A stretch of DNA of 64,000 bases from Fidelibacterota bacterium (GTDB taxonomy: Bacteria; Fidelibacterota; Marinisomatia; Marinisomatales; SCKK01): the NCBI GenBank assembly GCA_004124475.1, contig SCKK01000003.1:1-64000 (forward strand). The letters run 5' to 3'. The number at the start of each line of letters is the position of its first letter. Position 1 is the stretch's first letter. Of this stretch, positions 1 to 64,000 are shown piece by piece. The translations under genes and the position numbers were made by a program. The notes under the pieces were generated by a model. The model was given only the letters and a program-made list of their open reading frames with translations. It made no database searches and was not told the origin of the DNA.

Positions 1-187
1 GCCTGTTTTTGCAGGAATGGTAACTGTAGTGTAAATCATCACAGTGTTCACAGCGATACAGATGGCCACCCAGAGTTTCTGTTCGGCACTGAACAATATC
101 CTCAAGCGCCCGTTTATGACTGGAAAGCAGACGGTCTTTATATTGGACAAGGTATTCCTGACCGTGCCGACGGAGGATATCCGCCAT
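1..187 (-). CDS. IS91-family transposase, N-terminal fragment cut by window edge
   Basis: Reading from an ATG at 187 towards the window start gives about 62 residues. They begin MADILRRHGQEYL and end with a zinc-finger stretch (CEHCDDLHY, then YHSCKNR). This matches the N-terminal zinc-binding domain of Y2 rolling-circle transposases of the IS91 group. The catalytic HUH domain would lie to the left, outside the window. The damaged tyrosine recombinase gene ends 23 bp upstream on the same strand; IS91-like elements often carry such a companion recombinase. Whether the transposase is intact cannot be judged. Confidence 0.75.
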   Translation of the reverse strand, partial: MADILRRHGQEYLVQYKDRLLSSHKRALEDIVQCRTETLGGHLYRCEHCDDLHYSYHSCKNR

Positions 188-209
188 TGTGGTCACAGTT
201 GTCTAAAAG

Positions 210-749
210 TCAGACATTAGCTGATTTATAACAACGGCTGTTCTGGATTCTGATAAAGCTGTAAGATGGGTAAAAACAGTCCGCCAGCTGGCGGAGACTG
301 CTATGGCCTAAATATTCCTGGATAGTTCTTAAGTCTACACCATTTTCTAATAGATGGGTAGCGTAGGAGTGTCTTAAGGTGTGAACAGAGGCATTCTTAC
401 TAATACCGGATTTCTTAAGCGCTTCTCTGAAGGCTATTTGTACACTGCTTTTGGGTAGCGGTTTATTGGATGTTGATTCATGAACCCTACCTCTACCGGG
501 TGAAGGGAATAACCAAACCGGATTGCTGTGCGTTTTCCACTGTTCCCGTAGTAGAATCAACGTCCTTTCAGGCAGTGGTACATAACGGTCCTTGGCTCTC
601 TTGCCATGGTGAACATGAATAAGCCTACGCTTTGAGTCAATATCAGGAACCTTTAATTGCCTTACAGAACGGGTGTACATGCAGATAGTGCGATCGGACA
701 TGCCCCTGAGTTGCAGGTCTTCAATCATACGGTTACGTAAATGAGTCAT
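210..749 (-). pseudogene. Tyrosine recombinase (phage integrase family), internally deleted and C-terminally disrupted
   Basis: The 179-residue frame keeps an N-terminal SAM-like start ([20 protein letters not shown]) and a catalytic-domain stretch with [18 protein letters not shown] and LGHSS. Full-length relatives are near 290 residues. About 80-100 residues are missing between positions 33 and 34, which removes the part that normally carries the first catalytic Arg. After LGHSS the expected segment ending in the Tyr nucleophile is replaced by unrelated sequence. The break coincides with a GC-rich palindrome (281-295). The product should be inactive. It is not a credible IntI: no IntI-specific patch is visible. 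It lies next to the IS91-type transposase and was probably part of the same element. Confidence 0.75.
281..295. repeat. GC-rich palindromic repeat (REP-like), copy in recombinase gene
   Basis: The 15 bases CCGCCAGCTGGCGGA form a near-perfect palindrome. They recur exactly at 12229-12243. Here the copy sits exactly where the recombinase frame diverges from its family, just after LGHSS, so insertion of the repeat may have broken the gene. Confidence 0.6.
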
Positions 750-877
750 CTTGTACCTCCTTCTGTTATTTGTTATTGGAAAAGATACAGGATGACTATA
801 AAATAGGAATGGAATTTTATTGATGAAATGTTGGGTGGAAAACTACCAGAAAAACTGCTCCCGCGGTGCGGGGCTTA

Positions 878-1010
878 GTTCAACACCCAGTCAACGGGAC
901 GTAGCAAGAGGGAAGCGTGATTTTGGTGTTTTTATGGAAACAAAGGTTAACTTCTACTATGAATTATAAGTTTAATAAAGTACCCCGTACGGCTAACTTG
1001 TACGTTGGAC
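878..1010 (+). other. attC-like integron recombination site (candidate)
   Basis: The outer boxes GTTCAAC (878-884) and GTTGGAC (1004-1010) fit RYYYAAC and GTTRRRY. The span is 133 bp, the same size as the clearer sites at 8214, 9802 and 11247. The inner arms (ACCCAGTCAACGGGACG against the complement of the 990-1003 arm) pair only moderately. The right box lies 36 bp before the gene at 1047, which a second attC-like site follows, as expected for a cassette. Confidence 0.4.
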
Positions 1011-1046
1011 CTCTTTTTAGAATACCCCTAATGTTGGAGAATTACT

Positions 1047-2057
1047 ATGGGTAAGAAAAAAACAGATAATTTTAGTAAGGAAAATAATGATAAAAACAAA
1101 TCACAACCAGATAAGTTAGTTCACTACCAGTCAATAGTTAACTGGGCACACAAAGAAATAGAAAATGTGCGAACTGTTTATAAGTGGCTTGCTGGAAGTT
1201 TAGCCATAATTCTATCTACTGCAATTGCAGCTGCTACTTTTCTCACATACAGTACCATACACGATTTGAAATCAGACTTAGATAGCAAAGTTGACGACCT
1301 TGCAAAAAAAGTGGAGAATAGGGTAAATGATGAGTTTAAAAAAGAAAATATTCAATCATTGGTTAAAAAAAGTGCAAAAGAAAGGATAGACGAAGTTGCA
1401 GACAACATAATCAAAACACATGTGAATGAACGCATTAATAAGGTAATAACCAAATTTGAAAAGAGGTTGGCCAATTCTGATGTTCGGCTCACTTCATTAG
1501 AAAATAAGCTGGGGGAAAAATTTGCGGAAACAGAGAAAAGCTTAATAAGATTGGAGTCTGAAGCTTTGGTAGAACTTCGTGAAACAGCTAAATATCTAAT
1601 GACAGTTTCAGCTGCACAAAATGACGACAGAAAGGCATTTGACCAACTAGAAAAGTGGTTATTGGATAAGAATTCACCATTTTCCGAAAATGCTAAACAG
1701 GCCTGGGAAAAAATTCTTGACATACACGCACAGCCTTGGTATACCTCTGGCTACAAGGTGCCTTGGAAAGAAGGTATTGATCCTTCTAAACTTAGCATTT
1801 CAGAATTGAGAAGTTTTTATAATGACGTACCAGCTACTGTACGACTTGCATTAGTTGAGTATATATGGGAAAGAAGCGATTTGCCTAAAAAAGAAAGAAT
1901 GCAATTTCTTGTTGAGGTATTAAAAAATGATTCCAGCCTTAAGGTTGTTGAGTATGCTGGGCGTTTTTTTACACAAGAATCAGGTCAGCAGCTTAAACCA
2001 CTCGCGGTAAAAGCTCTATTGGATTGGTGGGATGAGAATAGGGAAAAAATTCAGTAA
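1047..2057 (+). CDS. Membrane-anchored coiled-coil protein of unknown function (candidate integron cassette gene)
   Basis: 336 residues. The first 40 are polar and lysine-rich. One transmembrane helix follows at about 48-68 (WLAGSLAIILSTAIAAATF), then a long charged, heptad-like region to about 190, and a helical C-terminal domain with HEAT-like spacing (about 245-330). The likely topology is a single-pass inner-membrane anchor with one large coiled-coil side. A GGAG ribosome-binding site precedes the ATG. The gene fills the space between two attC-like sites (878-1010 and 2076-2151) and is on the plus strand, opposite to the other cassette genes. Base composition is AT-rich. I recognise no family. 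Confidence 0.7.
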   Translation: MGKKKTDNFSKENNDKNKSQPDKLVHYQSIVNWAHKEIENVRTVYKWLAGSLAIILSTAIAAATFLTYSTIHDLKSDLDSKVDDLAKKVENRVNDEFKKENIQSLVKKSAKERIDEVADNIIKTHVNERINKVITKFEKRLANSDVRLTSLENKLGEKFAETEKSLIRLESEALVELRETAKYLMTVSAAQNDDRKAFDQLEKWLLDKNSPFSENAKQAWEKILDIHAQPWYTSGYKVPWKEGIDPSKLSISELRSFYNDVPATVRLALVEYIWERSDLPKKERMQFLVEVLKNDSSLKVVEYAGRFFTQESGQQLKPLAVKALLDWWDENREKIQ

Positions 2058-2075
2058 TAAGTCTTGCTTTGAAGT

Positions 2076-2151
2076 GCCCAACTACACACTGGAGAGGGAG
2101 TGTTAAAAACGCTATCGCGTTTTTTCCAGCCCCTCAGTTTTAACGTTAGAC
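2076..2151 (+). other. attC-like integron site with internal terminator-like hairpin
   Basis: The boxes GCCCAAC (2076-2082) and GTTAGAC (2145-2151) match RYYYAAC and GTTRRRY. Between them ACTGGAGAGGG pairs with CCCCTCAGT. The loop is a separate hairpin (AAAAACGC, TATC, GCGTTTTT) that could also end transcription of the gene stopping at 2057. At 76 bp it is shorter than the other sites. Confidence 0.5.
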
Positions 2152-2252
2152 CATATAAATACCATACCCATTTATCTCTGTGTTGTTCCACCGCACGACC
2201 AAATGCAGCATCTTTCAAAAGTCAAAAGAACCGTGAAAGGTACATCTTACAA

Positions 2253-2675
2253 TTATATTCGCCCCGCCAATTGTGCCCCCAAATCCCCTCCGTAAAAAAG
2301 AAACAAAACTGCAATACCCCCGATAGTTAAATATACAAAAAGAGAAGGCTTTTCCGGTAATTCGGATTTTAATCGAAAACGCCAGATAAAAAGTCCTGAA
2401 AAGAGTGCGACTGCTATCATCTGAACAACACCATGGGTCTCGATCAAGGGAAAGGGTTCAGACATATGCCCTACAACCGTATCTGCAAGGAACCCCGTAA
2501 TAATGGTAAAAAACGAGGATATAACTCCAAAAACCAGGCACCACCAACCCGCGTTTAATAACGATTCCTGACGATACCGAATTCCAAGAACATCACAAAA
2601 CCATCCGGTAGAAAATAATGCAATGGGAAAATGAACAAACAGAGAATGAATAGTATCGATTGTATGTCCAAACAT
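2253..2675 (-). CDS. DUF2231-type small membrane protein
   Basis: The ATG at 2675 follows GAGGAAAAG and is preferred over the TTG at 2702. The product has 140 residues and four predicted membrane helices: near the N-terminus with the family hallmark HSLFVHFPIALF, about 40-65, about 75-95 and at the C-terminus. DUF2231 proteins are predicted redox-associated membrane proteins of unknown role. A second, fused member lies at 34546-35613 in the copper island. The gene is isolated here and followed by a broken toxin gene. Confidence 0.7.
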   Translation of the reverse strand: MFGHTIDTIHSLFVHFPIALFSTGWFCDVLGIRYRQESLLNAGWWCLVFGVISSFFTIITGFLADTVVGHMSEPFPLIETHGVVQMIAVALFSGLFIWRFRLKSELPEKPSLFVYLTIGGIAVLFLFYGGDLGAQLAGRI

Positions 2676-2725
2676 CGGCTTTTCCTCTATCCTATTTCCC
2701 AATGTGTATGACTTATCTTCACAAT

Positions 2726-2914
2726 TTAATTTGGGATTTCAACTTGTAAATTATATTCTGTTGGAACCTTTAAAAATAATGGATCAAGAGTAAAAAGTTT
2801 CAGTCTGTTTTTTATGACATGAACAGCTATAAGGGCATCTGGGGTACTCATTGTAAGTCCCTTAGACAGTAATCGATTACGCAATACTCCTGCCTCCTGA
2901 CAATTTAACACCAC
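2726..2914 (-). pseudogene. VapC-type PIN-domain toxin, C-terminal fragment
   Basis: The 62 residues from a GTG start hold RNRLLSKGLTMSTPDALIA and KNRLKLFTLDPLF. That is the C-terminal third of a PIN ribonuclease: the helix with the conserved Asp, then the strand ending near the last acidic position. The N-terminal half with the first catalytic Asp, and any antitoxin, are absent. A relic of a type II toxin-antitoxin module. Some PIN domains are very divergent, so the family call is moderately sure. Confidence 0.55.
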
Positions 2915-3052
2915 ATGATATTACTAAAGAGATAAAGTGTTTCTCAAAGAGACTCCGTTGGAGCATGTGTTAAGGTGAATTCAAGACGGGACAATATAAA
3001 CATTTTCTCCAGAGGAGTCCCTACGGGAAATACTCAAACACGTGAACCCCAT

Positions 3053-3083
3053 ACAGTCGCTACGCTCCCTACGGGGCAGGCAC
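3053..3083. repeat. Dispersed intergenic repeat A, copy 1
   Basis: A 31-bp stretch starting ACAGTCGCTACGCTCC and ending GGGCAGGCAC recurs at 7340-7370 with two differences. It lies in the 2915-3124 gap, which also holds short palindromes (ACTCCGTTGGAG, GTCCCTACGGGA) and repeat B. No gene is visible in the gap. Confidence 0.6.
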
Positions 3084-3090
3084 TTGAACA

Positions 3091-3118
3091 CCGTTTATTG
3101 CCATAATATTAAGGAAAC
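3091..3118. repeat. Dispersed intergenic repeat B, copy 1
   Basis: 28 bp (begins CCGTTTATTGCCATAATA, ends AAGGAAAC) are identical to 57832-57859, over 54 kb away. In both places the repeat lies within about 10 bp of the 3' end of a minus-strand gene (endonuclease V here, hemerythrin there) and follows a CACTTGAACAC-like string. Confidence 0.75.
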
Positions 3119-3124
3119 CCAATA

Positions 3125-3844
3125 TTATAACATAATCAATTGATCTTCACTACTTTTGAAAAAGGAGATGGGTTTCCCTCTCCTTAAAGAATTCACCTCC
3201 AGATGAGCCTGCCGGGTAGGTTCCGGGATACGATATCCTCTGGTACAAGCCAGCGATATTTCAATTGCACCGTTTAGGTCCACTTTATGTCCAATTGAAA
3301 TAAAAATCGGATTTACCTTATCCTTTGACCGGACTGCAGCTCCCACTACCTCACCTTTGTCAATTAGCTCGGTATATTCCCCAGCCTTTTCTCCAGGCTC
3401 ATTATATTTCCCCACAAGAACGCTTTTTGCACATCCTATAGAAGGAATATCGAGAATAACCCCAAGATGTGAAGCCAATCCAAACCTACGTGGATGGGCA
3501 TATCCCTGGGCATCAAAGAGGATGACCTGGGGTTTAATCTGTAATTTATCCCACGTGTGCGAAACGGGTGGACCCTCACGGAAAGCAAGCAATCCCGGAA
3601 TATAGGGGAAATCGACTCTTTCAGCTAATCCCCTTCTCTCTACAACGTTCAAATCAGGAAAAGTCATAATCACAATGGCGGCATAGACAAGGTTTGAGCC
3701 TTTATCAAATGAAACATCCGCTCCGGCAACATAGTTAATCTCAGACGTAAAATGAGAAACAACTACTTTAAGTCGAAGCCGGTCTTGAATAGCTTTCGCC
3801 TCTCCCGGTGAAACATCCCATGGATGATAATTTGAAGAAATCAA
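3125..3844 (-). CDS. nfi: Endonuclease V (deoxyinosine 3' endonuclease)
   Basis: 239 residues, the usual length. Endonuclease V nicks DNA at the second phosphodiester bond 3' of deoxyinosine and starts repair of deaminated adenine. The metal-binding and catalytic residues are visible: Asp43 in AGADVSF, Glu90 in PYIPGLLAFRE, Asp111 in FDAQGYAHPRRFG, and Lys140 in GCAKS. The ATG overlaps the stop of the upstream SDR gene by 4 bp, so the two are probably co-transcribed. It appears intact. Confidence 0.93.
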   Translation of the reverse strand: MISSNYHPWDVSPGEAKAIQDRLRLKVVVSHFTSEINYVAGADVSFDKGSNLVYAAIVIMTFPDLNVVERRGLAERVDFPYIPGLLAFREGPPVSHTWDKLQIKPQVILFDAQGYAHPRRFGLASHLGVILDIPSIGCAKSVLVGKYNEPGEKAGEYTELIDKGEVVGAAVRSKDKVNPIFISIGHKVDLNGAIEISLACTRGYRIPEPTRQAHLEVNSLRRGKPISFFKSSEDQLIML

Positions 3845-4641
3845 TGGCCAGTATCCCTCAATTTTTTCATCATTTTTCCTGCTGTGGAAAGGACAAACTT
3901 CTTAGGAAAAAACTTTTGGGAAAAAGCTAAAAAACGATTCCGTTTTCCATGAATAACAGAGGGTACTTTGCCAAGATTTACCAGTGCTGTTTCAACAACC
4001 TCATGAGATTGTGCAGCCCCAGCCCCATAAGAACCTTTATTCCCCGCCACCCGGTGAAACTCTGTCTCAGTGTACCCAGGAGAAATAGAAAGAACATCGA
4101 TGCCCTCTTTTCTATATTCTTCCCAAAGAGACTCACCCAAAAAGAGATTAAACACTTTTGTGGCCGCATACACGCTGAAGTAAGGTGTAGCTTGATAGGC
4201 GGCTGTAGAGGCGACAAAGATGATGGCTCCCTTTCCCCTCTCAATCATTTGCGGTAAAAATGCGTGGGCTAATTCCACTGGAGCTACACAATTCAATCTG
4301 ACCATTTCTGAAACCCGGGAATTCTCGAAGGTATGAAACTGTCCCCCTAACCCAAATCCGGCATTATTTATCAATATACCAATTTCCCGCTCACCAACTG
4401 CATCTTTTACTTTCTCCACTGAATCCTGAAGGGATAAATCCTGGACAATGATTTGTGTTTCTCTCCCGTAGTTATTATCTATCGATTCAGCGACCTCTTC
4501 TAATCTCTCTTTCCGGCGGGCGACCAAAATAATATCCAAACCCTTTTTCGCTAACTGGTAAGCAAATTCGGTTCCCAATCCAGAGGAAGCACCTGTCACC
4601 AATGCCCATTTTCCATATTTTGTGTCCCAATTGTTTTTCAT
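3841..4641 (-). CDS. Short-chain dehydrogenase/reductase (SDR)
   Basis: 266 residues, classical SDR layout: cofactor loop TGASSGLG at 16-23, NNAG near 92, and catalytic Ser plus YAATK (Tyr-x-x-x-Lys) near 155-160. SDRs of this subgroup reduce or oxidise carbonyl/alcohol groups with NAD(P)H; the substrate cannot be told. It lies 6 bp downstream of the UspA-like gene and overlaps the endonuclease V gene by 4 bp, so the three likely form one minus-strand operon. Intact. Confidence 0.9.
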   Translation of the reverse strand: MKNNWDTKYGKWALVTGASSGLGTEFAYQLAKKGLDIILVARRKERLEEVAESIDNNYGRETQIIVQDLSLQDSVEKVKDAVGEREIGILINNAGFGLGGQFHTFENSRVSEMVRLNCVAPVELAHAFLPQMIERGKGAIIFVASTAAYQATPYFSVYAATKVFNLFLGESLWEEYRKEGIDVLSISPGYTETEFHRVAGNKGSYGAGAAQSHEVVETALVNLGKVPSVIHGKRNRFLAFSQKFFPKKFVLSTAGKMMKKLRDTGH

Positions 4642-4647
4642 GATGAA

Positions 4648-5541
4648 CTATCGAACAACCAGAATTGGACAGCTTGCCTTTTCTAATGTTTTAATGGGTT
4701 TGCTACCAAAGAAGAATTTTTTTAACGGAGACTGCTTCGAGTCTCCCATCACAATAATATGATCATCACCAGCAAAATCAAGAAATGTTTTCACGGGGTC
4801 CCCCGTTATAAAATGTTGCTCAAATGGAATTTTTTGGGACTTTAAGTAACGACTGCTTGCTTTTGCTGCGCCTCTGTACCCTTTACCAAATAGAGTCGTT
4901 TTTGATACTGTAATTGTATTAACAAACATCCCCTGGTTTTTTGCTATGGTGGCGCCAAACCGAACAGCTGACTTTGTCGCTTTTGAGTCATCCACACATA
5001 GGAGCAATTTATACTGCTTGGATGGATCTAAATTCTGTACAACAAAGATGGATGTGGGAAGGTATTGTACAAGGTCGTGTGCCATTCTTCTCTTCTTACT
5101 GCCGCCAATGATTGTTAATGTATATTCCTGTTCAAAACATTCTTTCCGGAGTTCATCAATAATCTTACCCTCTCGTAAGATCAGATCCACATCACGCCCA
5201 AAACTGCCTTGAAGAACCAACCGGTACTTGTTATGCTCCTCCACAATATTTTCCGGATTAAACCCATTTCCATCTGTTGTTTCTAAGTAACCTGAATTTT
5301 GGAGATATTTAAACGCCCACTTCAACACCTCGATACCTGGATGATAAATTTCCCACTTTGCCAGTGAATCTCTGGAAAGTTTAATGCGACCCTCAAATAT
5401 CTGTTTAGGTTTTTCCCCTACATAAACAAGACATAAATCCGCTTTGAACGTTTTTGCTATCAGTGAACCAACAATGAGAGTCGGTTCTGAATATTCTTTA
5501 CTTCCTATGGCTAAAAGAAACTTCACGTTTGAATTTACCAT
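4648..5541 (-). CDS. Tandem universal stress protein (UspA family)
   Basis: 297 residues with two Usp-like halves. The N-terminal half (about 6-150) is divergent. The C-terminal half (about 172-297) starts YKLLLCVDDSKATKSAVRFG and ends with a phosphate-loop-like segment HIIVMGDSKQSP, then FFFGSKPIKTL and ASCPILVV. Usp proteins bind ATP or AMP and act in stress survival; the exact role is unknown. It is the first gene of the Usp-SDR-endonuclease V group. Confidence 0.85.
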   Translation of the reverse strand: MVNSNVKFLLAIGSKEYSEPTLIVGSLIAKTFKADLCLVYVGEKPKQIFEGRIKLSRDSLAKWEIYHPGIEVLKWAFKYLQNSGYLETTDGNGFNPENIVEEHNKYRLVLQGSFGRDVDLILREGKIIDELRKECFEQEYTLTIIGGSKKRRMAHDLVQYLPTSIFVVQNLDPSKQYKLLLCVDDSKATKSAVRFGATIAKNQGMFVNTITVSKTTLFGKGYRGAAKASSRYLKSQKIPFEQHFITGDPVKTFLDFAGDDHIIVMGDSKQSPLKKFFFGSKPIKTLEKASCPILVVR

Positions 5542-5632
5542 TCACGATTGACAATTGGCAATCGACTATTCGGATTCTGCCGTCCAACGAATCTGTCCCA
5601 CAGATTTTGGACAATAGTAAATTGAAAATAGA

Positions 5633-5769
5633 ACCTAAATTGAGCGATTTGCGTAGGATAAGTTGTCAACTTGTCCTCGTGTTGAGACGTAATAACTTTA
5701 GTAATGATAACAACCCAATAAGTATACAAATGTTCTTTAATAATTGGCATAAAATCGCTCAATTTAGGT
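5633..5769. repeat. Inverted-repeat element with perfect 18-bp ends (MITE-like)
   Basis: ACCTAAATTGAGCGATTT (5633-5650) is exactly repeated in inverted orientation at 5752-5769. The interior holds a second dyad, GGATAAGTTG followed by TCAACTTGTCC. There is no open frame. It fills the gap between the transporter stop (5779) and the Usp start (5541). The ends resemble attC boxes with the last base changed (ACCTAAA, TTTAGGT), but the arm symmetry is too perfect for a typical attC, so a MITE or large hairpin is as likely. Confidence 0.55.
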
Positions 5770-5778
5770 AGAAAATAG

Positions 5779-7173
5779 TCATTGTAGAAATGGCCACCAA
5801 AAGAATGAAACAAGAAATAGCATAAAAACCGACATGATACCCATTTTCCATCCTGCTCTAAGAAAATCCTTCGTTTTAACCATTCCACTGGAATAAATGA
5901 TCATACATGCTGGTGAAGCAACAACGGTAAAATAACCGAAAGCAGATGCAATGGCAGTCGCAAATCCTAATAAGACAGGATCCCCCCCAAGATTCAGCAC
6001 AATTGGACCCACGACCGCAATCGTAGCAGAACTGCTTAATATATTAGACAACACTCCCGTCAAAATCACTGCTATTCCTGCTCGGCTATAATCAATATTA
6101 TGAAAAAACGAATTTAACGTATTTAAAGCTCCCATAGCTAACCATTCTGCCGCCCCTGTTTTTTTCATCGCTAACCCAATCGAAATAGTCGCTCCGAAAA
6201 GAAGAATGACTCCCCAATTCGTACTCCGATTCAGATCCGACCATTCTACAAGTCCAAATATGAGATAGAGAAAGACACCGATGAGCGCAACAAAACCAAG
6301 CCCGATTTTCTCACCAAAAAAAATCCATCCGATAAATACCAGTACAAATAAAAAAATTGACAGAATTTGTTTTCCGTTCATTTTCCCGCTTTTAGCAACT
6401 TGGATAACTAATTTTCTCACTCCAGTATCAATTGTCTTTTTTTCGGGAGTAAACGTCCACCATAAAATTAACACTGTCAAAGGAATTTGAAGGATGACCA
6501 TCGGATATGCATATTTCATCCATGTTAAATAAGAAATGTTACCAATCCCAAAATCAGACCAATATTCAAGCATAATAACGTTTCTACCTCCCCCGGAAGG
6601 TGTGCCAACTGATCCTATTGTAGCTCCATATGCAATGGAAAAAAGTAGAATGGACGATAACTTAATAATTTTTGAGGGATCCTTGCTTGTGTTTCGAATA
6701 AGTGTTAATCCCACAGGCATCATCATTGCCGCAACAGTATGTTCCCCTATAAATGACGAAAGGATAGCCGAAATGGCTGTAAATCCTGCCACAATTCGCC
6801 AAGTCTTATTTCCTGTCGTCCGGATAATTCCCAAAGCCAGTCTCTTATCAAGCCCTTGTTTTACAATTGCCACAGCAAGCATTAAAGAACCCATGATAAA
6901 AAAGACGGCATCACTCATAAATGAAGAGGCAACTTCATTGGGTGTAGCATCAGTGATAATAACCTGCATAAACAAGATAAAAAACGCAACTGCCGGCAAA
7001 GGTACAGGTTCAAAAATGATCAGGATCAAAGCAACTGCAACTATGATTAATGTATGATAACCATTAATTGAAAGTCCCTGGGGTGTGGGGATGATATAGA
7101 GAAAAAACCCAAAAGTTGTGGCTATAATCAACCATTTCTTTTGGGTAATCCAATATATGAGGTTAGCAATCAC
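5779..7173 (-). CDS. SLC13/DASS-family anion:sodium symporter
   Basis: 464 residues and 11-13 hydrophobic helices, the normal size for the divalent anion:Na+ symporter family (dicarboxylates, citrate, sulfate). Family features are SFIGEHTVAAMMMPVGL in the first half, the GTPSGGGRN loop, and SSSATIAVVGPIVLNLGG with ASPACMI in the second half, where the SNT signatures normally lie (here TPS and SSSAT variants). Imports an organic or inorganic anion across the inner membrane; substrate unresolved. It stands alone, with repeat-rich gaps on both sides. Confidence 0.87.
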   Translation of the reverse strand: MIANLIYWITQKKWLIIATTFGFFLYIIPTPQGLSINGYHTLIIVAVALILIIFEPVPLPAVAFFILFMQVIITDATPNEVASSFMSDAVFFIMGSLMLAVAIVKQGLDKRLALGIIRTTGNKTWRIVAGFTAISAILSSFIGEHTVAAMMMPVGLTLIRNTSKDPSKIIKLSSILLFSIAYGATIGSVGTPSGGGRNVIMLEYWSDFGIGNISYLTWMKYAYPMVILQIPLTVLILWWTFTPEKKTIDTGVRKLVIQVAKSGKMNGKQILSIFLFVLVFIGWIFFGEKIGLGFVALIGVFLYLIFGLVEWSDLNRSTNWGVILLFGATISIGLAMKKTGAAEWLAMGALNTLNSFFHNIDYSRAGIAVILTGVLSNILSSSATIAVVGPIVLNLGGDPVLLGFATAIASAFGYFTVVASPACMIIYSSGMVKTKDFLRAGWKMGIMSVFMLFLVSFFWWPFLQ

Positions 7174-7654
7174 CTTGTAAGTATATAGATTAATTGTGTA
7201 TAATTGTTATAAATAATATTCCTAACCTGGACGAGCCATGCCGTAGGCATCCCTATGGGAGAACCAAAAAGAAGTCCATAGTCTATTGTCCACAGTCCAT
7301 AGTCAATAACATCACGCATCACGTTTTACATTTCCCCGAACAGTCGCTACGCTCCTTACAGGGCAGGCACGGATTATGGATAACTATTTGTCGTCGAGAC
7401 ATCCCGACACATCGGGGCTGCCAAAAAAAGCATCCCGAATATTCGGGGCACGACTAAGCACCTAATGTAGTCCCTCAGTAACAGCTGGGGAAACGCTTGC
7501 AAAAACCCTCCGCAGGAGCTCCTTTGGAGCAAAACCCGAAAATCATTTATCCCTTGTAGCACCAGCGTAGAGGGACGCTAAAGTTTTTCACTGCCTGCCC
7601 GCCAACTGGAGGGTCATCTCCCGTGTGGGTTAGACCGCCGTTAATTTTTGTGAA
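7174..7654. other. Gene-free gap with several dispersed repeats
   Basis: About 480 bp with no credible gene. It contains repeat A copy 2 (7340-7370), palindromes around ATGCCGTAGGCATCC (7240-7254) and CTCCGCAGGAGCTCC (7509-7523), an AGTCCATAGTC repeat pair (7273-7304) related to 42993-43019, and a lone GTTAGAC box (7625-7631) that could be what remains of an attC at the end of the toxin-antitoxin cassette. Confidence 0.5.
7340..7370. repeat. Dispersed intergenic repeat A, copy 2
   Basis: Same 31-bp unit as at 3053-3083, with two transitions (CTCCTTACAGGG here, CTCCCTACGGGG there). It lies between the transporter and toxin genes. Confidence 0.6.
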
Positions 7655-7906
7655 TTAATCGGTATTTTCCTTCATCGCTTTTAGAAAATCTCTACTGGTA
7701 TGAACAATGTTCAAGATTATCTCTCGAATATCTTCTTGTTCATATTCTGGAACAACTATACCCACTGAAGGGAAATCCTTGAGCTTGTCTACTCGATATA
7801 AAATTTTCTCTATGAAGGTTTTTGCATAATACTCTGAATCAAGAGATATATGATCCTCAATTGCTTTCAGACCCGCTATTGCCGGATCGGTCCATCTGAT
7901 TTTCAT
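7655..7906 (-). pseudogene. ParE/RelE-family toxin with an internal in-frame deletion
   Basis: 83 residues. The start fits the family well (MKIRWTDPAIAGLKAIEDHI), as does the end (VHTSRDFLKAM). Between IREIILN and IVHTSRDF, where ParE/RelE toxins have the strand GxYRIIYRI plus the next strand, about 15 residues are missing. That removes the conserved central Arg and Tyr of the sheet, so toxin activity is unlikely. The ATG overlaps the antitoxin stop (TAATG), the usual toxin-antitoxin arrangement. Binding to the antitoxin might survive. Confidence 0.7.
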
Positions 7907-8082
7907 TATTTTGAAAACATCTGTTTTACTTCATCGTGAGTCTTAGTTTTTCCTTCTTTTTCGGCAATTAAACCCTCCTCAATTTTTTTAACTACATATA
8001 GTTCATAAAATACGTCTTCCCAAGTAGAATCCTTTGGAAGTTTCTCAATTGTTTTTTGTGCAACGAGTTTTACATTTTCCAT
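7906..8082 (-). CDS. Small antitoxin of the ParE/RelE module
   Basis: 58 residues (MENVKLVAQKTIEKLPKDST to HDEVKQMFSK). It carries the pattern LPKDSTWEDVFYELYVVKKIEEGL, split here as WEDVFYELYV then KKIEEGL, common in antitoxins encoded before RelE/ParE toxins, and ends with a toxin-wrapping HDEVK segment. Preceded by GGAGAAAAT. It ends in a TAATG overlap with the toxin. The antitoxin looks intact although the toxin is damaged. Confidence 0.7.
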   Translation of the reverse strand: MENVKLVAQKTIEKLPKDSTWEDVFYELYVVKKIEEGLIAEKEGKTKTHDEVKQMFSK

Positions 8083-8213
8083 ATTTTCTCCTTTATTGTG
8101 AAATATTTATATTTAACCTACCCAAATGAATGATTGATAACAACAAAAAATTGGGTATTTAATCCAGAATGGAATTTTTTTTTTGACTACAGAGTCTTAT
8201 AAATTATTAGGCG

Positions 8214-8348
8214 GTCTAACGAGATAGCTCAGGTGCAGCGAGGTTTGACTACCCAAACTTCTGAAAAACCCAATGAACGTCATTTCAAACTCTGAACTCC
8301 CGAAATTACCGCATCTCTACTCGCTGGCAGTTGGAACGAGGGTTAGGT
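8214..8348 (-). other. attC integron recombination site
   Basis: Boxes GTCTAAC (8214-8220) and GTTAGGT (8342-8348) match RYYYAAC/GTTRRRY exactly, 135 bp apart. The inner arms pair: GGTGCAGCGAGG on the left against CTCGCTGGCAGTTGG on the right, with small bulges. It separates the toxin-antitoxin genes from the methyltransferase-like gene; strand is assigned from the direction of the cassette genes. Confidence 0.7.
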
Positions 8349-8479
8349 AGCTTTACAAAACGATATCCATTGTGTAACTTTCAAGGCTAAAAGAAGTTCG
8401 ATAGCATTTGATTGTCAATCTTTCAGCTTGTTTTATCAGCATTGCAGTAGGTACATTTTGCTCATCGTGGAAAGCATAT

Positions 8480-9406
8480 TCATTCTGTAATAATATCACA
8501 ACTAGGGAAACCATGATCCAGTAGCAAGTTGCAAGAATCTACCCACATATTACCCGACCTCTGTAGGTCAATTTTAACTAGTCTGGTTGAATAAAAAATA
8601 TCATCGAATATGGATATTACTTGAGAATCGCTTGGCCGCCGTAGGAAAGTGCCAACTGGAAGTCCATACTTAGACCCCTTCGAGCAATAGACAATGAACC
8701 CCGCTATTTGAGCAGCAAACGCCACCACCGGTGAAAAACTGCAATCAGCTATGTAAACAAATCCTCCTGGACTTGTGATTCTCCACATTTCAGAAATTGA
8801 CAAAGCCAATTCCAAATAGGTATCGCAGGGATTCCCAGGACCTAAAATCATAGGGACAGTAATAAAATCAAATGCTTGGTCTCTAAATTCCAGAAGCCGA
8901 ATGTCTCCATACTTGACATTTTCACAATTGTCATTTGGAGCCTTTATATCAATTGCGGTCATATTGGCTCCCAGTTCAGCATAGTATTGAAAATGTGGTA
9001 ATTCCATATCTGTCAGTCGAATGTCTGTTTCAAAGAGACCTGTAGCTAACAAAACATTTTGCAAAGGTGGACAACCCGTGATCGCGCCAATGTCTAGACC
9101 ATTTTTCCCATAGAGATAACGAGTCAATTTTCCCCGAATGTAAAACATTGAGAGTGTCCATCTAGGCGAATACAAATATGTAGATGATTCATGTGCATAA
9201 CACATAGCTCTCCACTCTAATGGGATATAACCAAAATAGGACTTAATATGAGACGCTATAGAAGCAAACCACACGTAAACTTTCAGTCGATTTCTCACCT
9301 CAGAGGTAAGAAGTATACCAAGAGATCCAGCAATTCTGCGTGTCTCAAATATTTTGTCATTTAGCGTCAAAACTTCTTGCCAAATCTGCTGATATTGGGT
9401 TAGCAT
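8480..9406 (-). CDS. Class I SAM-dependent methyltransferase-like protein (cassette gene)
   Basis: 308 residues. A Rossmann methyltransferase core lies at about 98-225: glycine-rich motif I variant LDIGAITGCPP, acidic motif II in RLTDMELPHF and AIDIKAP, motif III-like KYGDIRLLEF, motif IV-like FDFITVPMIL, and MWRITSPGGFVYIAD, the usual helix-strand after motif V. The first 95 residues are aromatic and basic and match nothing I know. Substrate unknown; an NPPY-type nucleic-acid base motif is absent. It shares the 8349-9801 cassette with the gene at 9476. Confidence 0.6.
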   Translation of the reverse strand: MLTQYQQIWQEVLTLNDKIFETRRIAGSLGILLTSEVRNRLKVYVWFASIASHIKSYFGYIPLEWRAMCYAHESSTYLYSPRWTLSMFYIRGKLTRYLYGKNGLDIGAITGCPPLQNVLLATGLFETDIRLTDMELPHFQYYAELGANMTAIDIKAPNDNCENVKYGDIRLLEFRDQAFDFITVPMILGPGNPCDTYLELALSISEMWRITSPGGFVYIADCSFSPVVAFAAQIAGFIVYCSKGSKYGLPVGTFLRRPSDSQVISIFDDIFYSTRLVKIDLQRSGNMWVDSCNLLLDHGFPSCDIITE

Positions 9407-9475
9407 ATGACTACTGCATTTATCATGAACACAACACGGCGCCTTTTGGTTTGCTATGTTTTATTGTAAATCGTA

Positions 9476-9721
9476 TTACTTGTTGCGTTTTAATCGCTCA
9501 ATATCAGCACGAAGTTCTGCTATCTGAGCTTCCAGTTCTTTTTCCTTCTTGCTTTTTTCTTGTTTATCAGTCACTAGACGACGGAGGATCTCGGTCTGCC
9601 TCTTAGCCTCTTCTGCTGCCTCAATAGCTGCGCGGTTGGCTTCATCGGCTTCATCTTCTCTTACACACTCGTAACACTCTCGCCAATCGGAGTGAATATA
9701 GGTTCCATGTTTGCATCTCAT
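9476..9721 (-). CDS. Small zinc-finger plus coiled-coil protein (cassette gene)
   Basis: 81 residues. Two Cys-rich turns at the start (MRCKHGTY, then CYECVRED) could hold one zinc ion with Cys3His. The remainder is a charged alpha-helix rich in E, A, K and R with clear heptads from about 24 to 81, so dimerisation is likely. A strong AAAGGAGGAG ribosome-binding site stands before the ATG. It is the first gene of its cassette, 69 bp upstream of the methyltransferase-like gene. Function unknown. Confidence 0.65.
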   Translation of the reverse strand: MRCKHGTYIHSDWRECYECVREDEADEANRAAIEAAEEAKRQTEILRRLVTDKQEKSKKEKELEAQIAELRADIERLKRNK

Positions 9722-9801
9722 ACTTACTCCTCCTTTCTTTAGGTTGTTGCAATGGCGGATAAATTATTTATTGATAAAAGCATTTCCTTTCGTCCTAGGC
9801 T

Positions 9802-9934
9802 ACCTAACGGAGAAAGTCACCTGCACCGAAAATTTGTCATCTGAACGTTTGAAATGGTTGCTAACCATCATTTAACTACAAACTTTCAAAATCACGACCC
9901 AAGTTTCGGTGTCGGGTTGATGCCATTGTTAGGT
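9802..9934 (-). other. attC integron recombination site
   Basis: Boxes ACCTAAC (9802-9808) and GTTAGGT (9928-9934) are perfect complements, 133 bp apart. The arms CACCTGCACCGAAA and TTTCGGTGTCGGGTTG pair with a few bulged bases, as in genuine attC hairpins. It lies 22 bp after the stop of the SIR2-like gene, the expected place for the attC of that minus-strand cassette. Confidence 0.75.
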
Positions 9935-9956
9935 GGCTAAACTCATATTTCAGTTA

Positions 9957-11165
9957 TTAAGTAAAATTATCTAAAAAATGCTCAAATCCATCTTTATAAT
10001 AGATAACTCTATTACATGAAATATCTGGATTAGGAATATTATTTCCTTTTACGCAGATGTGACATTCTATTTTCATAGAACTACCAAAAGCTAAATTAAA
10101 TAATAAAGCCGATTCATAATCAGTGGTGGGAAAAGAATACCCTATAAAGATAACCCTCTCTGCTTGTCTAATTATTTCAAGCATTTTTGCATAAGATACG
10201 ACGCAATCAATAAATTCTCGTTTTTTATTAAGTTCATTATCATTACAAATTTCGATTCTTCCGGGGTCTAAGCTGGATACGAAACTTTCTTTTCCTGGAG
10301 ACATCGGAATAATAATGGGAGTCTTACTATTTAGTTCCCCATTTATAAGATTTTTGCTAGTGAAAGTTGAAGCTTGAGCTTCTTTTCTGTTTATAATTCT
10401 TTCCACTACTTCAATAGTTCCTTCTTCTTGATAATACGTTTTTGTCACTACCCACCCCAGACTTCCATGAGGTTTTATTATCAAAGAATTATTCATGTTT
10501 TGCGAAAGTCTTTCGTCATAATTATATAATAGATGCCTATCAAATATTTTTTCAACTAAACAATCATAGTTAAAACTGATTATGGGGGAATCATCAACTA
10601 TTTTTTTAAACTTCTCGATTGCTCCTTTTTTTTCACTTTGATAATCCATTTCAGAATAGATTTCAGAAATCATCCTTTTCATTTCATACTCTGCAAAATA
10701 TAAAATCATTCCGTCAGGATTAAAAAAATTTGAGTCTTCTGAAACAATATCGTATAATGATTCTTCATCATTCGACATTTCTGATTTCCAATTATCTATA
10801 TTAGGAATATATTCCATTTCTATTCCATTAACAGTCCTTTTTTCATTTGATAGAAATCCGAAATCTGGGAAACCACTAATTGAAGAATTTAATTTTAGCA
10901 TCAAATTAATCTGAGACCATAATTTTTCTAAAGAAAAATCTTTTTGCTTCAGTCTACCATTATTGATATCGTAAATATTTGCCCAATCTAATAAATGTCT
11001 TAAACAAGGTTTATCAGCCAGTAGGTATTCCAATAACCCTTCCTTTTCTAAAACATAAAAGAAATCTGCATCTAATGGTGGAAGTAATTCACTCTTGCCT
11101 ATCTTACAAATACCAATTGCCTTTGAAAAACCGGCTCCCAAAATATACACAGTTTTTTCTTTCAT
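9957..11165 (-). CDS. SIR2-like domain protein, probable defence NADase (cassette gene)
   Basis: 402 residues, AT-rich. SIR2-type NAD-binding features: GAGFSKAIG at 10-18, FNYD at 198-201, KPHGSLGW with the putative catalytic His at about 233, and VIFIGYSFPTTD near 340, where SIR2_2 proteins place the last Rossmann strand. SIR2-like domains in phage-defence systems hydrolyse NAD+ to cause abortive infection. There is no partner (Argonaute, TIR or STAND gene) beside it; it is alone in one cassette between attC sites. A solitary SIR2 defence gene is the best reading, a metabolic role being less likely. Confidence 0.75.
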   Translation of the reverse strand: MKEKTVYILGAGFSKAIGICKIGKSELLPPLDADFFYVLEKEGLLEYLLADKPCLRHLLDWANIYDINNGRLKQKDFSLEKLWSQINLMLKLNSSISGFPDFGFLSNEKRTVNGIEMEYIPNIDNWKSEMSNDEESLYDIVSEDSNFFNPDGMILYFAEYEMKRMISEIYSEMDYQSEKKGAIEKFKKIVDDSPIISFNYDCLVEKIFDRHLLYNYDERLSQNMNNSLIIKPHGSLGWVVTKTYYQEEGTIEVVERIINRKEAQASTFTSKNLINGELNSKTPIIIPMSPGKESFVSSLDPGRIEICNDNELNKKREFIDCVVSYAKMLEIIRQAERVIFIGYSFPTTDYESALLFNLAFGSSMKIECHICVKGNNIPNPDISCNRVIYYKDGFEHFLDNFT

Positions 11166-11246
11166 GTTAATTCCTTATGGATTTGGCGTTTTTAACTTAA
11201 TAGGATTGAATATCATCCTTATTCTAAACCCTCTTTTCTAAGAGCC

Positions 11247-11378
11247 ACCTATCGTTTGAGTTCAGGGGGCCAAAACAACAAGCAGGTGTACTGTTGATTA
11301 ACCACAATATTTGCCTGCAGTGTCCCTTGTGAAAAAAAATATTTGCTGTTTTGGCTCCACTGCAACGACTTGTTAGAT
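11247..11378 (-). other. attC integron recombination site, one box slightly degenerate
   Basis: Left box ACCTATC (11247-11253, consensus RYYYAAC with A to T) and right box GTTAGAT (11372-11378). Arms CAGGGGGCCAAAAC and GTTTTGGCTCCACTG pair well. 132 bp long. It stands between the SIR2-like gene start and the next cassette. Confidence 0.65.
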
Positions 11379-11624
11379 TTTTAAGTTCTTTTACTGGATC
11401 ATTTATTTTTCTATTTTTTATATAGTGTGTAGCTTCTTCTAAGTCACTAAAACGACCAATATGGATATTTGATATTTTAGGCGCTTAATGGTGAATTTCG
11501 TGCATTTTTAGGCAGAAAACGATTTTTTGTCGTCGATAAATCAACTATTTCAATTGTGGGCTTTTGGCTTTTTGGTTCTGGCTTGTCCAGGTTAAGTGAT
11601 TTATAGAATAAAATACTGTTATCT
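11379..11624. other. Gap with dispersed repeat and no convincing gene
   Basis: A weak 64-codon minus frame (11477-11671) crosses the gap and overlaps the next gene; it has no ribosome-binding site. GCTTGTCCAGGTT (11581-11593), preceded by CTTTTTGGTTCTG, recurs at 34520-34532 preceded by CTTTTCGGTCCTA, so this is a dispersed non-coding repeat. Confidence 0.45.
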
Positions 11625-12146
11625 TTAATTTTCTTTAAGATGATGAAAACTTTCTTGGATTGATACCTCATTCTTAGTCTTTTTTCCTTGCCAAATATCT
11701 ATAGAAACTACTTTATCTTGAAATTTAAATTCTATTGAGGAAACAGAAATTCCCGGACTTTGTTTTGATTCAGTAGATATTTTTATAATTCTCTGTCCAG
11801 AGTTAAGTAAATTGGTAAATAACCCATATAAAGCTTTGCTGAATTCTGTTGCCTCACCACTGAAAGAACCCCAGTAACTTGAAGCCCACACTAATTTATC
11901 ATTTTGAAAAGCTACTTGACCTATTGCTTCATTGGCCTTATCATCTTTTTGATAAATTAACCATGCGTCCCCAGGAGCAAACTTTGAAACTCTATAATTG
12001 TTTTTTATTTTTGAAAGAATTTCATTTTTCTTCATTCCAATTTTCATTTCCATACCTGCTACCCATACAAATGATTCCTGAGCAATAGCATGAGATGGAA
12101 ATAAAACAAATATAAAAATGATAATAATAGTAATGGTACGAATCAT
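11625..12146 (-). CDS. Secreted protein of unknown function (cassette gene)
   Basis: 173 residues with a clear signal peptide (IITIIIIFIFVLFPSHAIA-type core, cleavage near 22). The mature part starts ESFVWVAGMEMKIGMKKNEI, where GMKKNEILSKI resembles the helix of SmpA/BLIP-like folds, and is otherwise polar with few cysteines. A ribosome-binding site GGAAATAAT precedes the ATG. It lies alone between attC-like sites at 11247 and 12175. Periplasmic; function unknown. Confidence 0.65.
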   Translation of the reverse strand: MIRTITIIIIFIFVLFPSHAIAQESFVWVAGMEMKIGMKKNEILSKIKNNYRVSKFAPGDAWLIYQKDDKANEAIGQVAFQNDKLVWASSYWGSFSGEATEFSKALYGLFTNLLNSGQRIIKISTESKQSPGISVSSIEFKFQDKVVSIDIWQGKKTKNEVSIQESFHHLKEN

Positions 12147-12174
12147 AATTATTTCCTTTCAATCGGTTAAAAAA

Positions 12175-12351
12175 ACCTAACTCGTCAATCAATGGAAAAG
12201 TTTCCACTATATCACCCTTTCCGCCTGTCCGCCAGCTGGCGGATCGGGCAGGATAGCTTGTAAAATATTCCGTATATTCTGATTCATTTAATAAAAAAAC
12301 GGAAAATATTTCGTAAGCTATCCATGTATTAAATTGATTCACTTGTTATAA
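12175..12351 (-). other. Degenerate attC-like site carrying an inserted palindrome
   Basis: ACCTAAC (12175-12181) then TCGTCAATCAAT pairs with ATTGATTCACTTGT before the imperfect right box GTTATAA (12345-12351). At 177 bp it is about 45 bp longer than its neighbours, and the excess matches the GC-rich palindromic repeat (12221-12252) plus flank. The start codon at 12146 is 29 bp from the left box, as expected for a minus-strand cassette. Confidence 0.4.
12221..12252. repeat. GC-rich palindromic repeat (REP-like), copy inside attC-like site
   Basis: An imperfect 32-bp palindrome around CCGCCAGCTGGCGGA, whose 15-bp core is identical to 281-295. The outer arms CCGCCTGTC and ATCGGGCAGG are approximately complementary. 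Related CTGCC/GGCAG palindromes occur at 28343, 55053 and 56182. Confidence 0.6.
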
Positions 12352-12476
12352 AGAAATTTATAAGAATAGCCTGTACAAAACAAACGTAAAAACGATACTC
12401 CAAAAGATTCTTCAGCGACCCGCCTGCCTACCGAACGGGCATGTCCACAGGATCCTTCGGAGATGATCCGCTCGAA

Positions 12477-13260
12477 TCAGACATTATAGGCACTATCATC
12501 AGGCCCCAGCGTACGTGCCATCCAGAGAGGCCGTGGAAACCCGTTGGATTCGAGACCAGTACGAGTCTTTGACAGCTAATTTTTGTAAAATTCTTGAGCT
12601 TTATTCGTATCTACAAAGATGTTACCGTATTTCTCTTACGAGCCAAGAATCGTTAAGCGGACTTTTTGATACCAACAGTGCATTCCTTAAATAGGATCAG
12701 TGTGGACTTGGAAGGTGATATTCTGGTGAACACCCCAAAAACGCTACCGGATGCGTTTCGAATTTGAATCTGCACTCTTAAATGGTAGAACCGTACCTTC
12801 CAGCCTCACCTTCAATTACCGTCACCTTTCTCTTCCATCCTTACCGTACTCGTCATCCAACTGTTTCCGGTGGGTCTTCCTTTCTCCGCCATCTGCCGAT
12901 AAGATGAGAGCAAGCCACCACATCAGGCCTGATAGCTTCTGTAATCCAAACCTTATCTATAAAATATCTGATTTCAGTCTCCACCTTCAGCAAATCCCCT
13001 GACCGTTTCACCCCCACTAAACTGGCTGTCTTTGGATGAATCTAGAGGGGATTTCGATAGGAGATTTCAGTTAACCACTTGGCTTTACATGATTTACTGT
13101 GGATAAGTGTCGGTAGTCGAAACGTTGGGACAAGTATGTCTTCGTTCTTCGACCTATCTAAATTGTCAGGATGGATGTAACTCTTGATGTAACCAGGAAT
13201 CGCATATTCTTGTCATTTCCATTCAGCCATTGTATTTCCCCCAGGAGCTGAATCTCCTTC
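12477..13260 (-). pseudogene. DMSO-reductase-family molybdoenzyme, decayed C-terminal part
   Basis: On the minus strand three collinear blocks are readable despite stops and frame changes. Block 1 (about 13095-12870): CKAKWLTEISYRNPL, a stop, IHPKTA, then GDLLKVETEIRYFIDKVW, then RPDVVACSHLIGRWR. Block 2: GVHQNITFQVHTDPI, a TAA, then GMHCWYQKVR. Block 3: KYGNIFVDTNKAQEF, then GFPRPLWMARTLGPDD. These are typical of the molybdopterin-dinucleotide-binding C-terminus of this superfamily. At least five in-frame stops make it a pseudogene. The upstream two-thirds of the gene are missing. The physiological family member cannot be named. Confidence 0.7.
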
Positions 13261-13319
13261 TCGGCCATTCCTTTATAATGGCGATGCGTCTCTATCTGTT
13301 GTTCCTAACGATAGACAGG

Positions 13320-14342
13320 TTAATTCCAAATAATGGGTATTGTTTGTCCACAATCACATTTATCACCAACGATACCCAGATTAATAATAGAATGCCAGTT
13401 TCTTACAATAAGTGATTTATTACAATTAGGACAATAGGTCGTTTGCCCAGTGATATCATGAACATTCCCAACATAAACATACTTCAATCCTTTTCTCATA
13501 GCGAGATTTCTCGCCTTAGTTAACGTTTCAGGTGGTGTTGGTGGAGTATCAATCATCTTAAAATCTGGATGAAATGCTGTAAAGTGAGTTGGTACTTCGT
13601 CACCAACATTTTCCAAAATCCAATCCACCATTTCATTAATCTCATTCATACTATCATTATGACCTGGAATAATCAAGTTCGTTATTTCAGTCCAAACATC
13701 AGTTTCATTCACCAACCAACTGATTGTATCTAAAACTTCTGCTAAATGTGAGAAAGTAAGCTTGTGATAAAAGGTGTCAGTAAACGCCTTGAGATCTACA
13801 TTTGCCGCATCAATCAAAGGATAAATCTCTTCTCTTGCCTCTGGAGTAATATACCCCGCCGTTACCATCACATTCTTAATTCCAACTTCTCTGGCAACTC
13901 TTGCGATATCCATTACCCATTCACCCCAAATCGTTGGGTCATTATAGGTGTAGGCAATACTTGGACAATTTTTATCCATGGCAAGTTTAACGACTCCCTC
14001 TGCCGTCATTTCCAAAGAACGGACTTCATCTAGTTTTGCTTTTGAAATATCCCAATTCTGACAGAAACGACAGCCAAGATTACACCCAGCAGTTCCAAAA
14101 CTCAAAACAGGGCTTCCTGGTAAAAAGTGATTTAATGGTTTCTTTTCTATTGGGTCTACGGCAAATCCCGTAGACGTTCCGTAACCGTCTTGGTATAATT
14201 TTCCACCCCTATTTCTACGAATGTAGCAAAATCCAGCTTGTCCATCTCCTATTTTGCAATAACGAGGACATAAAGTACAAAGAACTTTATTCTTCTTGGA
14301 TCCTTCAATTGGCTCCCACCATTTTGCTAATACTGTTGCCAT
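13320..14342 (-). CDS. amrS: AmmeMemoRadiSam system radical SAM enzyme
   Basis: 340 residues, full length. The N-terminal Cys motif LCTLCPRYCKIGDGQAGFC is followed by the radical SAM cluster motif GCNLGCRFCQNWDIS (CxxxCxxC), a GGE-like region, and a C-terminal CPNC/CDCG zinc-finger pair. AmrS is related to pyruvate formate-lyase activating enzyme and is normally found with AmmA and Memo-like AmmB partners of unknown joint function. Neither partner is in the window. It starts 6 bp after the end of the nuoB remnant. Confidence 0.88.
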   Translation of the reverse strand: MATVLAKWWEPIEGSKKNKVLCTLCPRYCKIGDGQAGFCYIRRNRGGKLYQDGYGTSTGFAVDPIEKKPLNHFLPGSPVLSFGTAGCNLGCRFCQNWDISKAKLDEVRSLEMTAEGVVKLAMDKNCPSIAYTYNDPTIWGEWVMDIARVAREVGIKNVMVTAGYITPEAREEIYPLIDAANVDLKAFTDTFYHKLTFSHLAEVLDTISWLVNETDVWTEITNLIIPGHNDSMNEINEMVDWILENVGDEVPTHFTAFHPDFKMIDTPPTPPETLTKARNLAMRKGLKYVYVGNVHDITGQTTYCPNCNKSLIVRNWHSIINLGIVGDKCDCGQTIPIIWN

Positions 14343-14347
14343 TATTA

Positions 14348-14641
14348 TTACCTTTTAAATTGAAAATTCTTTTCCGGGGGTGTCTTCAAAATCTTTTCGT
14401 TAAGTTTCAAAATTCCCTCAATTAACTGTTCAGGTCTTAGTGGACAATATGGAACGTAAACATTAACTGTCACCACTAATTCAACTCCCTTCAAAACATA
14501 TTAACCTTATTGCCAGTAAGGTCCACCACGTGTTGCACAACAGGCAAGTCCAAACTGAAAATACCAAGGTGAAGTTCCTCTGGCCCAATTAACCAGTTTA
14601 TTCAATGGAGCTATTACGGCGTCTCCTAGGCTACTCTTCAT
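14348..14641 (-). pseudogene. nuoB: NADH-quinone oxidoreductase subunit B (nuoB) remnant
   Basis: The frame starting at 14641 reads [20 protein letters not shown], then FGLACCA (the Cys pair that binds cluster N2). It jumps straight to RGGPYWQ, two ochre codons around a Gly, then YVLKGVE and [20 protein letters not shown]. In intact NuoB some 70-75 residues separate the Cys pair from GGPYW. The gene therefore has an internal deletion and two nonsense codons (at GPYW-x-G-x-Y). No other complex I gene is near. A further frame at 14655-14770 (KVHKDWIESGHKKEIRDES) lies just upstream without a start codon and is unrecognised. Confidence 0.75.
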
Positions 14642-14777
14642 TTAGCCCTCTCCACCATCATCAATACCCCAGAAGTTTGATTCGTCTCGAATTTCTTTTT
14701 TATGTCCACTTTCTATCCAATCTTTGTGTACCTTTGCTTTGTTTGATTCTCTGGCATTTTGAATGTTTTCTTTTTTA

Positions 14778-15071
14778 TTAGGGGACTTTTTGTCCGAAGT
14801 GTTCATAGTTCACAGCAATAAAATCTGTCCATTCTTCGGGAACTTCACTCTCTTCGAAGATCGCTTCTACGGGGCATTCGGGTTCGCACGCCCCACAATC
14901 GATACACTCTTCTGGATCAATGTAGAGTTGCTTACCTTCTGGGTCGAACCCTTCTTCCATTGCCGTCTCCCCACAATCGTCTTGGGTAAAATGTATGCAA
15001 TCAACCGGGCAAACTTCAACACAGGCCGTATCGCATATCCCCACGCATGGTTCGGTAATGATGTAAGTCAT
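14778..15071 (-). CDS. Seven-iron/8Fe-type bacterial ferredoxin
   Basis: 97 residues. Two cluster motifs: [18 protein letters not shown] near the N-terminus and [15 protein letters not shown] at about 57-71, joined by a 20-residue acidic insert ([13 protein letters not shown]). The N-terminal spacing (CxxxCxxxxCxxxCP) is that of Fe3S4/Fe4S4 ferredoxins of the FdxA type. A cytoplasmic low-potential electron carrier. A perfect IscR-type dyad (15140-15152) lies 69 bp upstream of the start, pointing to control by an Fe-S-sensing Rrf2 regulator. Intact, between two pseudogenes. Confidence 0.9.
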
Positions 15072-15139
15072 TTTTTGTCTCCTTGGTCAGATTGTTGGTT
15101 CATTGAAACTACAGTTATCTTCCAAGATAGAATTTATAC

Positions 15140-15152
15140 GACTAATTTAGTC
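15140..15152. promoter_or_regulatory. IscR/Rrf2 type-1-like operator upstream of ferredoxin
   Basis: GACTAATTTAGTC is a perfect palindrome and fits the core GACT-RWWWY-AGTC of the IscR type 1 site exactly. It lies in the 15072-15409 gap, on the upstream side of the ferredoxin gene. Two Rrf2 regulators with three Cys each are encoded at 47008 and 61835. Confidence 0.6.
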
Positions 15153-15409
15153 TTATTAAATTTACAAGATGAATCTCACCCAAAGCAAGAGGTATTTCAA
15201 TACTTGCGCTGATTTCAGGAGCTGTAGTCTGGTCGATGCCTTTGGGTCGTTCTTAGAAGATGTGTGGGTAGGAGGCCTAATTCCTACAGATTGGAAATGG
15301 AGAAGTATTCGATTCTTCATTGGACAATCTCCATCTTGACCATTCTATCCTCCTTGTACAGTGGGGATGAGATTTAAAATCCCACAATTCTATTGATCAA
15401 ACAGCGGTT
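15153..15409. other. Gap without recognised feature
   Basis: Only a very short start (MVKMEIVQ) and scattered AT-rich sequence are visible on the minus strand. It lies between the ferredoxin operator and the end of the cyclase-family pseudogene. Confidence 0.4.
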
Positions 15410-15688
15410 TTATTTTGGTACAAGTGCAACAATTCTTAGTGGACCGCCTCTGCCGCCGTGCTCTGCTGTGCTGAATGTGTTGGCGGTGTAGTAAAACCCC
15501 TTGTCTGTAACTCCTTCAAACGCCTATTCCAGTTCAAAGGTTTCTGAAGTTGGACAGTAAATGGTTTCCGATGAGAATACGTGTGTGAGGTCAATCCAAT
15601 TACCCGACGGAAAGATTGTGGGCTTTGTACATCCTGACAACAGGAGAAAGAAGATTGCGAAATAAACGAAATACACTTTCATATTCAT
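15410..15688 (-). pseudogene. Cyclase-family hydrolase (kynurenine-formamidase-like) lipoprotein, deleted and amber-interrupted
   Basis: The ATG at 15688 follows GAAGGAGGACG. A lipoprotein signal (FFLLLSGC) precedes GNWIDLTHVFSSETIYCP, the N-terminal signature of the cyclase family. After FELE a TAG codon (15524-15526) interrupts the frame, which continues AFEGVTDKGFYYTANTFSTA and EHGG, where the family has its HxGTHxD metal site. Instead the frame jumps to RGGPLRIVALVPK, the family's C-terminus. So there is one nonsense codon and one large internal deletion, apparently between GG-rich repeats. Confidence 0.72.
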
Positions 15689-15726
15689 GTTCGTCCTCCT
15701 TCTATTAGATGGATTCAAAGTGAATA

Positions 15727-16062
15727 TTAGTACAACCGGTCGGTCTTTGCTGCCATGATGAAATCGTTTTGGTGAAGCCCCCTGATTTTATGTGTCCACC
15801 AAGTGACCATCACCTTTCCCCACTCCGTCAAAAGAGCGGGATGATGATCTTCCTCCTCCGCTAACTCTCCGACCCTGTTCGTGAAGGCTAAGGCTTCCAC
15901 AAAATTTTTAAAGGAGAACGCTCGCTCCAGTCTGTTGATCCCTTCCCGCTCCACAATGTCCCAGTCTGGAACCTGTGGCTTGAATTCAGCCACCTCTTCC
16001 TCTGTTACGGTGGGGGCACCCTTCCGACAGGCGACACATTTCATTTTTGTTAACTCCTCCAT
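15727..16062 (-). CDS. Pterin-4a-carbinolamine dehydratase
   Basis: 111 residues from the ATG at 16062, which has GGAGGT six bases before it. The family core [20 protein letters not shown] carries the catalytic His pair. Residues CVACRKGAP near the start are common in bacterial members. The enzyme recycles 4a-hydroxytetrahydrobiopterin; homologues also occur beside molybdopterin or aromatic amino acid hydroxylase genes. No hydroxylase gene is in the window. It lies 47 bp after the senB-like gene start region on the same strand side, at the end of the GC-rich block. Confidence 0.88.
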
Positions 16063-16108
16063 TATTACCTCCATGTTATTAATACCTTGAAATCGTTTCG
16101 AACCCCTT

Positions 16109-17083
16109 TCAATGCCATTCCCTATGAGTATTTAAGTCTTTCAATAATTTTTTCCAACTCTCGCGTTCTCGAGCGGGATCGACAAGTAATTTTACTTTTT
16201 CACACCTATATTTTAATTTCGCATAAAAGTCTCTATCCGTTTCCGCCATTTGCAACAAGGATGCCAAGGCATCGGTATCCCCAACAGGAAAGTAACCGGG
16301 ATAATCCTCTCCCAAGTGTCCTACAGCGCCCTGGATTCGAGTAGAGAGTACGGGAACAGAGGCTGCAAGGGCTTCCACGAGAACAATTGGACCTCCCTCA
16401 GATTCGGAGGTAATCACCAAAAGTCGGCTTCTCGCCAAGAACCGAACAGTCTTCCAATGGGGAAGTTCGTCCAGCCAATGGTAACGGGGATTGGAGACTT
16501 CCTCGACGTGTGCCTGTTTTTCAAAATCTGGTGTCAGGGCACCACCAATGTGGAGGACCCGGATTTTAGATGTATTTGGCAGCAGCCTTGAAGCCCTTGC
16601 CAAGCGAAATGGGTCTTTGATGGAACGGAGGTGGCCGATCACGCACACATCGAAGAATCGCTTGCGGGGAGCGTGGTTCCCCGGGGGCGGAGTGGCGGAC
16701 TGGTAAATGACGACGGCCTTGTCCTTGTGCTGATCCGGGATATCCTCCAATGTACTCGGTTGGAAAAGTGTGAGCCGCGTTGCCATCTCAATGGATTGGA
16801 AACAACTGGTGCTCCTTTGGCTATCCCAGTATATATCTGTTCCCGTGAGAGCAACAACCATCGGTGCCTCGGGATGGTTGTTTCGATATCTCTCGATAGA
16901 GGGAAAACTCTTGCTGGCATGGAGGGCCACCATAAGATCACACGCCTGTCCGTTGAAATCCTGGGTGATAGCCACACGGTGACCAAGTGAACGCAGGATA
17001 CGAGCCCACCGCAGCGCTGTAATGCGGTTGCCTCTTATGGAGCGAGGCGGAACCGGGGTGACAATACAGATTTTTAAAGACAC
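16109..17083 (-). CDS. senB: Selenosugar synthase-like glycosyltransferase (SenB, TIGR04348 type)
   Basis: 324 residues, GT-B fold. It starts [20 protein letters not shown] with [12 protein letters not shown], carries [50 protein letters not shown] and [20 protein letters not shown], and ends [12 protein letters not shown]. This set is characteristic of the TIGR04348 glycosyltransferases, of which SenB makes a seleno-sugar from a UDP-sugar and selenophosphate for selenoneine synthesis. It lies 9 bp downstream of the EgtB/SenA-type gene, the pairing found in sen clusters. No selD/senC is in the window, so selenophosphate must come from elsewhere. Confidence 0.85.
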
Positions 17084-17092
17084 TGTAGCTTG

Positions 17093-18400
17093 TTATTTGT
17101 TAATGGCACACGTTCGAAATCCAGAAAAGACGTCTCGGCGGGAGGGGGGATAGAAGTTTCGCCACGTGTTGCGGATCAGCCGGGGACGGGTAGCCCAACA
17201 GCCACCGCGCAATACCTTTCGTGTGTGAAAGGAGGTCTGGGAATATTCCTGATACATGTCGGGAACAAACCCCGGATAGGGCTTGAAGGTGGTGGCGGTC
17301 CATTCCCAAACGTTCCCGATCATCTGCCTGCACCCAAAGAGGCTGTCGCCTTCACTATGAGACCGGACGTCCACTGGTCCCATGGCTTGCCAGTCCAGAT
17401 TAGCCTGGGATGAAATTGGGATCCCATCGCCCCAGGGTTGATTTCGCTTGCCATTAGACAAGTTGCTGCCATCCGAATCCGCCGAGGCTGACACCTCCCA
17501 CTCCACCTCCGTAGGGAGTCGCCGTCCTGACCATCGGCAGAACGCCTCCGCTTCGTACCACGAAACATGAATGATGGCCCGGTACTCAGAGATGGGGTCC
17601 CATTGGTTGAAGTTACGCTGGAGCCACCTGCCTTTGCTGTCCCGCTTCCAGTAAAGGGGACAATCCGACTGGACCGACTGCAGCCATTTCCATCCCTCAT
17701 TACTCCACAATTCCGGTCGTCCGTAGCCTTTGTCATCCACAAATTGGGCGAACTGCCCATCCGTCACCGACGTTTTCGAGATGGTAAAAGGCTTAACTTC
17801 CACTTCATGAACCCACTTCTCGTTATCGAAAACAAATGGACTGTCCTGGAATGCCCCAAGCATGAACGTCCCACCCGGAATACTCACTTCGCCATCGGTA
17901 GTATCGGAAACCTCCGGTTGGGTAGGACCATCCGACAGGTGAGACAATTCCGGTGCCGGGTACCCCAATGTCTGCCGGACATAGGTGAGGGCCTCAGTGT
18001 GCATGTCTTCGTGAAAAATCGAATAGAGGATGTAATACCGAAGCTGATCGGACAAGTCTCCTGTTTCGATAAGCTCAAGCACACGGTCTCTCACCGTACG
18101 GACGTAGTCGAAGGCACCTTCCCGGTCGGGAATGGGCAGCCGCCACCGGGTCTCATGCCCAATGGTAATGGAATCGAACAGATCATCCACATCTGGACGG
18201 GAGGGCTTCTTTCCTGCTCCCTGTCTCAGTACCCAGAATTCCTGAAAGTAGGCGAGATGACATAACTCCCAGAGAAGAGGATTGATGGTCGGAAGGTAGG
18301 GGACAGAGAGCTGGTCGTTATCGAGATCAGCAATAAGCTCTATGGAACGGTCCCGAGCTTCCGAAACCCACTCTGCCAGCTGTTGGTTATCCCGCATCAT
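17093..18400 (-). CDS. senA: EgtB/SenA-type nonheme iron synthase (selenoneine synthase candidate)
   Basis: 435 residues: N-terminal DinB-like helical domain (about 1-150) and a C-terminal formylglycine-generating-enzyme/SUMF1 domain (about 170-433). Iron ligands are visible as His48 (LCHLAYFQE) and the pair His130/His134 in HEDMHTEAL. Late motifs include HVSWYEAEAFCRWSGRRLP, GCRQMIGNVWEWTAT and WRNFYPPSRRDVFSGFRTC. EgtB joins a thiol to hercynine; SenA does the same with SenB's selenosugar. Direct linkage to senB favours SenA; sulfur activity cannot be excluded. It overlaps egtD by 4 bp. Confidence 0.82.
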   Translation of the reverse strand: MMRDNQQLAEWVSEARDRSIELIADLDNDQLSVPYLPTINPLLWELCHLAYFQEFWVLRQGAGKKPSRPDVDDLFDSITIGHETRWRLPIPDREGAFDYVRTVRDRVLELIETGDLSDQLRYYILYSIFHEDMHTEALTYVRQTLGYPAPELSHLSDGPTQPEVSDTTDGEVSIPGGTFMLGAFQDSPFVFDNEKWVHEVEVKPFTISKTSVTDGQFAQFVDDKGYGRPELWSNEGWKWLQSVQSDCPLYWKRDSKGRWLQRNFNQWDPISEYRAIIHVSWYEAEAFCRWSGRRLPTEVEWEVSASADSDGSNLSNGKRNQPWGDGIPISSQANLDWQAMGPVDVRSHSEGDSLFGCRQMIGNVWEWTATTFKPYPGFVPDMYQEYSQTSFHTRKVLRGGCWATRPRLIRNTWRNFYPPSRRDVFSGFRTCAINK

Positions 18401-19320
18401 ACCGCCACCAGGTACTGTACACTGAATCTCTTGTCCACATCGGTCCAGATGTTTTTGATTTGAAAAAGACCTCTCGCCATCTCTCCGATTTCACGAAGGT
18501 CGTACTTGCACGAAATTTCTGTCAGGATCGGTTCCCCGTCGTCCAGCCTAATCGTTTCTTTCCCAATATGAACTTCCTGATCGCAAGTGCTGATGAGAAC
18601 CATTTCTATTCTCCTATCCTCTTCGTTGTAGGGAGCGTAGTGGCGGAAGTTATCGAGATTGAAATCAGCGTTCAATGCTTTGTTAATGTGGTGAAGGATG
18701 TTCAGATTAAATTCAGCAGTAATGCCTCTCGAATCGTTGTACGCCGCCTCCAGAGTGGCCCTGTCTTTCTTCAGGTCCATCCCCACCAAAAAACCGCCTC
18801 CCCTCCCGCAGAGTTCGCGAATTTTCCTTAGAAAATTGACCAACTCCAAGCGGTCGACGTTCCCGATGGTGGAACCAGGAAAATAGACCACCCGTTTCAC
18901 TGCAGAGTCCCAAACCATCGGAAGTTCGAAGTTTCCCATCCAGTCGGCACACACGGGTATAACCACCAAGTTCCGGAACTCCCTCCCCAACGAATCGGCA
19001 AGGTCGTTCAACATGTCTTGGGAAACATCGATAGGGACATAGCCCACAGGGGCGGAAAGGTGACTCAACAGCAGTCGCGTCTTCTCACCAGTCCCGATAC
19101 CCAGCTCGATAAGGAGAGACTGCTCTCCTACCGCCTTGGCCATCTCGGACCCATGAACCTCCATGATAGCCAGCTCCGCCCGTGTGAGGTAGTACTCGTC
19201 CAGCTCGCAGATTTCCTCAAAGAGCTTGAAGCCCCGCCGGTCGTAAAAGTACTTGGATGGAAGGGATTTGGGATTCTTGCGGAGGCCTGCAAGCACCTCC
19301 TCCAACATGCCGTGAAACAT
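18397..19320 (-). CDS. egtD: L-histidine N-alpha-methyltransferase
   Basis: 307 residues, the usual size. It trimethylates histidine with SAM to give hercynine, the betaine precursor of ergothioneine and selenoneine. Seen are SLPSKYFYDRRGFKLFEEIC and DEYYLTRAE at the N-terminus, ELGIGTGEKT (SAM motif I), YFPGSTIGN, and FNLNILHHIN, which holds residues of the histidine pocket. It is first of the three-gene group egtD-senA-senB, all minus strand with 4-bp overlap and 9-bp spacing. Confidence 0.93.
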   Translation of the reverse strand: MFHGMLEEVLAGLRKNPKSLPSKYFYDRRGFKLFEEICELDEYYLTRAELAIMEVHGSEMAKAVGEQSLLIELGIGTGEKTRLLLSHLSAPVGYVPIDVSQDMLNDLADSLGREFRNLVVIPVCADWMGNFELPMVWDSAVKRVVYFPGSTIGNVDRLELVNFLRKIRELCGRGGGFLVGMDLKKDRATLEAAYNDSRGITAEFNLNILHHINKALNADFNLDNFRHYAPYNEEDRRIEMVLISTCDQEVHIGKETIRLDDGEPILTEISCKYDLREIGEMARGLFQIKNIWTDVDKRFSVQYLVAV

Positions 19321-19461
19321 AGGATTTACCAGTTAATTGAAGAAATTCCCCCAGCCATGATTTGTCATTCTGTAAAATCTCTGGACTTCTTTCTGTCACC
19401 GTGGCGAGGAGATTCTTCGGTTTACCGAAAGATATTAAGTCATCAAAATGATGACCAGTAT

Positions 19462-19823
19462 TTAGAAAGTCAGAACCCAATCCACTTCAACAGACTGTTG
19501 GGCTACAAATTTGGTAGTCACCCACACTGGATTAAGCCAGTTTAGATCATCGTCTGTCACCCCCCGGGCGGTACCGCACGCCGTTCATGTGTAAACGGGT
19601 ACCTTGTGCTCGAGGGCAAACTGAATGAGCTCTTTCAATGGTGGGATGCCCACAGGAAAATGCTTTCAGCCACCGATTTCCTGGCGATGACGGAACCATC
19701 CCCGGCCAGAAGTATCTCCGTCTGGTGCCCTGCCTCAATGGCACCCTTGGCCTTGAAAAATGCAAGTCCTGCTCGAGTGGGATCCTCTGAGCCGTGCATT
19801 ATGATGATGAAAATCTTTGTCAT
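19462..19823 (-). pseudogene. DsrE/F-like sulfur-relay family gene with in-frame TGA at a conserved Cys and one frameshift
   Basis: Start ATG 19823: MTKIFIIIMHGSEDPTRAGL, FFKAKGAIEAGHQTEILLAGD, the DsrE-like fold. Near 19657 one base seems missing (SIF then VGIPPLKEL in the next frame). The frame then reads ALEHKVPVYT-TGA-TACGTARG, and after the TGA continues VTDDDLNWLNP to FVAQQSVEVDWVLTF and a TAA at 19462. Relatives have CxxC here, so the TGA (19585-19587) replaces the first Cys (UxxC if read as selenocysteine). Either a pseudogene with two lesions, or a selenoprotein with one sequencing error. It lies 142 bp upstream of egtD. Confidence 0.6.
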
Positions 19824-19902
19824 TGTTTAGTTCCTCCTTTTTCGACCCAAAGTCTACATAAAGATAAGGAACAGGTCAATCTCAATCCGTCACTGAAAAC
19901 GG

Positions 19903-20508
19903 TTAAAAAAGACTCTGTTGCCCTAGCTGAGGCTCAAGTGTCGGCTTTGAATCGAGGAACGCTTTGAGGGTAGCGAAGTCGGCTTTCACCTGAGGGAGAA
20001 GGTCAGGCCGGCGGAGAGCCGCAGCGGGGTGGTACATGGGGAAGAGAAAAAACTTCTCCTGAGGGATGGGTTTTGCGTGAACTTCGTGGATGACCTTCGA
20101 CTTCTCCACAAAAAGGTGCAAAGCCATATTCCCCAGTAGACAGACCACTTTCGGCCCGATGAGTTCAATTTCCTCCAGAAGATACGGCGCACACGTTTTG
20201 ATCTCCGCCGCGAAGGGGAGTCGACCTCCCGGCGGCAGGCAGCGAGTCACGTTGCTGATCCGGACATCGCTTCTTTCAATCCCCACACCCCTGAGCAGTT
20301 CGTTCAACAAGTCTCCAGCCCTTCCCACAAACGGACGTCCCCATCGGTCCTCATTTGCCCCCGGACCTTGACCGATAAACATTACCTCCGCCTGTGGATT
20401 GCCCTCTCCTGGAACCGCCCGCGTTCGAGACTCGCACAAGGGACACTTCTTACAGCCGAGAATTCTCTGCCGAAGATCCGCAAGCCTCTTTTCAAGCTCC
20501 CTGCCCAT
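19903..20508 (-). CDS. Type-4 (Fe-S) uracil-DNA glycosylase
   Basis: 201 residues. Cluster-binding CKKCPLC near the N-terminus and later Cys (RCLPPGG, IKTCAPYL) fit the four-Cys [4Fe-4S] pattern of family 4 UDGs. Catalytic motif 1 is GQGPGANED; motif 2 is MYHPAAALRRP. It removes uracil from DNA after cytosine deamination. It ends 2 bp before the transporter gene's start side on the same strand (its own ATG lies 2 bp from the permease stop), so it is probably co-transcribed with the ABC transporter genes. Intact. Confidence 0.9.
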   Translation of the reverse strand: MGRELEKRLADLRQRILGCKKCPLCESRTRAVPGEGNPQAEVMFIGQGPGANEDRWGRPFVGRAGDLLNELLRGVGIERSDVRISNVTRCLPPGGRLPFAAEIKTCAPYLLEEIELIGPKVVCLLGNMALHLFVEKSKVIHEVHAKPIPQEKFFLFPMYHPAAALRRPDLLPQVKADFATLKAFLDSKPTLEPQLGQQSLF

Positions 20509-20509
20509 T

Positions 20510-21997
20510 TCATTTGTTGGGATTCACCGCGACCGCCACTCTACCGAGGACAAGATCGAAAATCAATGCCAGAAGAGAAGCCGGAATTGCTCCGGAAAGG
20601 ATCAGTCCCGTGTCGTTCAGACTGATGCCCGTGAGGATGGGCTCTCCCAGTCCCCCAGCTCCGATGAAGGCTGCCAATGTCGCCGTCCCCACACAGATAA
20701 CGGTGGATGTTCGAATCCCTGCAAAAATCACCGGTGCCGCCTGAGGCAGTACAAGGAACGTCAGCTTTTGGGATGGTGTCAATCCCTGGGCGTCGGCAAC
20801 TTCTGTGAGGGATTTAGGGATGTCCATAATACCTGTGAAGGTGTTTCTAAGGATGGGCAAAATGCTATAGAGAAAGAGGGCCACGATGGCTGGTTTGAAG
20901 CCGATACCAAGAAGTGGAATCAATGCACCCAAGAGGGCAATGCTGGGAATGGTCTGCACCACGTTCGCGAATCCCATGATGAAGGTAGCGGCTCGTTGGT
21001 TGCTACTCATCAAGATGCCTCCGGGAATCCCCACCAAACACGCCATCAAAACGGCCAGTCCTGTAAGAAACAGGTGGCGGCCTGTCTGGCGGAGGATCAT
21101 GGAGGAGCGGGTTTCTCCAAGAACATCCTTTTCTACGGTACCATGCTCCATCAAAAAATCGGCAACTACTTGAGAATAACCATCACCGGCTTCATTTGCC
21201 TGCAGATTAAGCCGCTGCATTCTGGCGTTATCAATCTTTCCCGCGAAGGTATTGAGGACACCCTCAAGGTCAGGAAACTCCCGCAGTGTTTCAAGTCGAA
21301 CTATTGGCGCTGCGAGATACTCAGGAAAAAAGCGGCGATCGTCGTCCAAGAGCCGGAGGTCGTACTGCAAGATTTCGCCGTCGGTGGTGTAAGCATCCAT
21401 CACTTCAATTGTTCCCTCCATGATGGCACTGTAGGCAAGGCTATGGCGGATGCCCTTCACCTCTTTGAAGTGAAATCCATAGGTGGTCTGCAGTCCCGGC
21501 CAGCCGTCCTTACGTCCCAGAAATTCGTGAGTGAAGGCTGCTCGCAGGTCTGTCTGTTCCGCCAATTGGGAATAAGTCTGGAGATTTCTTTCCACCGCCA
21601 AGGTCTCAAGCACCACTAGAGCCCAACTGTTGTTGAATCCAAACGGTTCCAACCACGTAATCCCGAACCGCTCCTCGAATGTATTCCGGAGGTTTTCAAA
21701 TTGCTGATCTCTTTGATCCTCAGATTTTAAAATTACCAAAGCCCCAGTCCCAGTATATTCCGGATAGAGATCGATCTCTCCCCCCTCCAGGGCTCTGAAA
21801 CACACCCACGTCCCTTCCAGACCAAACTTCCGCTCGACGACATAGTCCGTATTTGATTCAATCAACTGACACAGCAGCTCGGCTAGTACGTAGTTTTCTG
21901 TGAATGGCTTACTCCCCACTATGATGGACCGCTCACTTCCCTTGCAAACCGTCAAAACAAGGATTAGCATCACCGCAATGAACCAATCCCTACTCAC
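20510..21997 (-). CDS. Betaine/choline-type ABC transporter, fused substrate-binding protein and permease
   Basis: 495 residues. Signal or anchor helix (about 5-20), an OpuAC/ProX-like binding domain at about 22-285 (IVGSKPFTENYVLAELL, DLYPEYTGTG), and a permease domain at about 300-490 with five or six helices and the coupling loop DAQGLTPSQKLTFLVLPQAA. Usually the binding domain follows the permease in fused OpuB/EgtU-like proteins; here it precedes it. Substrates of the family are trimethylammonium compounds. With egtD-senAB downstream, a betaine such as ergothioneine, selenoneine or hercynine is an attractive inference. It overlaps the ATPase gene by 4 bp. Confidence 0.88.
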   Translation of the reverse strand: MSRDWFIAVMLILVLTVCKGSERSIIVGSKPFTENYVLAELLCQLIESNTDYVVERKFGLEGTWVCFRALEGGEIDLYPEYTGTGALVILKSEDQRDQQFENLRNTFEERFGITWLEPFGFNNSWALVVLETLAVERNLQTYSQLAEQTDLRAAFTHEFLGRKDGWPGLQTTYGFHFKEVKGIRHSLAYSAIMEGTIEVMDAYTTDGEILQYDLRLLDDDRRFFPEYLAAPIVRLETLREFPDLEGVLNTFAGKIDNARMQRLNLQANEAGDGYSQVVADFLMEHGTVEKDVLGETRSSMILRQTGRHLFLTGLAVLMACLVGIPGGILMSSNQRAATFIMGFANVVQTIPSIALLGALIPLLGIGFKPAIVALFLYSILPILRNTFTGIMDIPKSLTEVADAQGLTPSQKLTFLVLPQAAPVIFAGIRTSTVICVGTATLAAFIGAGGLGEPILTGISLNDTGLILSGAIPASLLALIFDLVLGRVAVAVNPNK

Positions 21998-22755
21998 CGT
22001 ATTCTGTCTTCCTTTTCCCTGCCCGATAATCCCAATGTCACCGATGCAAGCAACTCCCGTGTGTAATCCGATCCTTGATTCTTAAGCAGAGCTTCCGGCG
22101 TCCCCATCTCAACCATGCTCCCTTCTTTCATGATCACAATGCGGTCCCCAATTCGGAAGGCCTCCTGAATGTCGTGGGTAACAAAGAGAGTGGTGACGTT
22201 CTGTTCTTCCTTGATCTGAAGAAATTGAGTTTGGGTGTGTTGGCGGGTGATGGCATCCAGAGCGCCGAACGGTTCGTCCATAAGAAGGATATCGGGCTTC
22301 AGGGCTAAGGCCCTTGCTACCCCTACTCGTTGAGCTTCTCCACCGGAAAGCTCTGACGGATACCGGAGGGCGTAGTCACTGTAGGGAAGCCTTACCAGTT
22401 CCAGCAGTTCCTCAACGCGCAGCCGGGTTTTCTGGCTGTCCCATTCGACTGCCTTCGGTAACATCCCCACATTCTGCGCCACCGTCCAGTGAGGAAACAG
22501 TCCCACCTCCTGAATCACATAGCCGATAGACCGTCGAAGGTCAATTAGTGGCCAGGCGGAGACATCACGTCCTCGCACCATGACTTGCCCGGAACTGGGC
22601 GTCACCATGCCGTTTACCATCCGTAGGGTGGTCGTCTTCCCGGAGCCACTTAACCCCAGCAGAACAACCGTCTCACCCTTCTCTGCCTCAAGAGAGAAAT
22701 CCCTTAAGGCAGGAACGCCACCATAAAATTTTGAGACTTGGTCGAAGCGGATCAT
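21994..22755 (-). CDS. Betaine/choline-type ABC transporter ATP-binding protein
   Basis: 253 residues. Walker A GLSGSGKTT, Q-loop QEVGLFPHW, signature LSGGEAQRVG, Walker B ILLMDEPFGALD and switch His in VTHD are all present. It matches the OpuBA/ProV group but lacks C-terminal CBS domains, so osmotic gating through CBS is unlikely. First gene of the transporter pair; the stop overlaps the permease start. Confidence 0.92.
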   Translation of the reverse strand: MIRFDQVSKFYGGVPALRDFSLEAEKGETVVLLGLSGSGKTTTLRMVNGMVTPSSGQVMVRGRDVSAWPLIDLRRSIGYVIQEVGLFPHWTVAQNVGMLPKAVEWDSQKTRLRVEELLELVRLPYSDYALRYPSELSGGEAQRVGVARALALKPDILLMDEPFGALDAITRQHTQTQFLQIKEEQNVTTLFVTHDIQEAFRIGDRIVIMKEGSMVEMGTPEALLKNQGSDYTRELLASVTLGLSGREKEDRIR

Positions 22756-22787
22756 GGAGAATAAACGTTACCCCGTGAAAGGATTCT

Positions 22788-23396
22788 CTACTCTCCCTCT
22801 ACAAACTGTCTGAGGACTTCCTTTCCTCCACCGATCCAAGGATTTCCGTGGGCAAAGAGCAGGTGGTCGAAGTCGCAGTCGAGAAGACGGTGAAAGGCCT
22901 CCTTAAGTCCCCGCTTCACCCCTTCCGGGTCGTCTCCCATGAATCGATTTGGTACAAAACTCAGGGGACCATCGCCATCCCGGACCAGTCCATCGGCGAA
23001 GGCCATCAGTCCAGCTGAACTGGGAATGTGATAGGCCGTTTCTTCCGGACAGAGAGAAGCCACTTCCATAGCTACAATGCCGCCCGGAAAATCGTGTCCA
23101 AACTCAAAGGGATTCACAACTTCACCCTTCGTGAACTCATGGAGCCCAGACTGGTGACACCATACAGTACAACCAAAAGCCTCTTGAAATTTAGCGCTGT
23201 GGCGGTAGTGATGGCGGTTCGAGAGAAGAATATGGTTTGGAAGTCCGTGATCACCAAACCAATCCAATCCCTCGGACGGAAAAATGGGATCGAGAAGGAT
23301 TCCATCTTCTTCGAAATAGTACGAGCTCACATCAATGTGAATTCGCTCGTGGACGGCAGTCCAGTGGTGCACGCCAGGAAGAATTTCATTAATCAT
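22788..23396 (-). CDS. Metallo-beta-lactamase-fold hydrolase-like protein
   Basis: 202 residues. Layout follows the MBL fold: INEILPGVHHWTAVHERIH, ILLDPIFPSEGLDW, then ILLSNRHHYRHSAKF, where the HxHxDH metal motif normally lies but is changed to RHHYRHS, and a late FDHLLFAHGNPWIGGG with a conserved HG. The altered metal site suggests a divergent or non-hydrolytic member. Substrate unknown. 32 bp upstream of the ATPase gene, same strand. Confidence 0.65.
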   Translation of the reverse strand: MINEILPGVHHWTAVHERIHIDVSSYYFEEDGILLDPIFPSEGLDWFGDHGLPNHILLSNRHHYRHSAKFQEAFGCTVWCHQSGLHEFTKGEVVNPFEFGHDFPGGIVAMEVASLCPEETAYHIPSSAGLMAFADGLVRDGDGPLSFVPNRFMGDDPEGVKRGLKEAFHRLLDCDFDHLLFAHGNPWIGGGKEVLRQFVEGE

Positions 23397-23660
23397 ATCG
23401 GTTAATTAATAACATCTGTAGCTCAAAATAGCTAACCCCTAAGGAAGTATTACTGCCAATAAATCTAACACCGGACTCCAAGCAAATTTAACACTTGGTC
23501 CGAAAAATGCCTAATCACCTATAAAAAATGTATTCGCAGTTCTGAGAAATTCTCTCCAACAGTTCATTCCCTATCCGATCAGGTCATGCTTAGACATCAC
23601 TGATTGCACTGGGATCTGTGGACACCATTTTCTAAACCTGAACACTACTCATCGTATCCA

Positions 23661-24074
23661 TTAAGGATTTTTCCGAGTCGGTATTTTAGCCCCATTTAAA
23701 ACAACTGCCCATTTCCAAATTGGAACACGATCTTTTAACTGGGTAATAAACCACTCCATGGCATTCAAACTTTCTTGGCGATGTTCGGACCAAATTTGGA
23801 TGATAACGGAAGATTCACCAACAGGTATGATCCCGATTCGATGTTGGCAGTAAAGGTCATGGACAGAAAATTTTTTTACAGTTCCTTTGGCCAATATTCG
23901 AAGTTCTTTTTCAGCCATTTCACGATAACATTCATATTCCAGGGCTTTTATTTTTTCCCCATCTTCCATATCACGCACACGTCCTGAAAAAGTTAATTCT
24001 GCACCATCATTTGTGCGATTATCACCGCTTGGAAACGGTTCAATAATACCTTTAACAATTTTAGTTTTAATCAT
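23661..24074 (-). CDS. moaE: Molybdopterin synthase catalytic subunit
   Basis: 137 residues. MoaE signature ALEYECYREMAEKELRIL and HRIGIIPVGESSVIIQIWSE, followed by HRQESLNAMEWFITQLKDRV and VPIWKWAV with the catalytic Lys region. Transfers two sulfurs from MoaD thiocarboxylate to cyclic pyranopterin monophosphate. Last gene of the minus-strand molybdenum cofactor set; 24 bp after moaD. The following 265-bp gap (23397-23660) holds no recognisable gene. Confidence 0.93.
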   Translation of the reverse strand: MIKTKIVKGIIEPFPSGDNRTNDGAELTFSGRVRDMEDGEKIKALEYECYREMAEKELRILAKGTVKKFSVHDLYCQHRIGIIPVGESSVIIQIWSEHRQESLNAMEWFITQLKDRVPIWKWAVVLNGAKIPTRKNP

Positions 24075-24098
24075 ATTGAAAAAATATCATTTAGCATA

Positions 24099-24356
24099 CT
24101 ACCCTCCTTGGACCGGTGGAATCAGTGCAACTTCATCCCCGTTTTCCAATACCTGATCATTTGGTTTATAAACCAAATTGACAGCAAAGCGAAATGAAAT
24201 ATCGTCAAGTTTGCCTTGCGCCATTGTCCTGATTTCTTTTTCCAAATCTGAGCATGTGGAACCAGCAGAGAAAGTAAGATTCAGTTCATCTACCCCGAGA
24301 GCCTGTTTGATATGTGAAAAACATTTCACATGAATAGAAATATTATCAGTCATCAA
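24099..24356 (-). CDS. moaD: Molybdopterin synthase sulfur carrier subunit
   Basis: 85 residues, beta-grasp fold, ending ALIPPVQGG. The C-terminal GG is the site adenylated by MoeB and turned into a thiocarboxylate. An ATGATG start overlaps the moeB-like gene by about 10 bp. Neighbouring moaE and the rhodanese-MoeB gene show the pathway. Confidence 0.9.
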   Translation of the reverse strand: MMTDNISIHVKCFSHIKQALGVDELNLTFSAGSTCSDLEKEIRTMAQGKLDDISFRFAVNLVYKPNDQVLENGDEVALIPPVQGG

Positions 24357-25338
24357 TCAAATCCACCTGTTGCATGGTGTGTGTAATTCCATCATATAGA
24401 AGCAGCTTTCCAGAAAGATTCGGTTCTATCCCCAACAATATTTTTACGGTTTCCAATGCCTGGATACTTCCAATAATTCCCGGCAGCATACCGACTACGC
24501 CTTCATCAGAGCATGTCGGCGCCCCTGTGGAACCCAGGGGGAAAAGGTCTGTGTACGATTTTCCACCGTTAAAGTTAAACACAGACACCTGACCTTCAAA
24601 CCTGTATAACCCCCCATATACCAAGGGGATTCCATTTTGACTGGAATATGCATCCATAACAATTCGTGTCTGCATGTTATCAGTAGCATCTACGATAATA
24701 TCTGTATTTTCTAATAACTCATTTACGTTTGCCCCATTTAATAAAATATTTTTCGCCTCGATTTTTGTCTCCGGATTCAACTCGTTAAGTACCCGTTTTG
24801 CAACATTAACCTTTGGCGATCCCACATCTTTGTTCGCAAATAGAGGCTGTCTCTGCAAGTTGGTCACATCTACCAAGTCACCATCAATTAACTTTAAAAA
24901 TCCAATGCCTGCCGCCGTCAGATATTGAGCCACAGGACAGCCCAATCCACCCATCCCAACAACTACAACTTTTGACCGAAGAAGTTTATACTGACCGCTT
25001 TCCCCAATTTCTGAGAGCGCCATTTGCCGACTGTATCTCCCCAAATCCCTATTAGTTGACATTAACTCATTCCACGCTTGTGCCCCTCCAATCAAGTTGT
25101 AAACATTCTCCAGATCGTGTATTTCTATTAAGTGCTGTGTGTGGATTCCAAATTGGCAAATAAGAAGGGTTGCTTTGTCTTCCAAATCTTTAATATTCAG
25201 GTCAGATTCATCTACGAATCTGGCACTTAGGTGATTCAGTGGGAACTGGTTTTTCTGGCTTTTTGTCCGTACATCAATAATATCCAAATCACGACCTTCT
25301 TCTATCCAAGTTTTTAACTTTTTGCACGAAATATTCAT
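24346..25338 (-). CDS. moeB: Rhodanese-MoeB fusion: MoaD adenylyltransferase/sulfurtransferase
   Basis: 330 residues from the ATG at 25338, which overlaps the moeA stop by 4 bp (ATGA). N-terminal rhodanese domain (about 1-85: DIIDVRTKSQKNQFP, presumed active Cys in LLICQFGIH, YNLIGGAQAW), then a ThiF/MoeB domain from RYSRQMALSEIG: GMGGLGCPVAQYL, LQRQPLF, VDATDN, and PTCSDEGVVG. MoeB activates MoaD's C-terminus; in fused proteins the rhodanese usually sits at the C-terminus, so this order is unusual. Sulfur may come from the cysteine desulfurase encoded at 28650. Confidence 0.88.
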   Translation of the reverse strand: MNISCKKLKTWIEEGRDLDIIDVRTKSQKNQFPLNHLSARFVDESDLNIKDLEDKATLLICQFGIHTQHLIEIHDLENVYNLIGGAQAWNELMSTNRDLGRYSRQMALSEIGESGQYKLLRSKVVVVGMGGLGCPVAQYLTAAGIGFLKLIDGDLVDVTNLQRQPLFANKDVGSPKVNVAKRVLNELNPETKIEAKNILLNGANVNELLENTDIIVDATDNMQTRIVMDAYSSQNGIPLVYGGLYRFEGQVSVFNFNGGKSYTDLFPLGSTGAPTCSDEGVVGMLPGIIGSIQALETVKILLGIEPNLSGKLLLYDGITHTMQQVDLIDD

Positions 25339-26570
25339 GACATAAACCTGCCCAAATTCATCCATGGAAAAGGGTTTGCCAGAATAGTATCTCCTTTCTG
25401 AAGTGGAGAACTTCCCGGTGGTGACTCAAGTATACAATTAGCATCTACGGCAGAGGTTACCATATGAGAACCATATTTCTCGGTAGGTACCGCCATTAAC
25501 CTGTTGTTTTCATAACTTAATCGACCAAATAAAAAACAATGTTTATCGGGTTTATTGGGAAAATTTGATTTAAGAATTGCTTTAACCTTACATAGAGGTT
25601 TCAATCCCATCCAATGTTCGCATGTAAGCCAGACAAACTCCATAAAGCAGATGAAAGAAGACACAGGATTTCCAGGCAGTCCAAAAATAAGTATTTCCCC
25701 CTTTGTCCCAAAGAGAAACGGCTTACCCGGTTTTTGAGCCACCCTTCGAAAGTGTTCTTTTACACCCAATTCACTGAAAACTTCTCTAACATAATCATAT
25801 TTCCCTTTCGAGACCCCTCCAGATGTGACAACAATATCACAGGAATCAAGAGCGCGGGATAGCAATTCTCTCATCGATTCAGGATCATCTCTAATCACGC
25901 GATGAAATAATATTTGAGGACCAACTCGCTTCGCCAAGTCTGTTAAGAGATGGAGATTAGAATTGTATATTTGTCCGACTTTAAGGGGATTACCAGGTTC
26001 TATAAGTTCATTCCCAGTGGTGAAAATAGCAATTTTAAGGCGTTGGTAAACGGGAACTTCTCCATACCCGAATGCCACTAAAATATTGAGCTCGGAGGGC
26101 CCGATATGTGTCCCTTTTTTCAATAATAGTTCCCCTTCCTGAATCTCCTCTCCCTGAAACCGGATGTGGTTGTGAAGTGCGGCTGGTTCAAATATTTGTA
26201 CGAGATTATTGCTACTAAATCCACTCGTATTTTCTACAATTACAATGGCATTGGCGCCACCAGGGACCGGTGCTCCCGTCATAATCTGGCAACATTCACC
26301 TTTTTGAATTGCAAATTCCGGTTCAACACCGGCAGAAATGGTCCCTTTAAGTGTTAATCCCACTGGCGATTCTTGAGAAGCACCCACAGTATCTTCCCAC
26401 CGCAAGGCAAAACCATCCATGGCAGAATTATCAAATCGTGGCTGAGCAAATGGCGTAAAAACATCCCTGGCAAGTACCCGATCGGAAGCCTCTTTAACTT
26501 GAACCGTTTCTGAAAGAGGATCAGGAGTAGCCGACTGAATGATTCTGTGTGCTTTTTCAACTGATATCAT
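25335..26570 (-). CDS. moeA: Molybdopterin molybdenumtransferase
   Basis: 411 residues, full length. FDNSAMDGFALRW (domain II), GVEPEFAIQKGECCQIMTGA, the MoCF signature SGGVSKGKYDYV and GLPGNPVSSF are present. Inserts molybdate into adenylated molybdopterin. Lies 2 bp after the TauE-like gene and overlaps moeB. The following domain IV ends near PFPWMNLGRFMS. Confidence 0.93.
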   Translation of the reverse strand: MISVEKAHRIIQSATPDPLSETVQVKEASDRVLARDVFTPFAQPRFDNSAMDGFALRWEDTVGASQESPVGLTLKGTISAGVEPEFAIQKGECCQIMTGAPVPGGANAIVIVENTSGFSSNNLVQIFEPAALHNHIRFQGEEIQEGELLLKKGTHIGPSELNILVAFGYGEVPVYQRLKIAIFTTGNELIEPGNPLKVGQIYNSNLHLLTDLAKRVGPQILFHRVIRDDPESMRELLSRALDSCDIVVTSGGVSKGKYDYVREVFSELGVKEHFRRVAQKPGKPFLFGTKGEILIFGLPGNPVSSFICFMEFVWLTCEHWMGLKPLCKVKAILKSNFPNKPDKHCFLFGRLSYENNRLMAVPTEKYGSHMVTSAVDANCILESPPGSSPLQKGDTILANPFPWMNLGRFMS

Positions 26571-26572
26571 TA

Positions 26573-27334
26573 TTATAACCCAACAAAACCTAATATGCGA
26601 CGAATTGAAGCTATGATCAGCACAACTGCCAAAAGTCGTCGAATAGATGTTTCAGAACCATGAGCAGCACCAAAATGAGTGCCAACCAACCCACCGATTA
26701 ACACAGCAACAATAAACTTTGATAACAAGGTAAGATCAAGACTCATCTGACCGGAAAATGACATTCCTGCCAATCCTGCCACTGAATTTACAAGAATAAA
26801 CAGAGCGCTAACTGCTGCGGTCTCTTTTGCACCTGCCCATTTTTTAAGAATGAGCAACGGTGACAGAAATATCCCTCCACCCACACCAACAATACCTGAA
26901 AGAATCCCAAGACCGGCACCAATGGGCAATGCCGTAGTTAGTTGAGGAGGGCTATGTTCTACCCTGGTGCCTGTTTTATTGAGCATGACCAACCGCCCTG
27001 CTGCCCAGATTAATGTTAAGGATAAAACCGTATCGTAAACCCAGTCGATAATGGGTAAGTAAGCCCCTAAATAGGCAGCCGGAATCGAGGTTACAATAAA
27101 TGGCCAGATGAGTGAGAAATTGAGAAATCCTTGCTTTGAGTAATTGTATAGTGCAAGAGAAGCGACGATCAGATTTAAGCACAATGCATGAGTCTTAAGC
27201 CAATCCGGTCCTTGCTGGGCATAAGCTGTTAAAGAGAGAATAGCCAGATATCCGGATGCACCGCCATGACCGACCGATCCATAAAGAGAAGCCACAACAG
27301 CGAGAGAAAAAAGAAGAATAAATTCAGATTCCAT
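26573..27334 (-). CDS. TauE/SafE (TSUP) family membrane exporter
   Basis: 253 residues with eight predicted helices. The two TSUP half-motifs are visible: GSVGHGGASGYLAILSL near the N-terminus and GILSGIVGVGGGIFLSPLL in the middle. The family exports sulfite, sulfoacetate or related anions. Its place inside the molybdenum cofactor operon (3 bp after the moaC-mogA gene and 2 bp before moeA) suggests a role linked to molybdate, sulfur or the product of a molybdoenzyme; which one cannot be told. Confidence 0.88.
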   Translation of the reverse strand: MESEFILLFSLAVVASLYGSVGHGGASGYLAILSLTAYAQQGPDWLKTHALCLNLIVASLALYNYSKQGFLNFSLIWPFIVTSIPAAYLGAYLPIIDWVYDTVLSLTLIWAAGRLVMLNKTGTRVEHSPPQLTTALPIGAGLGILSGIVGVGGGIFLSPLLILKKWAGAKETAAVSALFILVNSVAGLAGMSFSGQMSLDLTLLSKFIVAVLIGGLVGTHFGAAHGSETSIRRLLAVVLIIASIRRILGFVGL

Positions 27335-27337
27335 GTA

Positions 27338-28285
27338 TTAGCTGTGTCCCTCACCCTCCATGATGGGAAATGCATGAAATATGGAAGGAATGAGGACAGC
27401 GAGAGCGTCTTTGACGGCGCTCGGGTTCCCAGGCAGGCAGATCACAATCGATTTTCTAACAGTGCCTGCCATCAACCGGGATAACATGGCAGTAGATTTT
27501 TTGCTTCTCCCGTATGCATGGAGCGCCTGTTCAATTCCAAGTAGCTTTTGGTCTAGAAGGGGCTCCATTATTTGGATGGTTGAATCGCGAGGACCCAATC
27601 CAGTTCCCCCAGTAGTCAATATTAACCGGACTCCAGTTTGAATCCAGGTTTCAATCGTCTTCTTTAGATTTTCAGATCCATCAGGAAGAACAACAACTTC
27701 AGCAGTCTCACAACCGGAATTTTTAAATCCATCTAATAGGATTTTCCCCGAGATATCTTCACGATGTCCCGATGCCACCCCATCAGATAGTGTGATGATT
27801 CCAACTTTTGGTCTGAATTCGGTGGCATGATCAGACTTGCCCCCCGTTTTTTCCAACAGGCGGATCTCAGAAATTGTCATCTCCTTATCTACTGACTTAC
27901 ACATATCATAAATCGTCAGGGCTGCTACGGATACCGCAGTTAGAACCTCCATCTCTATACCTGTAGCTTCTTTAGTTTTTGCCACTGCCTCTATATAAAT
28001 TTGATCTTCAGACATTATAAATTGTAAATCCACCCAGGAAACGTTGAGAGGATGACACAATGGTATCAACTCAGCGGTTTTTTTTGCTGCCTGGATTCCT
28101 GCAATTTTAGCGGTTGTAAATACATTACCTTTGGGCAAGTTATCACCAAGTAGCAATTGAATCGTTTCCGGTTTCATCCGAATAAGACCACTTGCCTTAG
28201 CAGTTCTAACGGTCACAGTTTTTTCGGTCACATCCACCATTTTAATGTTAATATTTTCGTCCATATGTGATAACTTTTTTAACAT
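27338..28285 (-). CDS. moaC: Bifunctional MoaC-MogA/MoaB fusion protein
   Basis: 315 residues. Residues 1-155 are MoaC, cyclic pyranopterin monophosphate synthase: KGNVFTTAKIAGIQAAKKTA, LIPLCHPL, and EATGIEMEVLTAVSVAALT. From about 163 a MogA/MoaB domain follows: VGIITLSDGVASG, TTGGTGLGPRD and CLPGNPSAVKDAL, which adenylates molybdopterin. One polypeptide thus covers an early and a late step of cofactor synthesis. First gene of the moaCB-tauE-moeA-moeB-moaD-moaE set. moaA lies apart at 55088. Confidence 0.92.
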   Translation of the reverse strand: MLKKLSHMDENINIKMVDVTEKTVTVRTAKASGLIRMKPETIQLLLGDNLPKGNVFTTAKIAGIQAAKKTAELIPLCHPLNVSWVDLQFIMSEDQIYIEAVAKTKEATGIEMEVLTAVSVAALTIYDMCKSVDKEMTISEIRLLEKTGGKSDHATEFRPKVGIITLSDGVASGHREDISGKILLDGFKNSGCETAEVVVLPDGSENLKKTIETWIQTGVRLILTTGGTGLGPRDSTIQIMEPLLDQKLLGIEQALHAYGRSKKSTAMLSRLMAGTVRKSIVICLPGNPSAVKDALAVLIPSIFHAFPIMEGEGHS

Positions 28286-28649
28286 ATTCTTAAATTGTTT
28301 TCAATAGTTGACTGTATCCGCTTGCCCAGATTAAATCGGGGTCAGACAGGCCTGTCTGCCGACAGGCAGAGAATTCCTCCGCAGGATCCTGTAGTTATGT
28401 TTCTCGTTTCCGAAGTTATGTTCTTAGCCCCCTATCTGCGTCATACTCTCTCTGTGATGATCGCTATGATTTTGAGCTTTATAACCGTCCTTTATTTTTT
28501 GCCGCATTGCACTTTTCAATTACCGCAATTCTCAAATAGTTGAAGGTGCGACAAAATTGATCGAGAATTGCGTGACCTTCCCGTTCAATACAAACTCGAT
28601 TCAGCAACAGCTAATTTTGCCTTAACGATCAATACTGCTTCCTTTTACA
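28286..28649. other. Gap with palindromic repeat
   Basis: No gene is visible. CAGACAGGCCTGTCTG (28343-28358) is a perfect 16-bp palindrome followed by CCGACAGGCAG and then CCTCCGCAGGATCCTG, both of the GC-rich palindrome family seen at 12221, 55053 and 56182. It separates the cysteine desulfurase gene from the cofactor operon, so read-through is uncertain. Confidence 0.5.
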
Positions 28650-29834
28650 TCATGAAATCTCATGTTTTTCCATCATTCTCCATAAAGGTGACTTTTCTCT
28701 CAACGAATTAACTGCTATAACGATTTCTTGAATTGCCAACTCTACATCACTTTCCGTGTTAAACCGCCCCAAACCGATTCGTATGGAGGAGTGAGCAAGT
28801 TCTTCGCTATGCCCTAAAGCTTTCATGACATAACTGGGCTCCAGTGTAGCGCTGGTACAAGCTGACCCGGAGGAACAGGCAATTCGCTCCAATTTCATCA
28901 GCAGCGCCTCCCCTTCAACATAGGGAAAGGAAAAATTGATGTTATTGGGAAGTCTATATTCCATACTCCCGTTCACCACCGTATCAGGTAACGCATCCAG
29001 AACCCCATCCAACAACTTGTCCCGAAACTGCTGTAATCGCCTGTTTTCTTCACTTCTATTTTTCGAGCATATTTCAATCGCCCTTCCCAATCCAACGATA
29101 AGAGGCACTGGCAATGTACCGGATCTCATTCCCCGTTCATGCCCCCCACCATCTATTTGTGATTTTAAATTGATTCTGGGATTTCTTTGTCTCACATAAA
29201 GAAATCCAATACCTTTGGGTCCATACATTTTATGTCCTGAAGCTGCAAGCATATCAATATTTAATACTTGAACATCAATGGGAAGTTTGGCAAAGGATTG
29301 AGCTGCATCCACTAAAAAAGCGACATTTCGATCTTTACAAATTTCCCCGATTTCTAAAATAGGATTTAAAACGCCAATCTCATTATTGGCATGCATGATA
29401 GCAACCAATATTGTCCCTTTTTTAATTGACGAGGCAACATCATCCGGATTTACGCGACCATCTTTATTGACAGGTAAATAAGTAACTTTCCAACCCCTTC
29501 GTTCCATCTCTTTACACGTATCCAATACAGCTTTATGTTCAATTACCTGAGTAATAATATGATTACCCAACTCAGCGTTACGTTCGCAAAACCCTTTAAT
29601 GGCTAAATTAAGTGCTTCCGTAGCGCCACTAGTAAACACGATCTCCCTGGTTTTTGCATTTAACTCAATTGCTATGATCTTGCGAGTATCCTCTACTGAT
29701 TCCTCCGCTTCCCACCCAAAAGAATGATTTCGGCTGGCGGCATTGCCAAACTTCTCTGTGAAATATGGCAACATGGCTTTTAGAACGGCAGGATCAACCG
29801 GCGTGGTGGCATTGTTATCGAGGTAAACTTTCAT
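28650..29834 (-). CDS. Cysteine desulfurase (IscS/NifS family)
   Basis: 394 residues. PLP-binding Lys in SGHKMYGPKG, N-terminal YLDNNATTPVDP, HKAVLD with the catalytic His, and the sulfur-carrying Cys in CSSGSACTSATLEPS. The SSGSAC loop is of the IscS/group I type. Releases sulfur from cysteine for Fe-S clusters, thiolation and molybdopterin synthase. No iscU lies beside it; the moeB rhodanese on the same strand downstream is a plausible acceptor. Confidence 0.92.
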   Translation of the reverse strand: MKVYLDNNATTPVDPAVLKAMLPYFTEKFGNAASRNHSFGWEAEESVEDTRKIIAIELNAKTREIVFTSGATEALNLAIKGFCERNAELGNHIITQVIEHKAVLDTCKEMERRGWKVTYLPVNKDGRVNPDDVASSIKKGTILVAIMHANNEIGVLNPILEIGEICKDRNVAFLVDAAQSFAKLPIDVQVLNIDMLAASGHKMYGPKGIGFLYVRQRNPRINLKSQIDGGGHERGMRSGTLPVPLIVGLGRAIEICSKNRSEENRRLQQFRDKLLDGVLDALPDTVVNGSMEYRLPNNINFSFPYVEGEALLMKLERIACSSGSACTSATLEPSYVMKALGHSEELAHSSIRIGLGRFNTESDVELAIQEIVIAVNSLREKSPLWRMMEKHEIS

Positions 29835-29942
29835 TCCGACTTGATGCTAAAAGTATATTCATTATGAAATAAATCAAAAGAAATATACAAATCTCTGTTT
29901 ACATGTGAAATTGCTAAAACTTATCTTTGTTGTAATTAAAGA

Positions 29943-29977
29943 TGCCATCCGTTAGCTGAGGGATGGCACCCTTTTTT
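29943..29977 (+). terminator. Hairpin followed by a T run
   Basis: TGCCATCC (29943-29950) and GGATGGCA (29961-29968) form a perfect 8-bp stem with a 10-base loop, followed by CCCTTTTTT. By its T run it would stop plus-strand transcription, yet no plus-strand gene ends here, so it may instead protect the cysteine desulfurase region or be a relic. The remaining 29978-30151 has no gene. Confidence 0.45.
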
Positions 29978-30151
29978 CCGGTGAGCTGGATGGAAATTGA
30001 TTTTTGGCAAACACTAAGTTTATGAAGGGTACTAATGAAGTAACGCAAAATTTTCTTTTGGGTAAACAGTCAAGAATTTGACCGCATACCGGTTGATGCC
30101 TGTTTTACAAAAGATTGGCATAATTATTAACTAAGCAATCCGAAACTACCT

Positions 30152-30496
30152 TCATTTTAAAAAGATCATCTTACGGGTTAAAACTGTATATCCAACATCT
30201 AACCTACAAAAATAAATTCCTGGACTAACAATTTTACCTGTTTGATCGTACTCATCCCACTTTACAACCCATGTACCCGGGTCTTGAACTCCATTGAAAA
30301 GAGACTTTACTTCTTTACCCAAGATATTATATATAGAAATTCCCATATCGGCTTTTTCGACTATTTCATACTGAATAGTTGTGCCTGGAATAAAGGGATT
30401 GGGGTAGGCCGGATATAACGCATAACCGTCGGGTACCCAAGTGGTTTTTGCCACCTGTTCACCGTCTAGATCGACGGTAACTCCCTCTAAAAACAC
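30152..30496 (-). pseudogene. C-terminal fragment of a T9SS-exported protein (sorting domain)
   Basis: 114 residues made almost wholly of a type IX secretion C-terminal sorting domain: YALYPAYPNPFIPGTTIQYE, ISIYNILGKEVKSLF, GTWVVKWDEYDQTGK and SPGIYFCRLDVG, ending TRKMIFLK. Such domains sit at the end of large secreted proteins and are cleaved after outer-membrane passage. No long passenger frame runs into it; 30497-30660 upstream shows only stops. It is a remnant of a larger gene and a good pointer to an FCB-group host. Confidence 0.75.
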
Positions 30497-30660
30497 CTTC
30501 CTAAGTTAGGCAGAGTTACTGTAAGTTGCTCCTCGGAACGGATAGTTATATGTTACAGAAATGTTACAGTTCTCCACCATTTATAAACCGAACTTAATTG
30601 ATGTATCGCGCTCCTGGGGGATGGCTACTTTAGTGTGGGAATTGGAGTGGACTACTGATA

Positions 30661-31073
30661 TTAGCGTAGGACGACTTTTGATACAGCCAGTGCAAGGCCT
30701 GCTGCCAACACCTTCATTGTACGCTTAGACGTATGTGGCTGCAATAGAATATTTCCATGGTATGGATTTTCCAAATCTAACGAATCTCTCTCATACGAGA
30801 GTAAGTTCTCAACTGTAGGACGTTGGTTCAGCCTATCAATTTCACTTCTCAGGATAACAGCCACACCAGTTTTGAACTGTAATTCATCATTATCCTTTTT
30901 CTGTTTGAGTGTGAATTCAATAACTGTATTATCGTCCTCCCAGTTAATTGACTGTTTTTCCAGCCACTATTTGGGTCAAGATTAAAATGGAAGAGATGGG
31001 AATTTACATTCCCTTCAGCATTCAGGTAATCGTCGTGCGGTATGCCCCGAATGCAATTGGCGGGAAAAGTCAC
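30661..31073 (-). pseudogene. Third gene of TIGR04255 operon, one-base frameshift in an A run
   Basis: Start ATG 31073: MTFPANCIRGIPHDDYLNAE and then LDPNSGWK. Adding one A to the A5 run at about 30951-30955 restores a single frame: KKQSINWEDDNTVIEFTLKQ, then RSEIDRLNQRPTVENLL, to the TGA/TAG end at 30661 (about 137 residues). Without that base the protein stops early. Homopolymer location makes a sequencing error as likely as a real mutation. Family unknown. It starts 2 bp after the preceding gene, so the three genes form an operon. Confidence 0.55.
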
Positions 31074-31074
31074 T

Positions 31075-31584
31075 TTATGAATGGGAAATGATGAAATTCA
31101 ATAACCATAATATCAACTTGTCCAGATCGTTGTCGAGGAGAAACCCAGAGGCGCTGATTTCTCCTAGGCTCTTATTTGTTATGAGATACCAGCTGGACCC
31201 CTTCTGGTCAGTTTCAATGCTGAACCCGATACGATAATCCTGAAAGATCCATTCGAGTAATATAGAACCATCATCAACAGTGTGAGCTTCTAAATCTGGA
31301 AAGAAAGGAAGATTGGCTTGGAAAGACTGAAATACCAAGATTGTTTCATCAATCGATGATAGTAACTTGTTAGCTTCTATCGCCATGCCCTGGTTATCCA
31401 ACTTTCCAATAAGGTCTCTGGCTGTGTCAGAATAAGAAGATCCCCAGGGTAGGGCGATGTAGTCACGATCTACTTTTCCACCGTAAGTCTCATCGAAGAA
31501 AGTCTCCCTAACCGGATAGGTAAGTTCATCCGGCAGCACGAATAAGATTCTTGAATCGGTCTCTTGATAAAATGAAGATTTCAT
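31075..31584 (-). CDS. Hypothetical protein partnering a TIGR04255 protein
   Basis: 169 residues, acidic, no signal peptide or helix through the membrane. Recognisable stretches (FQANLPFFPDLEAHTVDDGS, ILLEWIFQDYRIGFSIE, SSWYLITN) suggest a beta-rich fold; YRIGFSIE-type sequence recurs in proteins encoded after TIGR04255 genes, but I cannot name a family. The ATG overlaps the stop of the TIGR04255 gene by 4 bp, indicating translational coupling. Confidence 0.65.
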   Translation of the reverse strand: MKSSFYQETDSRILFVLPDELTYPVRETFFDETYGGKVDRDYIALPWGSSYSDTARDLIGKLDNQGMAIEANKLLSSIDETILVFQSFQANLPFFPDLEAHTVDDGSILLEWIFQDYRIGFSIETDQKGSSWYLITNKSLGEISASGFLLDNDLDKLILWLLNFIISHS

Positions 31585-32378
31585 AATACAGTTGGCTCCA
31601 TGGCATTATGAAGACGCTCGGTAATACACCACTGAAATAATCGGCTGGCGCGGACATTGAAATAGTCGAGCTTTTCAGTTGTTTCCTCAATTCCCGCTTT
31701 CTTCGAGTTAAAGAAGTCGCAATCAATAGAATAACAGATTTCATTCTCGTCCTGTGCCTTCACAAACTTGGTGATAATTCGAACAATACTCTCTCCGTCC
31801 GACAAAGCAATTTCATATTTGTTTTCGAAAGACCCTACGGTTGATCCAATTTCCCCAACTCCGAGGATTCCGAGTACGTACGGTTGAATTAGTTGATCCC
31901 ATCCAACGTCTGCTAAGCCTAAACGCGATCTCCTAATTATGTCGATATAACGTAGTCCTACCCTGGAGAAATTATCTGGTTTGTATTGATCAACTAACGC
32001 TTGCAACGGGATTTCCAGAGTTTCTCTAAAATCTTCCCATCTTGTGTATGACATAGCTGTTAGAGCTACGAATGTCCGCGTCAGATTGATTTTCCATTCA
32101 GCATCCTCAGAAGAAAATACATAATTCTTCAACTGAAAATCTGATGACCGGAAGATTTCGCTAATAGCTTGGAAGGAAACGTCTCCCTTAAGTGGTGGGG
32201 TCTTTTCAAATATAATGGCTTCCTGGGAAAAATTAGGAAAGCTTGATCTAACCCTGTCTTGAAAATCAGCAGGGATTTCAGCATCAATCTTAAGGATTGG
32301 TGAAAATCGAAGCTGACATATTACTTGGTCAAGCTGATTCTTCTTGTATAATACTCTCTCAACCTGGGGAAATGGCAT
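31581..32378 (-). CDS. TIGR04255-family protein
   Basis: 265 residues. The N-terminal signature QVICQLRFSPILKIDAEIPA with FQDRVRSSFPNF is that of the sporadically distributed TIGR04255 family; the middle holds VGLRYIDIIRRS and the end is mixed alpha/beta. The scattered distribution of this family points to horizontal spread; its biochemical role is unknown. It leads a compact three-gene operon (31581, 31075, 30661) with a 4-bp overlap and 1-2-bp spacing, like many phage-defence or stress modules. Confidence 0.72.
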   Translation of the reverse strand: MPFPQVERVLYKKNQLDQVICQLRFSPILKIDAEIPADFQDRVRSSFPNFSQEAIIFEKTPPLKGDVSFQAISEIFRSSDFQLKNYVFSSEDAEWKINLTRTFVALTAMSYTRWEDFRETLEIPLQALVDQYKPDNFSRVGLRYIDIIRRSRLGLADVGWDQLIQPYVLGILGVGEIGSTVGSFENKYEIALSDGESIVRIITKFVKAQDENEICYSIDCDFFNSKKAGIEETTEKLDYFNVRASRLFQWCITERLHNAMEPTVL

Positions 32379-32719
32379 ACTCGTCTGTTCTCCTGGAACT
32401 AAATGCTATGCTATATTATAATCTATCTATGTACATTCGCAAAAGATATAAGTTCTCGTGAGAATAATCAGATGTCACCTCCTTCGAGATAAATATCCCC
32501 CCCCTGACAACACGTTCCAATTGTTCTTCAAGACCAAATGATGCTATCGAGGATGTACCCTGTTTCCCGCCTAATCCAGAGGTAATTAATAATAAAATAA
32601 CAACAAAATGATTTCTGCTTATTTTTCTGTTTTCTTTTCCAATCTGTTGTATTTTAAGGCTTTAAATTAATGATGGTTATTCATAATTCCACAGTTATTT
32701 ACCACCCTAATCAATCCAA
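32379..32719. other. Gap with a truncated signal-peptide-like start
   Basis: The minus strand reads RNHFVVILLLITSGLGG, which looks like a secretion signal, then QGTSSIASFGLEEQLERVV and GGIFISKE. It has no good start codon or ribosome-binding site and runs out near 32400. Probably a decayed short gene; otherwise AT-rich spacer. Confidence 0.3.
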
Positions 32720-33973
32720 TCATAAATCTTTTACTTTAAACCGTTTAAATGTAATACCGGATTCCTCACCTATTTCGGTCCAGGATAAATAAATCCAATT
32801 CTTGAGTAAGACCATTTGAGGAATACCACTTCCCCTCCCTGCATCGATCATACCTACTGAATGAGTTTTACCCAAAGTTCCGTCTGGTGCCACTGTCCTC
32901 ACTTTTACTTCAGCATCTACTTCCCGCCATTCCATCCAGCTAACAAGAAAGTCATTTCCAGGTAGTTTTACCAAATCAACTCTACCCAATGGATTACCGG
33001 AATCTACACGGATAGGATTTTGAAAGGACTGACCAATATCACTCGAAAACGAAATATTGACCTGAGCGTTTCCATCAGGCGCAGTAAACCAAGCAGCGGC
33101 TAAAATATTATTTCCGGCCAAAACAGGTCCATTTACCGGGCACCCGGGGATCATCCAATCATCATTATGGATTACTATTGGAAGTGTCCAATTCCCCTTC
33201 GAAAATCTTACTACCTGCATATTTCTAACTTCGTCCATTGATCGATCCCTATATGCAATCATTATCTGATCATCTACAACCAATGCAGATGTGGGACAGC
33301 ATTCGCACACTCTTTCATCAAGCAATATTTCCGGTCCCCATTCTCCATGTGCCCAACTTGTAAAGTACAGTGACATTTGTCCAAGATTTTGGGTTTCATT
33401 ATCAGATGATATATTCATGTTTCGACCATCCAGCCAAGCCATTCCCAACTTGTTCCCTTCCATCTTAAAAAATGAAAGAAACCCATGTTCACTTAAGACA
33501 CCATCTCTGTGCGGACTTTCCGGAGGTAACCATGATTCTCCCCTGTCATTTGATATGGAAACCATAATATCATAATCATACGTGCCCTCACCTGACTTGT
33601 AAAGCCAGTGGACAGCCAGAGTATCTCCATCCAACTGATAGATCGACGGAAAATCCGCCCAATTCACAAAAAACCTATTACCTGAGAATATCGTCCTCGC
33701 AGACGCCCAATTGATTCCATTCCATTCGGAGTATTTGAATGACCATGAATCGTCATTGTGTGGCTCTAACCAACTCATCATCAGAGAGTTTTCTGATGTG
33801 ACAAGTAAATTGGGATATCGGCTACCAGATGAGGCAGGAGAAGACAAATCTTCCACGGTAATAGTTTGTCTGGAACAAGCAGAAAAAAACAGACTGAAGA
33901 CGAAACAGACAACAAAATAATACCTCAGTCTATAAAGATTCCATCTTTTAAAAATGATGGGATCTTTTCCCAT
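32720..33973 (-). CDS. Sialidase-like (BNR/beta-propeller) lipoprotein
   Basis: 417 residues. Lipobox FSLFFSAC at about 26-33 predicts an outer-membrane or periplasmic lipoprotein. The rest repeats propeller blades with Asp-box-like turns: SNDRGESW, SSDIGQSF, and a CCPTSALVVDD-type CxCC site at about 222-227 (VCECCPTS). Such exo-sialidase-like domains bind or cleave glycans, but the catalytic Arg triad cannot be confirmed, so a binding role is equally possible. Stands alone. Confidence 0.7.
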   Translation of the reverse strand: MGKDPIIFKRWNLYRLRYYFVVCFVFSLFFSACSRQTITVEDLSSPASSGSRYPNLLVTSENSLMMSWLEPHNDDSWSFKYSEWNGINWASARTIFSGNRFFVNWADFPSIYQLDGDTLAVHWLYKSGEGTYDYDIMVSISNDRGESWLPPESPHRDGVLSEHGFLSFFKMEGNKLGMAWLDGRNMNISSDNETQNLGQMSLYFTSWAHGEWGPEILLDERVCECCPTSALVVDDQIMIAYRDRSMDEVRNMQVVRFSKGNWTLPIVIHNDDWMIPGCPVNGPVLAGNNILAAAWFTAPDGNAQVNISFSSDIGQSFQNPIRVDSGNPLGRVDLVKLPGNDFLVSWMEWREVDAEVKVRTVAPDGTLGKTHSVGMIDAGRGSGIPQMVLLKNWIYLSWTEIGEESGITFKRFKVKDL

Positions 33974-34031
33974 TACTCCACCAGGAATATCGATGAGGTG
34001 TCCGGTACCTGATATTAAATGAGGAATTACT

Positions 34032-34154
34032 TCACTCCGTATCCATGATGGCTATAATGATACTGACTATATCGAAAACATCAAGATACCCATTTCTGTT
34101 CCAGTCTGCTCGAATAAAATCATCATCCAAACCATTGTTCGGGATTTCATTCAT
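34032..34154 (-). pseudogene. Dockerin-like calcium-binding tail fragment
   Basis: 40 residues from ATG 34154. RADWNRNGYLDVFDIVSIII is a dockerin/EF-hand-like repeat: D-x-N-x-x-G-x-L-D-x-x-D-I. In FCB-group genomes such repeats often end large secreted proteins. No passenger domain is readable upstream. A small remnant; the surrounding 33974-34545 has no other gene, but carries dispersed repeat copy GCTTGTCCAGGTT (34520-34532). Confidence 0.5.
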
Positions 34155-34545
34155 ATTCACCTTTTATCTATTAATTCTCTATGATTTGTGTTTACCCAAT
34201 ACACGAGGTAATATTCGTATTCTGTTAGGCAAATATACAAAACAGCAGGTATTTTCTGAACAATATACGGTATTTTTTTATTGCTTAACCCCATCATAAT
34301 ATCTAAAACCCAACAGATTGGGAAAATTACGGTAACTCCTGCAATTTGAAGTTCGAGTGCGAAGTCTAAGTTATATTATGTCAGGTGACTATCCCAACTA
34401 TGAGCCTTAGCTAATGAATGGAATAATATTCTAGCTGATAACCTATTCTTAAAACTGAAAGAACTTTTGAGGAAAAAAGCCGGGATTTCCTCTTTCAGCT
34501 TTTCGACTTTTCGGTCCTAGCTTGTCCAGGTTGAGATATTCTCTA

Positions 34546-35613
34546 TCAGCGAAGGGATTGTACCTGAATACGATCAACCAAAATAGTACCAATTCCATTA
34601 ATACGAAGTCCAATTCTCCCGGGTGGAAGCTCATCAATGTGTCCGTGTGTTACAAGTTTATCCCCTATGTATCCCCTGAAGTGTTTACCATCGCCAACCA
34701 CACGAACATCAGTCCAATCAACGATGTCTACTGGTTTTTCCTGCAGTATTTTCTCTCTACCGTCTTCCATACGTCCCAATTTCATAACCCTTCCCTCGAT
34801 TGACAGGAAATCATAGGTTAGCTCACTTTGAACGTGATGAACCAACATAACTTCACCCTCAAACTCACCCATTTTCACCTTTAGGTCTACCTGGACACCA
34901 CTAACCGATTCTTCACTAACGAACATAATCGGTATTCCCTCTGAATGAAGCGAAAGGACGGTTCCCATTTCCGGATCAGAATCGACTATCACATGTAGGT
35001 TGGTCACTTTTCCTTGAACCCATATGAACTGATGTTCCAGTACTTCACGTGCATCTTGTTCCGGTTCCCAATACCACGAACCATTTTCAGAAACTACAAT
35101 TTTAGTAGTAGCTACCCCTCCAGTTTCGTCAGAATCGGGTGAGTCAGCCATAGGTGTTGCTTGAACTCCCACACCATGTTTGTATACCAATTTCGCTCCA
35201 CGTTCTGCCGTTTTAAAAATTAGAATAAGACCTCCAGCTCCCAGAACAAACAAAGAAACATATATCCAACGTCTCAGATCAAATTGTTTCCACCGCATTA
35301 CAATATGAACTAAAGCTAAAATGCCGAAGTACCAGAGCGTCCATAGTGCAAGGTCTGCATGTTTCGTAAGAACAGGATTTGCAAGTGGAGGTAATATCAC
35401 AGAATCGGCAGCCTGACGTCCTGTTATATAGGTAACGAGGATACTTATGGCACCTATCACGTACAGAACTAACGTGGTATCTTGAAACCATTCACGCTTT
35501 CTAAAAACCAGCGTAAGAAAATGAAACAAAACCGCCAGGTGTATGATTACAATCGGAAAATGTATAATCAGTGGGTGAACGTTAGGAGCCCAGTCGGGTA
35601 ATATAAAATTCAT
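34546..35613 (-). CDS. DUF2231 membrane protein fused to a C-terminal beta-rich domain
   Basis: 355 residues. Residues 1-140 form a DUF2231 module with four helices (VHPLIIHFPIVIIHLAVLFH). After a spacer (about 141-175), the C-terminal part is beta-rich with AREVLEHQFIWVQGKVTNLH and GKHFRGYIGDKLVTHGHID, ending GRIGLRINGIGTILVDRIQV, a concanavalin-like (3-keto-disaccharide hydrolase-like) sandwich. It is the last gene of the copper island, 24 bp after the metal-binding lipoprotein gene. Role unknown; a periplasmic sensor or binding domain tethered to a redox-associated membrane unit is a guess. Confidence 0.7.
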   Translation of the reverse strand: MNFILPDWAPNVHPLIIHFPIVIIHLAVLFHFLTLVFRKREWFQDTTLVLYVIGAISILVTYITGRQAADSVILPPLANPVLTKHADLALWTLWYFGILALVHIVMRWKQFDLRRWIYVSLFVLGAGGLILIFKTAERGAKLVYKHGVGVQATPMADSPDSDETGGVATTKIVVSENGSWYWEPEQDAREVLEHQFIWVQGKVTNLHVIVDSDPEMGTVLSLHSEGIPIMFVSEESVSGVQVDLKVKMGEFEGEVMLVHHVQSELTYDFLSIEGRVMKLGRMEDGREKILQEKPVDIVDWTDVRVVGDGKHFRGYIGDKLVTHGHIDELPPGRIGLRINGIGTILVDRIQVQSLR

Positions 35614-35637
35614 GTTTTCTCCTCAGCTTTTTTGAGT

Positions 35638-36015
35638 TCAACTCGTTTCCAAGCGTATAGGCACCAAATCCATTCCACATTCACTACACTTTCCAGGCTG
35701 ATCGCTGCGGACATGACTGTGTTCAGGCATGAGGCAACCATAGAAATCCATATTGTTCTCATCACCCTTTACCACAGCTACCAACTCCATACCACATTCC
35801 GGACATTTACCTGCTTCGTGACTTTGAACGTGTTTATGATCTTCCATGGGACATGTGTAATACATGACTATATCACCCATTATTGATTCAGACATTTCAT
35901 GGGTGGCTACAGCCGGGACTTCCTGTTTCGTCTGCTCCTCTGCGGTCTTTTTCCCACCACATGCCAGCAAACCAAGTGATATAACCAACCATATTGTAAT
36001 TTGAGTTATTTTCAT
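35638..36015 (-). CDS. Lipoprotein with two heavy-metal-binding domains
   Basis: 125 residues. Lipobox SLGLLACGG at about 14-22. Two copies of the small Cys/His/Met domain: YYTCPMEDHKHVQSHEAGKC with PECGMELV, and YGCLMPEHSHVRSDQPGKC with SECGMDLV. The same module occurs in CusB (43022) and CopA (36936). A periplasmic copper/silver buffer is likely. Confidence 0.85.
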   Translation of the reverse strand: MKITQITIWLVISLGLLACGGKKTAEEQTKQEVPAVATHEMSESIMGDIVMYYTCPMEDHKHVQSHEAGKCPECGMELVAVVKGDENNMDFYGCLMPEHSHVRSDQPGKCSECGMDLVPIRLETS

Positions 36016-36103
36016 TTCTTTTCGTCCCTTTTATTTTACATTAGTGTGAATTATGAAAAGCCAAACCAAGGCAATCTAACTCCTCACTTATACACTTCTA
36101 GCT

Positions 36104-36490
36104 TTACAAACGGTCAATCACAGCTTGCAGCTTAGACTGTATTTGTGTTGCAATATCTGATAGCTGTGGATTCTCAACAGCTTGCATAGATGCGATCGGA
36201 TCCACCGCCGATACTTCCACCCCCCCATCTGTAAGTTCTTGAACAACAACATTACAGGGCAACATGGTACCGATCTTGTCTTCAACTTGTAGTGCCTGAT
36301 AAGCAAATGTCGGATTACATGCACCTAGGATTTTGTACTTCCGAAAATCGACATCCAGTTTTTTCTTCAAAGTTTCTTTCACATCAATTTCCGTCAGGAT
36401 GCCAAATCCCTCTATTTTTAATTCCTCAATCACCTTACTAACTGCCTCGTCAAATGACGATGCCAACGTTTTGCTGAAATAGTAACTCAT
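36104..36490 (-). CDS. DUF302-family protein
   Basis: 128 residues from the ATG at 36490, seven bases after GAGGAG; the upstream ATG at 36520 has no such site. The family pattern GFGILTEIDVKETLKKKLDV and ILGACNPTFAYQAL with MLPCNVVVQEL is clear. DUF302 proteins are common in copper-resistance loci; the Cys pair (GACNP, LPCNV) could bind metal. Cytoplasmic, function unproven. Confidence 0.88.
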   Translation of the reverse strand: MSYYFSKTLASSFDEAVSKVIEELKIEGFGILTEIDVKETLKKKLDVDFRKYKILGACNPTFAYQALQVEDKIGTMLPCNVVVQELTDGGVEVSAVDPIASMQAVENPQLSDIATQIQSKLQAVIDRL

Positions 36491-36526
36491 GGAATTCTCC
36501 TCTTTTTTTTGCTTATTCATTATTAA

Positions 36527-36898
36527 CTATCCATTAAAATGGCCATAAACTTTATTTACTAAATTGACAACTTCTTCCTTTCCCAATCCAGCACTTAAGT
36601 TAGTTTCAATAAATTGCTTGGTTGATTCTGCAGTCGGACAGGTACATATAGCGAGGTTCTTTTCTCCACACGAACCGCAAGAACAGTCGAACTGTTTCGC
36701 TACATCCATCGTGGAAATTGTGAATATATGAGACGACACGGGGGAGGATTGAGTAACCTTTTCCCTTTCCTCCATACTAATTCCAATCCAAATCCCAATA
36801 ATAAGTATAGCAGCACCCAATAAATAAAGGGACCACTTTGGAATTGATACGGTAAAATAAGCTTGATCTGATTGTTTTTTAATTTGTTTAGGTTTCAT
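36527..36898 (-). CDS. Small membrane-anchored Cys-rich protein (CcmH/PCYCGC-like)
   Basis: 123 residues. One transmembrane helix (about 22-42), then a periplasmic Cys-rich segment FDCSCGSCGEKNLAICTCP with five or six Cys, and a helix EEVVNLVNKVYGHF. The spacing recalls CcmH/NrfF or PCYCGC proteins that handle thiols or heme; in this setting copper binding is likely. It lies between the DUF302 and CopA genes on the same strand. Confidence 0.6.
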   Translation of the reverse strand: MKPKQIKKQSDQAYFTVSIPKWSLYLLGAAILIIGIWIGISMEEREKVTQSSPVSSHIFTISTMDVAKQFDCSCGSCGEKNLAICTCPTAESTKQFIETNLSAGLGKEEVVNLVNKVYGHFNG

Positions 36899-36935
36899 GA
36901 AGAGTTCCTTTCTTCATCTATTTGTTCGGTAAATG

Positions 36936-39557
36936 TTATAATACTAACCTCCTCAAACGGAGGGCATTTGTAATAACAGAAACAGAGCTGAAGCTCATGG
37001 CAGCAGCGGCAATCATGGGACTGAGTAACAGTCCGAAAAAGGGATAGAGGATTCCCGCTGCAACAGGTACGCCGAGAGAGTTGTAAATAAAAGCCCAAAA
37101 CAGGTTCTGCCGAATATTTCTCATCGTTCCCTTGCTCAATTTTCTCGCTTTCACTATCCCCTGTAGATCACCTTTCACTAAAGTTATCCCTGCGCTTTCC
37201 ATCGCCACATCCGTACCAGAACCCATGGCAATTCCCACGTGCGCTTGTGCCAAAGCAGGAGCATCATTAATTCCATCACCCGCCATGGCGACCACTCGAC
37301 CTTGCTCCCGTAAACGTTTTACGACCTCGTTTTTCCTCTCTGGCAATACTTCCGCCTCTATCTCATCAATTCCCAACTGTTTTGCCACGGCTTCGGCTGT
37401 TGTGCGATTATCACCGGTCAGCATCGTCACTTGAATCCCATCGTTCTGAAGGGACGCAATAGCTGATGGGGTCGTCTCTTTAATAGGATCTGCCACACCA
37501 AGTAACCCAGCAATCTGGCTGTCAACAGCTATAAACATGACCGTCTCTCCCTTCAGCCTCAATAATTCTGCCATCTCAGAATAATTCTCCGGATCAATGT
37601 TCAGTTCTTTCAGCAGCCGCCTGTTACCGATGGCGACGACCTTTCCGTCAACTCTGCCTTTTACCCCTTTTCCTGTAACCGATTCAAAGTCCTCGACAGG
37701 CATGAAGTCTAAATCTTTTTCTTGAGCACCTTTCACAATTGCCTCTCCCAAGGGATGTTCACTTGCTTGTTCAAGACTTGCGACCAATCGAAGAAGTTCG
37801 TCTCGATTAAATTCATCCTGTGTTTCGATAGTGACAACTTTTGGCTTTCCTTCTGTCAGCGTACCGGTTTTATCCACGATGAGTGTATCGACTTTTTCCA
37901 TGATTTCCAGAACTTCCGCATTTTTAATAAGGACGCCAGCCATGGCACCTCTTCCCGTACCCACCATTATGGACATAGGGGTTGCCAATCCCAATGCACA
38001 GGGGCAGGCGATTATCAGTACGGCTACAGCATTAACCAAAGCATACGCCATCCGGGGTTCGGGTCCCACCAAACTCCATACAATGAAAGTGAGGACGCTG
38101 ATTCCAACTACAGCAGGAACAAAATAGGACGCAACTTTATCAGCCAGACCTTGAATAGGCGCTCTGCTCCTTTGAGCTTCGCTAACCATCCTCACAATCT
38201 GCGCCAGAAGGGTATCACTGCCCACCCGTTCCGCTCGCATTAAAAATGTACCTGTCCCATTTACTGTAGCGCCTGTGACATTATCCCCACTGGATTTTTG
38301 TACCGGTATCGGTTCCCCCGACACCATCGACTCATCCACTGAGCTGCTACCCTCAACCAGCACTCCATCCACCGGAATCTTTTCACCGGGGCGAACTCGG
38401 AGGACATTTCCTACTTTCACATGCTCAAGGGGGATATCCTCCTCAACCCCATTTTCACGAACGATTCGGGCGGTTTTTGGACCTAATCCCAACAACGCTT
38501 TAATTGCACTGCTGGTCTGACTTCTGGCACGTAATTCGAGAACCTGTCCTAGTAAGACCAAGGTTATAATTACTGCTGCTGCCTCAAAGTAAACAGCTAC
38601 CTCCCCTTCAGACCCTCGGAAAGCTGCCGGAAACAAACCTGGGAACAGAGTCGCTACTATGCTGAAAACATACGCAACACCCGTACCAATCGCGATGAGG
38701 GTAAACATATTTAAACTTCGATTGACAATGGAAGCCCAACCGCGCTGGAAGAAAGGCAAACCTCCCCACAATACCACAGGCGTCGCTAAAACTAACTGCA
38801 ACCAGATCAAGACCGGTTTGGAGAATACTCGAAGCAAAGGTTGGCCCGGGATTAGCTCCGACATGGCCATGAAGAAAACAGGTATGGATAGAGCTAAACT
38901 CACCCAGAACCTGCGACTCATATCTATTAACTCCGGATTCTCTTCTTCCTCCAAGGTGATGGTTCGCGGTTCAAGAGTCATGCCACAGATAGGGCAATCA
39001 CCCGGTTCATCCCGAACGATTTCCGAATGCATGGGGCAAACATACTCCAACTTTATCTCTGGGAAAACGGGAGCCAGAGGCTCAAGCGCCATGCCACATT
39101 TCGGACAGGCACCAGGTCCATCCTGTTGTACATCAGGATCCATAGGACAAATATAGATTCCCTTCTTTGCCACAGGTAACTCATCAGCGGTCTCCGGTTC
39201 AGAAGACTTCATCAAATACTGCTCCGGATTTTCTTGAAACTTATCCAGGCAGTGAGTTGAACAGAAATAATAGGTCTCCTCACCATGATCAAAGGTACCC
39301 GCTGCCTTATCCTCCCTTACGGTCATTCCGCAAATTGGGTCAAGGTGAGTTTGAACTTCATTTTCAATCATCGACTTTACAGGTTTTTCTCGACCTGTCA
39401 GGACTGCATCAGGTGTGGGTTGTACAAATTTCTCCGGACTATCTTTGAACATCTCCAAACAATATTCGGAACAGAAATGGAAGGTTTCACCTTGATAGTT
39501 GTGAGAACCCACAGAAGTATCCTGAGTAACCTCCATCCCACAAATCGGATCTTTCAT
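36936..39557 (-). CDS. copA: Copper/silver P-type ATPase with four N-terminal metal-binding modules
   Basis: 873 residues. The N-terminus lacks the usual HMA (GMxCxxC) domains. It has two YHS domains (about 1-45, [10 protein letters not shown]; about 68-112, [10 protein letters not shown]) and two heavy-metal-binding domains (about 130-155, [17 protein letters not shown]; about 175-200, [10 protein letters not shown]). The P1B core follows: intramembrane CPC in [12 protein letters not shown], phosphorylation motif [11 protein letters not shown] in [18 protein letters not shown]. Cu+/Ag+ export across the inner membrane, paired with CusABC for periplasmic removal. Confidence 0.92.
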
Positions 39558-39754
39558 ACTTTTTTGTCCTTCATTTTTTTTAATCGAAGACTATGAATTC
39601 ACTGAATCATATAAGAGTGATTACGTTTTACTTAAGTGCTGAAATGATGAAAGTATTTCAAGCCTATTATGGAGCTCATCCCCTGACCCCTTGAAAAGGT
39701 GCGATATAGAAATCCGGCATAAATCAACCAATTATCAGAACAGACACATTAGAA

Positions 39755-42700
39755 TTATTCATTGTTTTCAGTGGCTAATCTTTTGACTTCAATAGATCTC
39801 CAAAGGTAATAGATTGTAGGAATTACCAACAATGTCAATATTGTTGATGTAACCATTCCCCCCACCATAGGCGCGGCTATCCGCTTCATCACCTGGGAAC
39901 CTGTTCCGTGTCCCCATAAAATAGGCATAAGTCCTGCCATAGTAGCCGTAACTGTCATCATCTTGGGTCTCACTCGATCTACTGCCCCTTCCATGACAGC
40001 ATCATAAAGATCTTTCAACGTATTCATTGTTCCTTGTTTTTTCCTCGCCATGAAAGCGAGATCTAAGTAAATAAGCATGACGACTCCTGTTTCAGCAGCC
40101 ACCCCAGCCAGCGCAATAAATCCCACACCAACCGCCACACTCATGTTATAGCCCAACAAATACATGAACCACAATCCGCCAACAAGGGAAAAGGGGACAG
40201 ACAACATGACGATCACACTTTCCGTTACGTTCTTGAAATTGAAATATAACAGCAAAAAGATGATCACCAAAGTACCAGGCACCACTATCCTGAGTCTCTT
40301 CGCAGCACGTTCCATGTATTCATATTGACCACTCCAGACAATAGAATATCCTTCGGGTAGCTTTAATTCTTCCTTTATTGCTATTTGAGCTCTTTTGACA
40401 TAGGTCCCTACATCAATCCCGGTAATGTCAACATAGACCCATCCTGTATTTCTGGCATTTTCACTTTTGATAACCGGTGCGCCTTTTCGAATATAGATAT
40501 CCGCCACCTGACTGATGGGAATCTGCGCTCCCGTAGGCGTTGGGATTATAACTCGCCTCAATTTACTGATGCTATCCCTGAGTTCCCTGCTATAGCGGAG
40601 ATTAATAGGGTATCTTTCAAGACCCTCAACAGTATAACTGACATTCATACCTCCCACTGCAGACTGTATAATGTCTTGCACATCACCGACAGTAAGACCG
40701 TACCGGGCAGCCTCTTCCCTGTTAATTTCGAAATCAAGAAAATTCCCACCCGTAACTTTATCAGCAAAGGCGCTCAGCGTTCCCGGCAGCTTTTGGACAA
40801 TCGCCTGAACCCTTGCTCCCAGGACATTTAATGTGTCGAGATTGTCGCCCATTAATTTTATACCCACAGGTGTTTTAATGCCTGTACTCAGCATATCAAT
40901 TCTTGTCTTGATAGGCATTGTCCAGGCATTCGTCAAGCCGGGGAACTGAATGGAAGCGTTTAATTCCTTGATAAGTTCCTCAAGGGTAACCGCTCGATTC
41001 TCAGGCCAGACCCAATGAAGTTTGGATGTCATCCAACTGGGAAGATTATAATTTGAGTACCATCGTGCTAATCTTTTTCTTTTAGGCCATTCATTTTCCT
41101 GTTTTAGTGTTATGGTTGTTTCAATCATGCTCAAGGGAGCGGGATCAGTGGCTGTCTCAGCCCGTCCAATTTTTCCGAATACACGTTCTACCTCCGGAAA
41201 AGTCTTGATGATCTTATCCGTCTGCTGCAGAAGTTCCCTTGCCTTTGTGATGGAAATACCCGGATCCGTTGTGGGCATGTATAACAGGTCGCCTTCGTTT
41301 AAGGGGGGCATGAACTCAGACCCAATATTTTTTAGCGGAATGATGGTAACCACGAGAGCTGATAACGCCATCAGTAAAGTGGTTTTCCTGAACCGAAGCA
41401 CAAACCGGATCATCGGTCGGTAAACATATATGAGAAAACGATTGATGGGGTTTTTCCGTTCGGGACGAATCTTGCCCTTGATAAGATAACCCATTAAAAC
41501 GGGAACAATGGTAATAGCCAATAGGGCTGATGCAGCCATAGCATAGGTTTTTGTATATGCCAGTGGACTAAAAAGGCGACCTTCTTGAGCCTGTAGCGAA
41601 AATACAGGAAGGAATGAAAAAGTGATAATGAGCAAAGAATAAAACAGCGCCGGACCCACTTCTTTGGACGCATCAAGAATCAACTTCCAGTGATCTTCCT
41701 CTCCCTTACGACGTTCAATATGTTTATGAGCATTCTCTATCATGACGATAGCAGCATCCACCATGACGCCAATGGCAATAGCAATGCCCCCTAAAGACAT
41801 AATATTGGCATTAATTCCCTGATACCGCATAACGAGAAAAGACATCAGTATTCCCACCGGCAAAGTAAAGATTATCACAAATGCGCTACGAAAATGGAGA
41901 AGAAAAATGATACAGACCAGCGCTACAATGACACTTTCCTCAATAAGTTTTCTTTTCAGGTTATCAATCGCCCGCTCAATGAGAAGAGAACGGTCATAGA
42001 CAGATAAGATTTCAACCCCTTCCGGCAAACCGGCTTTCAGATCTTCAATTTTCTTTTTGACATTCTTGATGACTTCCAAAGCATTCTCTCCATGCCTCAT
42101 CACGATAATGCCACCCACGACTTCACCCATGCCATCCCGCTCCGCAAGACCTCGGCGCAATTCAGGTCCCAAATGTATGTTGGCAACACTTCTTAACAGA
42201 ATGGGCGTACCATTCTTGTCGACTCCAAGTGGGATTTTTTTCAGGTCATCTATAGATTTAATATAGCCAAGTCCTCTCACCATGAATTCCGTTTCAGCCA
42301 TCTCAATCAGTTTTCCACCCACATCATTGTTGCTCCGTTGGATGGCTATTTTGACTTTATTTAAGGGAATGTTATATGCCAATAGTTTGATGGGATCCAC
42401 TTCTACCTGGTACTGTTTGACATAACCACCTATGCTTGCCACCTCTGAAACACCCGGAACGCTCATAAGTTGATATCTTAAGTACCAATCCTGGATGGAT
42501 CGCAATTGTTGTAGATCATGGCGATCGCTTTCCACTGTATATATATATACCCATCCCACACCGGTGGCATCGGGACCCAATTGGGGAGAGACTCCCTGAG
42601 GTAGTCTGCCTGAGACAAAATTCAGGTACTCTAATACACGGCTTCGCGCCCAATACATGTCAGTTCCATCTTCAAAGATGATATACACAAAAGAAATCCC

Positions 42701-42964
42701 AAAAAAGGAATACCCCCGAACCACCTTGGCAAAGGGGACCGAGAGCATAGCTGTGGTGAGGGGGTAAGTTACCTGGTCTTCCACTACCTGCGGCGCCTGT
42801 CCTGGATATTCCGTTAATATGATGACCTGTACATCACTCAGGTCTGGAATTGCATCAAGTGGAGTTGTCGTCAAAGCCACAAATCCACCAAGTATGACAA
42901 ACACCGTCGCCAAAATGACAATGAAACGGTTGTTAATAGACCATTCAATAATTTTTTCGATCAT
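39755..42964 (-). CDS. cusA: CusA-type heavy-metal RND efflux pump
   Basis: 1069 residues, 12 helices, the HME-RND layout. NAWTMPIKTRIDMLSTGIKT carries the Met positions typical of the Cu+/Ag+ exporter CusA rather than the zinc/cobalt CzcA; the proton-relay region GGIAIAIGVMVDAAIVMIEN is present. Moves periplasmic metal through CusB and CusC to the outside. Inner membrane. 57 bp after the cusB stop. Confidence 0.93.
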   Translation of the reverse strand: MIEKIIEWSINNRFIVILATVFVILGGFVALTTTPLDAIPDLSDVQVIILTEYPGQAPQVVEDQVTYPLTTAMLSVPFAKVVRGYSFFGISFVYIIFEDGTDMYWARSRVLEYLNFVSGRLPQGVSPQLGPDATGVGWVYIYTVESDRHDLQQLRSIQDWYLRYQLMSVPGVSEVASIGGYVKQYQVEVDPIKLLAYNIPLNKVKIAIQRSNNDVGGKLIEMAETEFMVRGLGYIKSIDDLKKIPLGVDKNGTPILLRSVANIHLGPELRRGLAERDGMGEVVGGIIVMRHGENALEVIKNVKKKIEDLKAGLPEGVEILSVYDRSLLIERAIDNLKRKLIEESVIVALVCIIFLLHFRSAFVIIFTLPVGILMSFLVMRYQGINANIMSLGGIAIAIGVMVDAAIVMIENAHKHIERRKGEEDHWKLILDASKEVGPALFYSLLIITFSFLPVFSLQAQEGRLFSPLAYTKTYAMAASALLAITIVPVLMGYLIKGKIRPERKNPINRFLIYVYRPMIRFVLRFRKTTLLMALSALVVTIIPLKNIGSEFMPPLNEGDLLYMPTTDPGISITKARELLQQTDKIIKTFPEVERVFGKIGRAETATDPAPLSMIETTITLKQENEWPKRKRLARWYSNYNLPSWMTSKLHWVWPENRAVTLEELIKELNASIQFPGLTNAWTMPIKTRIDMLSTGIKTPVGIKLMGDNLDTLNVLGARVQAIVQKLPGTLSAFADKVTGGNFLDFEINREEAARYGLTVGDVQDIIQSAVGGMNVSYTVEGLERYPINLRYSRELRDSISKLRRVIIPTPTGAQIPISQVADIYIRKGAPVIKSENARNTGWVYVDITGIDVGTYVKRAQIAIKEELKLPEGYSIVWSGQYEYMERAAKRLRIVVPGTLVIIFLLLYFNFKNVTESVIVMLSVPFSLVGGLWFMYLLGYNMSVAVGVGFIALAGVAAETGVVMLIYLDLAFMARKKQGTMNTLKDLYDAVMEGAVDRVRPKMMTVTATMAGLMPILWGHGTGSQVMKRIAAPMVGGMVTSTILTLLVIPTIYYLWRSIEVKRLATENNE

Positions 42965-43021
42965 TTAAAACTCCTCAACATTTTTATTCTTGAGTCTATT
43001 GTCTGCAGTCCATAGTCTGAA
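42965..43021. repeat. Short gap with AGTCTATTGTC/AGTCCATAGTC repeat
   Basis: AGTCTATTGTCTGCAGTCC (42993-43011) followed by ATAGTC repeats the 7281-7304 sequence (AGTCTATTGTCCACAGTCC, then ATAGTC) with two changes. It lies between cusB and cusA on the same strand, where it could form a hairpin that modulates read-through. Confidence 0.5.
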
Positions 43022-44497
43022 CTATTCATGCTCATGATCCATATTTTTGATTTCGCTTCTGCCTGTTGATTTTTCTTCGATATCGGTAACAGACTTTATC
43101 CCAAGTAATTTTGCAATACCCTCTTGAAGTTTGCTTTCGGAATCAATTAAAAACTGGCCTGAAGTAACAATTTTCTCTCCTTCGGATAATCCTTCTTTCA
43201 CTTCATAATACCCATCTCCGCTTTCAATCCCGATCGTTACATCTCGTGGTGCAAATCTGCCCTCGCCTAGTGAAACGATCACAAGGTTTCTTTCTCCCGA
43301 AAAGAGAACTGCTTCCATAGGCACAGCGATAACATTTTCAACCTGTGATGTTTCAAGATCAACATTGGCATACATACCCGGTTTCAGTTCAAAATTATCA
43401 TTGGGAAATACCAACCTTACTTTGATTGTCCGGGTCTTCTCTTCAAGATATGGATAAATATATTGCACCTGACCTTTGTATTTTTTCCCTGGATTGTATG
43501 AAAGGGTCATCGTCGCCGGTTGACCCACTTTAATCCATGGCGTTTCATATTCATAAATATCGGCATAGACCCAAATTTCAGATAGATCGACAATAGTATA
43601 AAGATTCATGCCTGACTTAACTTCCATTCCATCCAAAGCGTGTTTTTTTACTACAATCCCTTCGTGGGGAGATAAAAGCATCAATGTTTTATTGACCTCT
43701 CCTGTTTTCTCAAGTCTTTCTATCTGCTCTTTTGTGACATCGAAATATTCCAGTCTACGTTTAGCAGAAGATAAAATGGTCTCCATATTTGATTTCGCTG
43801 CTTTTGAAGTACTTTGTCCAAAGCTTCTCAATTTGTTATATGCATCAAGATATTCTTCTTGCGCTGAAACCAACTTAGGACTGTAAATCTCCAAGAGATC
43901 TTGTCTCTTTTCCACATGTTCACCTGTTGTATTCACATATGTTTTCTCAATCCACCCCGTAAATTTTGTATGGACATGAGCCACTTTTGATTCGTCGTAA
44001 ACGATACGCCCGATAGTTCGGATCTTCTGGGACAAATTTCTTCTTCTAACAGTTGCAATCCTAACCCCCATGTTCTGCACAACTGTAGGATTAATCTTGA
44101 CTGTAGCGCCAAACGCTTCTTCGCCCTCATAAACGGGTATGAGGTCCATTCCCATCGGGGATTTCCCCGGTTTGGGTGTGATATAAGTCGGATCCATAGG
44201 AGCTCGCCAATAGAGGATTTTCCTTTCCCCTTTTTCCGCTGATACGGATGTGGCTGACGTAACCGATGATGATACACCGCCAATAGGCGTTAAATTCATC
44301 CCACAGATAGGACAGTTTCCCGGACCTTCCAGGATAACATTTGGATGCATCCCACAGGAGTACAATTGCTTATCTTCCTGTGAGATTTCCCCGGTTTTCT
44401 CCCCGGAACCGGGTTTTTGACCACACCCCGAAAGGAGGAGAATCATTATCACAATAGAACCAAAAATGATTTTGTAATTCATAATACTCTTACTCAT
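43022..44497 (-). CDS. cusB: Efflux RND periplasmic adaptor with metal-binding domains
   Basis: About 491 residues from the ATG at 44497 (GAGGA eight bases upstream); an earlier ATG at 44512 overlaps cusC. Lipobox ILLLSGCG, a heavy-metal-binding domain (YSCGMHPNVILEGPGNCPIC), a second degenerate one (ILYWRAPMDPTYITPKPGKS), then the adaptor core: THVHTK-like VAHVHTKFTGWIEK, a hairpin at about 190-270 and beta-barrel segments. Delivers Cu/Ag to CusA. Confidence 0.9.
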   Translation of the reverse strand: MSKSIMNYKIIFGSIVIMILLLSGCGQKPGSGEKTGEISQEDKQLYSCGMHPNVILEGPGNCPICGMNLTPIGGVSSSVTSATSVSAEKGERKILYWRAPMDPTYITPKPGKSPMGMDLIPVYEGEEAFGATVKINPTVVQNMGVRIATVRRRNLSQKIRTIGRIVYDESKVAHVHTKFTGWIEKTYVNTTGEHVEKRQDLLEIYSPKLVSAQEEYLDAYNKLRSFGQSTSKAAKSNMETILSSAKRRLEYFDVTKEQIERLEKTGEVNKTLMLLSPHEGIVVKKHALDGMEVKSGMNLYTIVDLSEIWVYADIYEYETPWIKVGQPATMTLSYNPGKKYKGQVQYIYPYLEEKTRTIKVRLVFPNDNFELKPGMYANVDLETSQVENVIAVPMEAVLFSGERNLVIVSLGEGRFAPRDVTIGIESGDGYYEVKEGLSEGEKIVTSGQFLIDSESKLQEGIAKLLGIKSVTDIEEKSTGRSEIKNMDHEHE

Positions 44498-44501
44498 AAA
44501 T

Positions 44502-45752
44502 TCATTCCTCACTTAATTGAATGAGTCCAATATTCTTTACCATTTTAGCACTGGCAATCCGCCTATTAGCCTCTACTTCTTCAAAACTTAGTCGAACCTT
44601 CACCACCATCCGCTCACTATCCAAAAGATCAAGGAAATTGATTTTCCCCGTCTCATAAGCCGAAAAAGCTGAAGAAAGCATCTGTTCCGACTCCTGAACC
44701 AGCTTGTATCTATAAAGGGAATAAGTCTCTTGAATCTCATCCAGATCCTTTTTTGTGGAACGAATATTATCCTCGATCTGATTCCACGTCTGTTTGATAG
44801 TCTCCTCTTTGGAACTGACGGTTAATTTTGTTGATTCGATTCTTGCTTTATTTCTCCCAAACCAGATGGGAAGGTTCAATCCTACCTTGAACCCCATTGC
44901 ATCTGCACCAGTTGAGGTTGTCATGGATGAACCATCTCCGATAATTGTGTATGTCAAACCTGTGATGAGATCCGGATAATTCTTGCGAACAGCAAGTTCA
45001 TTCTGTAAGATTGCAATTTGATGTTCACTTTGCACTTTTAGATATAATGGATGTGATTCCTTTGCCAAACCCAACCAGAATTTGAGATCATTAGAGGGAA
45101 TAATAGAAGTACGTCGGTCTTTAAAAAGATCCGGCGAAAATGTTCCGTCAAAAAGAGATTGAAGGGTGTTAACAGTAGATTCAAAATTACTTTCAAGGGA
45201 ATTGATCTGGCTTTCAACTAATGATATTTCAATCTGCAATTTCAAGATTGGATGTTGGGTGATACCCACACCGGTTGAGTATTGGGTTAACGCAATTGAT
45301 CGGAAAGTTTCCAATTCCTCTCTATAGTCATTTAAGATTCCCAAGGAATTCTTGAACTTAATGTAACTTTCCCACTCCTGTCGCATTTGGAAGACAGTCA
45401 TTATTTTCTTCTTTTCCAGGTTCAAACGGGCAATTTCAGCTTTATTTTTTGCCACTGATCTGTGCCGCTTCAGTTTTCCCCAAAGTGGAAATTTCTGACC
45501 CAGCATGAATTGACCTTCCATTGGACCGGTACGGGTTTCAATAGGTTTGATGAAGAAAGTAGATTCCACCATGGGATCCGGTAGAACTCCATATACTTTG
45601 ACATTTTTCAGTGCAGCTTTATAAGCTTCTTCTGCAGCGAGAATATCTCTGTTTTTACTGAGTAGGACCTTAACAGGGTCTACATTCACCTGGGATAAAA
45701 CAATCCCTGAAAGAACCAGATTGAGGAATAATATTTTTATTTTGTGCTTCAT
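44502..45752 (-). CDS. cusC: TolC-family outer-membrane factor
   Basis: 416 residues with signal peptide (FLNLVLSGIVLSQ). The TolC repeat pattern is visible: QEWESYIKFKNSLGILNDYR and NLPIWFGRNKARIEST with the late YETGKINFLDLLDSERMVV. Outer-membrane channel for the CusABC pump. First gene of cusC-B-A; overlaps or abuts cusB. Two short hairpins, GGGTATTCATTACCC and CCCGCTTGTACTCAGCGGG, lie in its leader (45781-45835). Confidence 0.88.
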   Translation of the reverse strand: MKHKIKILFLNLVLSGIVLSQVNVDPVKVLLSKNRDILAAEEAYKAALKNVKVYGVLPDPMVESTFFIKPIETRTGPMEGQFMLGQKFPLWGKLKRHRSVAKNKAEIARLNLEKKKIMTVFQMRQEWESYIKFKNSLGILNDYREELETFRSIALTQYSTGVGITQHPILKLQIEISLVESQINSLESNFESTVNTLQSLFDGTFSPDLFKDRRTSIIPSNDLKFWLGLAKESHPLYLKVQSEHQIAILQNELAVRKNYPDLITGLTYTIIGDGSSMTTSTGADAMGFKVGLNLPIWFGRNKARIESTKLTVSSKEETIKQTWNQIEDNIRSTKKDLDEIQETYSLYRYKLVQESEQMLSSAFSAYETGKINFLDLLDSERMVVKVRLSFEEVEANRRIASAKMVKNIGLIQLSEE

Positions 45753-45854
45753 AACCCTTCCTGTTTGTTGAAAACAATAAATCCTGGGTATTCATTACCC
45801 GGGAACAACAAAATTACCCGCTTGTACTCAGCGGGCGCATAGAACAGGAAAGGT

Positions 45855-46220
45855 CTAAATCAGGAGGGAGTGAAGTTGATAATAGATGGGTATTTTAGAG
45901 TGATAATCTAAATAGTCTTCTAAGAAGTTTGGATGACTAAGAGCAGTTTCATGTGCACCTGTATCCTGTTGAAGAAATGAATTGAACAGATCTATAGAGA
46001 ATTGTTTATTCCCCTTGGGAACGGGTGCTACCGGAAGGAAAAACGGAATACTCTCCCCTTCCACAACGCTCATACCACACGGTGTCTCATTCTTATCAAA
46101 ATCACAACAGGCTAACTTAGTTTGGCAGAACGTCATTTCACAAACCTCGCCAAAGGTAAGTGGTAATGCTACGGTGGTGCTAAATATGAGTACTAATAAT
46201 CTGCTGATAATCTCTTTCAT
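45855..46220 (-). CDS. Small secreted Cys-rich protein at head of cus operon
   Basis: 121 residues. Signal peptide RLLVLIFSTTVALPLTFG, then CEMTFCQTKLACCDFDKNET with five Cys, and a helical C-terminus ending YHSKIPIYYQLHSLLI. It lies 102 bp upstream of the cusC-type gene on the same strand. Proteins of this kind, short with clustered Cys, are common at the start of metal-efflux operons; a metal-sensing or buffering role is inferred. No family recognised. Confidence 0.6.
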   Translation of the reverse strand: MKEIISRLLVLIFSTTVALPLTFGEVCEMTFCQTKLACCDFDKNETPCGMSVVEGESIPFFLPVAPVPKGNKQFSIDLFNSFLQQDTGAHETALSHPNFLEDYLDYHSKIPIYYQLHSLLI

Positions 46221-46401
46221 TTTATTTTATAATTTAAATGCTTAAACAGATGGTCTGCAAGGAATGTTCCGAACTAATCAATTATTACCAAAAAGTAGTA
46301 TTTTTAATATGTTTTGTCGCCTATCCAACAAAACAACATAATTGATCAACACTAAACTTTATCCTGAATAATTCATCAGCCCACCTTGTTGAATATGCTT
46401 C

Positions 46402-46772
46402 TTAAATTCCCTGATCTAATTTTTTGGCTCGACTATCTTCAATCCTCGCCAAATCCTTTACCCATTTTTCCATGTCTACTTTTAGGCTCTGCAAGGATAA
46501 AGCCTCTAACATTCGAATATCAAGTTCAGATTCCGCGTCCTTAAAATAGACAAGGCTTCTAACCAAGTAACCAATATCCCGTGTTTCAAATTTATCTCTG
46601 TACAAGCGAAGGTATTCCCCAGCGAACTGGAATGTCTTATCAAATGGTATATGTTAATAAAACCCCAAAAATCGGAAGGCAGTCCTTCTAACCAATAGAA
46701 TTTATGGGACTTATAACGTGACAGTACTGGGTTGACATTTTTTTTGTTGACACAAACATGTCGTTTGAACAC
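46402..46772 (-). pseudogene. Frameshifted AbiEii-like nucleotidyltransferase remnant (tentative)
   Basis: Two overlapping minus frames. The lower one (to 46402) reads FAGEYLRLYRDKFETRDIGY, LVRSLVYFKDAESELDIRML, KWVKDLARIEDS. The phrase RSLVYFKDAE with a following MLE is reminiscent of the C-terminus of AbiEii/AbiGii-type nucleotidyltransferases (type IV toxins). The upper frame (NPVLSRYKSHKFYWLEGLPS) is out of phase. No start, no N-terminal GS-DD motif. A degraded gene; family uncertain. Confidence 0.35.
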
Positions 46773-46957
46773 TTCAAGATATGGAATTAGTTGGTCAAAA
46801 GACCGGGAAACTCACCCGGGTAGCTTGCGGCACTCTCTCAGGATCGGGGGACCATTGGATCCTATAAGGAACAGTTCTACCTCTAATCTCTCGTTGTAAT
46901 GCCATATTTGAGTCACAACCTTCTATCGGCTTTGTAGAAAAAATGATTTGCAAATCC
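46773..46957. other. Gap upstream of Rrf2 gene with one small hairpin
   Basis: CCGGGAAACTCACCCGG (46803-46819) folds into a 5-bp stem. The rest (CTCTCTCAGGATCGGGGGAC and flank) has no matching partner that I can see. No gene. Confidence 0.35.
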
Positions 46958-46978
46958 CGTAATCCACACTATATTACG
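46958..46978. promoter_or_regulatory. Inverted repeat upstream of Rrf2 gene, possible operator
   Basis: CGTAAT (46958-46963), nine bases, ATTACG (46973-46978), 30 bp before the ATG of the Rrf2 regulator. Rrf2 proteins bind dyads of this size and often autoregulate. Match is by symmetry only. Confidence 0.4.
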
Positions 46979-47007
46979 ATTAAAGATTCAGGAATCTAAA
47001 TTCATAA

Positions 47008-47436
47008 ATGTTATTTACCAAGACCACAGAGTACGGCATCAGAATTGTCCTCCACCTTGTGAAGTTTGGCGGCAATGATTACATGAGAATTCAAGATATC
47101 TCTGATATTTGTGGTGTTCCACCGTTTCGACTTAGTAAAGTTGCACAAAAACTGACGCGGGAAGGGCTCCTGGAATCTTACACAGGACCTAACGGTGGTA
47201 TTAGACTAACCAGGCCAGTTGATGACATCCGCTTACTGGATGTTATCAGGGCTCTGGAAGGGGAAGATGTTTTTACACGTTGTGTGCTGGGATTAGAGGG
47301 TTGCGGAGACGAGAATCCCTGTGCCATTCATGAGCACTGGAAAGAAGCCAGAGAAGTCATTCTGAATATGTTCGAGGGCAAAACGGTGGAAGAACTTATT
47401 GACATCGACGAAATACAGGAAGTGCAAGGTATCTGA
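47008..47436 (+). CDS. Rrf2-family Fe-S transcriptional regulator
   Basis: 142 residues: winged helix (about 1-80, TTEYGIRIVLHLVKF start) and three conserved Cys at 92, 99 and 105 (CVLGLEGCGDENPC) that hold an Fe-S cluster in NsrR/IscR-type members. Senses NO, redox state or iron. First gene of the plus-strand respiratory block, ending 20 bp before the NxrC-like gene, so it probably controls that operon and itself. The Cys spacing equals that of the second Rrf2 protein at 61835. Confidence 0.9.
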   Translation: MLFTKTTEYGIRIVLHLVKFGGNDYMRIQDISDICGVPPFRLSKVAQKLTREGLLESYTGPNGGIRLTRPVDDIRLLDVIRALEGEDVFTRCVLGLEGCGDENPCAIHEHWKEAREVILNMFEGKTVEELIDIDEIQEVQGI

Positions 47437-47455
47437 TATCAGTTTGAGGAGTTCA

Positions 47456-49063
47456 ATGAAGAATCCAATTCTCAACAGCAGGAATGCAGAAGTTCACAGC
47501 ATGAATATTATACTTGGTTTTCTGAGAGTTCTCCCTCTGGGACTAATCCTCTGCAGCCTACTGTCGGTAACCAGGTTGGATTCAGCGGTGAACTCTGGCA
47601 GATCAGGTGAAACCTTGTATCAGGAGTATTGTTCTGCCTGTCATGGGTTGCAAGGCAAAGGTGATGGTGAACTGGCATATCTAGTATATCCAAAGCCGAG
47701 GGATTTTTCCAGCGGAATCTTCAAGATTCGTTCCACGCCTAGCGGATACCCGCCAACTGATGGTGACTTATTCAGCACGATTCAGAGGGGGATGCCAGGT
47801 GGTGCTATGCCCTCCTTCTATTTTCTGGAAAATGAAGAAATCCGTTCGCTGGTGGACTACATAAAAAAGATAGGTGGAGTTGAGAATAGCGGAGTTCAAC
47901 CGATCGCCATACCTGATGTCTTGCCACCCTCTCCCGATCTTGTGGAGTTGGGTAGAACAGTTTATGTAGAGGCAGGCTGTAGCAAGTGCCATGGCGATTT
48001 GGGAAAGGGGGACGGCCCCTCAAGCCGCAGTCTCGTCGACACATGGGGTTATCCCATAATCCCTAAGGATTTTACATCAGGTGTTTATCTCGGGGGCAGC
48101 GATGTAAAAGATTTGTATTACCGCTTTGTGGGTGGATTGGACGGGACACCTATGCCTTCATACGGAGACTTGGCAGAATCCTTGGGCAGATTACCAGATG
48201 AGCAGGATGAGCTAGTCTGGGGTCTGATCCACTACATCAAGAGTCTAGAGTCCATCAACATAGAAAAAGTGGTTCATGAACCTCAGGATGGTGAAATTGT
48301 TGCGACTCGGGCGGAACGATTCAAAAATGTTGAGGATTTTCTCGATCTTTCTGCAGTTGCTTGGAAGAAGGCAGTGAGATATTTCATTCCAGTTTCCCGC
48401 CTCTGGCAGAGCGACCGGACAAACCACCAGATGCTGGAAGTGCAGGCGCTGTACAACACCAACTATATTGCTGTGAAACTGTCTTGGGAGGACGACACTC
48501 CTGATCAGGGCTTATACAGAGTCCAAGATTTTCAGGATGGTGCTGCCCTGCAGTTTTCCTTAGATGGAACCATGGGTTTTCACGGAATGGGGTCGCAAGA
48601 TCACCCAACCGATATATGGTATTGGAAAGCAGAGTGGCAGCTGCGTCAGGATGAGCAGGCTTTTGCTGATATCACGCTAGCTTATGCCAACCGAGTCTCA
48701 GATTCTGATGTAGATACCTACCCGGTATTGATGAATGACATGGCCTACTTGGCAGGCAGGGATGCGGGAAACATTGTGTCCACGCCGACCATATCTACTA
48801 CGGTGGAAAATGCCCTGGCTATGGGTCCTCAGACACTGACTGCAAGGGAACAGAGAAGTCAACATGTAAGTGGTAGGGGCGTTTGGGACGGTAACCGCTG
48901 GCATGTAGTATTTGTCCGCAGGCTGGAGAGCCAAGCGCGTAATACCGTGAGATTCAAGCAAGGCAAGTCCATGCCCATAGGCTTTGCCGTTTGGAATGGA
49001 AGTGAGGGTGACCGCAATGGCCAGAAGATGGTGTCCACCTGGTATACCTTGAAATTGAAATAA
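47456..49063 (+). CDS. Diheme c / b-type cytochrome, gamma subunit of nitrite oxidoreductase-like complex (NxrC-like)
   Basis: 535 residues from the ATG at 47456, preceded by GAGGAG. Signal peptide (LRVLPLGLILCSLLSVTRL), two cytochrome c domains with CSACH (about 59-63) and CSKCH (about 175-179), then an ethylbenzene-dehydrogenase-gamma/NxrC-like heme-b domain (about 300-535: SRLWQSDRTNHQMLEVQALY, late NGQKMVSTWYTLKLK, the Lys of which matches the axial ligand of that family). Passes electrons between the NxrAB-like pair and soluble cytochromes in the periplasm. First of the nxr-like genes. Confidence 0.85.
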   Translation: MKNPILNSRNAEVHSMNIILGFLRVLPLGLILCSLLSVTRLDSAVNSGRSGETLYQEYCSACHGLQGKGDGELAYLVYPKPRDFSSGIFKIRSTPSGYPPTDGDLFSTIQRGMPGGAMPSFYFLENEEIRSLVDYIKKIGGVENSGVQPIAIPDVLPPSPDLVELGRTVYVEAGCSKCHGDLGKGDGPSSRSLVDTWGYPIIPKDFTSGVYLGGSDVKDLYYRFVGGLDGTPMPSYGDLAESLGRLPDEQDELVWGLIHYIKSLESINIEKVVHEPQDGEIVATRAERFKNVEDFLDLSAVAWKKAVRYFIPVSRLWQSDRTNHQMLEVQALYNTNYIAVKLSWEDDTPDQGLYRVQDFQDGAALQFSLDGTMGFHGMGSQDHPTDIWYWKAEWQLRQDEQAFADITLAYANRVSDSDVDTYPVLMNDMAYLAGRDAGNIVSTPTISTTVENALAMGPQTLTAREQRSQHVSGRGVWDGNRWHVVFVRRLESQARNTVRFKQGKSMPIGFAVWNGSEGDRNGQKMVSTWYTLKLK

Positions 49064-49093
49064 TAGTATCAGCAAGACTGAGAGGAGAAGAGA

Positions 49094-52000
49094 ATGGCTC
49101 AGAATACTGATTCAACCCGGAACGGTCGGGTAGTCAAAGAATCGAAGCGTTATTCCCGCCGTGAATTCCTGAAGATCGGTGCTGCTGGAGTGGGTGGCGC
49201 CACTCTACTGTGGTCCATGCCGGCCAGCCTGTTTTACCTGAAAGGCATACCGGAGATCGGTAATCCACTGGCCTTTTACCCCAACCGTGACTGGGAGAAG
49301 ATCTACCGTAACCAGTACAAGTACGATGGCAGTTTCACCTATATCTGCTCGCCCAACTGCACACACGAGTGCAGGTTGCGGGGCTTTACTCGCAATGGCG
49401 TCATGATACGGACAGAGCAGAACTACGATTGCCACAAGATTACGGATCTTTACGGCAATCAGTGTACGTATGCCTGGAACCCCAGGGGATGTTCCAATGG
49501 CTTTACTTTTCATCGCCGCATCTACGGCAGCTACAGGCTAAGATATCCATTGGTAAGGGAGGGTTGGAAACGGTGGGCTGATGATGGTTTTCCTTATCTG
49601 GCGCCTGAAAACAGGGACAAATACAAGTTCACTGCTCGAGGCAAGGATAAGTTGGTGCGCATCTCCTGGGAGAAGATTGAGGACTACATTGCCAGGGCCA
49701 TCATTAGTATTGCTAAGACGTACAGCGGCAAAAGGGGGAAGAAACGCCTGCTGGAGCAAGGCTATCCTGAGGAGATGCTATCCTACTGGCATGGGGCGGG
49801 TACCCGGACCATAAAAATGCGGGGCGGCATGGGACTTCTGGGTGTCATCGGCAAGTATGGTGCCTACCGCTTCAGCAACACCTTAGCCCTGGTGGACCAC
49901 CACGTCCGGGGTGTGGGTCCTAAGGAAGCCAAGGGAGGGAGGAACTGGTCCAATTATACATGGCATGGTGATCAGGCGCCTGGATTTCCCTTCGTCCACG
50001 GATTGCAAGCCTCTGATGTGGATTTCAACGATATGCGCTTCAGCAAACTCCATGTGGCCATCGGAAAGAACTTGGTTGAAAACAAGCGAGCTGACAATCA
50101 CTTCGCTGCAGAAATGATCGAGCGGGGCGGGAAAATGGTAGTAATCTCACCTGAGTATGGTCCGTCTGCTTCTAAGGCTGACTACTGGATTACCATTCGG
50201 CCCAATACCGACGCGGCCCTACTGTTAGGTGTGGCCAAGATCATTATTGACAATGACTGGCACGACAAAAAATTCTTGAAGGAATTCTCCGATTTCCCCC
50301 TACTCATCCGAAAAGATACCCTGAAGCGGCTGAAGCCTGAAGATTTCATCAGCGGTTACAGTAACCAATTAGCAAAAGACGGCCCCAGCTATAAGATCCA
50401 CGGGATGAAAGAAGAGCAGTACAAACAGATAGGAGATTTTACTGTGTACAACCGTTCCTCCAAGGCGTTGCAGCCTATAACCCGCGATGATGTGGGTCAA
50501 GTGATGCGGAAAAGAGGTCTCGATCCGGCTCTCGATTGGGAAGGTACTGTGAGAGGGACAGACGGGGAAGAAATCGAGGTGTGCACGATCTTCTGGGCCT
50601 ACAAGCACATCCATCTGAAGGATTATGATTTGGACACGGTGGTTGAAATCACCCATTCGAACAAGGAACTGATCAAGCAATTGGCGAAGGATATCGCCAC
50701 CATTAAGCCAGCGGCCATTCACATCGGTGAAGGGTTGAACCATTGGTTCCACGCCGTAGAAAACAACAGGGCTTGCTACCTTCCCATCATCCTCACCGGA
50801 AACATCGGCAAGCCGGGCACTGGTTGTCATACTTGGGCTGGCAACTACAAGGCTGGACTCTTCCAAGGTTCAGACCAGGTAGGGCCTGGCTTTAAGTGTT
50901 GGGTGGCGGAAGATCCCTTTAACGCAAACCTGAATCCTCGGACCAAGGCCAAGGAACTTAAAATCAAAGGTTACAGTAGAGGCGAGGAACCGGCTTACTG
51001 GAATGTGGGAGATAGGCCCCTCATTGTGGACACACCCCGTTACGGCCGCAAAGTCTTCACAGGCGCTACTCACATGCCAACTCCCACTAAGATGCTGTGG
51101 CACAACAATGTGAACCTGCTGAACAATGCCAAGTACGCCTATGAAATGGTGAAGAATATCAACCCAGGCATCGAGATGATCATCAGCCAGGACATTGAAA
51201 TGACCGCCACCTGTGAGTATGCGGACATCGTGCTGCCCGCAAACAGCTGGGCGGAACAGCAGTCTTATGAATTGACTGCTTCCTGCTCAAACCCCTTTCT
51301 TCAGATCTGGAATGGTGGTCTCAAGCCAATCTTCGACTCCAAAGATGATGTACTCATTCTGGCGCGGGTAGCCAAACGCCTGGGTGAAATCCTGAAGGAC
51401 AAGCGATTCGAGGACTACTGGAAGTTTGCTCTGAATGGCAAGACCGAGGTCTACATCGACCGTCTTCTGGACGGCAGCAATACCACACATGGCTACAATA
51501 CAGCGGACATCATGAACGGGAAGTATGGTGAACCGGGTTCGGCCTTGATGCTGTTCCGGACCTATCCGCGAATCCCATTCTACGAACAGGTGCACGATAA
51601 CACACCCTTCTACACACCCACAGGTCGAATGCAGGTCTATAATGATGAACCGGAAATTATCGAGTACGGGGAGAACTTTATCGTACACCGGGAGGGCCCA
51701 GAGGCAACACCTTACCTGCCCAATGTAATCGTCTCTAGTAATCCTCTCATCCGGCCCGATGACTACGGCATCCCCGCTTCTGCTACCGGTGCTGAAGAAC
51801 GGCAGGTGCGCAACATCAAGCTACCGTGGGAGAAGGTGAAAAAAACTACGAATTTCCTCTGGAAGGATGGTTTCAAGTTTTACTGCCTCACGCCTAAATC
51901 ACGCCACACCACCCATTCCAGCTGGCAGGTGACGGACTGGCACTTCATCTGGTCTAATCCATTCGGAGATCCCTACCGGCTGGACAAGCGGCAGCCCGGT

Positions 52001-52612
52001 GTGGGAGAGCATACCATGTACATGAACCCTCATGCGGCCAAGGACTTGGGCATCGAGGACGGCGACTACGTCTATGTGGATGCTGATCCCCAGAACCGCC
52101 CCTACCGCGGGTTCGATGAGAAGGATCCTTTTTTCAAGGTGGCACGTCTTAAGGTCCGTTGTCGATTCAACCCCTCCTATCCCTACCATGTCATCATGAT
52201 CAAACACGGTGCCTGGATGGCCACGGAAAAATCGGTTCTGGCTCACGAAACCAGGGCCGACGGCAGAGCCCAGTCGGAAGATACAGGGTATCAAGCCAGC
52301 TACCGCTATGGCTCCCATCAATCGGTTACCTATGGCTGGCAGATGCCCATGAATCAGCTGGATAGCTTGTTCCATAAGAAAAAGGCTGAGATGGGCTTTC
52401 TTTTCGGGTACGAGTCCGACAATCATGCCATCAATACGGTTCCCAAGGAAACTTTGGTGAAAGTGACCTTCGCTGAAAATGGCGGTATGGATGGTAAGGG
52501 ACAATTGGAAGTGGTAAAGACTGGCTACACTCCAGCTAACGAGAATGAATTCATGCTAGAATATCTGGCGGGTAACCTCACCACCATCGGAGGCGATGAT
52601 TGGGACTGGTAA
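49094..52612 (+). CDS. nxrA: Nitrite oxidoreductase/nitrate reductase alpha subunit, periplasmic NXR type
   Basis: 1172 residues. Twin-arginine signal SRREFLKIGAAGVGG at 21-35, so exported folded. FS0 cluster candidates Cys85, 89, 93 and 133 (YICSPNCTHEC). The Mo ligand is probably an Asp in GLQASDVDFNDMRFSK (about 307). The remainder follows type II DMSO-reductase enzymes of the Nitrospira/Nitrospina/anammox NXR group. It oxidises nitrite or reduces nitrate; direction cannot be read from sequence. Good site GAGGAGAAGAG. Followed by small gene, nxrB, TorD-like chaperone. Confidence 0.88.
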   Translation: MAQNTDSTRNGRVVKESKRYSRREFLKIGAAGVGGATLLWSMPASLFYLKGIPEIGNPLAFYPNRDWEKIYRNQYKYDGSFTYICSPNCTHECRLRGFTRNGVMIRTEQNYDCHKITDLYGNQCTYAWNPRGCSNGFTFHRRIYGSYRLRYPLVREGWKRWADDGFPYLAPENRDKYKFTARGKDKLVRISWEKIEDYIARAIISIAKTYSGKRGKKRLLEQGYPEEMLSYWHGAGTRTIKMRGGMGLLGVIGKYGAYRFSNTLALVDHHVRGVGPKEAKGGRNWSNYTWHGDQAPGFPFVHGLQASDVDFNDMRFSKLHVAIGKNLVENKRADNHFAAEMIERGGKMVVISPEYGPSASKADYWITIRPNTDAALLLGVAKIIIDNDWHDKKFLKEFSDFPLLIRKDTLKRLKPEDFISGYSNQLAKDGPSYKIHGMKEEQYKQIGDFTVYNRSSKALQPITRDDVGQVMRKRGLDPALDWEGTVRGTDGEEIEVCTIFWAYKHIHLKDYDLDTVVEITHSNKELIKQLAKDIATIKPAAIHIGEGLNHWFHAVENNRACYLPIILTGNIGKPGTGCHTWAGNYKAGLFQGSDQVGPGFKCWVAEDPFNANLNPRTKAKELKIKGYSRGEEPAYWNVGDRPLIVDTPRYGRKVFTGATHMPTPTKMLWHNNVNLLNNAKYAYEMVKNINPGIEMIISQDIEMTATCEYADIVLPANSWAEQQSYELTASCSNPFLQIWNGGLKPIFDSKDDVLILARVAKRLGEILKDKRFEDYWKFALNGKTEVYIDRLLDGSNTTHGYNTADIMNGKYGEPGSALMLFRTYPRIPFYEQVHDNTPFYTPTGRMQVYNDEPEIIEYGENFIVHREGPEATPYLPNVIVSSNPLIRPDDYGIPASATGAEERQVRNIKLPWEKVKKTTNFLWKDGFKFYCLTPKSRHTTHSSWQVTDWHFIWSNPFGDPYRLDKRQPGVGEHTMYMNPHAAKDLGIEDGDYVYVDADPQNRPYRGFDEKDPFFKVARLKVRCRFNPSYPYHVIMIKHGAWMATEKSVLAHETRADGRAQSEDTGYQASYRYGSHQSVTYGWQMPMNQLDSLFHKKKAEMGFLFGYESDNHAINTVPKETLVKVTFAENGGMDGKGQLEVVKTGYTPANENEFMLEYLAGNLTTIGGDDWDW

Positions 52613-52893
52613 AAGACTTTGAGCATGAAGATCCTTTTGTCCTGCGGGGTGTGGAGATACCCGGTGGGGATCCGAATCTGCAGGTACGTATCATGGCGGA
52701 GGAGTTCCGGGACCTTGGTACCCCCCACCGAGACTTGTTGAGGATGTTTGCCGACCCCTTTTATGCAGGTTTGTACGTTCTCCACGCACAGGTGGGAGCG
52801 GAACGAGTAGAGAATACCATTGATGAAGTGTATAGGGATGTTCAACAAACTGTAAGAGAAGATGATGAAACAATTCAGAGGAGCAATCCATGA
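52600..52893 (+). CDS. Small conserved-looking protein between nxrA and nxrB
   Basis: 97 residues from a TTG at 52600, overlapping the 3' end of nxrA by 13 bp, and ending in an ATGA overlap with nxrB. Mostly alpha-helical and acidic: LGTPHRDLLRMFADPFYAGL, VLHAQVGAERVENTIDEVYR. No signal peptide, no Cys. Tight overlap on both sides says it is translated with the complex. An assembly factor or small subunit is inferred; I know no named family. Confidence 0.6.
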   Translation: MGLVKDFEHEDPFVLRGVEIPGGDPNLQVRIMAEEFRDLGTPHRDLLRMFADPFYAGLYVLHAQVGAERVENTIDEVYRDVQQTVREDDETIQRSNP

Positions 52894-54170
52894 CTGAGGT
52901 TTACAACTGGCAGATCAAACGCAACATGAGCTATCCCTACGAAGGGAAGTATCCGGAATGGCAATTTGCCGCCGTGTTCAATATCAACCGTTGTATCGCT
53001 TGTCAGACTTGCACAATGGCGTGCAAAAGTACTTGGACTTTTTCTAAGGGGCAGGAACTTATGTGGTGGAACAATGTGGAGACAAAACCCTATGGTGGAT
53101 ATCCGCAGTTCTGGGACATAAAACTCCTGAAACTTTTACACGACGCCCACGAACGGCAGGGAAAGACCATGCGATGGAGTGAAAATGGTGAGTACAGCGG
53201 TATGACAATATTTGAGGCGGCAGCGAAGGAAAAGACTCGGAACGGTCAGTCACGGGTATTGGGTTATTTGCCGGATGACAGGGAGTGGCTTAAGCCCAAT
53301 ATCGGTGAGGATACCGGCCAACCGGACAAGACAAAAAAGGATCGTATGGGGTTCGTGTCGGAGCCGGTGCGTCTGCCGGAACATAAGTCCTTTTTCTTTT
53401 ACATGCAGCGGATCTGCAACCACTGTACCTATCCTGCCTGCCTGGCAGCCTGTCCACGCAAGGCTATATACAAGAGGGAGGAGGATGGCGTGGTTCTCAT
53501 TGACCAGGAACGGTGCCGGGGCTACCGCAAGTGCGTTGAGGCTTGCCCTTACAAGAAAGCCATGTACAACGGTCAGACTAAGATTTCTGAAAAGTGTATT
53601 GCCTGTTACCCGCGGTTGGAAGGCCGAGACAGCCACATTACTCCAGACGGTGTCCCTGTGGAGACGCGCTGTATGGCATCCTGCGTGGGCAAGATCCGTA
53701 TGCAGGGGTTGGTGCGAATGAATGGTGACGGATCCTGGACCAAAGATGAGGAGAATCCGCTCTATTGGATGGTGCAGAAGGAGAGAGTGGCGCTCCCTCT
53801 CTACCCACAGTTTGGCACCGAACCCAACATATATTACATTCCTCCCCGGTGGGCCCCGAGGCAGTACCTGCGTCAGATGTTTGGTCCCGGTGTTGAGGAT
53901 GCCATTGACCGGTACACAGCACCATCGCGGGAGCTTATGGCCATTCTGCAACTATTCCGTGCCCAGCGGGAGGTAATCTTCAAATTCGATATTAAGAAAG
54001 GCCCTCAAATTTACGAGAAGCAGGTGACTCTTTCCGACGGATCAAAAAAGGGCCTTGTTGTTTACAATGATACAGCTATCGGCTACAACAAAAAGGGCAA
54101 GGAATGTGTGCGCGTCACGGTGGAGGAGCCCATTTACGAGCGGCCAGCCAAGCACTTTAATTCCATCTAG
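52890..54170 (+). CDS. nxrB: Nitrite oxidoreductase/nitrate reductase beta subunit (four Fe-S clusters)
   Basis: 426 residues, no signal peptide; probably exported with NxrA by the TAT route. Cys motifs for four clusters: CIACQTCTMACKS (about 34-46), CNHCTYPACLAACP (about 175-188), CRGYRKCVEACPYKK (about 207-221), and CIACYPRLEG with later Cys (RCMASCVG). The opening EVYNWQIKRNMSYPYEGKYP and QFAAVFNINRCIACQ, then MWWNNVETKPYGGYPQFWD, are strongly NXR-type. Carries electrons from the Mo site to the cytochrome subunit. Confidence 0.92.
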   Translation: MTEVYNWQIKRNMSYPYEGKYPEWQFAAVFNINRCIACQTCTMACKSTWTFSKGQELMWWNNVETKPYGGYPQFWDIKLLKLLHDAHERQGKTMRWSENGEYSGMTIFEAAAKEKTRNGQSRVLGYLPDDREWLKPNIGEDTGQPDKTKKDRMGFVSEPVRLPEHKSFFFYMQRICNHCTYPACLAACPRKAIYKREEDGVVLIDQERCRGYRKCVEACPYKKAMYNGQTKISEKCIACYPRLEGRDSHITPDGVPVETRCMASCVGKIRMQGLVRMNGDGSWTKDEENPLYWMVQKERVALPLYPQFGTEPNIYYIPPRWAPRQYLRQMFGPGVEDAIDRYTAPSRELMAILQLFRAQREVIFKFDIKKGPQIYEKQVTLSDGSKKGLVVYNDTAIGYNKKGKECVRVTVEEPIYERPAKHFNSI

Positions 54171-54177
54171 GAAATTG

Positions 54178-54855
54178 ATGAAGAACAGGCAACTCCTGGA
54201 AGCACGCTCTACTATCTACGGTTGTCTTGCCTCTCTGTTTTCCGACCCTAATTCAGTGAAATTCGACCTAATTTTTAACGAGGATTTTCAGCAGGACGTG
54301 CTGGAGGCCTGTCGCCGTATCGAGAAGGGCTCGAAGAACAGGCAGCCGAACTTGGCAGACCTTTTTAGCCGAGCTCTACAACGGCTCAGGGCAGATGAAC
54401 GGGAGGTCACAGCGGCTGAATCTGTGCAAATCTTCGGGCACACCCTGTCCAAGCAATTGACGCCTTATGAATTAGAGCATTTGGGGAATGAAGATGTTTT
54501 CTTCCGCACCCAGAAGCTTGCGGACCTGAATGGTTTTTATCGGGCCTTCGGCTTAGAGGTGGATTCTGGTGAACGAGCAGATCACATTGCCACCCAATCG
54601 GAATTCATATCTTTCCTGTTAATCAAGGAAGCCCTGGCGCTTTCAAACGGCTCCAGTCCGGACAATGTCGAAGTGTGCCATAACGCTCGGTTAGATTTCT
54701 TGGAGGAGCACTTCATAGACTGGGTAGAGATTTTCTCAGGTAATCTTACCAAAGTAGCCAGAGGAGGGTTTTACCGTGTGGTTGGGCAGTTCTTGAAGGA
54801 TTTTATATCAATAGAAAAATTGTCTATTACTAAGGAGACTCTCTCAGACACCTGA
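54178..54855 (+). CDS. TorD/NarJ-like molybdoenzyme chaperone
   Basis: 225 residues from the ATG at 54178. All-helical, with the TorD-family layout: RSTIYGCLASLFSDPNS at the start, TPYELEHLGNEDVFFRTQKL and DLNGFYRAFGLEVDSGERAD in the middle, ADHIATQSEFISFLLIKEA later. Such proteins bind the TAT signal of the catalytic subunit and hold export until the Mo cofactor is in place. 7 bp after nxrB, so the client is NxrA. Confidence 0.85.
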   Translation: MKNRQLLEARSTIYGCLASLFSDPNSVKFDLIFNEDFQQDVLEACRRIEKGSKNRQPNLADLFSRALQRLRADEREVTAAESVQIFGHTLSKQLTPYELEHLGNEDVFFRTQKLADLNGFYRAFGLEVDSGERADHIATQSEFISFLLIKEALALSNGSSPDNVEVCHNARLDFLEEHFIDWVEIFSGNLTKVARGGFYRVVGQFLKDFISIEKLSITKETLSDT

Positions 54856-54976
54856 TAACCCAATTCATCGCGTTTGCTACAATCCTTCTTTCAGTTAAAT
54901 GAGTAGTAGCAATATTCTGTGTTAATCTGAGAAATCTCACTAAATTTCATAAACTGAAGTTTCTAAGCCAGACCGT

Positions 54977-55087
54977 CTACGTCCCGCTTTCGTAGGGATA
55001 CGGCGTATGGCCGGTACGGTTCCGGGGGAAACGCCGGGATTAGCTCCCCAGTCTGCCGAAAGGCAGGCACTTTCGGAAGGAGATTTC
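54977..55087 (+). promoter_or_regulatory. Structured 5' leader of moaA (riboswitch-like candidate)
   Basis: Consecutive pairing elements: CTAC/GTAG (54977-54995), CGGCGT (55001-55006) with ACGCCG (55031-55036) enclosing CCGG/CCGG (55011-55025), GGGA/TCCC (55036-55048), and CTGCC-GAAA-GGCAG (55053-55066) with a GNRA loop, then the ribosome-binding site. CCGAAAG (55057-55063) could instead pair with CTTTCGG (55070-55076). It does not match the Moco riboswitch as I remember it. Some of the hairpins may be members of the dispersed palindrome family. Confidence 0.4.
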
Positions 55088-56128
55088 ATGGTAGTAAGAC
55101 AAAAGCCGATAACGGCTAAACCAGCAGTAATTCCCTCAAACGGTAATATCCTGCTCGATCAACACGGTCGCGTCTTTGATTACCTCCGAATTGCCGTAAA
55201 TGAGAAGTGTAATCTGCGATGCATCTACTGCATGCCAGAGGAAGGTATTGATTTCAAGCCGGTAGAAAAATGCCTGACGACGGATGAGATATTGAGGCTT
55301 ATTTCTATCGCTGCTTCGCTTGGAGTCCGAAAGATTCGGTTTACGGGTGGCGAGCCTCTGATCTACAAAGAACTCGTTCCACTTATCAGGGAAGTTGCGA
55401 GTATTCCCGGGATTAAATCTATCCACGTTACGACGAATGGATTACTTCTTCAGAAGATGGCTGAAGATCTCCTCGCCGCGGGTGTGGATGGTGTTAATAT
55501 CAGTCTGGATACTCTCCATCAAGACAGGTTTGAGGAGATCACCAGGCGGAAGGGGCTGGAAAAAGTGCTGGGAGGACTCTCACTTGCCTTAAGAATTGGG
55601 TTCCCATCAGTCAAGGTGAACATGGTAGCCATGCGTAGTTTTAACGAGGACGAGATAGGCGACTTTGTTGAACTGACGAAGGAAAATCATCTCGCTGTTC
55701 GCTTTATCGAGCTGATGCCCTTCGATGCACATCAGATATGGAATACAGGTAAGTTCCTGGGCGCAGACAGGATCCTTGAGACCCTCCATTCGCTCTATCC
55801 CCAATTGAATCGAGTCACCGGCAGTGCTACTGAAGAGCACGTGTTTCGGGTCCCCGGTTTCAAGGGCAAAGTTGCCGTTATCCCATCTTTCACGCGGAGT
55901 TTCTGCGGGAACTGCAACCGGATCAGACTTACCGCCGATGGGAGGATCCGAAATTGCCTCTATTCTGACAATGAATTCAACGTCAGGGACCTTATGCGCA
56001 ATGGAGCGATGGATGAAGAGATCGGCCGCATGTTCAGGCAAGCCATGTGGGTTAAACCCAAGGATGGCTGGGAAGCTCTGAAGACGAATGGCAATCACCG
56101 CGAAAGCATGACGCAAATCGGTGGGTAG
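55088..56128 (+). CDS. moaA: GTP 3',8-cyclase (molybdenum cofactor step 1)
   Basis: 346 residues from the ATG at 55088, which has GGAAGGAG ahead of it; the frame stays open upstream only by chance. Radical SAM motif CNLRCIYCMPEEG, GGEPL, and the C-terminal second cluster CGNCNRIRLTADGRIRNCL. It ends in the double Gly (QIGG) needed for catalysis. Converts GTP to 3',8-cyclo-GTP for MoaC. Downstream of the nxr-like operon, away from the other moa genes. A CCTGCC-GCCA-GGCAGG palindrome follows at 56182-56197. Confidence 0.93.
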   Translation: MVVRQKPITAKPAVIPSNGNILLDQHGRVFDYLRIAVNEKCNLRCIYCMPEEGIDFKPVEKCLTTDEILRLISIAASLGVRKIRFTGGEPLIYKELVPLIREVASIPGIKSIHVTTNGLLLQKMAEDLLAAGVDGVNISLDTLHQDRFEEITRRKGLEKVLGGLSLALRIGFPSVKVNMVAMRSFNEDEIGDFVELTKENHLAVRFIELMPFDAHQIWNTGKFLGADRILETLHSLYPQLNRVTGSATEEHVFRVPGFKGKVAVIPSFTRSFCGNCNRIRLTADGRIRNCLYSDNEFNVRDLMRNGAMDEEIGRMFRQAMWVKPKDGWEALKTNGNHRESMTQIGG

Positions 56129-56181
56129 CCGAAAGATGAGCGTGAGCCCCCCCCCAAAGCGTTGACCTTTATGCTTCACCG

Positions 56182-56197
56182 CCTGCCGCCAGGCAGG
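56182..56197. repeat. GC-rich palindrome between convergent moaA and kynU
   Basis: CCTGCC and GGCAGG form a perfect 6-bp stem around GCCA. Same family as the elements at 281, 12221, 28343 and 55053. Convergent genes end on both sides, a position where it may act as a bidirectional terminator. Confidence 0.5.
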
Positions 56198-56230
56198 GAC
56201 GAAGCTCAGTATGATATTATAGAACTAATA

Positions 56231-57496
56231 TCAAATTAATTGTGCAAAAATTTCCACAAGCCGGTAGATATCTTCAAAACTGTTGTAGAGTGGTACGGGT
56301 GCTACACGAATGACATCAGGCTCACGGAAGTCGCACTGAGCTCCGGATGAATGAAGTTTCTTCTGAACCTCTTGTGCGTCATTGGGAATCCGTATGGAAA
56401 GCTGAGCGCCCCGTTCTCCGTAGTTTCTGGGGGTAATGATGGTAAAGCTATTGGAATCAATCTGATCCAACAAGAATTCCAGATAGCCAGTCAGTTGGAT
56501 ACTTTTTTCTCTTAATATGTCCATCCCCACTTCGTCAAAAATATCCAGGGAAGCCAGAAGTGGCGCGGTTGATAGGACCGGTGGATTGCTGATCTGCCAC
56601 CCTTCAGCTCCGGCGATGGGATCGAAAACCGGTCCCATTTGGAACCGGGTCTCCTTGTTGTGACCCCACCATCCGGCAAAACGAGGGAGATCCGGACGAT
56701 TCGCATGCCGTTCGTGAACGAATATTCCCCCCACACTTCCCGGACCGGCATTCAGGTACTTGTAGGTACACCAAGCTGCGAAATCTACATTCCAATCGTG
56801 GAGCTTCAGCACAATGTTTCCTGCAGCGTGGGCCAGGTCGTATCCCACCACACAGCCCTTTTTCTGTGCAGCCTTTGTGATGGTCTCCATGTCAAAAACC
56901 TGGCCGGTGTAGTAGTTCACGCCACCAATGTAAATTAGAGCAATGGTGTCCCCTTCCCGTTCGATAATGTCGAGAATCGCTTCCATCGGGACGACAGATC
57001 CTCCCTCCGGGCCGGATGCTTCAATAAGGGATGTTTCCGGGTCGAAACCGTGGAACATTATGTGGGACTTCACAGCGTATTGATCCGAGGGGAACGCCTT
57101 TGCCTCCATCATAACCTTGTGCCGAAGGGAAGTTGGCCGGTAGAAAGAAACCAACATGAGGTGAATGTTCACGGTTAGGGCGTTCATGATAGCTATTTCT
57201 TCAGGATTTGACCCTACGATCTTTGCCAATTTCTGCGTCAGGAAAGTGGTGTAGTCTCCCCACGGTCTGGACACCTTAAAATATCCGGCAACGCCCAGGT
57301 CAGCCCAGTCGGTCATATCTTCTTTTAGAATTGTCTCTGCTTCTTTGGGTTGTGGACCCAATGAGTTCCCCAGAAAATAGATAATATCCTGGCTGTCGGG
57401 ACCTTTCGGAAGGTTGAATCGTTTCCGGTAAGAAGCCAGCCGGTCTTCTCTATCCATCTTCATGGCAAAGTTCCTGTCTGTTCGGAATTCAGTCAT
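56231..57496 (-). CDS. kynU: Kynureninase
   Basis: 421 residues. PLP Lys in AAWCTYKYLNAGPG, phosphate-binding region around ALTVNIHLML, and FLGNSLGPQP at the N-terminus are typical. Cleaves L-kynurenine to anthranilate and alanine in tryptophan breakdown or NAD synthesis. The other pathway genes are not in the window; the only possible partner, the formamidase-like cyclase at 15410, is broken. The 57497-57831 upstream gap has no gene. Confidence 0.93.
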   Translation of the reverse strand: MTEFRTDRNFAMKMDREDRLASYRKRFNLPKGPDSQDIIYFLGNSLGPQPKEAETILKEDMTDWADLGVAGYFKVSRPWGDYTTFLTQKLAKIVGSNPEEIAIMNALTVNIHLMLVSFYRPTSLRHKVMMEAKAFPSDQYAVKSHIMFHGFDPETSLIEASGPEGGSVVPMEAILDIIEREGDTIALIYIGGVNYYTGQVFDMETITKAAQKKGCVVGYDLAHAAGNIVLKLHDWNVDFAAWCTYKYLNAGPGSVGGIFVHERHANRPDLPRFAGWWGHNKETRFQMGPVFDPIAGAEGWQISNPPVLSTAPLLASLDIFDEVGMDILREKSIQLTGYLEFLLDQIDSNSFTIITPRNYGERGAQLSIRIPNDAQEVQKKLHSSGAQCDFREPDVIRVAPVPLYNSFEDIYRLVEIFAQLI

Positions 57497-57831
57497 TCGT
57501 TACTCTGTGAAGGATGACCCATCTCGGAGCGTCATCAGTTAGGAAGGGTGCAATTGGAAGGTTTTAGTGTGGTGGTTGTTATCCTCAACTTCATCTAAAA
57601 ATGATGGTGATAATATAAATCGATTCTTCAATTACTTGACTTATTCAAATAGAGTCAGGTTGCCAATTAGGTTTTACTAATTCACTCGGTTTTGATGTAA
57701 ATATTCAGCAAACCCATTTCCGTTAGCTCGTAAATTATAAGCTGTTTTGGTTTCAAGTGATTAGCCCCAATCCCGAAGTTTCTAAAACACCTGAACACTT
57801 GAACACTTGTCCAAAGAACGCTGCGCGTACG

Positions 57832-57859
57832 CCGTTTATTGCCATAATATTAAGGAAAC
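57832..57859. repeat. Dispersed intergenic repeat B, copy 2
   Basis: 28 bp identical to 3091-3118 (begins CCGTTTATTGCCATAATA). Preceded by CTTGAACACTTG, like the first copy. It ends 7 bp before the stop of the hemerythrin-like gene. Confidence 0.75.
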
Positions 57860-57865
57860 TCTGTA

Positions 57866-58303
57866 CTATCTCTTAACGACTCTCCGTCGACATGCTTCCT
57901 CCACTGCATTAAGGGCTCGCGAATCCAATATCTCCTGGGCGACTTCAAATAATTCTCGTTCCTCAAACCGAATGTGCTTCTCAAGGAGCTTACCAAATCG
58001 TCCTAAATTCACAGAAGTTCGAGCGACCTCGAATCGAATACACTCCCGCAACTCCTTATGCTCTGCATGTAACCGGTCTACAATTTCCGTCGCCCCCTCA
58101 TTCCGCAACGGTACTCCAATGTATTTCTCCTCAATCTCGAAGTGTGGCTCAAGTTCACTCGCGAACTTTTCCTCAACTTCATTCCACACTTGAGACACAT
58201 GAAGCCCCTTACTTCCCGAAGCAGCTTGCAGCGCTTTCCTTGCAAGGACCAAACCTCTGTGGTGGTCCTCAGATAAATCACGTAACTTTGAAAATCTCTT
58301 CAT
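57866..58303 (-). CDS. Hemerythrin-like (HHE) domain protein
   Basis: 145 residues from the ATG at 58303. Four-helix bundle with HHE ligands: SEDHHRGLVLARK, LEPHFEIEEKYI, HAEHKELREC and LEKHIRFEERELF. Such di-iron proteins bind O2, NO or iron, often with NO-stress regulators. Stands alone on the minus strand next to the plus-strand cytochrome genes; a link to the Rrf2 regulators is possible but not shown. Confidence 0.85.
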   Translation of the reverse strand: MKRFSKLRDLSEDHHRGLVLARKALQAASGSKGLHVSQVWNEVEEKFASELEPHFEIEEKYIGVPLRNEGATEIVDRLHAEHKELRECIRFEVARTSVNLGRFGKLLEKHIRFEERELFEVAQEILDSRALNAVEEACRRRVVKR

Positions 58304-58367
58304 CAAATACCCATTCCATCGGAATGTACACTCAATCAATCCTGCAAACTAACAAATTGCATAATCT

Positions 58368-58694
58368 ATGTGCGTTTTGGCTCCGGACGTTGTGACAAAC
58401 GTAATTGATTTGGTTCGTTGCACAGCAGTCATCACGCAATTTGAGCCGCCGGACCTAAAGGATTGGACCAAAAATTTCTTACTGAAACTGAACGGCAGAG
58501 TGGTCCAGCAAGCCAACATGAATGAGATGATCTTCAGCATTCCTGAACTGATTGAATATTTTTCGGCAAGAAGTCTGTTTATTGAAGACGATATTATCTT
58601 CACCGGTACCCCCAGCACGGTTGACCATCTCCAAAACGGCAATAAACTGAGGGTCGGACTGGTAGGGGAAATGAAGACTGTTTTGTACATCTAA
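58368..58694 (+). pseudogene. Fumarylacetoacetate hydrolase-family C-terminal fragment
   Basis: The frame's second half reads LKLNGRVVQQANMNEMIFSI, PELIEYFSARSLFIEDDIIF and TGTPSTVDHLQNGNKLRVGL, the C-terminal third of the FAH fold (phrase DIIFTGTPSGVG in intact members, here altered). The N-terminal two-thirds with the metal Glu/Asp are missing, and the first 36 codons are not family-like. Its last part is repeated at 61652-61770 in still more decayed form. Confidence 0.7.
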
Positions 58695-58760
58695 TAATAA
58701 CATTCGAAAAAAGCTTTGACATGGACCAGACAGGATTGTAAATTAAAACAGGATAATAAG
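58588..58760 (+). repeat. Duplicated block, copy 1 (FAH tail plus promoter region)
   Basis: About 170 bp similar to 61652-61823. Shared strings include CCCCCAGCACG, CATCTCCAAAACGGC, AAACTGAGGGTCGGACTGG, AAGCTTTGACATGGACCAGA and CAGGATAATAAGGT. It ends just before the cytochrome-porin gene as copy 2 ends just before the Rrf2 gene. Confidence 0.75.
58716..58744 (+). promoter_or_regulatory. Sigma70-like promoter of cytochrome operon
   Basis: TTGACA (58716-58721), 17 bases, TAAATT (58739-58744). The consensus -35 box lies inside the duplicated block; copy 2 has TTGACA at 61780-61785. A transcript would begin near 58751, about 117 bp before the ATG at 58868. Confidence 0.5.
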
Positions 58761-58867
58761 GTCTTCTTAGATTGTTTACTTAAAATCAGACATACATGCA
58801 ATAATCGGAGTTGTATAAGATTGTCTATTGCAAAGATTTTAATAAAAAAAAGATTAAGGGGGTTGTC

Positions 58868-60139
58868 ATGACTAAAGACAAACATACTTCCGTTCTGATG
58901 CTGAGTTTTATGCTCAGCATCATATTTTTAACCAGTGACGCTAACGCTACCTCACAGTGGTCTAGAAAGTATAAAACTCCCTGCTCTACGTGTCACATTG
59001 CATTTCCGAGATTGAACTATTACGGTGAACGGTTCATGTTGAATGGGTATCAAGATCCAGATACTGAAATTCCCGACGGGAGTACCTTGGCCAAAAAGGT
59101 TTTTAATCAGATGCTCTCTATGGATAAACTAGATAACCATGTGGGAATCCGGCTAAATCTGACACCAATCCAGGTGAAAACCAAAGCGCTGACTGTCAAT
59201 AATGAATCTCAAGAGGAAGTGACTTACGCCAAGACCAACTGGTTTCAGGTGTTCATCGCCGGTACAATTTCAAAGAACGTGTCTATATTTATTGAGTCTG
59301 AATTTGCAGATCAAGGTTTCCATTTCAGTTGGTTTCACCTTGGATTCCATAATATAGGTGGCACCTCTCTAGCAAACGCGTTTGTTGGAAACTTATCACC
59401 CCTTGATTTTGCCAGTTATGCAAATCGGTTACGGCAAATTGGTGCAATCAAAGGCGACATTTTTGGCATAAAGACTTCTGGTGGAGCTAAAAGTGTTGCA
59501 GATGGCGGGAATGGCGCAGCAGAAGATGCTCTTAATACCAGTGGCTCTAGACCAGGATTAATGTATTTTGGTTATAAGGGTCCGGTAGTGGTCTGGGCAG
59601 GAATAAGCCCTGGGGAAAGTGCTGTAGATCCTAATAATAAGATTCACTACTGGGTTGGTGGAAAGCTACTCGTGTCGGAAGATATGGAATCTAAATTTGA
59701 AGGATCAAATGTGACAGCATGGGTTTACAAAGGTGAGGATGCGACTGCAACAGAAAGTGCACAAATCACAAATCCATACACCCGGATTTCACTTCAGGGT
59801 AACCTCCGCTACCAGGGTTTTGATATACAGGCTGCTTACCTGCAAACGACGGAGGAAAACTATTCCCTTGGTCAAGTGTCAGATGAGGTTAAATATAGTG
59901 GTATCTCTATTGTTGGCGGTAAACAGATCGGAAAATTCTATCCAGTACTTCAGTTCGATACCATTACTTATGAAGATGAAGTATATTCCGGTAAAAAATT
60001 GGGAAAGATTACCGTTTCAATGAGCTATTTCTTGAGAGAGAATATTCGTTTAGGAGTTCACGCCAGACTGGATCAAGATGGTGATGGGGACGATCAACGT
60101 TCTCACGATATTCAGGCGAATGTACGCATCATGTTCTAA
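58868..60139 (+). CDS. Fused monoheme cytochrome-porin, outer membrane (Cyc2-like architecture)
   Basis: 423 residues from the ATG at 58868 (AAGGGGG before it). Signal peptide (1-27), one CSTCH at 39-43 in KTPCSTCHIAFPRLNYYGER followed by FMLNGYQDP, then about 370 residues of alternating amphipathic beta strands ending in an aromatic-terminal RIMF, as outer-membrane barrels do. The pattern of a short heme-c head (CxxCH-x-x-FP-x-L-x-x-x-G-x-x-F-x-x-NGY) on a single barrel is that of Cyc2-type fused cytochrome-porins. It may pass electrons across the outer membrane. Its stop overlaps the next gene start by 1 bp. Confidence 0.72.
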   Translation: MTKDKHTSVLMLSFMLSIIFLTSDANATSQWSRKYKTPCSTCHIAFPRLNYYGERFMLNGYQDPDTEIPDGSTLAKKVFNQMLSMDKLDNHVGIRLNLTPIQVKTKALTVNNESQEEVTYAKTNWFQVFIAGTISKNVSIFIESEFADQGFHFSWFHLGFHNIGGTSLANAFVGNLSPLDFASYANRLRQIGAIKGDIFGIKTSGGAKSVADGGNGAAEDALNTSGSRPGLMYFGYKGPVVVWAGISPGESAVDPNNKIHYWVGGKLLVSEDMESKFEGSNVTAWVYKGEDATATESAQITNPYTRISLQGNLRYQGFDIQAAYLQTTEENYSLGQVSDEVKYSGISIVGGKQIGKFYPVLQFDTITYEDEVYSGKKLGKITVSMSYFLRENIRLGVHARLDQDGDGDDQRSHDIQANVRIMF

Positions 60140-60570
60140 TGAGTATTCTACTCGTAATCTTAGCTTCCGTTTTGGGGATGGTTCATGGCCTGGGGGCAAA
60201 GCAGAGACAGCCAAAACAAGAGTCGGAAGGTTTAAAAATATTCACTGAATACAAATGTGGTACGTGTCATAGTATAGCGTCCCTCGGTATTGTTTTATTT
60301 GCCGAATCCACGGATGAGGATGAAGATGATGAGGATGAAGATGAAGAGAAGGAGGTAGAAACTCCTGATTTGTCGGACGTCGGCATGAGGCATGATGCAA
60401 AATGGATCAGTAGTTACCTAAGGAAAAAGATCAGTCAAAATGGTCGTAAACATAAAAAACGCTTCCAGGGAACACCTGAAGAGCGCCGTTCTTTAGCATT
60501 CTGGTTGGAGAGTATGAAAACTGTTCAAAAAGATTCTACCTCTGGTGATACTAAACCAAACAGTTTATAA
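60139..60570 (+). CDS. Monoheme cytochrome c with acidic linker
   Basis: 143 residues. Signal peptide (ILLVILASVLGMVHGLGA), CGTCH at 40-44, then a 14-residue acidic run (DEDEDDEDEDEEKE) inserted before PDLSDVGMRHDAKWISSYL, whose Met may be the distal heme ligand. Basic C-terminus. The start overlaps the cytochrome-porin stop (TAATG). A periplasmic partner that could dock by its acidic stretch; the partner is unknown. Confidence 0.75.
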   Translation: MSILLVILASVLGMVHGLGAKQRQPKQESEGLKIFTEYKCGTCHSIASLGIVLFAESTDEDEDDEDEDEEKEVETPDLSDVGMRHDAKWISSYLRKKISQNGRKHKKRFQGTPEERRSLAFWLESMKTVQKDSTSGDTKPNSL

Positions 60571-60573
60571 ACA

Positions 60574-61182
60574 ATGAATTGGTTGCTCACCTCTCTTTGT
60601 CTGGTGGGCTTTGTTTTGCTCCTGGTCACCCTACGAATGGAACAAAACAGAGAGAGGCAATGGAAGTTAATCGCTTTTACAACCATTTTTGCTATGCCAT
60701 TAATTTTCTTGGCGGGTGTGATAAACTTTGACCTCAACAAAATGAAGCAGGTTACTTTTTGTGATAACTGTCATACCATGAATCCTTACGTAATGTCTCT
60801 TACAGTTGATGATGATGAACCTTTAGCATCCGTTCACTTTCGGAACAACTACATTCCTCAGGAAACAGCGTGTTACAGCTGCCACACGAGTTATTCCATG
60901 TTCGGTGGCTTTGAGGCGAAGGTACGTGGACTCCGGCATGTCTGGGTATATTATACCAATCCTGACAAGCAAGACATAGCCCTGTATAAACCCTATGACA
61001 ATAACGATTGCTTGCATTGTCATGGCCCATCGCAACGTTTTAAGACAAATAAGAAACACCGACGTGAGATAAATTTTATTGAGAGGGTCGATTCCGGTCA
61101 ACTATCATGTCTCGCCTCTGGATGCCATGACTTAGTTCATTTGTTTGAGACTGAAGAAGAGCAAATAGATGAAGATTGGTAA
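60574..61182 (+). CDS. Membrane multiheme cytochrome c (NapC/NirT-like) with one CX4CH
   Basis: 202 residues. Two N-terminal helices (about 3-20 and 33-51), then CDNCH (63-67), CYSCH (100-104), CLHCH (146-150) and CLASGCH (179-185). The last is a CX4CH variant, so up to four hemes. The order TM-heme pairs recalls quinol-oxidising NapC/NrfH proteins. Three bases after the acidic cytochrome gene, so one operon: cytochrome-porin, cytochrome c, multiheme cytochrome. It probably links the quinone pool to the outer parts. Confidence 0.78.
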   Translation: MNWLLTSLCLVGFVLLLVTLRMEQNRERQWKLIAFTTIFAMPLIFLAGVINFDLNKMKQVTFCDNCHTMNPYVMSLTVDDDEPLASVHFRNNYIPQETACYSCHTSYSMFGGFEAKVRGLRHVWVYYTNPDKQDIALYKPYDNNDCLHCHGPSQRFKTNKKHRREINFIERVDSGQLSCLASGCHDLVHLFETEEEQIDEDW

Positions 61183-61390
61183 GATACTCCATTTTGATTT
61201 GGATGGAACCTTCAAACTATCCACGTGGTCAATAGGAATTGGATACTTTGCATTATTATTTACACTTTGGAGTAATCACCCACTAATTCTTGTTTTCTTG
61301 ATTCCTTTGGGAATTTTGGCATTCCTCGCCGGGGTATTGCTCTGGGTAATCTGTGTTTGGAGAGATGCCAAAGTTAAACACCTCATATAA
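61169..61390 (+). CDS. Small two-helix membrane protein
   Basis: 73 residues, overlapping the multiheme gene by 14 bp. Two hydrophobic helices at about 20-37 and 41-62, basic end (WRDAKVKHLI). Last gene of the cytochrome operon. Unknown; perhaps a small subunit anchoring the multiheme protein. Confidence 0.55.
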   Translation: MKIGKILHFDLDGTFKLSTWSIGIGYFALLFTLWSNHPLILVFLIPLGILAFLAGVLLWVICVWRDAKVKHLI

Positions 61391-61651
61391 TATCCATAGT
61401 AAGCAATGGATGGGTTTCTTTCCTAGAAGTGATAGAAAAACCGAGGTAGTCCAAATGAGGAGAGAAGGAAGGGAAAAGTAGAAGTAAGTTTGTCATTACC
61501 CTCGTTGGCATTGCTTTTCTTGTAGTAATCTGGATTGTTACAGGAGGTCAGGGATATGAAGTTCCCAATGTTACAATCGGGGATCTCAAAAGTTCACCCT
61601 CCTTGAAAAAGTAAACACGCTTTCGACATCCCAATGCTCATCTCCAGATTA
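61391..61651. other. Gap with decayed short frame
   Basis: SKFVITLVGIAFLVVIWIVT followed by GQGYEVPNVTIGDL is readable up to a stop at 61612, with no start codon and a stop upstream. It resembles the start of a membrane-anchored periplasmic protein (CcmE-like at best). Otherwise no feature. Confidence 0.3.
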
Positions 61652-61823
61652 ACGATTTTCTTTTCACCGGCACCCCCAGCACGTTTGGACATCTCCAAAA
61701 CGGCCATAAACTGAGGGTCGGACTGGGCTGGGAAATGAAGGCTGTCTTACACATCTACCAATAACATTTGATAAAAGCTTTGACATGGACCAGACAGAAC
61801 TTTAAGTAAATTCAGGATAATAA
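61652..61823 (+). repeat. Duplicated block, copy 2, upstream of second Rrf2 gene
   Basis: Counterpart of 58588-58760. The FAH-like reading (FTGTPSTFGHLQNGHKLRVG) is out of any complete gene. TTGACA at 61780-61785 and CAGGATAATAAGG at 61813-61825 are retained; the -10 area differs (TAAGTA at 17-bp spacing, or TAAATT at 21). The block ends about 10 bp before the Rrf2 ATG. Confidence 0.75.
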
Positions 61824-61834
61824 GGTTTTATAAG

Positions 61835-62308
61835 ATGATTTATTCAAAATCAGCAGAGTACGCTATTCAAGCAATGATCTACCTGGCGGAGAAAGCATCG
61901 CCGGATCCGGTTATGATTAGGGAGATCGCTGAAGCCTACAACATCCCACGGCAATTCCTTGCTAAACTGGTTCAGACTCTAGTTAAGCAAAGACTGTTAA
62001 TTGCAGTCCGTGGGAGAAAAGGCGGGGTCAAGCTTGGCAAATCTGCTTCAGAGATCTTTTTGCCTGATATTATTCGGGCAATTGATGGTCTACCGCCGGA
62101 GAAGGTACCGTGTGTCTTTGGACTGGACTATTGTTCGGATGATCAGCCTTGCCCTCTCCATCATAAGTGGGAGATGATTACAAACCAAATTGACGATATG
62201 CTAAAATCTGAAAACCTCGAGAATTTGGCGAGGAGGGTGGCGGAGAAGCATGAAGCTATGCGAGATTCCGGATTCAGTGACATTATTGGGGAATCAATTA
62301 AGCCATGA
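61835..62308 (+). CDS. Rrf2-family Fe-S transcriptional regulator, second copy
   Basis: 157 residues, winged helix then Cys93, Cys100 and Cys106 (CVFGLDYCSDDQPC), the same CX6CX5C spacing as the regulator at 47008. AEYAIQAMIYLAEK and GRKGGVKLGKS are typical Rrf2 sequences. Because its promoter region is a duplicate of the one in front of the cytochrome-porin operon, the two are probably controlled by the same factor, possibly this one. Confidence 0.9.
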   Translation: MIYSKSAEYAIQAMIYLAEKASPDPVMIREIAEAYNIPRQFLAKLVQTLVKQRLLIAVRGRKGGVKLGKSASEIFLPDIIRAIDGLPPEKVPCVFGLDYCSDDQPCPLHHKWEMITNQIDDMLKSENLENLARRVAEKHEAMRDSGFSDIIGESIKP

Positions 62309-62387
62309 GTTTAGGAAAGGTTACCGCCTGGAAACTTATCAGGATAGATAACCGTAAGTAATATGAAACCAACAAGGAGAAATAGGT

Positions 62388-62873
62388 ATGAAACTTAACA
62401 TTGGCATCTCGGATAAGAATCGTCAAGGGGTCGTGCAAATTCTTAATACTCTGCTGTCTGATGAATATGTGATCTACACAAAGACCAGAAACTACCACTG
62501 GAATGTGATGGGTCCCCAATTCAATGACCTGCACAAGTTCTTTGAGACACAATATGGGAAGTTGAACGACATCGTGGATGAGGTAGCTGAGCGTGCCCGT
62601 GCCTTGGGGGGTCAATCCCTTGGAACCCTGAAAGAAATACTGGAGCTCACCAGACTTGAAGAGCATCCGGGCCAGTATCCCGATGCCCGAACCATGATTT
62701 CAAACCTATTAACCAACCATGAAGCAATTATTCGCAATTTACGAGTCGATCTTGAAACCTGTGCTGACAAATATCACGACATGGGCACAAACGATTTCCT
62801 CACGGGGTTGATGGAAAGTCACGAAAAAATGGCGTGGATGTTAAGGGCTTTCTTGGAGGGTGAATTGGTTTGA
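62388..62873 (+). CDS. dps: Dps-family DNA-protection ferritin
   Basis: 161 residues. Ferroxidase-site residues of the Dps family appear in RNYHWNVMGPQFNDLHKFFE and the following YGKLNDIVDEVAERARALGG. A 12-mer that oxidises iron with peroxide and protects DNA. The ATG follows AAGGAGAAATAGGT. It lies 80 bp after the Rrf2 gene and may be part of its regulon. Confidence 0.92.
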   Translation: MKLNIGISDKNRQGVVQILNTLLSDEYVIYTKTRNYHWNVMGPQFNDLHKFFETQYGKLNDIVDEVAERARALGGQSLGTLKEILELTRLEEHPGQYPDARTMISNLLTNHEAIIRNLRVDLETCADKYHDMGTNDFLTGLMESHEKMAWMLRAFLEGELV

Positions 62874-63025
62874 CCATATTGAAGAATGTCTTCTGTCGGC
62901 GTATTTGCCAGCTTGCCGGAGGGTGGGCTGCCTGGAATAAGGACTGAAAAAGTATCTGAGCGATTAAAGATCTTCACAACATAGGTTACAACAATTCTAC
63001 AATACGTTCAGTCCAACAGGCAAAG

Positions 63026-63136
63026 ATGGAAATCAAGCAAAAACGCGTCTTAGTTCTTGGTGGTTGGGGTCTGGTAGGGATGGCTATTCTCCGAAGACTC
63101 ATTGAAGAGAAGCCGGAAAAAATCATCATTTTCTGA
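63026..63136 (+). pseudogene. N-terminal fragment of a NAD-binding Rossmann protein
   Basis: 36 residues: RVLVLGGWGLVGMAILRRLI has the GxxGLVG dinucleotide loop of saccharopine-dehydrogenase-like or epimerase proteins; the frame ends KIIIF then TGA. The rest of the gene is gone: the hemolysin III gene begins its 3' end 8 bp further. A deletion remnant. Confidence 0.6.
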
Positions 63137-63143
63137 GATTCAC

Positions 63144-63800
63144 TTAGTGAGACGGTGCTAAATACAGGAGCACAGCAAAATAATGGCAGATACTGCCCCC
63201 CAACACAAAAACATGCCAGATGACATGCATGTAGGGAATTTTCTGCAAAAAATAAAAAATTATACCTACCGTATAAACTACCCCGCCAACCGCCAGCCAG
63301 ATTAATCCACCTATGGAGATATTAACCAACAGTTCTTTTATTATCAACACACTTAACCAACTCATTAGAATATATCCCAACACTGATAAATTTTGAAAAC
63401 GATGAACAAACAAGATTTTGAAACTTACCCCCAACATGGCCAGTCCCCAAATAATGACCAATAAGGTCCAACTCCACGCGCCTTGAAGACCAACCAGGAG
63501 AAAAGGCGTATACGTACCAGCAATGAGCAAGTAAATTGAAACATGGTCAATGACTTTAAAAATCCGCTTTAAGCGAGGATCCTGAAAACCATGATACAAG
63601 GTTGAGGCAAGGTACAAAATGACTAACGTGGCACCGTAAATACTGAAGCTGACGATTTGATAAACGTTACCATACAAAACAGCCTTTACAAGCAGCCAGG
63701 TCAAACCGGCAATACTGAGTCCAAGCCCAATTCCGTGCGTAATGCTGTGAATGATCTCCTCACCTAATGTAAAAAGCCTTTTGGATGCCTGATATTTCAA
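63144..63800 (-). CDS. Hemolysin III/YqfA (PAQR) family membrane protein
   Basis: 218 residues, seven helices. GEEIIHSITHGIGLGLSIAG at the start, STLYHGFQDPRLKRIFKVID with the metal-binding Ser/His, and HVIWHVFVLGGSICHYFAV at the end, with the two His of the zinc site. Bacterial PAQR homologues affect membrane energetics; true haemolysis is doubtful. Intact and isolated. Confidence 0.9.
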   Translation of the reverse strand: MKYQASKRLFTLGEEIIHSITHGIGLGLSIAGLTWLLVKAVLYGNVYQIVSFSIYGATLVILYLASTLYHGFQDPRLKRIFKVIDHVSIYLLIAGTYTPFLLVGLQGAWSWTLLVIIWGLAMLGVSFKILFVHRFQNLSVLGYILMSWLSVLIIKELLVNISIGGLIWLAVGGVVYTVGIIFYFLQKIPYMHVIWHVFVLGGSICHYFAVLLYLAPSH

Positions 63801-63836
63801 TTTCTTCGGTTGGGGTTACATATGGACAATCCGTGC

Positions 63837-63944
63837 CTAAACCTTAAATTTGTTTGAGAGATAATACACGACCACAATATCATCATAAACATCATCTGTA
63901 ATAGACGACATTTCCATTAATTTATCCATAGCTTTGTATTTCAT
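63837..63944 (-). CDS. Short ORF near window end, uncertain
   Basis: 35 residues (MKYKAMDKLMEMSSITDDVY, ending YYLSNKFKV). No ribosome-binding site stands out and no family is recognised. The upstream frame ending AEPPLTLFILYQHKTEFS is cut by the window edge. It may be the tail of a broken gene. Confidence 0.2.
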   Translation of the reverse strand: MKYKAMDKLMEMSSITDDVYDDIVVVYYLSNKFKV

Positions 63945-64000
63945 GAGAACTCTGTCTTATGTTGATATAAAATGAACAAGGTCAGCGGCGGCTCAGCTTT

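Follow-up and report, generated by a model that had tools for sequence, protein, structure and literature searches.

The window analysed here, a 64,000-nucleotide stretch of contig SCKK01000003.1 in the Fidelibacterota bacterium assembly GCA_004124475.1, carries a DsrE-family gene (PF02635) that runs on the minus strand from 19823 to 19462 and has a UGA codon in frame; the gene lies between a uracil-DNA glycosylase gene and the genes egtD, senA and senB (Table 1). The ATG is preceded by GGAGG 9 nt upstream and opens a first frame that runs to 19659, reading MTKIFIIIMHGSEDPTRAG...AESI (whole piece MTKIFIIIMHGSEDPTRAGLAFFKAKGAIEAGHQTEILLAGDGSVIARKSVAESI) and including a motif, GSEDPTRAG, that is common to close orthologues. 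The next codon place (19658-19657) holds two bases only, after which a second frame begins with PVGIPPLKELIQFALEHKVPVYT, passes the UGA, continues as TACGTARGVTDDDLNWLNPVWVTTKFVAQQSVEVDWVLTF (TACGTARGV...VLTF) and ends in a TAA stop at 19462. Both pieces match the same orthologues and, when joined, read as a full-length DsrE domain (PF02635 at 6.7e-13, 49.3 bits against a cut-off of 22.7). An uninterrupted coding frame is present in the orthologues and absent in the window copy, which is broken by one base within 19663-19657 and, as assembled, would give no full-length protein.

The original prediction, made from the letters of this DNA, had placed a TGA (19585-19587) at the Cys place of a CxxC motif and a missing base near 19657. 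Both are borne out, the latter by the two-base codon and by alignment with orthologues, on the minus strand, which had not been stated. It had also described a frame continuing through TACGTARG and 39 further residues to a stop; the continuation stands, but the residues number 32. Programmed frameshifting at 19657 is not favoured: the orthologues lie in one frame and no slippery heptamer was seen. The genome has one other match to PF02635, on a different contig, 126 aa long and with Cys in a CGTC motif.

Table 1. Features of the DsrE-like locus and its neighbours in the window
Feature	Position	Strand	Evidence
Family 4 uracil-DNA glycosylase, upstream neighbour	19903..20508	-	TIGR00758 177 bits, cut-off 125.3
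DsrE-like gene, 5' part, codons 1-55, ATG at 19823	19659..19823	-	matches to orthologues, GSEDPTRAG motif
Frame break, one base missing in ATTTTCC run	19657..19663	-	DNA alignment with intact orthologues G191 and G193
DsrE-like gene, 3' part, codons 57-120 and stop TAA	19462..19656	-	matches to the same orthologues
UGA codon 80, Sec reading, first position of UxxC motif UTAC	19585..19587	-	UGA in 41 homologues, Cys in 9
SECIS-like apical hairpin CGCCC-GGG-GGGUG	19558..19570	-	loop start 19 nt after UGA
egtD, histidine N-alpha-methyltransferase, probably not functionally linked	18397..19320	-	TIGR03438 370.6 bits
senA, selenoneine synthase	17093..18400	-	NF041186 491.4 bits, cut-off 420
senB, selenosugar synthase	16109..17083	-	TIGR04348 369.3 bits, cut-off 300

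UGA and cysteine among homologues

Among 245 genomes from the phylum, two were found to hold an intact orthologue, with 66% identity to the query; they represent two genera in a different family of the class, and each orthologue has a single in-frame TGA at the identical codon (U80). A scan of named genomes added nine relatives in six phyla (one Neomarinimicrobiota, two 'Deltaproteobacteria', which are placed in Myxococcota, two Betaproteobacteria, one Armatimonadetes, one Acidobacteria and two Chloroflexi), all nine with UGA at the Sec80 codon and with frames that are otherwise open. Genome surveys contributed around 30 further homologues with the same UGA; the family profile matched 22 of 396 Acidobacteriota, 71 of 400 Chloroflexota and 18 of the 148 genomes in the class of G245, and many of these survey matches contain a TGA that, in the motif-bearing sequences read out, always falls at the motif position. 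The original prediction had proposed aligning homologues at the UGA, and in that alignment the codon is kept while the frames are otherwise open.

In total, the motif position is UGA in 41 homologues and Cys in nine, although the resulting ratio of Sec to Cys forms is biased by a query that was itself Sec-based. Motif-fitting homologues without UGA read CGTC, CGAC or CHAC, with Cys at the Sec place. The main Cys clade, in Acidobacteriota, is nested inside Sec lineages in a tree that is built on few columns and weak at its deep forks, and this position makes a replacement of Sec by Cys the likely course of change there. In that clade (L052-L058, L072) Cys, as CGTC or CGAC, occurs among Sec forms and the SECIS codons are lost, giving the appearance of a clean Sec-to-Cys replacement. 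Another Acidobacteriota gene (L059:1501-1848, minus strand) carries UGA at each of the two motif positions (UGAU, a UxxU motif) and is possibly a double-Sec form. In a same-class genome (G189), a DsrE-like gene of a different type contains a TAG in frame (L033:456-809, minus strand). No viral relatives of the gene were found, and the only plasmid match, from Deinococcus deserti, is distant (29% identity).

A SECIS-like hairpin with codon-level conservation

Across the Sec genes the UGA is followed by a 5-bp hairpin with a loop of GUG or GGG, G first, that begins 19 nt past the UGA. The complete hairpin occurs in 38 of the 42 Sec genes, the window included, in one of nine Cys genes and at 0.5% of other codon positions; under 500 synonymous shuffles the number of complete hairpins averaged 5.9, with a maximum of 14, against the 38 observed. 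Nearly all Sec members share a consensus 3' of the UGA, GCC-CG[T/G]-GGG-GT[C/G], coding A-R-G-V. GCC is chosen in 39 of 40 Sec genes, CGT in 37 of 41 and GGG in 38 of 40, compared with 46%, 9% and 20% over the remainder of these genes (P = 1.8e-12, 9.3e-34 and 9.8e-25 respectively, with sequences treated as independent), whereas Cys homologues encode the same residues mostly by GCA/GCG, AGA and GGA/GGC. Protein constraint falls far short of explaining this codon choice. The outermost pair (18-30) is G-C in 32 genes and swapped to C-G in seven, the window among the seven, and pairing in the lower stem is less regular than in the apical hairpin.

Bacterial SECIS elements are recognised by a small, G-containing apical loop a short way 3' of the UGA (PMC1088965), and the DsrE-Sec hairpin has such a loop. 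Rfam SECIS models found no match in the window, at the gathering or a relaxed threshold, nor in five orthologue loci; these models do not cover the DsrE-Sec element. Folded thermodynamically as a single sequence, the window's own segment does no better than shuffles, so the evidence for a SECIS is comparative. The prediction had pointed to a GGCG/CGCC stem after the UGA, which is not the conserved one, and had suggested looking for a SECIS there; the search past the UGA returned the hairpin at 19570-19558, with its conservation at the codon level.

These results bear on an alternative in which a Cys codon simply mutated to UGA in the course of gene decay. The frame break would then be a second lesion in the same gene, but the same UGA recurs in 41 homologues with otherwise open frames, accompanied by a conserved hairpin and by codon constraint, and we consider an ordinary nonsense mutation extremely improbable.

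Selenocysteine machinery

A check of the genome for selA, selB and selC, also proposed at the outset, found selA (530.6 bits) and, on the same contig, selB (349.4 bits), together with a tRNA-Sec with a UCA anticodon (58.7 bits against a gathering score of 47). Both selB and tRNA-Sec score above cut-off in 10 of 11 other genomes tested, the exception being an Armatimonadetes MAG (G249) with no selB above cut-off and a best tRNA-Sec of 46.4 bits against 47. The DsrE-like gene of this MAG (L042:1621-1980) has the UGA and hairpin despite the lack of a selB over the cut-off; the bin may be incomplete or the contig misbinned. In the window genome, the tRNA-Sec contig also carries yqeC, for a selenium cofactor biosynthesis protein (L124:13125-13883, plus strand; TIGR03172, 117 bits), and the organism may use selenium in three ways, as Sec, as selenoneine and as a labile cofactor.

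Because the UGA and the hairpin behind it persist in relatives from at least six bacterial phyla, the codon is almost certainly read as Sec. Insertion at this codon is well supported by comparison, and the UxxC selenoprotein that had been put forward as a possibility gains support from the conserved UGA, the Cys homologues, the hairpin and the Sec machinery. The gene very probably descends from, and by its signals still is, a DsrE-like UxxC selenoprotein gene, and what looks like a nonsense codon in a Fidelibacterota (Marinimicrobia) genome would be a coding signal.

State of the window copy

Compared with orthologues, the parts before and after the break have similar dN, about 0.25-0.29, with dS above 1.3, and this low dN relative to dS indicates a lesion that is either recent or not real. 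The window branch is the longest in its own clade (0.38 against 0-0.12) and the copy changes nine of 57 otherwise invariant residues, compared with 0-3 in close peers, which may reflect relaxed constraint. In the sister genome from this genus, selB and tRNA-Sec are present and no DsrE-Sec copy was found. The fast branch, the changed residues and the absence from the sister genome lean slightly toward real loss.

Two accounts of the break, either of which fits the selenoprotein reading of the family, have to be weighed. The window copy could be a pseudogene of recent origin, derived from a genuine DsrE-like selenoprotein gene in which the UGA coded for Sec, a real one-base deletion having since ended that use in this strain. 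We put the chance of this at about even: the frame break, the fastest branch of the clade with its altered conserved residues and the missing gene in the sister genome all agree with it, but the hairpin and its compensated pair are still complete, dN is low relative to dS in both halves, and a single indel is the only lesion. Alternatively, and with a probability a little short of even, a base was lost from a short T run in sequencing or assembly, and the gene itself is whole and is expressed. A single missing base within ATTTTCC with no second lesion, intact orthologues that read through the same site and the preservation of both ribosome-binding site and SECIS speak for an error; against it, a run of only four T is short for a common error type, and the contig shows no visibly raised error rate, since the main neighbours annotated on it are intact.

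Selenoneine genes beside the DsrE-like gene

Profile scores show egtD, senA and senB of the window to be genuine; this cluster (16109-19320, minus strand) has no adjacent selD (senC). The original prediction had taken these neighbours as a sign of selenium use; a link between them and the DsrE-like gene is not supported. The protein could be conceived as a dedicated part of selenoneine biosynthesis, for instance a selenium carrier for SenB/SenA, given that the three genes adjoin it in the window and that SenA is above cut-off in five of eight other genomes reached via the named-genome loci. Against this, SenA, SenB and EgtD occur in none of the 41 other DsrE-Sec loci, within the stretches read, some of them short; in 400 Chloroflexota only one of five genomes with SenA has the Sec protein, whereas around 35 have the Sec protein without SenA. 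Recurrent adjacency to senA/senB, or co-occurrence with them, was not found in this material. A role in selenoneine synthesis is very unlikely, and the adjacency is probably incidental. The sister genome also lacks SenA. Elsewhere in the window, near 15526, where a broken gene was suspected and no Pfam match was obtained, the minus strand (15136-15718) has a 64 aa open frame followed by several stops and looks like a decayed gene.

Relation to known families and proposed function

DsrE-like UxxC selenoproteins were reported in 2005 from the Sargasso Sea set (two sequences; PMC1088965) and enlarged in 2008 with the GOS 'DsrE 2' group (19 sequences; PMC2398784); one is described from Desulfovibrio vulgaris (PMC1794560) and the family is listed in PMC13188914. 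The window gene is hence a further member of a family already known, with which it shares the PF02635 domain, the UxxC motif, Sec or Cys at the same position and a bacterial SECIS after the UGA, the kinship being judged from the published descriptions. In contrast to the published family, Sec forms outnumber Cys forms here (42:9, in a Sec-based query set) and the collected set includes members in Fidelibacterota and, widely, in Chloroflexota. The new points are modest, namely the extent of a Sec-rich subfamily, a sharply defined SECIS consensus and its disappearance from the Cys clade; they extend a thinly sampled selenoprotein family by around 40 sequences, a SECIS consensus and a Sec-to-Cys clade in which the hairpin is erased. 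YedF likewise has a DsrE domain, with a CGxC motif, tied to selenium use (PMC5322559), but it has a SirA-like domain and Cys, whereas the window protein has a DsrE domain only, and Sec.

An AlphaFold model of the intact orthologue G191 (pLDDT 98) has its best Foldseek matches in DsrEFH (2hy5, E = 8.1e-7) and TusBCD (2d1p, E = 2.7e-6), followed by other DsrE-family proteins, and hhalign places Sec80 on the active-cysteine position, Cys78, of E. coli TusD, known as its persulfide-carrying cysteine. The fold is thus that of TusD and DsrE in these complexes, although the window protein scores 17.4 bits against the TusD equivalog cut-off of 89.25 (TIGR03012), has no partner subunits among its annotated neighbours and has UxxC where TusD/DsrE has a single Cys.

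We know of no function assigned to DsrE-like selenoproteins. In the mechanism we propose, SelB with Sec-tRNA(UCA) would bind the hairpin and Sec would be inserted at codon 80, at the end of the strand that bears the active cysteine in TusD/DsrE, and Cys83 would supply the second thiol. Fold and residue position suggest that thiol/selenol redox or the handling of sulfane sulfur (persulfide) is the most likely activity, for which the match of Sec to the persulfide cysteine of TusD opens the way to a concrete assay. A broader and rather unlikely proposal is that the surveyed group constitutes a DsrE subfamily in which Sec predominates and the SECIS (GCC-CGT-GGG) hardly varies; it would extend over many phyla and easily escape annotation, its genes being called as truncated ORFs, and its members may be Sec-dependent persulfide or selenopersulfide carriers dedicated to a task in the traffic of selenium or sulfur. 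No conserved operon partner was found in the DsrE-Sec loci read; in a group of Chloroflexota an acyl-CoA synthetase and a transporter lie nearby, a neighbourhood that looks like lineage synteny.
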